A DNA stretch of 24,723 nucleotides. Origin: a virus. The DNA is taken from positions 1-24,723 of IMG/VR virus record IMGVR_UViG_3300035182_000493; one strand, 5' to 3'. The position numbers were made by a program, and so were the translations under genes. Shown here in pieces: positions 1-24,723 of the stretch. Each line of letters begins with the position of its first letter. The first letter of the stretch is position 1. The notes below the pieces were generated by a model. It did no database searches. It had not been told where the DNA came from and saw nothing but the letters and a program-made list of their open reading frames with translations.

Positions 1-380
1 GTCTTGATACGAATTACTGTACCAGCTGCAAGAACATCAGCAGGAATTGTAGTTGTTCCTATACCTGCACCGATCTGAGTCAGCTCACTAGCTGTATTAC
101 TTATCGTTGTTCCTACACCAGAGAAGAGCACTGTAGACACAAGGAGCTTAGCGCCGCCTATGTACTGAGTAATTGCATTCTGATTTATATCATACCAAAT
201 CCCACCATCGACGGGGTTATTGTTGTTGGTACGATTAAGTACGAGAGCATCTGTCTGCATCAACGTACTAAGATCTGCGTTAAGCTTATTGACCTTGGAG
301 AGTAAATCAAGAATAGCTTTCTGGTTCTCTAGCGTATCCGGCGATTGAGGTAGCAGAGTACCCGAGAACTTGTCAACCAT
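1..380 (-). CDS. Tail appendage/virion protein, N-terminal part (cut by left window edge)
   Basis: The first ~126 residues of a minus-strand gene that runs off the left edge. It begins MVDKFSGTLLPQSPDTLENQ, continues with a short helical stretch (AILDLLSKVNKLNADL) and then a Gly/Thr/Ile-rich beta pattern (FSGVGTTISNTASELTQIG, then GTTTIPADVLAAGTVIRIK). That last motif, a TTTIPA..L..GT.IRI pattern, is common in phage tail-spike and appendage proteins with repetitive beta structure. The start ATG overlaps the TAA of the preceding gene (TAATG) behind a GGAGGAGAAG ribosome binding site, so the genes are translationally coupled. As last gene of the virion cluster a receptor-binding or decoration role is plausible, but the domain that would settle it lies outside the window. 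Confidence 0.6.
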   Translation of the reverse strand, partial: MVDKFSGTLLPQSPDTLENQKAILDLLSKVNKLNADLSTLMQTDALVLNRTNNNNPVDGGIWYDINQNAITQYIGGAKLLVSTVLFSGVGTTISNTASELTQIGAGIGTTTIPADVLAAGTVIRIK

Positions 381-739
381 TACTTCTCCTCCGAGGGCTT
401 ACCCCAGTTACCTTCTAGATCTGATGCACCTACAGTACCCGTATGAACCATCTTAGCAGGCGGTCCTTTAAGAGCAGGTTGAGCAGGTGGTCCTTTAAGA
501 GCAGGAGGAATGGGAGGAAGAGCAGAAGGAGCAGGTTGAGCTAAGTCCGATGCCGTAATATTCGGATTAGTTGGAGGAAGCTGTGGATTAAAGATGCGTT
601 GACTCTCAACAATTGTATCGAGATTGCCGAGAGTACGAATACGCTCAGGCTCTTTAGGAGCAGCTGCAGTTTCTTTCTTAGCTAACCCGAGCTGCTTCTT
701 CTTGAGGTCTACAAGCTGATCAAATACATTCTGGTCCAT
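380..739 (-). CDS. Small proline-rich virion-cluster protein, unknown function
   Basis: A 119-residue protein, not recognised. The N-terminal 30 residues are charged and probably helical (DQLVDLKKKQLGLAKKE); the rest is Pro/Ala-rich and probably disordered. A 9-residue unit PALKGPPAQ/PALKGPPAK is repeated twice, mirrored by a 27-bp DNA direct repeat near 456-505. There is no signal peptide or membrane segment. It starts 12 bp after the 626-aa gene with an AAGGAT ribosome binding site, and its stop overlaps the next start, so it belongs to the late structural operon. A linker or minor virion component is the most I would infer. Confidence 0.75.
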   Translation of the reverse strand: MDQNVFDQLVDLKKKQLGLAKKETAAAPKEPERIRTLGNLDTIVESQRIFNPQLPPTNPNITASDLAQPAPSALPPIPPALKGPPAQPALKGPPAKMVHTGTVGASDLEGNWGKPSEEK

Positions 740-751
740 TATAGTTCATCC

Positions 752-2632
752 TTATACAAGACCAAGGTCCTGTAATGTAGTTAGTGACAATCCGTACTTA
801 TCAGCGAGCTTCTTGAGAAGAATGTCACGCTTTGGTCCAGCAGAGGCTGGCAATGCCATGATCTGATCTAGATCATCTTCTACAGCCTTACGCTCAGCAG
901 CTGAGGGAAGACTTCCAGGAGCAGCTGAAGCACCCGCAGCGGTATCGACGAGATTATCGTAAGCCATCTTAGCCTCAGCAGCGTTTCCACCACCGAAGAA
1001 CTCAGTAAGCTTATTAGCGCCCTTACCCTTATATGCAGCTTCAATGTTCATACCCTGGAGCTTAAGAGCTGTGTCATAGTCCTTAAGAAACTTAGCACGA
1101 TCGGTCTTGTCTGGGAATAGAATAGCAGCTGACTTACTAGGATCGAAGTTGTCTGTTCTCTTAGCTAGAGCGTGTACGAAATCCTCATACGGAACACCTA
1201 ATGCAGCATACTTAGTGAGCCAAGCCTGCTGAACGTTATCAGCGATCTTCTGTGCGTATTTCTCTGAGATCTGGTACTTAGCCTGCTCTTGACCAGCAGG
1301 AGTAGTTTGAGCTTCGGAGGTCTTGATCTTCTCGATAGCTTTACTATCCTCGGGGCTAGACTCAACACCAAGGATACCAGGTGCCTTTACAAGAGCCTCA
1401 CTAACAGCAGGAGCTACTTTACCAACAATTCCTGGAAGCTCTGTGCCAGCTAGTTTCTCAAGTGCAGGAGCTGCTTGAGCGAGAACACGAGGACCATACT
1501 TCACAGCAGCTGCACCAAGGAGTGCATTCTGTAGGGTAGACGTACTAGGAGCCTGACCTTTAAGAAGATCTTTACCAGCGGAAAGGCCACCACCAGTAAG
1601 TGCACCGGTAATAAGTGGATTTCTCGTAAGAGCTCCTACAAGACCAGCTCCTCCACCAGTAGCAATCTCACCTACTCCGACTGCATTACGAATAGATTTA
1701 GCAGCCATTGCAGCGACTCCAGGATCGACGTCTGGATTAGCCTTCTGAACTATATCGGTCAGCTCAGGAAGCTCAAGCCTTCCAAGAGGCTTAAAGTTAG
1801 CTGGAGCAGTTGCCTTATTAGCAATAACGGTCTGAGCTGCAGCTTGACGAACGTCTCTACCGTACGTATTGATGAGATCCTGTGCAGCCTGGGGGATTTC
1901 ACTTTCAGACGCCATGCCAGTGATTCCCTGCCTAATAGCGCGAGGAGAAACACCAACTCTATTGAGGATAGCCTTCTGACTAAGGTCAGTAACTTCCGGA
2001 GCGTACTTAGAGATAAGATCGCGAGCCTTACCAAGAGCACCTATTCCACCACCAAGAGCACCGCCAAGTGCAGTAGCCTTTAGAGCTTCACTACCAGCTG
2101 TACCAGGATCTTCACCTTCGGTAACTGCCATAGCAGCACGAGGGATAGCCTGTTCAGCAGCACTAAGCGCACCGCGAGCAATACCACCACCGATACCGCT
2201 TACAGCCTTTCCGCCACGAATAATATCACCAGCTGTATCAAGTGCCTTTGCACCTTCACCAACTACATCAGCGAGCTTACCAACCTTAGCAGCTTCAAGA
2301 GCTACCTTAGCTCCCTTTAGACCAAGGCCAGCACCTTTAGCTAGGATACCGCCAGTAGGTGCGAACATACCGGCAATCTGTCCGGCTGTATAAGCACCCT
2401 GGTTTCTAGCTTCTAGATCCTTTAAGGCTTTATATGTATCAGATGGAGCGATGTTCTTAACGAGGTATTCGGGTACATTAAATAAAGCAGAGTTTAGCGC
2501 TCCCCAACCTGCCGCACCAAGGCCGCTCCAAAGGTCACCACTATTAGCGGTATTCTCAGGAACAGGAACAGCATCTGTAGAGTAATCAGGGGCTTTATCC
2601 ATTCCTGGTGCAGTAATGTATGAAGTACTCAT
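752..2632 (-). CDS. Probable internal virion / DNA-ejection protein (Gly/Ala-rich)
   Basis: A 626-residue protein. Residues ~80-215 and ~310-400 are strongly Ala/Gly-rich with amphipathic and weakly hydrophobic helices (for example GGILAKGAGLGLKGAK, ATALGGALGGGIGALGKA, TGGGAGLVGALTRNPLITGA), a composition typical of podovirus ejection proteins that insert into the host envelope. The C-terminal ~200 residues are more polar and helical (YAQKIADNVQQAWLTKYAAL; DDLDQIMALPASAGPKRDIL). I see no lysozyme or transglycosylase motif. Its position after the nozzle-like and S74 genes fits the internal-protein slot of T7/P22-like genomes. The function is inferred from composition and position, not from a recognised family. 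The ribosome binding site is AAGGAG upstream of ATG. Confidence 0.6.
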   Translation of the reverse strand: MSTSYITAPGMDKAPDYSTDAVPVPENTANSGDLWSGLGAAGWGALNSALFNVPEYLVKNIAPSDTYKALKDLEARNQGAYTAGQIAGMFAPTGGILAKGAGLGLKGAKVALEAAKVGKLADVVGEGAKALDTAGDIIRGGKAVSGIGGGIARGALSAAEQAIPRAAMAVTEGEDPGTAGSEALKATALGGALGGGIGALGKARDLISKYAPEVTDLSQKAILNRVGVSPRAIRQGITGMASESEIPQAAQDLINTYGRDVRQAAAQTVIANKATAPANFKPLGRLELPELTDIVQKANPDVDPGVAAMAAKSIRNAVGVGEIATGGGAGLVGALTRNPLITGALTGGGLSAGKDLLKGQAPSTSTLQNALLGAAAVKYGPRVLAQAAPALEKLAGTELPGIVGKVAPAVSEALVKAPGILGVESSPEDSKAIEKIKTSEAQTTPAGQEQAKYQISEKYAQKIADNVQQAWLTKYAALGVPYEDFVHALAKRTDNFDPSKSAAILFPDKTDRAKFLKDYDTALKLQGMNIEAAYKGKGANKLTEFFGGGNAAEAKMAYDNLVDTAAGASAAPGSLPSAAERKAVEDDLDQIMALPASAGPKRDILLKKLADKYGLSLTTLQDLGLV

Positions 2633-2643
2633 TCTATAACTCC

Positions 2644-4167
2644 TTAGTTTCCAAGCATATCTGCAGCAGCAGAATCCGCGCTAACAGCTACACCAGCTCT
2701 ACGCTGGGCAGCCTGGAATCTTGCGATCTTCTCCTGCATGGAGAGTGACTTATCTTGAGCGAGAGCTTGAGCAGTTCTATCGAGATCTGCCTGCTTAGCA
2801 GCTGCATCGAGCTGCATCGCTAATCTCTTATCTTGTGCTGCGATTTCTTCCTTACGTGCAGCCTGCTCCGCTGCAGAAGCCTTATCACGCTCTTCACGTT
2901 CCTGACGAAGCTGATATGCAGATTTCTGCCAGTCACCAGTATATCCACCGAGGTAGCCGACCATACCTGCTTGAAGAGCTTCTAGAAGCGGAATACCCCA
3001 GTCCTTCGAGATCTTCTTTATCTGATCCTGGAAGGATGGTTCAGCAGCCCTCTCAATAAGACTGGAAACACCAAGTTCCTGTTCTGCAGGAGAGGCATCT
3101 GGCTTAGCAGCAGCTACAGCTGCGGTTGCAGCAGCAGCTACAGGATCCTGCTTAGCAGGAGCAGAAGCAGGAGCAGAAGTAGAAGCGGGAGCTGCTCCTG
3201 ATGGAGGAAGTTCAACCATATCGCTACGAGGTCCGATACCTGTTCGACCGGTTCCTGCTAGATTAGCTACAGTTTCAGCGGATGGTGTCTTGAAGAACGT
3301 TCGAGCGTATTGAGGATTATCTGCAGCGAGCTGCTTTAACTCGGGAAGAGTAAGCTTATTAATTCGGTCTGCGCTATACATCGGTAACGGCTTACCTTTA
3401 TCATCAACAAGTTCACCCTTATCAGCAAGACCGCGAAGGTATGTAGCAAAGTCTCTGTAATCAGACTCAAGTGCTTCAGCCATCGCCGGGTATTGACGAT
3501 TAAAGCTATCATCCTCAGGTTTAGAAGCAGCACTAGACGCGGCAGCAGCTGGGGCTGTGGTCTTAGGAGCATCAGTTAGATACCAACCGCCAGGACCTCC
3601 GGCCCACACCTTACCTTCTGGAGCGGGACCAGTTGGTCGTGCTAAAGGAACTGACGTGCCGGCTGTAGTAAGTGTACCTGCTCGATATGCAGCCGCAGCA
3701 GCAGCCGGGGACGTCGTAACAACTGTACCAGGAATCATAGGTTGTGCAGGATCGCTAGGTGCCGGAGCTGCAGCTGCAGCTGGTGGGGTAGAGCCTGCTG
3801 GCATTGGATAACCACGTACTGTAGGAGCTGGTATAGGGGCTACAGCTGCTGTAGCAGCCTTTGCAGCAGGAACAGCTGCTGTAGCAGCCTTTGCAGCGGG
3901 AACAGCTGCAGCAGCTGCATTAACAGATGCAGACGCTGCTTTCTTAGCCTCGGCCGCAGCGGCAGTAGCTGCGGTAGCAGCGTCCTTAGCTGGAGCAGCA
4001 GCAGCATCTGCAGCTGAACCTGTAGAATCTGCTGCAGTTGAATCATAGTGAGCAGCTGGAGCTGCAGCTTCCTCAGACCAACCAGCAGCAATGAGTGCGT
4101 CGTACTTATCTTTCGGTGTAGCGTCTGGATCAGCTAGGATCGCAGCTACATTATATTTGCCAGCCAT
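2644..4167 (-). CDS. Ala/Pro-rich virion protein with C-terminal coiled coil
   Basis: A 507-residue low-complexity protein. Residues 1-35 form a small folded head that includes KDKYDALIAAGWSEEAAAPA, a UBA/CUE-like helical pattern at best. Residues ~36-230 are Ala/Pro-rich with tandem decapeptides (AAVPAAKAAT), and a second Ala/Pro/Ser linker lies near 320-365. The C-terminal ~110 residues are heptad-like and charged (YQLRQEREERDKASAAEQAA; AAKQADLDRTAQALAQDKSL), a probable coiled coil. Start and preceding stop overlap (TAATG) behind AGGGAG. A second internal or ejection protein, or a structural linker, is the best inference. Overlapping opposite-strand open frames here are products of GCAGCT-rich repeats. 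Confidence 0.6.
   Translation of the reverse strand: MAGKYNVAAILADPDATPKDKYDALIAAGWSEEAAAPAAHYDSTAADSTGSAADAAAAPAKDAATAATAAAAEAKKAASASVNAAAAAVPAAKAATAAVPAAKAATAAVAPIPAPTVRGYPMPAGSTPPAAAAAPAPSDPAQPMIPGTVVTTSPAAAAAAYRAGTLTTAGTSVPLARPTGPAPEGKVWAGGPGGWYLTDAPKTTAPAAAASSAASKPEDDSFNRQYPAMAEALESDYRDFATYLRGLADKGELVDDKGKPLPMYSADRINKLTLPELKQLAADNPQYARTFFKTPSAETVANLAGTGRTGIGPRSDMVELPPSGAAPASTSAPASAPAKQDPVAAAATAAVAAAKPDASPAEQELGVSSLIERAAEPSFQDQIKKISKDWGIPLLEALQAGMVGYLGGYTGDWQKSAYQLRQEREERDKASAAEQAARKEEIAAQDKRLAMQLDAAAKQADLDRTAQALAQDKSLSMQEKIARFQAAQRRAGVAVSADSAAADMLGN
3841..3910 (-). repeat. 30-bp in-frame tandem repeat coding AAVPAAKAAT
   Basis: The plus-strand unit AACAGCTGCTGTAGCAGCCT plus TTTGCAGC(A/G)GG recurs with a 30-bp period, two nearly identical copies and a partial third. 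It encodes decapeptide repeats in the Ala-rich protein. The period is a multiple of three, so copy changes would keep the reading frame. Confidence 0.85.
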
Positions 4168-5039
4168 TATTTCGCTCCCTTGAGAGACTGAATTTCTTTC
4201 CTCATGTCAACTATCATCTGAGCAAGCTCGAGAATCATGGCGGTGTTACCGCCTGTCAGCTGAGCCGCGTCAATCTGCTTTAGACCGTCAGGACTTTCCT
4301 GAACAACTTTCTTTAGAGGAGTCTTCTCTAGCTCCTGAGCTATGACTCCTACACGATTAGCACCATCAGTCTCGCCTTTATAGTCGAATTTGACCGGGCG
4401 AACTTTAGCTAGAACCTGCTCAACAGTGGTAGTCTTTGCAGGGCCCTTAAGCTTATCTAGTACCGAGGATACATCATTAGTAGGAGTAATATTCTTCTTA
4501 GCGTTCTTATCTGAGAGAAGAGTACCTAGAAAGTTTATACCAGCGCCAACCCAACCTAGCGTATTCTGTGAATCTTGATGCGCTTGTTGTGTAGCTGCCT
4601 CTTTATCACCGATCTCCTTCTGAACATCTTGACCGCGAGCAGTAAGCTCTTCGCCCTTTCTCTGACCAGCAAGTGCACCGAACTGACCAGTAGCACCAAT
4701 GTAACGATCCATATTCTGACCAACAGCTGCATCATAAGCCTGTCCATATGTTTCACCGGCCTGTGCACCAGAGCTTAGAGCAGCTTCACCAGCGTTTAGA
4801 CCAGATGTCCTAGCAGCAGCTAAAGAAGCTCGAGCAGCTCCGAGTGCTGATGTCTGAGCCTGATCTCCAGCAAGCTTCTTAGCAGCAGCCTGGTTCTTAT
4901 CGAGGTACTCAGTAGCATTAGCTCCCATCGAGTCTTGCGTACCAGCATAGTAATCTACTGTCGGCGTCGAAGAAGTTTCTGTTCCTGTTCCTGTAGGAGC
5001 TACTAGCCCATTTAGAGTATCGAAGAATCCTCCGTACAT
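4167..5039 (-). CDS. Virion protein with C-terminal S74 intramolecular chaperone domain
   Basis: A 290-residue protein. The C-terminal ~115 residues match the endosialidase intramolecular chaperone family (Peptidase_S74): the cleavage-site motif LLSDKNAKKNI (Ser176-Asp177, family pattern SD.x.KxNI), VEQVLAKVRPVKFDYK (206-221), RVGVIAQELEK (229-239), and a final helix ILELAQMIVDMRKEIQSL (269-286). In this family the domain assists trimerisation and then cuts itself off at the Ser. The N-terminal 170 residues are Ala/Gly/Gln-rich and helical, not a visible beta-helix fibre, which is unusual because S74 normally trails a fibre or spike. The ribosome binding site is AGGAG. A trimeric appendage or neck component is likely; the partner is unknown. 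Confidence 0.8.
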   Translation of the reverse strand: MYGGFFDTLNGLVAPTGTGTETSSTPTVDYYAGTQDSMGANATEYLDKNQAAAKKLAGDQAQTSALGAARASLAAARTSGLNAGEAALSSGAQAGETYGQAYDAAVGQNMDRYIGATGQFGALAGQRKGEELTARGQDVQKEIGDKEAATQQAHQDSQNTLGWVGAGINFLGTLLSDKNAKKNITPTNDVSSVLDKLKGPAKTTTVEQVLAKVRPVKFDYKGETDGANRVGVIAQELEKTPLKKVVQESPDGLKQIDAAQLTGGNTAMILELAQMIVDMRKEIQSLKGAK

Positions 5040-5054
5040 AATTTCTATCTCCTA

Positions 5055-8000
5055 TTATCGAGATCTCTTCTGATCTACGACGGCATTAACATCATTAGTG
5101 AACAACATTACTGCATCGAGAACTGTGATCTTATCATCACACTCAAGACCGAATGATGTGCCAAGCGACTTCGGTGTCTCAGGCTTTAGTCTGAGCGTTA
5201 CATAGCCGTTGTCGGTGTACATATTCGGTAGAACGTCCCAATCGACCCTTTGAACTGTTGAAGTGTCAGGATCGCGAGTGTACACATACCCCGTGATCGC
5301 ATGGCGTGATTTCGTTCTATCATATATAGTGTACACTACTTCTGAAAGGATACTCTTCTGGTTCACTGTGCGACCGAAATATGCAGACTGCCACGTGAGC
5401 GGCACTACTGTAGCTCCAGTCTGATTGAAGAAGCTGTACTGCCAGTTCTTGACGTCATTACCAAGAATAATACCTCCAGTTGTATTGTAGAGCTTGAGAT
5501 CAGTCTGAGTAGCCTTCTTAGCGTTGATCGTTAATACGTCATCACGAATCCAGATTAGTTCTGTAGATGTCTGAAGCAGAAGAGCGTTATCGTGTACGTT
5601 GTAGATGCCGTTCCCAATCGTCTGAAGCTGGTTCATTCGTCTGTCCTTACTAAGAGTTTGACCTCCTACGAATGTCCAGAGACTATTATCAAAGCTGCTG
5701 ACGAAATATGCCATTGTTGGTGCAAGAGCTACGAACACTAGACCAGTAGCAGGGGCAACGAACGATTTATTAGAGACAAAGCCGGCAGTTCCAATCGTTA
5801 CACTGTAGATCGCGCTACCATCGAACAGGTACTTAACACCGTTGTTAAGGCTGAAGAGGTTGTATGTACCTACAATCTTGTTACCGATACGATATCCATC
5901 ATACGGCACAGGATTACTAGGATTGTTCTGCTCGAGGAAGATCGTCTGGTTGTTACCAATAATTGACTGATAACCGTATGTCTGGCCAATCGCTACCGGA
6001 ACGATCTTTGGAGTCGTTGGAGTGTTCGTGTATATCAAATTAGCCTTTGTAACATCGATCAGCTCAGAACCGTCATTGAATGTCGAGCTATAGTAGAGAT
6101 CGTTGACGTACGTATCGATTGCATACCCGGAGATTGTTGTGACATTCGGGATTCTATACCCGATGACCTCATAGTTAGTATTAGTAATCGGGCTGATCGT
6201 TACCAACTTATCGCCGACATCAATGCTATTACTGTAGGAGCTACACTGAACGCTAGCGATCTTGGTGCTTGTACCCGGCGCAGCTGAGCTTGTGAAGAAC
6301 ATTCGACCGTTGTAGTCGGATGAGCCTACCGAGAGCGATGCAGTAGCGGTGTCGAGAATGTTTAGCGGGCTAATTGTGTTGATCTTGTATGCTGTACCGC
6401 CGATGCGCTGAATCACGTTAGTCAAAGCTGTTCCGATCTTGACGAGATAGAAGCTGTTATTGTACTTGTAGCTGATCATGTCCTCAGTCGTGCTGATCAT
6501 CGGTAGGTATGTACCATCGTACTCACCGACGTTAGTGATTAGCGTACCGAGGATGTCGAGGGTCTTGTTGTCAAGAAGAGCGACTGAGAGATAACTGAGT
6601 TGTCCACTAGTACCCGCAGCAGTCGGAATAAGGCCAACGCGGAACTCAAACGGCTTAGAACTAGGTACACCGATCTGGTTATTGAGCTTACCGTATGCAT
6701 TGATGAGCGTGTTCGTATTCGACTGAATAACACTGTACTGACCCTGCGGCTGAATGATAAACTGTGGGCTGTAATATTCGTATATGTTAGTTGCCGATGC
6801 AGTCGTGCGGAACGTGAAGTCTTCATAACCTGGGCCACAGTTAGCACTAAGAACGTTGCCGTTCCCTAATGTAAATGCAGCGTTCGGCCATACTTGAGTG
6901 CCAGTCCACGTGACGAAATCGGTGTATCCCACGAGTCCTGTAGCACGAACCTGCGTGGTAACAGTGGTGTAATCAGGTAGGAACGTTGTTGTAATATGTC
7001 GAGTTACCCCTGATTTCACCTGTGGAATACAGTACGCTGCATTAAGAATCGTGATAACCTTAGTGGCATCTATGAGAGTATAGCTCTTAGATAGTGCGTT
7101 TCCTACGAGATTTAAGAGATAATAGCCGTTCTCATAGCGATAGCAGTACAAGTACGCGTTAGTCGTCTGGCCTGTTAGGAGATTAGCAACTACAGTGCCT
7201 GATGCGTTATAGAAGAGGTTTACGCTGTTATCGGCGTTGATCGATCCGAGAATACTGTTAGCTGCTCCTACGGTTAGCTTAGTACCGTAAGCTGCCATTG
7301 CAGTAATAGCATTTGCCCCAACTACGGTCAGATTACTATATGGTCCTGTACCTGTTCCGGTACCGTCATAGTTCTTCCATTGAGAGCCATCGAAGGATCC
7401 AAGGGTTCCTGCTGCTGAGCCTACGACGTATTGAGTACCGAATACTGCGGCAGCGTTAATACTTGCGGTACCAACGACGACTGCGTTATTGTTTACAGCA
7501 ACTTCCCTAAGGGTATCTAAAGAGAAGGTAAATAAACTATTACTATACACGCTATTACTATCTGAAGCTTGCATTCCAACTATAGTGTTTCCCACATACA
7601 TGAAGGCTGGACCAGTAACTGACGATGCTAGAGACTCTCCTAAGGTGTACATATTCTGTCTAAGATTAGTTCGAGTTATCCAGTTTATACCATCGGGAGA
7701 CATAGCTGTGATTGTACTAGATGTTCCGACGATGTACCCTGTTAGGACAAATACACCATCTTTGAAGATTAAACCAGTATCCCACGATACTCCAGCTACA
7801 GGGGCCGTTGCAGTATTCCAGGTTGATCCATTTGAAGAATAGACTATTGAAGGCTGTCCTGATACGTAAGTTGCAGAAGCTACAAATACTCCATTTCCAA
7901 ATGCAAGATTTGTATACTGTGCTGTTGTTGTTGGTAATGCTGTTGCATATGTAGTCCAGGTAGTACCGTCAGTTGATGTATAAACTACTCTTGAGTTCGG

Positions 8001-10814
8001 CCCTCCCTGAAGAGCAACATATACCCCGCCTCCATACACTATAGGAATATAGCTATTAGCTACTGCTGTGGTCTGTGGGAACACAGACCAGGTGATTCCA
8101 TCTGATGAAGACCATCCGTATATGTTAGAATAACTGTTACTTCCTTCAGTGTAGCTAGATATACCCACAAAGTAGAGCCCTTGAGTATACACTATTCTTG
8201 TTGCGCCCAGAACTTGGCTTCCAGGACTAGATCCAATATTAGGCAGGTTCTTACCTAGATTCCAAGATACTCCGTCGTACGAGTATGCTGTTGGAAGAGG
8301 AGACTGTGAACCACCTGGAAGTAGAACAAACTTATCAGGACCTGCTGCAATACCTCCGGCAACAAAGGGGAAAGTTACGCTAGTCCACGTCTTCATACTA
8401 TCTGTAGATACGTAACCTGTAGTAGAAGACGTTGCAAGAAGATATGTACCTTTAAGGTACGCTAGCTGCTTAAAGATAGTACTTAAAGAAGGAAGGTGTA
8501 CATACTGAAATAAGCTATCAAGAGACCTAGTAGTGTTATAATTTACCCAGTCACCTGTAGGAGCTACCTCCCCCACCTTACCAGCTGACCCCGCAACAAT
8601 CATTCTACGGTTCCATATAGTAGCCGTCAAGATATTATCAGTAGATACTACCGTACCGTTGTTAGTCGGATAGCGCTGAGTGCTTGTTGCAGTGTAGAGG
8701 GCCTTAGTATTGGTGTTGGGTAATGAGTAGGTAACTGTAGCGTGAGAGTCGGTAGAGTAGGTTGATAAGATGAAGAGACCTCCACCGTAAAGGATATTAT
8801 ACCAAGATCCGGAAGTAGTAGGGGATGTTATAAAGGTCCATGTAATTCCGTCAGGAGAAGTCGCAATGCTGTTAGTAGTAGATGTAGTGTAACTTACTGC
8901 TACAAATAGACCATTACCGTATGTGATACGATTCCAACCATACGTCCCTCCGGGGGTTGGCGTGGTTCTAAAGGTCCACGTAATTCCGTCAGGAGAAGTT
9001 GCAATACCGTTAGTAGTGGATGTGGTGTAGGCTGTTGCCACAAATAGACCGTTACCATATGTGATACGATTCCAACCATACGTCCCTCCGGGAGCAGCTG
9101 TGGTTCTAAAGGTCCATGTAATTCCGTCAGGAGAAGTTGCGATGCCGTTAGTAGTGGATGTGGTGAAGGCTACTGCCACAAATAGACCGTTACCGTATGC
9201 AACATCATACCAGCCATACCCTCCGGGAGCAGCTGTGGTTCTAAAGGTCCATGTAATTCCGTCAGGAGAAGTTGCGATGCCGTTAGTAGTGGATGTAGTG
9301 TAATTTACTGCTACAAATAGACCATTACCGTATGTGACGGTCTTCCATATTCCGCCTGGGGTAACTGGTATAGTTCTAAAGGTCCACGTAATTCCGTCAG
9401 GGGATGTAACGACAGTCTGGTTCATGAGTGCTACAAAGAGACCAGCTCCATAACACGCTACTGTAGGACAGAAGGAATTTCCGAAATCTTTAGCGACCCA
9501 CGTAATACCGTCTATCGAATATATATACTGAGAACTGCCGGGACTGAAGGTAATAATAAATACACCATTACCGTATATTTGCGTACCCACATAGCGGCCT
9601 ATATTCGGAATAGTAGTAAATGTATATGTAGTACCTGACTGCCACTTGAATGAACCGACACGACCAGAAGCACCAACAACCACAACGGTCTGGTAGCCTT
9701 CATAATCTGTATACGAAACAATCGCATTGATCTGAACAGCGCCTATTAAGGTAGCGTTATCTGCTAAGCCGCTGCTGCTATAGATCGTCCAAGCAGCTGT
9801 GTTACCGCTGCCAAGCTTACCAGCAGACCCACCAACGAAGAGGAACTTACCCGATCCAGCAAGAGTAATAACAGCCATTGCCGTTACGTTATCAGTCGAG
9901 ATTACTGTGGCGTTATTCGTAAATACGCCACCGGAGTTATATGCGTACCAAACGTTACCGTCGAATGAACCAATTAGACCAGCCGTGGCACCGACGATAA
10001 GATAGTTATCATACACCGCGAGCTTGAGGATGTTGTTCGTGCCGACGACTGTACCGTTGTTGAATGGACCAGCACCCGTACCGGAACCATCGTAATTCCT
10101 CCAGTTAACGCCGTCAAACGATCCAACGCGACCACCGTTACCGGCGACTACAAGGAACGATCCATAGACGATAACGTCATTGATCTGATTCGTACCGAGC
10201 ACTGAAGACGATTGAAGCGCCTGGGCAATCGACTGCCCTGGTGTGCTCTCACGAAGAATAACTACCTGATCTCCAAGCCTTAGAGCGAACTCAAAGCTGT
10301 CAGTGTAATGCATTGTGTTATAGCGAACAATTGAGATTGACGTGACGAATTGCGTAACATTGGCGAGACTGGTGAAGGTAATCGTGCGCTGGTTGAGCTG
10401 TACGTTATCGCTAACTCTATACTCCGTAAGGATTACGTTAGACCCGTTAACAACCGCTGTGACGTAACTACTGTCAGCTGTTATAATACAATCATCAACG
10501 CCATTGATCTGAATGCGACTCTGAACGCCATATGCAGAAACATCAGCAACGATCTTATTGTCGATCTTTAGAGTACGGCTAACACTATTAGGAATAGCGG
10601 TGATCACCTTTCCATCTTCAGTAACGAAATGAGCTCCCGTGTCGGGGTACGTCGTTTCCTTCTCATAGATATTGGTGATACCGCCATCACGTTCGATACC
10701 AGTATTCTGTACGTACGGAGCAGTAGTCTCATCAAACGAATGCACATCTTCATCAGGCGTTGCAGTGTTTACGCTGTTGTAGAGGCTTATCTCACGCTTC
10801 TCGAAACTATCCAT
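5055..10814 (-). CDS. Giant tail nozzle-like protein with Asp-box / beta-propeller repeats
   Basis: A 1919-residue protein lying directly after the adaptor gene, the slot of podovirus tail nozzle (T7 gp12/P22 gp10-type) proteins. The N-terminus (~1-190) and C-terminal ~200 residues (NAKKATQTDLKLYNTTGG; TWQSAYFGRTVNQKS) look like the structural core. Between them are two repeat families. Type I modules (NNGTVVGTNNI, then VVG.AG.VGSFDG..W..Y) occur near residues 200-390 and again after ~1108. Type II modules fill ~390-1108 and carry many Asp-box-like motifs (SPDGITWTF, SIDGITW, STDGTTW, SSDGITW) alternating with YGNGLFVA strands, as in BNR/sortilin-type propellers. Five type II units are almost identical at DNA level (8770-9440). 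There is no protease or glycan-hydrolase motif I can name. The role as nozzle plus receptor- or glycan-binding propeller is inferred. Confidence 0.7.
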   Translation of the reverse strand: MDSFEKREISLYNSVNTATPDEDVHSFDETTAPYVQNTGIERDGGITNIYEKETTYPDTGAHFVTEDGKVITAIPNSVSRTLKIDNKIVADVSAYGVQSRIQINGVDDCIITADSSYVTAVVNGSNVILTEYRVSDNVQLNQRTITFTSLANVTQFVTSISIVRYNTMHYTDSFEFALRLGDQVVILRESTPGQSIAQALQSSSVLGTNQINDVIVYGSFLVVAGNGGRVGSFDGVNWRNYDGSGTGAGPFNNGTVVGTNNILKLAVYDNYLIVGATAGLIGSFDGNVWYAYNSGGVFTNNATVISTDNVTAMAVITLAGSGKFLFVGGSAGKLGSGNTAAWTIYSSSGLADNATLIGAVQINAIVSYTDYEGYQTVVVVGASGRVGSFKWQSGTTYTFTTIPNIGRYVGTQIYGNGVFIITFSPGSSQYIYSIDGITWVAKDFGNSFCPTVACYGAGLFVALMNQTVVTSPDGITWTFRTIPVTPGGIWKTVTYGNGLFVAVNYTTSTTNGIATSPDGITWTFRTTAAPGGYGWYDVAYGNGLFVAVAFTTSTTNGIATSPDGITWTFRTTAAPGGTYGWNRITYGNGLFVATAYTTSTTNGIATSPDGITWTFRTTPTPGGTYGWNRITYGNGLFVAVSYTTSTTNSIATSPDGITWTFITSPTTSGSWYNILYGGGLFILSTYSTDSHATVTYSLPNTNTKALYTATSTQRYPTNNGTVVSTDNILTATIWNRRMIVAGSAGKVGEVAPTGDWVNYNTTRSLDSLFQYVHLPSLSTIFKQLAYLKGTYLLATSSTTGYVSTDSMKTWTSVTFPFVAGGIAAGPDKFVLLPGGSQSPLPTAYSYDGVSWNLGKNLPNIGSSPGSQVLGATRIVYTQGLYFVGISSYTEGSNSYSNIYGWSSSDGITWSVFPQTTAVANSYIPIVYGGGVYVALQGGPNSRVVYTSTDGTTWTTYATALPTTTAQYTNLAFGNGVFVASATYVSGQPSIVYSSNGSTWNTATAPVAGVSWDTGLIFKDGVFVLTGYIVGTSSTITAMSPDGINWITRTNLRQNMYTLGESLASSVTGPAFMYVGNTIVGMQASDSNSVYSNSLFTFSLDTLREVAVNNNAVVVGTASINAAAVFGTQYVVGSAAGTLGSFDGSQWKNYDGTGTGTGPYSNLTVVGANAITAMAAYGTKLTVGAANSILGSINADNSVNLFYNASGTVVANLLTGQTTNAYLYCYRYENGYYLLNLVGNALSKSYTLIDATKVITILNAAYCIPQVKSGVTRHITTTFLPDYTTVTTQVRATGLVGYTDFVTWTGTQVWPNAAFTLGNGNVLSANCGPGYEDFTFRTTASATNIYEYYSPQFIIQPQGQYSVIQSNTNTLINAYGKLNNQIGVPSSKPFEFRVGLIPTAAGTSGQLSYLSVALLDNKTLDILGTLITNVGEYDGTYLPMISTTEDMISYKYNNSFYLVKIGTALTNVIQRIGGTAYKINTISPLNILDTATASLSVGSSDYNGRMFFTSSAAPGTSTKIASVQCSSYSNSIDVGDKLVTISPITNTNYEVIGYRIPNVTTISGYAIDTYVNDLYYSSTFNDGSELIDVTKANLIYTNTPTTPKIVPVAIGQTYGYQSIIGNNQTIFLEQNNPSNPVPYDGYRIGNKIVGTYNLFSLNNGVKYLFDGSAIYSVTIGTAGFVSNKSFVAPATGLVFVALAPTMAYFVSSFDNSLWTFVGGQTLSKDRRMNQLQTIGNGIYNVHDNALLLQTSTELIWIRDDVLTINAKKATQTDLKLYNTTGGIILGNDVKNWQYSFFNQTGATVVPLTWQSAYFGRTVNQKSILSEVVYTIYDRTKSRHAITGYVYTRDPDTSTVQRVDWDVLPNMYTDNGYVTLRLKPETPKSLGTSFGLECDDKITVLDAVMLFTNDVNAVVDQKRSR
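8770..9440 (-). repeat. Five ~138-bp tandem in-frame repeats in the nozzle-like gene
   Basis: The plus-strand segment GGTCCA(C/T)GTAATTCCGTC recurs at about 8835, 8973, 9111, 9246 and 9381, giving periods of 138, 138, 135 and 135 bp (46 or 45 codons). Each unit encodes SPDGITWTF followed by a YGNGLFVA strand and a TTSTTNGIA turn. The near identity indicates recent duplication within the propeller region. Confidence 0.9.
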
Positions 10815-10817
10815 TGT

Positions 10818-12179
10818 TTATCTCCACTGAGAGTCATACTGAGAATATGCATTACCGATCTTCTGAGGAAGACCCTCGTCTCTCTTCATCACATCCAGGA
10901 ACCTCTGTTGAAGTTCCTGCATACGGACCGAAAGCTGGCTGAAGTCTGCATTCTGTTTACGCTTAAAGTCGATAGCGCATTGGTATGCGATGATCTCATT
11001 TACTTCATTGAGGGGGTAGCTAAACTCCCAATCAGGAATAGACGATACGGCAAGCATATCGTCAGCGGTCGAAATGATCGGCAGTCTGTAGCCATAATAC
11101 GTACCGAGGTAGCTTACGTTAGTCCTTAGGATTGTATCGTCCGTAAGAGCTATACCATTGTAGCTCGCTCTGTGAAGCTGATTACTAGGATCAAGCCAGT
11201 ACAAGTATGTACCATCAGACGTTAGACGAACCGCTAGAGTAGACGTATCAGCTACACCACCGACAACTATATTACCTGCGACGTTGATGTATGCAAGAAG
11301 ACCACCGACTAATGTAGGATCCTGTGCAACCGCTGTGAGCAGTGAGGTATCACCTGTACCATCAAGGTTACAAGACCTAATTTCACCTGCTTTCGTGTAG
11401 TAGATCTTACCTTGCACGATATAGAAGTCTAAGATCGTACCTGTTGAAGCAGTAATAGCTGTGGGTACTAATGTCGATGCAAGGTCAGATGTACCGCGAT
11501 AGATCTCGTTGCCCTTCAGGAAGTAGACGTAACCTTTGTAATACTGGATATGAGAAAGACCCGTCGAGGTATAGATGGTAACTGGTGTACTGACTGTGTT
11601 ATTATCGATGGACTCTACTCTGATCGACGTGCCATTATAGACGTAAATCAGACTGTTGTCCTGTGAAACATAGAAGGGTTCATTGACCAGACTCTTGTTA
11701 TACGCAGCGATCGAGGTTCCATATGCGTATGCATACTCAGGAAGCGTGATAATATCGGCCGGCGGGTAATAGACTAGACGAAGATTACCATTCGCGCCAT
11801 TAGGATTTAATCCAATAATGCGGAGGTCATTGCCATAGAAGCGGTACTGAGGGCTTGATGGGTTGTTATCGCGAGCTTCTGTAGAGTACTTACGAACTCG
11901 ACTCCAATACCCCTGGTACTGATAATCGATAAAGCGAAGCTTATAGAAGTCAGCTGGCAGCGCAACAATCGCAGCATTAGGATCATTTGCGATGTTCTGT
12001 GTAATGGTGGTGACATACTCCTTCACGAAGTAATCATCGTTGTTGTTGCAGAGCCAACTATAGATATCACGATACGATTCGTTCAAGCTGGATACTTCGT
12101 CATCATAGCTAATGAACTTACTATTGACAAGGTCTGCTAGAGATCGAGCTCGTTCGATTAGTGCCGAAGCTGTAGTCAT
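10818..12179 (-). CDS. Head-to-tail adaptor (connector) with inserted beta-propeller-like domain
   Basis: A 453-residue protein between the major capsid protein and nozzle-like genes, the usual position of the adaptor that docks under the portal. Residues 1-60 (IERARSLADLVNSKF; LNESYRDIYSWLCNNNDD) and ~385-440 (LNEVNEIIAYQCAIDFKRKQ; MQELQQRFLDVMKRDEG) are the long helices expected of gp4/gp7-type adaptors. DFYKLRFIDYQ and LRLVYYPPAD also fit that family. Residues ~160-360 interrupt this with a run of short beta repeats (NSLIYVYNGTSIRV, YYKGYVYFLKGNEIYRG, YIVQGKIYYTKAGEIRSCNL, SDGTYLYWLDPSNQLHRAS) resembling DUF5050-type propeller blades. The start ATG follows an AGGAG site and a TACACTATATAGAG element, after a terminator. 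The adaptor role is likely; the insert function is unknown. Confidence 0.7.
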   Translation of the reverse strand: MTTASALIERARSLADLVNSKFISYDDEVSSLNESYRDIYSWLCNNNDDYFVKEYVTTITQNIANDPNAAIVALPADFYKLRFIDYQYQGYWSRVRKYSTEARDNNPSSPQYRFYGNDLRIIGLNPNGANGNLRLVYYPPADIITLPEYAYAYGTSIAAYNKSLVNEPFYVSQDNSLIYVYNGTSIRVESIDNNTVSTPVTIYTSTGLSHIQYYKGYVYFLKGNEIYRGTSDLASTLVPTAITASTGTILDFYIVQGKIYYTKAGEIRSCNLDGTGDTSLLTAVAQDPTLVGGLLAYINVAGNIVVGGVADTSTLAVRLTSDGTYLYWLDPSNQLHRASYNGIALTDDTILRTNVSYLGTYYGYRLPIISTADDMLAVSSIPDWEFSYPLNEVNEIIAYQCAIDFKRKQNADFSQLSVRMQELQQRFLDVMKRDEGLPQKIGNAYSQYDSQWR

Positions 12180-12200
12180 TCGGGTACACTCCTGTTATCT

Positions 12201-12214
12201 CTCTATATAGTGTA
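12201..12214 (-). promoter_or_regulatory. Late-type promoter-like element TACACTATATAGAG
   Basis: On the minus strand TACACTATATAGAGAGATAA lies 22 nt upstream of the adaptor start and just after a terminator. It resembles the T7 promoter core CACTATAGGGAGA with two extra bases, and matches the elements before the scaffold gene and the 109-aa gene. The promoter function is inferred. Confidence 0.5.
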
Positions 12215-12220
12215 GCAGTA

Positions 12221-12256
12221 GAACAAAGGGAGACCCTAGGTTTCCCTAGGGTCTCT
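12221..12256 (-). terminator. Hairpin terminator after major capsid gene
   Basis: The minus-strand stem AGACCCTAGG / CCTAGGGTCT has 10 perfect pairs closed by a GAAA tetraloop, extends by one or two pairs, and is followed by CCCTTTGTTC. It lies 22 bp past the capsid stop and directly before the next promoter-like element. The weakly U-rich tail suggests partial termination. Confidence 0.8.
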
Positions 12257-12278
12257 AAGTTCACGAAAGCGTTACAGG

Positions 12279-13661
12279 TTACGGATTGAAGTAGATCGCG
12301 CAGCAGTGAGCAGGATTACGAACAACCCAGCTACCGTACATATTGATCGAAACCTGGACGGCAGGACCGTTAGCGGTATCAGTACCTGGTTTCACGGTGA
12401 TGTAATCATCGATGATGAAATTGTACTGCATATCAGGAGCGGAAACACCATTGACGTTCTGCGAACCAGGATCATTAGCGGCAATACCATCGTTAATCGG
12501 GGTATCGACGTTACTGAGGCACACGAACTCTAGAATGTTCTCATCAACGATATAAGCAGTGTAGCGCGGACAGAACGGATCGTCCCAGACCGTATCGACC
12601 CAGTTAGTGCTGGTTGCGAAGGACATGTCTGAAAGACCTTGATTAGCTACACTCTTACCTTTACCAGCTCCAAGCTGGGAGAAGAATGTTCTGGAGCTCT
12701 GGATCTCTTGAGCGACCTGGAGATAGTCTTTGTTGTTGAGAATGAGGATCTGCGGGTTACCACCAGCAGTACGGACAGCGTCAATACCACGGATAACTGC
12801 ATCCATGTACTTCTCATTATTAGCCTTGTCACGAAGGATGAAGGAGCCAGCAAGCTTGTCAGGATACACAGAGCGGTCAACGCCATAGAAGGGAGTACCG
12901 ATGTATGTAGTCCAGTTTGCGCCAGAGCGGGAAGCGAGAGTTGGAAGCCAACCAGCTAGACCGACAGGAAGAAGAGGAGTAGCGCCAGAGCGGCAACCAT
13001 AAATCTCTACCCAGTCTGTAGCTGCCCAGGTCTCGTTAGAACCAGCAGATGAAGTAAAGGTAACGGTTGTACCATCAATCTTCGTAACGGTATTGATAAG
13101 CGAGCGGAGTGGTGAGGACGGAAGAGCACCGTTAGTAACGATGAAGACTGAGCCAACATCGAGTTTGATAACGAGGGATTTGTCAACGAAATCGATGGTA
13201 TTAGAAGCACCTTGAGTAACAAGACCGGCATTAGCTCCAACCTGGCCGACTTCACCAAATCCCATACCGTAGAGAGACGTTGCAAAGAGCTTGCGGAACG
13301 CATCAGTGGCAGCAAACGTCTTAACAACAGCGGCAGGTTGATAAGCACCACGTACGTTAACGGATGCAAGGATCTCCTGCTGTGTGAGGGTGAATACGCT
13401 GAACATCTGGCCGTAGCTTACGCCAAATTCTGCGTTCTTAGAAGTACCAGAAGCCGCATTGGTAACCGCAATGGTCATATCGCCTGCAGCAGCTCCGCCG
13501 CGACCATAAAGGGCGCTAAAGTTGTATTGACGACCACCAACTCGGGTCTTCTTAACTGCTTTGGTAACTGGAGAGCTGCGGAAGAGAAGGTTCTCCATCT
13601 CAGCATCGGTGTACCAAATCTTGTAGATGGTCAATAGACCAGCATCACTAGTAACTGCCAT
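12279..13661 (-). CDS. Major capsid protein (HK97-type fold inferred)
   Basis: A 460-residue protein directly downstream of a scaffold-like gene and followed by a strong terminator, as expected for the most abundant virion protein. The N-terminal part (YKIWYTDAEMENLLFRSSPV, then GGRQYNFSALYGRGG) and a mid-protein segment (FILRDKANNEKYMDAVIRGI, then GGNPQILILNNKDYLQVAQE, a putative spine helix with A-domain) have the pattern of podovirus HK97-fold capsid proteins. The C-terminus carries beta strands (QYNFIIDDYITVKPGTD, INMYGSWVVRNPAHCCAIYF) seen in many P22-like and related coats. The ribosome binding site AAGGAGAA is 6 nt from ATG. The fold assignment is from pattern and position, not a search. 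Confidence 0.85.
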   Translation of the reverse strand: MAVTSDAGLLTIYKIWYTDAEMENLLFRSSPVTKAVKKTRVGGRQYNFSALYGRGGAAAGDMTIAVTNAASGTSKNAEFGVSYGQMFSVFTLTQQEILASVNVRGAYQPAAVVKTFAATDAFRKLFATSLYGMGFGEVGQVGANAGLVTQGASNTIDFVDKSLVIKLDVGSVFIVTNGALPSSPLRSLINTVTKIDGTTVTFTSSAGSNETWAATDWVEIYGCRSGATPLLPVGLAGWLPTLASRSGANWTTYIGTPFYGVDRSVYPDKLAGSFILRDKANNEKYMDAVIRGIDAVRTAGGNPQILILNNKDYLQVAQEIQSSRTFFSQLGAGKGKSVANQGLSDMSFATSTNWVDTVWDDPFCPRYTAYIVDENILEFVCLSNVDTPINDGIAANDPGSQNVNGVSAPDMQYNFIIDDYITVKPGTDTANGPAVQVSINMYGSWVVRNPAHCCAIYFNP

Positions 13662-13690
13662 AAATTCTCCTTATATGAATTGGATTTAGG

Positions 13691-14296
13691 TTAGTAAGAA
13701 CCGGCAGAACCGGCCTTCTGCTTCATTGCACGAAGCTTTGTAACAAGAGCGTCGTCCTCGCTGGCAGGAGCTGCTTCAGTCTTTGAGATCTCAACTGCTA
13801 CTGCAGGAGCCGGAGCTGAAGCCTTAAGCTTATCAAGTAAGGATGTCACGTAGCTATCTTCTGTATCAGGGTTGTAATCTGCACCAGACTTCAATTCCTC
13901 AAGCTTATCATACAGTTTGGAATAGATATCTGCATTCGGATCATCAACGAGAGCCTGGAATACACCTTCATATGGACTAAGCTGCTCGCCGTACTTAGCT
14001 TTGATGCCGGCGATACCGTCCATTCTCACATTCTCTTGATAGAGCTTCTGTACGCCACCAATGATCTCGTCGTTAACCAGGTGTTCGAGGTCGTCATAGC
14101 TCTTCTGGAGACTCTCGACCGCGTCGATAACGGTCCCAAGAGCTGCAGCAATCGCCTCAAGCATCTGACGATCTTGAACGGCGTCTGCGGTAGAATTCTG
14201 AGACGTAGCTGGGGATGACGTACCAGCGGAACCTTCGTACTCGGCGATAGCGTTCTTCATAAGCTGGATGTCCTCGGGGGTTAAGTTCTGTACCAT
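13691..14296 (-). CDS. Probable capsid scaffolding protein
   Basis: A 201-residue acidic, mostly helical protein immediately upstream of the major capsid gene. It has an N-terminal helix (PEDIQLMKNAIAEYE), a Ser/Thr-rich linker, a coiled-coil stretch (AAALGTVIDAVESLQKSYDD), and a short basic C-terminus (LVTKLRAMKQKAGSAGSY) like the coat-binding tail of known scaffolds. It has no cysteines or enzymatic motif. Length and placement between portal and coat match the portal-scaffold-coat order of podoviruses. A head maturation protease is not visible here or nearby, so the scaffold may be released rather than cleaved. Start ATG follows TATATAAGGAGAAGAC. Confidence 0.8.
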   Translation of the reverse strand: MVQNLTPEDIQLMKNAIAEYEGSAGTSSPATSQNSTADAVQDRQMLEAIAAALGTVIDAVESLQKSYDDLEHLVNDEIIGGVQKLYQENVRMDGIAGIKAKYGEQLSPYEGVFQALVDDPNADIYSKLYDKLEELKSGADYNPDTEDSYVTSLLDKLKASAPAPAVAVEISKTEAAPASEDDALVTKLRAMKQKAGSAGSY

Positions 14297-14303
14297 AATG
14301 TCT

Positions 14304-14320
14304 TCTCCTTATATAGTGTA
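14304..14320 (-). promoter_or_regulatory. Late-type element TACACTATATAAGGAGA
   Basis: The minus strand reads TACACTATATAAGGAGA, fusing the promoter-like core with the scaffold ribosome binding site. It lies between the portal stop and scaffold start and matches the copies at 12201 and 16449. If it is a promoter, the transcript would begin almost at the ribosome binding site. Confidence 0.5.
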
Positions 14321-14345
14321 GGTTGAGCTGGTTCTCAGTTTCAAA

Positions 14346-16100
14346 TTACTGACCAGGCTGTAATGGAAGTGCGTTAGTCGGTCCAGGAGCAGTCGGGGGA
14401 GCCATGTTGCCCGAAAGCGTTGACTGAGTCGACTGAACTACTGCTGCATTGACTTCGTTTATCTTTGACTTGATGATGTTGTAGAGCGTTACAAGATTAT
14501 CAAGCACCTTGCGATCCTCATCATTCGCATCGAAGCGGTTGATGTAGAAGTTGACGAGACTGAATAGCTGCTGGATGTTGACGGTCTCATAGAAGTCGTA
14601 TGTACCATCCTCAACAGCGCGCTCAACGATCCTTTCACAGACATCAAGCGAAGCAGTCTCAATCGAGAATTCCTTCTCAAGGTCTGGAATCTCCATCATC
14701 TCAGCAGCTCGATCTGCTGGAATCATCCTCATAGCGATCATCTTCTCGATCTGCTCCATCTTGACCTTCGGATCCTTAGAGAGTGCAGATGCAGGGCTGA
14801 ACTGGATAGTCATGTTATCGCGCTCACGTTTAACATCCTTCCACGTCATTCTAGCTGTACCGATCTTACGAGGTAGAATGTCATCATCCTCGGGGTACAC
14901 ATCTATACAGGTCTTAGCTACCTTCATTAGAAACAGAATGTAGTTCTGAAGTACTAAGTTGTGCCTTTCGGACTCGACATCCTCAAGCGTATCGAGAGCA
15001 ACACCGGAATTTAGACCAGCTGGCTTCTTTGCCTGTGCAGATAGCTGTGAAATACCTGCGATACCGTAGATTTCACCACGGCAGAAATTGAGATATTCGA
15101 GATATTGTGGTGAAATAGCAGGGGGAGTCGATACAATTACTGGGGTTGTTACACCGGGAGCCGGTATATACTCATAAATACTGCCGATTTCGTTATTGAT
15201 TGACGATGCCTTTACGTCGGATCCCTTAGGAACGAATACTTGATTAGCAGGGTTCAACGAGAAAGCTGTGTGAATTCGATGAGCAATCATGTCGATCTCT
15301 GTCTGGAGCGTGTAGATCTCATCGATAAGTGATGTAGTAAAGCCGCCCTTTACTGGCGGACTGTAGTGGATAAAGACGATTGGACTAGTATCAAAGCTGG
15401 TCTTCTGCTCTTTAATGAGGTTGCCATTAACAAACTCATACTTCTTCTTGTTCTTTAGGTCGAAGTAGACGTAATAATCACACTTGACCATCAGATTCTT
15501 ATCGTTCAGAAGGTTCGCTTCGGGGATGTTCTTGTTAGCGATCTTGTCCTCTAAGTAATAGAGGGGGAAGTTCCTAAAGTAAAGGAAGATGCGATTGAGC
15601 TTATCATTCTGCCATTCTGCGCGATCGTAATAGACCTCCCAGGGCCGTACACGACGTATTGACTCAGTCTCATCGTCGACCCAGAGATGACCAACTTCAA
15701 AGATCTCGGCATCACGAGCTGCCTCTATAGCCTTCTTATACACATCCTGTGCATTGTAGAGCTCATCGAAGTACAGCTGAGCGTTACGAACTGTCTTACG
15801 AGTTCTAAACGATCCATTGATGCTATTAAAGTACGGACGAACCTTCGTCTGTGAGAGCTTACTGATGTGCGTATCAACTGTCGACTTAGCATAATTGAGC
15901 ACCGGAATCACTCCCGTGTCATCATCTGTCTGTGCATAGTAGAACGATAATGGCTGTCCATATGGGTTAAACACGTCCTCTGAGCGACGACCGTTATTGC
16001 AGTAGCGATTGAAATTCCTGCGGAACTTAACATCACGTACGCTAAGGTTGGTCTTCAACTGTTCGATATCTCTCCACACGTCAGCGGCTGTTAGTTTCAT
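14346..16100 (-). CDS. Portal protein
   Basis: A 584-residue protein between terminase and scaffold. The early region (RRNFNRYCNNGRRSEDVFNP) and ATQ-free segment VLNYAKSTVDTHISKLSQTK resemble the clip-proximal part of podovirus and SPP1-type portals. The middle has QTEIDMIAHRIHTAFSLNPA, FVPKGSDVKASSINNEIGSI and the family-typical GISQLSAQAKKPAGLNSGVA followed by LDTLEDVESERHNL, the stem/tunnel-loop region. A C-terminal helical segment (RKVLDNLVTLYNIIKSKINE) is barrel-like. The portal forms the dodecameric DNA entry vertex and docks the terminase. The start ATG has an AAAGGAT site. The length is typical for a portal with a modest barrel. Confidence 0.88.
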   Translation of the reverse strand: MKLTAADVWRDIEQLKTNLSVRDVKFRRNFNRYCNNGRRSEDVFNPYGQPLSFYYAQTDDDTGVIPVLNYAKSTVDTHISKLSQTKVRPYFNSINGSFRTRKTVRNAQLYFDELYNAQDVYKKAIEAARDAEIFEVGHLWVDDETESIRRVRPWEVYYDRAEWQNDKLNRIFLYFRNFPLYYLEDKIANKNIPEANLLNDKNLMVKCDYYVYFDLKNKKKYEFVNGNLIKEQKTSFDTSPIVFIHYSPPVKGGFTTSLIDEIYTLQTEIDMIAHRIHTAFSLNPANQVFVPKGSDVKASSINNEIGSIYEYIPAPGVTTPVIVSTPPAISPQYLEYLNFCRGEIYGIAGISQLSAQAKKPAGLNSGVALDTLEDVESERHNLVLQNYILFLMKVAKTCIDVYPEDDDILPRKIGTARMTWKDVKRERDNMTIQFSPASALSKDPKVKMEQIEKMIAMRMIPADRAAEMMEIPDLEKEFSIETASLDVCERIVERAVEDGTYDFYETVNIQQLFSLVNFYINRFDANDEDRKVLDNLVTLYNIIKSKINEVNAAVVQSTQSTLSGNMAPPTAPGPTNALPLQPGQ

Positions 16101-16110
16101 AGCTTATCCT

Positions 16111-16440
16111 TTAGAATGTATCGGAGCGGAACTGATCGACCATCTTCTGATACGACTCGGTTCGAGCAATTGTAAGAACTTCACCTGTAGTGAATCTGAT
16201 GTTGACCTCGACTCCATGTACCGCGCTGTTAACAAGCTCACGAATAATATCGTAATTAAGCCCGTGCGCAGTCATACGATCCAATTCTGCCTGCTTAGCA
16301 GCAGCAATCTCTGCCTGCTTAAGTGCGACAGCTACAACTGGATTAGCGAGAAGCTTCTCGATCTGATCATTCTTCTCTTTGATCTGCTGCTCGAGCGCAG
16401 CAAACCTATCTTCATCGTTTGGTTTCTTCTTATTGAACAT
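16111..16440 (-). CDS. Small coiled-coil protein between TerL and portal, unknown function
   Basis: A 109-residue protein. Residues ~10-55 form a charged coiled-coil-like helix (RFAALEQQIKEKNDQIEKLL, then KQAEIAAAKQAELDRM), followed by a small domain (HGVEVNIRFTTGEVLTIART) that looks like a beta hairpin. I do not recognise the family. It lies in the slot where some phages keep a portal-associated or head-completion factor, and it has its own promoter-like element and AAGGAGA site. A small terminase role is possible but unsupported by any visible DNA-binding motif. Confidence 0.75.
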   Translation of the reverse strand: MFNKKKPNDEDRFAALEQQIKEKNDQIEKLLANPVVAVALKQAEIAAAKQAELDRMTAHGLNYDIIRELVNSAVHGVEVNIRFTTGEVLTIARTESYQKMVDQFRSDTF

Positions 16441-16448
16441 TATCGTTT

Positions 16449-16466
16449 CTCCTTATATATAGTGTA
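16449..16466 (-). promoter_or_regulatory. Late-type element TACACTATATATAAGGAG
   Basis: The minus strand reads TACACTATATATAAGGAG between the TerL stop and the 109-aa gene. It has the same core as the copies at 12201 and 14304, with an extra TA before the ribosome binding site. Confidence 0.5.
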
Positions 16467-16477
16467 GTTCAGACTGG

Positions 16478-18151
16478 TTAAGACTGCACTTTCTGTGAGA
16501 AAGCCCAGACATTCCTAAGAGCATACAGGACAGCATCCATCAAGTCTGGGTGATAGACCCTGTCATCGATCTGATGCGTAAGCTCATCACGCTCATTTCG
16601 TTCATATAGCGTCAATAGCGTTTCATTGTAGAAGCTGAGTGGGTCGGGCATCTCACCACCGTTCGGGTTCGGTACTAATGTCTTGCGAACCTTTAGAGTG
16701 CCTGTGCGTACCTCGTCCCTAAGAGCCTCTATCGCCCAATCTTTATCGTACTTCATAGCGTTCTGTGCTGGAATACCGCTCTTATACAGCTCGTACGTAA
16801 TGGTCTGTTCGTTAGTATCGCAGTAGAACGGGCAGAACTTGTTACGCTCGGGAATGTCTTTGAACTTCTGATCGCCTCCAATGTACATCTGAAGGTCATG
16901 ACAGGCAGATTTGATCTCATCTATGCCGCGGCCATTCCACTTACGCTCAAAGATCAGCCATTTCTCGGGCTTGGTTTCACTATACATGAAGCCGACTACA
17001 GCTGTATAGTCTACATAACCATAGTCAATGCCCCCAGAGAACTTAATGTCTGATCGAGGCTGGCTGTTGATCCACTCGACCATCTGCTGATCAACAAAGA
17101 CGTTATTATCACTTAGACGAAATACAAGTGCGTCATCATCATATGCAATACCACCAAGGTACTCTCTAATGTACAATGGACTAGACTCTGTTAGATTCTT
17201 ACGTACCAGCGTATCCTGTAGCTGTGCTTTACCATCCTTGATGAAGGGGTTGTTCATTAGATTCCAGTTCAATCGCATACCTGGGAAGTGCTTCTCTTCT
17301 GTCCACACGCGCTCCCAATATGTACCACGCGATCGAGGACCCGTACCGGCAAGAATAAGCTGTCCGTTATAGTCAATCAACGACGGCTCAATAACCTCAC
17401 TAACAAACCTTTCAAGCTCCGACTGTGACTGAGCTTCGTCGATCATTACTATGTGCCATTTCGATCCTCGCCACTTCTCTCTATCAGCCTTACTAGTGTT
17501 ACCGCTAAAGAATATCTGCGATTCGTTCTGTAACACAATTAGGTTCTCGGCGGTCCTTAGTTCATATGGAATGCCGAGGTCTTTGAGGATCTGAATCGTT
17601 GGACCCCAGAAGTAGTCAAGACAGCGCTGTAACGTCAAGCCGATAATAAGAATCCTACCAGCCTCGTGCTCTACTGCAACCGTAAGAGCCTTGCGAATCA
17701 TACCTTCCGTCTTACCTGCACGTCTACCAGCCATCAAGTAGATGAACTTCTCTTTAGATAGAATTACCCGTTGTTGATAGTCGTGACATGTCTTTATAAT
17801 ACGATATGCAAGGAAGTCTGTATCACGTGTCTTCGCTCTGTTGAATATCTCGTCAAGCTGCTCGGCGTTAGTAGGTAGAAGCTTATCAGCTAGGTTCTTC
17901 GCTTGCCATCCATTAGGCTCGGTAACTGCTCGCTCAATGAAGCCCGTTAGAAACCTATCCATAGCAGTACGGCCGCTCTTGTCTGTTGCATCGAGTGACT
18001 GAAGCACAAGTCCTTTAGCGTATGTGTTGATCGACGTGCCGACCGGGCGACCTTTAGGGTTGTGTCCAGGCTCACCAGCCTTCTGCATATTAGCTAAGCT
18101 GTTGGGATGGCGTCCTCTCTTCTTCTTTGGCTGCTCTGTCTCGTCACTCAT
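16478..18151 (-). CDS. terL: Terminase large subunit (TerL) with N-terminal NPKGRP-type extension
   Basis: The DNA-packaging motor ATPase and nuclease, 557 residues from the chosen ATG. Walker A is AGRRAGKTEG (141-150), Walker B HIVMIDEA (233-240), and the coupling segment LILAGTG (265-271). The nuclease acidic residues are probably D376 (GGIDYGYVDYTA), D445 (FYCDTNEQT) and D536/D539 (YHPDLMDAVLYAL). The start was set at ATG 18151 because GAGGTGA sits 5 nt upstream; a longer frame to 18226 would run through the promoter-like element and terminator. Residues 1-60 carry NSLANMQKAGEPGHNPKGRP, a motif typical of separate DUF5681-type small-terminase-like proteins, suggesting a fused or vestigial TerS segment. 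No separate TerS gene is obvious. Confidence 0.93.
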   Translation of the reverse strand: MSDETEQPKKKRGRHPNSLANMQKAGEPGHNPKGRPVGTSINTYAKGLVLQSLDATDKSGRTAMDRFLTGFIERAVTEPNGWQAKNLADKLLPTNAEQLDEIFNRAKTRDTDFLAYRIIKTCHDYQQRVILSKEKFIYLMAGRRAGKTEGMIRKALTVAVEHEAGRILIIGLTLQRCLDYFWGPTIQILKDLGIPYELRTAENLIVLQNESQIFFSGNTSKADREKWRGSKWHIVMIDEAQSQSELERFVSEVIEPSLIDYNGQLILAGTGPRSRGTYWERVWTEEKHFPGMRLNWNLMNNPFIKDGKAQLQDTLVRKNLTESSPLYIREYLGGIAYDDDALVFRLSDNNVFVDQQMVEWINSQPRSDIKFSGGIDYGYVDYTAVVGFMYSETKPEKWLIFERKWNGRGIDEIKSACHDLQMYIGGDQKFKDIPERNKFCPFYCDTNEQTITYELYKSGIPAQNAMKYDKDWAIEALRDEVRTGTLKVRKTLVPNPNGGEMPDPLSFYNETLLTLYERNERDELTHQIDDRVYHPDLMDAVLYALRNVWAFSQKVQS

Positions 18152-18185
18152 GTAAATCACCTCTCTGATAACTATTGATATCGCT

Positions 18186-18203
18186 ATTATATAGTATAGT
18201 CTA
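18186..18203 (-). promoter_or_regulatory. Late-type promoter-like element before TerL
   Basis: The minus strand reads TAGACTATACTATATAAT, a variant of the TACACTATATA core placed between a terminator and the TerL ribosome binding site. It also contains TATAAT-like words, so a host sigma-70 -10 box cannot be excluded. Confidence 0.4.
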
Positions 18204-18204
18204 T

Positions 18205-18238
18205 GTACAAAGAGAGACCCTCTCACTAAGAAAGGGTC
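18205..18238 (-). terminator. Hairpin terminator before TerL operon
   Basis: The minus-strand stem GACCCTTTC / GAGAGGGTC has nine pairs (one G-U), loop TTAGT, then TCTCTTTGTAC. It follows the stop of the 172-aa gene by about 20 bp. It shares the GACCCT/AGGGTC arms and CTTTGT tail with the terminator after the capsid gene. Confidence 0.8.
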
Positions 18239-18258
18239 ACACTCATAGCTACATAGTG

Positions 18259-18777
18259 TTACACTTTAGAAGAATCGTCATGTGGCTCGTCGGGTTCATC
18301 TGTATTCCCTTCGTACAGGTCCTGTATTGCGAAGAAGTTCAGCTTGATAACGAGCTTCTTGATGCGCTTATCGACCGTCTTCTCTAGGAGCCCGCGATCT
18401 TGAAACGTGTTCACGATGCCATAGAACTGAGGTGACTTGTACTTTAGCGCCTTGCATATACCAGGTACGTCTGGCTGCATCCATCCATCACCAATCGAAC
18501 GCTTGGGGAACTGCTTAATTAGTAGAACGAGAGTCAAAGCTGGAAATGGTCCAAGTGCTTTAAGTAAAGCCTTACTAATGCGAAGCTGCTCGGGTGATGC
18601 TACCTTCTCTTTATTACGATCGTTCCATGCCTTGATCTCCGCTACAGTGATGTTAACTTCTTCCTCTGTAAATAAGCCCGCGGTAAATGCTTTAGTGAGA
18701 ATATCCTTACAAGCAGCCTCGTCGTTAATGTTCTCAAGAATGGCGCGCTCGGCAATCTTACGTGCTTCTATGTTCAT
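18259..18777 (-). CDS. Unknown protein with possible winged-helix domain
   Basis: A 172-residue protein, not recognised by family. The N-terminal 60 residues are helical (ARKIAERAILENINDEAACK). Residues ~80-140 (RSIGDGWMQPDVPGICKALK, YKSPQFYGIVNTFQDRGLLE, KTVDKRIKKLVIKLNFFAIQ) read like a winged helix: helices, a recognition-like helix, then a two-stranded wing. The C-terminus is acidic and disordered (NTDEPDEPHDD). It is last in the leftward small-gene operon, directly before the terminator and TerL, so either a transcription regulator or a small terminase is conceivable. The start overlaps the 88-aa gene by 20 bp with an AAGGAG site. Confidence 0.75.
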   Translation of the reverse strand: MNIEARKIAERAILENINDEAACKDILTKAFTAGLFTEEEVNITVAEIKAWNDRNKEKVASPEQLRISKALLKALGPFPALTLVLLIKQFPKRSIGDGWMQPDVPGICKALKYKSPQFYGIVNTFQDRGLLEKTVDKRIKKLVIKLNFFAIQDLYEGNTDEPDEPHDDSSKV

Positions 18778-19024
18778 TCGCTATCTCCTTATCTTTGTTC
18801 ATGCCAGCTATCACATCATGTACGATCTGTTCGCCGATATCTGGATTCTTCTCACAATGCTTAATCATATCAAGCGGCTTGAAGATACCTAGTGAGTTGA
18901 AGAAGCTATTCCATTTCTGTCGAGCTTCCCGTTCGTATGTACCTATAATAGCTTCGCCCATGTTGCCAGCTCCTGTAGTGCTATAGGTAGACTTACTATG
19001 AGCATCATCTTCTTTCTCATCCAT
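18758..19024 (-). CDS. Small acidic/basic mixed protein, unknown function
   Basis: An 88-residue protein of unknown family. The N-terminus is acidic and Ser/Thr-rich (MDEKEDDAHSKSTYSTTGAG). The rest is helical and charged (REARQKWNSFFNSLGIFKPL, then DMIKHCEKNPDIGEQIVHDV). It has no membrane segment. The start has AGGGG 8 nt upstream. Its 5' 82 bp overlap the 3' end of the preceding frame, and its 3' end overlaps the next gene, consistent with a tightly coupled operon. Confidence 0.65.
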   Translation of the reverse strand: MDEKEDDAHSKSTYSTTGAGNMGEAIIGTYEREARQKWNSFFNSLGIFKPLDMIKHCEKNPDIGEQIVHDVIAGMNKDKEIANEHRST

Positions 19025-19206
19025 AATTGTACCCCTGGGTTAATACATAATCGAAGCGCCTTACGACCATTCGTTGAACTAGAGAAGAAGCTCTTCATTA
19101 ACTGTACGGCGCTAAGCTCTACAGGGTCTTCTACTCGCATCAATTCCTTATCTAATATAGAGATAGCGGATTTGTACTGTCTACGCTTCTCAATGATTCT
19201 CAACAC
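18943..19206 (-). CDS. Small ORF with GTG start, overlapping the next gene by 82 bp
   Basis: An 87-residue frame, unknown function. I chose GTG at 19206 because AAGGAGA lies 7 nt upstream and the GTG overlaps the TAG of the preceding ribbon-helix-helix gene (TAGTG), a coupled-start arrangement. The first ~60 residues look like a real helical protein (RIIEKRRQYKSAISILDKEL, EDPVELSAVQLMKSFFSS). The last ~27 residues lie over the next gene in another frame and are hydrophobic (LIVSLPIALQEL). Either a true overlap or a programmed/natural frameshift joining it to the 88-aa gene would explain this. Confidence 0.55.
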   Translation of the reverse strand: MLRIIEKRRQYKSAISILDKELMRVEDPVELSAVQLMKSFFSSSTNGRKALRLCINPGVQLWMRKKMMLIVSLPIALQELATWAKLL

Positions 19207-19361
19207 TATACTGTCTCCTTTGGGTTCATGAACCACTCAATAAGGGTCTCGATAACCTCTGCCTTACGAAGTCCAGAGACCTGACATAGCTCCTCAAATC
19301 GCTCTTTCGTACTTTCCTTTATCCGGACTGAAAGGATAGCCTTCTTATCGTCTTCATCCAC
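19206..19361 (-). CDS. Ribbon-helix-helix (CopG/Arc-like) small DNA-binding protein
   Basis: A 51-residue protein starting at GTG 19361, with GGAGG 6 nt upstream and an in-frame stop just before it, so GTG is the only sensible start. The sequence shows the whole RHH pattern: a beta strand AILSVRIKES, helix A TKERFEELCQVSG, and helix B RKAEVIETLIEWFM. RHH dimers bind DNA through the strand pair and commonly act as repressors. It lies four bases after the stop of the 189-aa gene and overlaps the next start, so the three genes are probably translated together. A likely phage transcriptional regulator; its target is unknown. Confidence 0.8.
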   Translation of the reverse strand: MDEDDKKAILSVRIKESTKERFEELCQVSGLRKAEVIETLIEWFMNPKETV

Positions 19362-19364
19362 TGG

Positions 19365-19934
19365 CTACCTCCGTGTGTATTTATATACTCTATAGAGCTT
19401 CTCTGCTCTGTCGTAAATCCACCTCTTACTAACGTACTTGTTAATAGTTAGTATCGCGCTCTTGTACGTACGAGCTCTGTAGATATCAATTACAATTCTC
19501 TTGCCGTCGGGGTGCTCACTTAAGATATCTTCTAAAGCATACGTTAGATCTAACTTCTCCTCTTCCTCTTTGCAGGCAATTTCGTTGTGTTCGTCATCAA
19601 GCTGAATGTTGTGCTGTTCCCAGCGGTTATCGTTAGCGTGTCTACCGTACTTAGAATACAATATCTCACGAATGATATGCTGCATTCGTTTATTGAAGAA
19701 GCGTACTACATAGTCCCGCTTCTTCAAATAGTATTCCATCAAGTTTACTGCGCCGTCTTGCGCTATCTGCATCGCTCTATCTGGTGACATTGTATACTTC
19801 GTGGTCCAGGTTATATGCTCTACCATATTTCGAGCGATTGCAACGCATTCTTTGTGAAGTTCACCGAGGGCGATATCACTACGCGTCAAGATGTAAACGC
19901 TTTGGCAGGCCTTAGCGCGTGTATCGTCTACCAT
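19365..19934 (-). CDS. Possible sigma-factor-like protein (two helical domains)
   Basis: A 189-residue protein with weak resemblance to sigma-70 family architecture. Residues ~28-95 (ECVAIARNMVEHITW, MSPDRAMQIAQDGAVNLMEY, RFFNKRMQHIIREILYSKYG) resemble a region-2-like helical set with the QDG..NLMEY motif. Residues ~130-189 (DLTYALEDILSEHPDGKRIV, YKSAILTINKYVSKRWIYDR) could be a region-4-like helix-turn-helix. A linker of acidic residues (CKEEEEKLDLTY) joins them. The start has only a weak ribosome binding site and follows the previous stop by 4 bp. The sigma call is tentative; an unrelated helical phage protein is the alternative. Confidence 0.6.
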   Translation of the reverse strand: MVDDTRAKACQSVYILTRSDIALGELHKECVAIARNMVEHITWTTKYTMSPDRAMQIAQDGAVNLMEYYLKKRDYVVRFFNKRMQHIIREILYSKYGRHANDNRWEQHNIQLDDEHNEIACKEEEEKLDLTYALEDILSEHPDGKRIVIDIYRARTYKSAILTINKYVSKRWIYDRAEKLYRVYKYTRR

Positions 19935-19938
19935 CGGA

Positions 19939-20103
19939 TTACTCTGCCGTATTAGCGCTCTCTACATCTGCGAGAAGCTTAGCTATAAGAGCATCTGACT
20001 GCTCGTCTGTTAGATCTGATGTACAGATCACGTCGCCAGTTACGATAAGTGATTCGATCGCTGCGGGGATCTCACTGCTCTGTGCAATGATAATTCGTTT
20101 CAT
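19939..20103 (-). CDS. Small protein of unknown function downstream of Tad2-like gene
   Basis: A 54-residue protein, MKRIIIAQSSEIPAAIESLI onward. The ATG at 20103 overlaps the previous TAA (TAATG) and has AAGGAG 8 nt upstream; a longer TTG-started frame would lack this spacing. It has a beta strand at the N-terminus, a helix (SSEIPAAIESLI), then an acidic helix (TDEQSDALIAKLLADVESAN). No family recognised. Confidence 0.7.
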   Translation of the reverse strand: MKRIIIAQSSEIPAAIESLIVTGDVICTSDLTDEQSDALIAKLLADVESANTAE

Positions 20104-20357
20104 TAGTCCATCTCCTTCCAATCATCGGCGAATAGGTCCTGCTGAGATGGAACCCACGGTACGCGAGTGTAACCACGACCGCTTCCAGCTGTCTCGATGA
20201 ACATGTACAAATACCTGTCTGTCATAGCCGACTGAGAATCCGGCATCTGTGTCTTTACGAACATCATCTTGCCGAGCGCACGACCGTTCCACCCCTCTCG
20301 GGTGATTGCAATGTCTCTGTCATCGCGAATCAAAGTAAGTGCTTCACTAAACTGCAT
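20103..20357 (-). CDS. tad2: DUF2829 protein, Thoeris anti-defence Tad2-like
   Basis: An 84-residue protein matching the DUF2829/Tad2 pattern across its length: FSEALTLIRDDRDIAITREG, the W-N-G motif (W23-N24-G25), a variable loop with MMFVKTQMPDSQ, the strand YLYMFIETAG, and the C-terminal signature VPWVPSQQDLFADDW (66-80). Tad2 proteins from other phages form tetramers that bind and sequester the cyclic ADP-ribose-type signal made by Thoeris ThsB, preventing ThsA activation. The key family residues are present. It sits in a leftward early-type operon after a CACTAATTA element and AAGGAG. Function here is inferred from family; Thoeris in the host is unknown. Confidence 0.85.
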   Translation of the reverse strand: MQFSEALTLIRDDRDIAITREGWNGRALGKMMFVKTQMPDSQSAMTDRYLYMFIETAGSGRGYTRVPWVPSQQDLFADDWKEMD

Positions 20358-20374
20358 TATTTATCTCCTTCTTC

Positions 20375-20384
20375 TAATTAGTGT
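20375..20384 (-). promoter_or_regulatory. CACTAATTA element before Tad2-like gene
   Basis: The minus strand reads CCACACTAATTAGAAGAAGG. The HNH stop codon TAA is inside the motif, and the Tad2-like start lies 17 nt downstream. Same element as at 21221, 20924 and the plus-strand copies. Confidence 0.5.
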
Positions 20385-20674
20385 GGTAGAAATGGACCGA
20401 GTAAATCTAGCCATTTCTCCTTGTTAGCTATCATATCTGCTTTACTACCGTGTAGTCTACGTGCCATCTTCTCTACTAAATTGTGACAGTCCTTGCAGAG
20501 TAGCTTGAACTTAAGCGGATCTAAGTCTTGATAATTAGCTGGATCAAGATGATGTAGATTTAACCCCTTCTTCTTGATTCCGCAACACTCACATCTACTA
20601 TCTCGCTCATGAACGATCTTCTCTCTAAACTGCTTCCATTCTTTCGTCTGGCGATACGCTGTATGCTCGCTCAT
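20378..20674 (-). CDS. HNH endonuclease
   Basis: A 98-residue HNH nuclease. The zinc-finger-like frame is visible: CECC (C33, C36 region), LNLHHLDP with the catalytic HH pair, and LLCKDCHNLVE with the second CxxC and final H. The spacing fits the family. Such proteins nick or cut DNA; in phages they act as free-standing homing-type nucleases or help packaging. It is not next to terminase. The ATG overlaps the previous TGA (ATGA), with no clear Shine-Dalgarno: a CACTAATTAC element lies directly before it, so translation likely relies on coupling. Freestanding homing nuclease or early host-DNA nuclease are both possible. Confidence 0.85.
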   Translation of the reverse strand: MSEHTAYRQTKEWKQFREKIVHERDSRCECCGIKKKGLNLHHLDPANYQDLDPLKFKLLCKDCHNLVEKMARRLHGSKADMIANKEKWLDLLGPFLPH

Positions 20675-20910
20675 ACGTAATTAGTGACACCAATGCAACC
20701 CTGCGTCTCTACGTTGTTTCCAGTAGTTCCCGCATACGCTACTACACGATGCTGGAGGCGAATATATTCTTCCTCTGTATACGTTAACCCGCGAGAATCA
20801 CTAAACATCACTCGCAGAATTGGCTTATTGCGACGTACAAATTCGTTACCATACTTTCGTCGAGCATGAGCGAAGAAGTCGTCTACGTTGTTATATGCGA
20901 AATCATCCAT
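20671..20910 (-). CDS. Small protein of unknown function upstream of HNH gene
   Basis: A 79-residue protein from ATG 20910, chosen over the upstream GTG because GGAGG sits 6 nt before this ATG. The N-terminus is acidic/aromatic (MDDFAYNNVDDFFAHARRKY), then basic (EFVRRNKPILRVMF) and a Tyr/Glu-rich helix (YTEEEYIRLQHRVVAY). The C-terminal codons overlap a CACTAATTAC element. No family recognised. Confidence 0.7.
   Translation of the reverse strand: MDDFAYNNVDDFFAHARRKYGNEFVRRNKPILRVMFSDSRGLTYTEEEYIRLQHRVVAYAGTTGNNVETQGCIGVTNYV
20677..20686 (-). promoter_or_regulatory. CACTAATTAC element overlapping HNH start
   Basis: The minus strand reads GGTGTCACTAATTACGTATG, the last bases forming the HNH start region. 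It lies within the final codons (VTNYV) of the preceding gene, so it may be a chance match or a promoter constrained by coding. Confidence 0.35.
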
Positions 20911-20923
20911 TATCACCCTCCTT

Positions 20924-20933
20924 GTAATTAGTA
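20924..20933 (-). promoter_or_regulatory. TACTAATTAC element before the 79-aa gene
   Basis: The minus strand reads GGCTACTAATTACAAGGAGG. The thioredoxin-like stop TAA lies inside the motif and the next Shine-Dalgarno follows at once. Confidence 0.45.
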
Positions 20934-21191
20934 GCCAATTCCGAGCTTCTTTAGAATCGTCTTAGCTGACATACTCCCTACGTATGTTTCAAGATCGTTA
21001 CCATTTGCATCTCTAAAGATGATAAACGGCACACTTTGAATGTTATAGCGATCTACATACTCAGGATGCCTCTCAACATCGAGTACTTGATACCGAAGCA
21101 TCGGGTAGTCATTCTTGAGTCGCGCTAACTCGTCCTTAAGACTCGTACAAGGATGACACCATGACGCGCTTAATACAATCATTTCACTCAC
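20928..21191 (-). CDS. Thioredoxin/glutaredoxin-like protein
   Basis: An 87-residue thioredoxin-fold protein. The active site is WCHPC (ASWCHPCTSLKDELARL), followed by a second strand (YQVLDVERHPEYVDRYNIQS) and the cis-proline motif SVPFIIFRDANG. It ends with a C-terminal helix (SAKTILKKLG). It probably reduces disulfides, for example those of a phage or host ribonucleotide reductase, as glutaredoxin-like NrdC does in T4. The GTG start at 21191 is preferred over the ATG nine bases inside because AGGAGG lies 7 nt before GTG. It is the first gene of the leftward unit, behind a CACTAATTA element. Confidence 0.9.
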   Translation of the reverse strand: MSEMIVLSASWCHPCTSLKDELARLKNDYPMLRYQVLDVERHPEYVDRYNIQSVPFIIFRDANGNDLETYVGSMSAKTILKKLGIGY

Positions 21192-21220
21192 TGCTTGACC
21201 TCCTAAGAATCAACTGTATA

Positions 21221-21230
21221 TAATTAGTGA
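21221..21230 (-). promoter_or_regulatory. CACTAATTA element starting the leftward operon
   Basis: The minus strand reads GGGTCACTAATTATATACAG, about 30 nt before the thioredoxin-like start. Its 5' side overlaps the arm of the cruciform at 21227-21293. It is the first such element of the leftward transcription unit. Confidence 0.5.
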
Positions 21231-21293
21231 CCCGCTAGGCAAACAGTCGAACTTCAGCTAGCCCCTTGGTTTGACGTGCTTCAGCGGGTTCAC
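21227..21293. other. Cruciform: nested inverted repeats
   Basis: The outer arms GTGACCCGCT and AGCGGGTTCAC pair with one bulged T (10 pairs). The inner arms GTCGAAC and GTTTGAC pair over seven bases (one G-U) around a 16-base loop. Both outer ends point into CACTA sequences: CACTAATTATATA leftward and CACTATCTATATAG rightward. Confidence 0.7.
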
Positions 21294-21296
21294 TAT

Positions 21297-21373
21297 CTAT
21301 ATAGAAATCCCCGTTATCTCTGGAGAATTCATTCGGTCTCCAATGCAAACAGAGTCCGACTAAGATTACCTAA
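21297..21373. repeat. Repeat A, copy 1
   Basis: Begins CTATATAGAAATCCCCG, contains TGGAGAATTCATTCGGTCTC (21321-21340) and ends GACTAAGATTACCTAAG. Copy 2 lies 323 bp to the right with scattered single-base differences. Confidence 0.9.
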
Positions 21374-21440
21374 GTGCTTCTAGAATCGATCAGACCGAAA
21401 TGCTTTCATCTGTATCTCTGTAGATAGTGTATGTCTTGTT

Positions 21441-21574
21441 ACTCTTTCTAGTCTGAGTTAATTTCATGAGAGATAGAAATCATAGTAAATACAAAGATAT
21501 GATAGCTAGCTAAGATAGATGAAATATGTTAGTTATCATGAAATTAGATAGGTTAGTAGATATGCCTCTGCTAT
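21441..21574. repeat. Repeat B, copy 1, degenerate inverted repeat
   Basis: Begins ACTCTTTCTAG and ends GCCTCTGCTAT. Its inverted arms TAATTTCATGA (21459-21469) and TCATGAAATTA (21536-21546) give 11 perfect pairs, fewer than copies 2 and 3. Confidence 0.88.
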
Positions 21575-21619
21575 ATCTTTCTAGCTTGAGTTAATCTCGT
21601 GGTTAATAGCAGTCCCTGC

Positions 21620-21696
21620 CTATATAGAAATCCCCGCTATCCCTGGAGAATTCATTCGGTCTCTAATGCAAATAAAGTTCGACTAAGATTACATAG
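21620..21696. repeat. Repeat A, copy 2
   Basis: CTATATAGAAATCCCCG then the 20-bp core at 21644-21663, identical to copy 1, ending GACTAAGATTACATAG. Unlike copy 1 it lacks the CACTA sequence just upstream. Confidence 0.9.
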
Positions 21697-21765
21697 GCCA
21701 GTCATATGAAACGCTTTATCCAATGAAATCTACATCTTTGTAGATAGCTATAAATGTCTTTGTCT

Positions 21766-21905
21766 ACTCTTTCTAGTTTGAGTTAATTTCATGACAGATA
21801 GAAATCATGTTAGATACAAAGATAATATAGATAGATAAGATAGATAAGATAGATTATCTATCTGTCATGAAATTAGGATAGACGAATAGAAGATGCCTCT
21901 GCTAT
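21766..21905. repeat. Repeat B, copy 2, long inverted repeat
   Basis: The arms TAATTTCATGACAGATAG (21784-21801) and CTATCTGTCATGAAATTA (21858-21875) are perfectly complementary over 18 bases, extendable by one. The 56-base loop is rich in GATAGATAAGATAGA units. Confidence 0.92.
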
Positions 21906-22026
21906 CTCTTTCTAGTCTGAGTTAATTTCATGACAGATAGAAATCATAGTAAATACAAAGATAATATAGATAAGATAGATTGCCTATCTGTCATGAAATT
22001 AAGATAGGCTGGTAGAAGATACCTCT
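21906..22026. repeat. Repeat B, copy 3, long inverted repeat
   Basis: The same 18-base arms occur at 21923-21940 and 21984-22001, with a 43-base loop. The loop is shorter than in copy 2 mainly because it has fewer GATAA units. Confidence 0.92.
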
Positions 22027-22052
22027 AAGAAACCACTATACAGATGTTAAGT

Positions 22053-22106
22053 ACTTTCGCAAAGAAAGTTACCGATTTCTGCAGGAAACACATGAAATCC
22101 CGGTAA
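22053..22106 (+). other. Two adjacent hairpins upstream of rightward promoters
   Basis: ACTTTC-GCAAA-GAAAGT (22053-22069) forms six perfect pairs. It is followed by TTACCG-ATTTC pairing with GAAAT-CC-CGGTAA (22069-22106), eleven pairs with a two-base bulge. Confidence 0.6.
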
Positions 22107-22120
22107 ACCTTTGATTTCAG

Positions 22121-22149
22121 TTGCACTAATTAAGAAGCGAGAGTATAAT
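22121..22149 (+). promoter_or_regulatory. Candidate sigma-70 promoter with embedded CACTAATTAAG
   Basis: TATAAT at 22144-22149 is a perfect -10 box, with TTGCAC (22121-22126) 17 bases upstream as a weak -35. The spacer contains CACTAATTAAG (22124-22134). It could give host-polymerase expression of the rightward genes, with the phage-type element overlapping it. Confidence 0.5.
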
Positions 22150-22160
22150 ACTAATAGATT

Positions 22161-22192
22161 ACCGATATACAAATAAAGAGTTTGAAATCGGT
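22161..22192 (+). other. Hairpin abutting the second rightward element
   Basis: ACCGAT (22161-22166) pairs with ATCGGT (22187-22192), and the right arm runs into GGTGACACTAATTAAG. Confidence 0.5.
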
Positions 22193-22205
22193 GACACTAA
22201 TTAAG
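22190..22205 (+). promoter_or_regulatory. GGTGACACTAATTAAG element before the 323-aa gene
   Basis: Close to the SP6 promoter sequence GGTGACACTATAGAAG. It is followed at once by the Shine-Dalgarno AAGGAGAG and the start at 22219. The 25 bases up to this element resemble those before the copy at 22124, suggesting a short duplication. Confidence 0.6.
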
Positions 22206-22218
22206 TAAGGAGAGACCA

Positions 22219-23190
22219 ATGAGTAGTTATACAGCAAATGCACAGAAGCTAGATGGAACGATTAACCGCCTAGAGCCCTTCTTTAGAGCCCAGTACGGAA
22301 GGATACCCGGCACATCCATCATGAAGGTCATCAATCGTGAGCAGCATGAGACAGCTCATCTCATTATTGACTCACCAAAGCGTTCGTATGCTAGAGTTAC
22401 AACCGCTGTAACTCGTGAGCATGTAGGTCTCGAGAATGATCGAGAGCCTCTCTTTGACTATCATGTCAAGCTTCCGATCCTTGGCGATCATCGCTACCGT
22501 ATTCTATCTACTTGTGAGACTCTCTTTATTGTTGTTGACGAGCAGACAGAGTTTGACTCTCCTCGTACAAACGTATATGAAGTCGATCCCCAGCCGATTG
22601 TTGCCTGGATGGATAAAGTCTTCAAGGATATGCCGAGCTTTGATTACCCAACGATCGGCGGCTTCTACTTAATGCCCATTGGTGAGACTCAAACGATCCG
22701 CGAGGATGGACGTCCAGTTGCATCTCTCTTGACCCTAAAGGCTATTCGAAACAAGTTCACAATTGATTGGGCATCTTATAGATTCTACGACAAGAACAAT
22801 GTAGTACTTCCTCTTCTCTCTAGCTCTATCAAACGTGCCTGGGGCAACTACAGACTCGCAATGCAGCCACCGAAGAATCGTGTACTAGCTGTTTGCCGCG
22901 AGACGAAGGAGTATCGACAGTACGAGAGCCAGCACGAGGCTGCTCTAGACCTAGTAGCAATTAACAAGAATGAAGACACTGCTCAAGGTCGTAAGATTGT
23001 ATCGAATGCTTGCGCATACATCTCTAACAGCGTTCTCGGTAAGGTTCGCAAGGTTCACGGTACCGACGGGCATTGGTGGGCTTTCTTCGATTACGACGAA
23101 GCAAAGGCTCTTGAGAACGCCGGTACTCTAAAGGATGCTATCGCAGCTCGCTTTGCACCGGTATCGAGAAAGAAGAGAGCTACTGCATGA
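22219..23190 (+). CDS. Unknown early-type protein with NUMOD/IENR-like C-terminal motif
   Basis: A 323-residue protein, first gene of the rightward unit. Residues 1-230 are not recognised. They have a mixed alpha/beta pattern (TSIMKVINREQHETAHLIID, YHVKLPILGDHRYRILSTCE, IGGFYLMPIGETQTI) and no catalytic signature I can name. Residues ~235-300 (EYRQYESQHEAALDLVAINK, RKIVSNACAYISNSVLGKVR, GTDGHWWAFFDYDEA) resemble the NUMOD1/IENR DNA-binding repeat: a strand, 'ESQHEAA', a helix-turn-helix, and a final G-x-x-W-x-F. This suggests DNA binding. The C-terminus is basic (SRKKRATA). The ribosome binding site is AAGGAGAG, 7 nt from ATG. Confident gene, tentative domain. Confidence 0.8.
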   Translation: MSSYTANAQKLDGTINRLEPFFRAQYGRIPGTSIMKVINREQHETAHLIIDSPKRSYARVTTAVTREHVGLENDREPLFDYHVKLPILGDHRYRILSTCETLFIVVDEQTEFDSPRTNVYEVDPQPIVAWMDKVFKDMPSFDYPTIGGFYLMPIGETQTIREDGRPVASLLTLKAIRNKFTIDWASYRFYDKNNVVLPLLSSSIKRAWGNYRLAMQPPKNRVLAVCRETKEYRQYESQHEAALDLVAINKNEDTAQGRKIVSNACAYISNSVLGKVRKVHGTDGHWWAFFDYDEAKALENAGTLKDAIAARFAPVSRKKRATA

Positions 23191-23211
23191 GAATGCAAGA
23201 CTTATTGAGAC

Positions 23212-23231
23212 AGGTGACACTAATTAAGAAG
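23212..23231 (+). promoter_or_regulatory. AGGTGACACTAATTAAGAAG element, best SP6-like match
   Basis: Compare SP6 AGGTGACACTATAGAAG: the first eleven bases are identical and the GAAG end matches after a longer A/T stretch. It lies between the 323-aa gene and the Shine-Dalgarno of the 60-aa gene. Confidence 0.62.
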
Positions 23232-23246
23232 CCAAGGGAGGAACAT

Positions 23247-23429
23247 ATGGCAGCACGACAGGCACTAGGGATTGTTTACGACGAATATAGCAAGAAGGTT
23301 CTAGTTCTTAACGAGTATGGAGCACTAGATATTACCCGCTTTATCAAGGACATGAATGTTGAGATGTGGGGCGAGGTTCAGTGTAAGATTGAAGGCAGTC
23401 TAATGGCTACCTACAACCCGGAACCGTAA
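23247..23429 (+). CDS. Small early-type protein, unknown function
   Basis: A 60-residue protein starting MAARQALGIVYDEYSKKVLV. The frame is open 60 bp further upstream, but ATG 23247 is chosen because GGGAGGAAC precedes it and the CACTAATTAAG element lies in the longer version. Visible features are two predicted strands and a helix (YGALDITRFIKDMN), then a strand (WGEVQCKIEGSLM). No family recognised. Confidence 0.75.
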   Translation: MAARQALGIVYDEYSKKVLVLNEYGALDITRFIKDMNVEMWGEVQCKIEGSLMATYNPEP

Positions 23430-23446
23430 GCAACCTATTCCGAACT

Positions 23447-23460
23447 GTGTACTAATTAAC
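23447..23460 (+). promoter_or_regulatory. TGTGTACTAATTAAC element before the 136-aa gene
   Basis: A divergent copy (TACTAATTAAC) in the 55-bp gap between the 60-aa and 136-aa genes, 24 nt before the start. Confidence 0.45.
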
Positions 23461-23484
23461 TATAGCAAGAGGAGGAACCTAGCT

Positions 23485-23895
23485 ATGAATCAGATCGATG
23501 ATGATGCAATTGAGTTGAACTACGACGAATACCTAGAGCGAGCGAAGCAGCTTAAGGCTGAGAATCCAGCATTCGTAATCTACCCGCCACGACCCGGCGT
23601 AACGTATTGTTACGCCTACAACCGTCACAACCAGGTCTATCGTCTTCTTACAACTAAGGAATACGTTACGCTTCGTGATTACGGTCTCTGGGGCAAGGGT
23701 ATTGATCGACTTAAGGGTGGCCAGGTATCTACCAAGCCGACCATCGATGCTAAGGAAGCTAAAGAAGCTAAGGCTTCTAAGAAGCTTGAGAAGGTCACTG
23801 CAGCCCTCATACTCGCACACAAATCGTGCACTAATTATGAAGACCTGCAGGCAGCGATTGAACAGATATTGAAAGTAGTAACAAGAGTTTACTAA
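23485..23895 (+). CDS. Small early-type protein, unknown function
   Basis: A 136-residue protein of unknown family. The N-terminus is acidic (MNQIDDDAIELNYDEYLERA); the middle is Tyr/Pro-rich (VIYPPRPGVTYCYAYNRHNQ). A Lys/Ala-rich linker follows (AKEAKEAKASKKLEKV, also a small DNA repeat of AAGGAAGCTAAAGAAGCT), then a C-terminal helix (YEDLQAAIEQILKVV). The ribosome binding site AGGAGG is 9 nt from ATG. It contains an internal CACTAATTATG at 23829-23839, coding CTNYE. Confidence 0.8.
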   Translation: MNQIDDDAIELNYDEYLERAKQLKAENPAFVIYPPRPGVTYCYAYNRHNQVYRLLTTKEYVTLRDYGLWGKGIDRLKGGQVSTKPTIDAKEAKEAKASKKLEKVTAALILAHKSCTNYEDLQAAIEQILKVVTRVY

Positions 23896-23900
23896 CAGTG

Positions 23901-23912
23901 GCACTAATTAAG
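23901..23912 (+). promoter_or_regulatory. GCACTAATTAAG element before the 64-aa gene
   Basis: GTGGCACTAATTAAGAG lies just after the 136-aa stop and 23 nt before the next start. Confidence 0.5.
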
Positions 23913-23935
23913 AGTACGATATAGAGGAGGAACTT

Positions 23936-24130
23936 ATGAGCGTAATTCTAGAGAACATCGAGACTAAGAAAGTAGAAGTTGTTAACAGCCAAGTCGCTGT
24001 TAGAATGATGACTGGTATTGACGTTATGAATCAGCTCCCTGGAGTAGAAGGTAACGGCTATAGGATCATCAGTCTCTTCTATCCAACTAATCCAGCTCAT
24101 CGAGCCGCGCTAGCTCACGCACTGGCGTAA
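23936..24130 (+). CDS. Small early-type protein, unknown function
   Basis: A 64-residue protein, MSVILENIETKKVEVVNSQV onward. It has two strands, a helix (AVRMMTGIDVMNQLPG), a strand (YRIISLFYP) and a C-terminal helix (AHRAALAHALA). There is no recognised family. The AGGAGG site is 6 nt upstream of ATG, and the gene is followed after 11 bp by the acidic 56-aa gene, without another promoter-like element. Confidence 0.75.
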   Translation: MSVILENIETKKVEVVNSQVAVRMMTGIDVMNQLPGVEGNGYRIISLFYPTNPAHRAALAHALA

Positions 24131-24141
24131 GGAGAACGACT

Positions 24142-24312
24142 ATGAATAAGACACTCTTTCAATATAGATTGGGAAATATTCTTAACGGTACAGAGTCACT
24201 TACAGCAGAAGAGATCGCAACAATCAACAGTATTATCGCTGTTGAGATTCCTGAAGAGATTGAAGAAGAGGAAGAAGACGAGGACGTAAGTAGTTTCAAG
24301 TTTGGAATATAG
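24142..24312 (+). CDS. Small highly acidic protein, unknown function
   Basis: A 56-residue protein. Residues 1-20 are MNKTLFQYRLGNILNGTESL. The next ~15 are a helix (TAEEIATINSIIAVE), and the C-terminal third is strongly acidic (EEIEEEEEDEDVSS) before a short hydrophobic end. Acidic mini-proteins in phages can mimic DNA or block host enzymes, but nothing here proves that. The GGAGA site is 6 nt from ATG. It ends just before a TACACTAAATATATAGAG element and hairpin. Confidence 0.7.
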   Translation: MNKTLFQYRLGNILNGTESLTAEEIATINSIIAVEIPEEIEEEEEDEDVSSFKFGI

Positions 24313-24330
24313 TACACTAAATATATAGAG
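24313..24330 (+). promoter_or_regulatory. TACACTAAATATATAGAG element
   Basis: Combines the TACACTA start and TATATAGAG end of the late-type elements, on the plus strand just after the 56-aa stop. It runs directly into a hairpin, so a processing or transcription-start role is possible. Confidence 0.4.
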
Positions 24331-24350
24331 TGCCCGGGCAGCCGGGCACT
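24329..24350 (+). terminator. Strong GC hairpin, possible terminator or processing site
   Basis: AGTGCCCGG-GCAG-CCGGGCACT: nine perfect pairs, tetraloop GCAG. The plus-strand tail ACATATATACA is not U-rich; the minus-strand tail CTATATATTT is more so. Either a weak terminator or an mRNA-stabilising/processing hairpin. Confidence 0.55.
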
Positions 24351-24371
24351 ACATATATACAAGGGGCTACG

Positions 24372-24723
24372 ATGACACGATACGCGATCTTTGGGGACTC
24401 ACACTTAGAGTCTGGAATGCCGGTAGACCCGGCCTATACACTGTTTAAGCAGGTTGTAAAGAAAGAGAAGTTTGATGGAATTATCTGTCTAGGGGATATG
24501 ATGGATTTCAGCTATGTTAGTCACTGGACTGAGGATCAACCAGGGTTAACCGAAGGAAAGAGACTTAAGGCAGACTTCGATATCTTCAGAAGCGAACTTG
24601 AGTTCTTTAATAAGAATACGAAAGAAGTTCTATTCCTAGAAGGTAATCACTGCCAGCGAGTAAATAAGTATATCCTAAAGAACCCGGTTCTTGAAGGTAT
24701 TCTTAGTTTGAAGGAGATCTGTA
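24372..24723 (+). CDS. Metallophosphoesterase (calcineurin-like), cut by right edge
   Basis: The first ~117 residues of a calcineurin-like phosphoesterase. The metal-binding motifs are in order: FGDSHLE (D9, H11), CLGDMMDFSYV (G-D-x-x-D) and FLEGNHCQRV (G-N-H-x-x-R). Between them is a helix (YTLFKQVVKKEKFDGI) and a conserved aromatic. Such phage enzymes hydrolyse phosphomonoesters, phosphodiesters or nucleotide second messengers; the substrate cannot be told from this part. The second half with the remaining metal-binding histidines lies outside the window. ATG 24372 follows AAGGGG at a usable distance, after the hairpin at 24329. Confidence 0.9.
   Translation, partial: MTRYAIFGDSHLESGMPVDPAYTLFKQVVKKEKFDGIICLGDMMDFSYVSHWTEDQPGLTEGKRLKADFDIFRSELEFFNKNTKEVLFLEGNHCQRVNKYILKNPVLEGILSLKEIC

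Follow-up and report, generated by a model that had tools for sequence, protein, structure and literature searches.

A divergent short-form member of the Tad2-like family encoded by an IMG/VR phage

Organization of the locus

We analysed a stretch of viral DNA of 24,723 nucleotides (IMG/VR record IMGVR_UViG_3300035182_000493, positions 1 to 24,723), hereafter referred to as the window. A run of small genes is read leftward from a divergent non-coding region, in the order thioredoxin-like protein, 81-aa protein, HNH endonuclease, Tad2-like protein and 54-aa ORF. These are followed by a 189-aa protein, a ribbon-helix-helix protein and further small ORFs, and then by the terminase and portal genes. 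The Tad2-like gene (20103 to 20357, minus strand) has 84 codons, an ATG start and a match to the Pfam family PF11195, and a Shine-Dalgarno sequence, AAGGAG (20365 to 20370, minus strand), can be read directly from the DNA 7 nt 5′ of the ATG. These features, among them a good ribosome-binding site, confirm as real the gene that a preliminary description of this DNA had placed at these coordinates. Its stop codon overlaps the start of the 54-aa ORF in the sequence TAATG.

The encoded protein displays both motifs that had been ascribed to it: W23-N24-G25 and the ending PWVPSQQDLFADDW (P67 to W80; codons at 20118 to 20159, minus strand), within which a motif check located the pattern W-x-x-S-Q-x-D-x-x-x-x-D-W at residues 68-80. 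Between W-N-G and strand 2 lies the segment RALGKM (residues 26-31; codons at 20265 to 20282, minus strand), which holds an insertion of four residues.

The thioredoxin-like protein (20928 to 21191, minus strand; 87 aa) contains a WCHPC motif and matches PF00085 (E = 4.9e-10), while the HNH endonuclease (20378 to 20674, minus strand; 98 aa) matches PHROG 144 (HNH, E = 7.5e-11). Phages commonly carry HNH genes close to their terminase genes, and no anti-defence explanation is needed for their presence. Profile and similarity searches yielded no significant relatives of the 54-aa ORF (19939 to 20103, minus strand) or of the 81-aa protein (20671 to 20916, minus strand; 79 aa if counted from its ATG). 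Hence the suggestion that the small neighbours may also be anti-defence factors was not borne out, as the thioredoxin and HNH families are identifiable and the other two proteins have no significant relatives to support it. The 87-aa neighbour formerly listed as unknown is apparently none other than the thioredoxin-like protein.

Family membership and predicted fold

The 84-aa protein matched PF11195 (Tad2-like, formerly DUF2829) with an E-value of 3.4e-15 and 56.8 bits, against a curated cut-off of 25 bits, over positions 1-71 of the 73 in the profile. It also matched PHROG families 872 and 1048, both of unknown function, and a third one weakly; NCBIfam gave no match. Among solved structures, phmmer retrieved SPO1 Tad2 (E = 2e-4), Myroides Tad2, HgmTad2/AcrIIA7 and, weakly, SptTad2, all four of which were retrieved at E = 3e-14 or better by a profile built from 50 sequences.

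A monomer was predicted with AlphaFold2 from an alignment that included 49 relatives from viral contigs (pLDDT 88.2, pTM 0.76). The model consists of helix 3-12, strand 17-20, helix 24-28, strands 32-37, 49-55 and 63-67, helix 72-76 and strand 80-83. When it was submitted to Foldseek, the top 19 matches were all Tad2 chains, with E-values down to 6.8e-5. VIA-align likewise ranked the solved Tad2s first (Z 10.3-11.3, rmsd 1.6-2.2 over 70-72 residues), including complexes with gcADPR (SPO1), hisADPR (ModTad2), cADPR (HgmTad2) and cGG, and the first unrelated chain followed at Z 6.1. The neck protein of phage 812, considered as a fold relative, was set aside as background (Z 6.1, 10% identity). 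The match to the family is well beyond chance, since 76 phage records contain relatives by tblastn and the predicted fold matches solved Tad2s. Membership in the Tad2-like family, as proposed earlier, is thus well supported by sequence profiles and by the structural model.

SPO1 Tad2 (gp34.65; PDB 8SME, 8SMF and 8SMG) shares the fold of the window protein over the whole chain (Z 11.2-11.3), together with the W-N-G loop and a W-V-P-S-Q-x-D-x-x-A-x-D-W end, at approximately 32% identity in structure-aligned positions. Unlike the window protein, it has a longer segment after strand 2 and no Q-x-P-D-x-x-S-x-M signature. ModTad2, from a Myroides odoratus prophage (PDB 9EIB, with hisADPR, and 8V3E), tied for the top fold match (Z 11.3, with an rmsd of 1.6 over 71 residues) and displays the same motifs at 28% identity; it is a long-insert form, reported to bind the His-ADPR of type II Thoeris (PMC13299392). 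HgmTad2/AcrIIA7 and SptTad2 (PDB 8KBI-8KBM, 8WJD and 9KZR) also have this fold (Z 10.3-10.9) and a W-L-A-S-Q-T-D end, but carry a long insertion, reported as a dinucleotide site (PMC12043709), which the window protein lacks.

The presence of AcrIIA7 chains among both the sequence and the fold matches raises a further function. This Tad2-like protein came out of a selection for Cas9 inhibition and was isolated as a Cas9 inhibitor, so members of the family need not all be anti-Thoeris, and naming a function from the family alone calls for caution. Nevertheless, we consider it highly improbable that the window protein is itself an anti-CRISPR acting on Cas9. Structures deposited for AcrIIA7 contain cADPR and cGG, which suggests that what unites proteins of this fold is the binding of signals; in addition, the window shows no sign of a Cas9-bearing host.

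Short-form and long-insert Tad2-like proteins

Alignments revealed a very common short form of Tad2-like proteins, recognizable by the signature Q-x-P-D-x-x-S-x-M-x-x-x-Y that lies between the second and third strands. The signature was displayed by 74 of the 106 sampled sequences, the window protein counted, a figure that is no census because the sample is biased towards the query. Within this sample it was absent from the Tad2s of SPO1, Myroides and Spt and from the SBSphiC homologue. In a 53-row tree, a branch supported at 99/94 sets the 16 long-insert sequences, these four included, apart from the rest, and in the tree of 106 rows the four fall, with other long-insert rows, on a branch supported at 96/91. 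HgmTad2, of which only part of the sequence is printed, was left out of both trees. The solved Tad2s of SPO1, Myroides and Spt belong to a well-supported long-insert group, apart from the short-form rows.

The window protein shares the signature with short-form proteins (PHROG 872 and 1048), to which it is up to 49% identical, and departs from their usual S-K-M-T-x-P-Y by A44 in place of K and R48 in place of P. It forms the longest branch of the 53-row tree, and an AU test did not reject its joining with the long-insert group (p = 0.725); it was assigned to the short form because of its signature and short linker, not because of its position in the tree.

We found no short-form member that had been assayed in the part of the literature available to us; a survey on the diversity of sponges, cited in PMC13232231, may cover some. 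Since the short form groups apart from the solved Tad2s, an anti-Thoeris label on every short-form gene outruns the evidence available to us. In this analysis, short-form genes occurred not only in phages but also in bacterial and archaeal contigs, and the question of their ligand bears on many phages.

The putative ligand pocket and its loop

In SPO1 Tad2, the gcADPR pocket is made of the β1-β2 loop, the β3-β4 loop and strand 4 of one protomer and of the β1-β2 loop, the β4-α3 loop and helix 3 of another (PMC12043709). Of the 27 positions at which at least 90% of the 49 other short-form sequences agree, the window protein keeps 21, among them R20, G22-W23-N24-G25, V66-P67-W68, S71-Q72, D74 and D79-W80. 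The remaining six are changed (G13D, K44A, P48R, A70P, T73Q and L76F), although the proline at position 70 also occurs in SPO1 Tad2. Conserved residues of the regions that make up the SPO1 Tad2 pocket are retained.

Six residues separate W-N-G from strand 2 in the window protein, four more than the two found in all 73 of the other signature-bearing sequences and in the SPO1, Myroides and Spt Tad2s as printed. The insertion is unique to the window protein among some 76 comparable proteins. The loop made longer in this way is one that lines the ligand pocket of SPO1 Tad2. That the longer loop gives the protein a ligand unlike those shown so far for Tad2 seems to us rather improbable; were it true, the protein would expose a nucleotide immune signal, TIR-made or other, for which no sponge of this fold is known as yet.

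The altered loop can also be read in favour of another ligand class, in which case the protein would use the Tad2 fold to sponge a signal that does not belong to the ADP-ribose group, for instance a CBASS cyclic dinucleotide or an undescribed signal. Structures of HgmTad2/AcrIIA7 and SptTad2 hold cGG according to their PDB titles, and binding of cyclic dinucleotides by Tad2, through the long insertion after strand 2, is reported in a review (PMC12043709). However, this insertion is missing from the window protein: in its model, strand 32-37 is followed after 11 residues by strand 49-55. In addition, SPO1 Tad2 fails to bind 3′3′-cGAMP (PMC11722364). We therefore regard a signal of this kind as unlikely, while giving it more weight than the other alternatives.

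The same insertion, the long branch in the reduced tree and the six changed positions could alternatively be marks of a degraded or repurposed member that has lost nucleotide-signal binding. This appears quite improbable, as the reading frame is intact and preceded by a good ribosome-binding site, the most conserved residues are kept and the model is confident.

Relatives and their genomic context

The relatives detected by tblastn in phage records reached best identities of 43-44%, and the highest identity to any short-form relative was 49% (contig L031). A scan of viral contigs with the window protein alone as query retrieved no relative, and a motif scan for PWxxSQxDLFADDW matched a single contig (L030). 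Contigs of genomes assigned to archaea and to numerous bacterial phyla also contained relatives, a spread expected for a mobile phage gene.

Around the 49 relatives from viral contigs, the neighbouring genes vary. Portal and terminase genes come up most often among the annotated neighbours, though in small numbers, and ribonucleotide reductase, PhoH, GroES and dUTPase genes also adjoin relatives. Such mixed neighbourhoods neither prove nor exclude a role in counter-defence, and they lend no weight to the idea that the genes next to the window's Tad2-like gene are anti-defence factors.

Several relatives adjoin terminase or portal genes, and in the window the Tad2-like gene lies a few genes ahead of both, an arrangement that might suit an accessory protein of packaging or of the virion with no part in anti-defence. 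The neck protein of phage 812, a weak match by fold (Z 6.1), could be cited in the same sense, but this match falls inside the background range stated by VIA-align, and the variety of the other neighbours is at odds with a packaging function. The chance that this alternative is correct is, in our judgement, slim.

In Aeromonas phage Ahp1 (L002:1483-3204), a short-form Tad2-like gene lies directly 5′ of a nicotinamide phosphoribosyltransferase gene, and this NAD-salvage neighbour fits an anti-NADase role. Two other ORFs (L063:2743-3237 and L045:1805-2359) fuse Phage_gp49_66 (PF13876, function unknown) to a C-terminal Tad2-like domain, and further members have N-terminal extensions of 50-220 aa that match no Pfam family.

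Proposed function

Based on analogy with characterised relatives, we propose that the window protein is probably a Tad2-like sponge for a signal of the ADP-ribose type that a TIR enzyme produces. It would assemble into a homotetramer with pockets between protomers, formed by the β1-β2 loop with W-N-G, by the β3-β4 loop and strand 4, and by the C-terminal S-Q-x-D-x-x-A-x-D-W. These pockets would hold cyclic or glycocyclic ADP-ribose or His-ADPR; sequestration of the signal would keep the Thoeris effector off, and the cell might then survive long enough for phage production. We name the signal as a class, not as a single species, because this is a short-form protein with a longer β1-β2 loop.

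The reported ligands of Myroides Tad2 and SPO1 Tad2 are His-ADPR and gcADPR, respectively (PMC13299392), which indicates that the ligand class holds across divergent members. The NAD-related neighbour of the Ahp1 relative also speaks for an ADP-ribose sponge, whereas the insertion found only in the window protein, which falls within a loop reported as pocket-lining, speaks against it. Furthermore, the function is carried over a subfamily border, since a supported branch separates off the solved Tad2s. The anti-Thoeris role put forward in the preliminary description is thus upheld in part: family and fold agree with it, while the differences between the short form and the solved Tad2s and the unique four-residue insertion weaken it. 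Sequestration of the cyclic ADP-ribose of Thoeris by this protein is a reasonable inference from its relatives.

The window protein is a divergent but ordinary addition to a known counter-defence family, and only the short-form question and the loop insertion might be of further interest to a specialist.

Other features of the phage

The phage that carries this gene has a terminase (16478-18226) and a portal protein (14346-16100) for which tblastn gave no match at E = 1e-5 in 50,697 phage records. The large terminase subunit (TerL) also had no match in the bacterial genomes searched, and was identical to the terminase of one short IMG/VR contig (L094). The lack of terminase and portal matches suggests that the phage belongs to a lineage unrepresented in those 50,697 records.

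The non-coding stretch of approximately 1 kb that separates the leftward from the rightward genes contains diverged direct repeats at 21275-22026 (three copies of about 98 nt and four of 53 nt) and a perfect inverted repeat of 19 nt (TAATTTCATGACAGATAGA and its complement), and is possibly an origin or control region. A protein of 1919 aa (5055-10814) contains repeated, propeller-like units such as GNGLFVAV-YTTSTTNGIATSPDGITWTFRT, and is perhaps a tail or receptor-binding protein. Lastly, an open-ended ORF at 24330-24722 displays GDSHLESG...GDMMDF...EGNHCQR, recognised by eye as the motifs of a calcineurin-like phosphoesterase.
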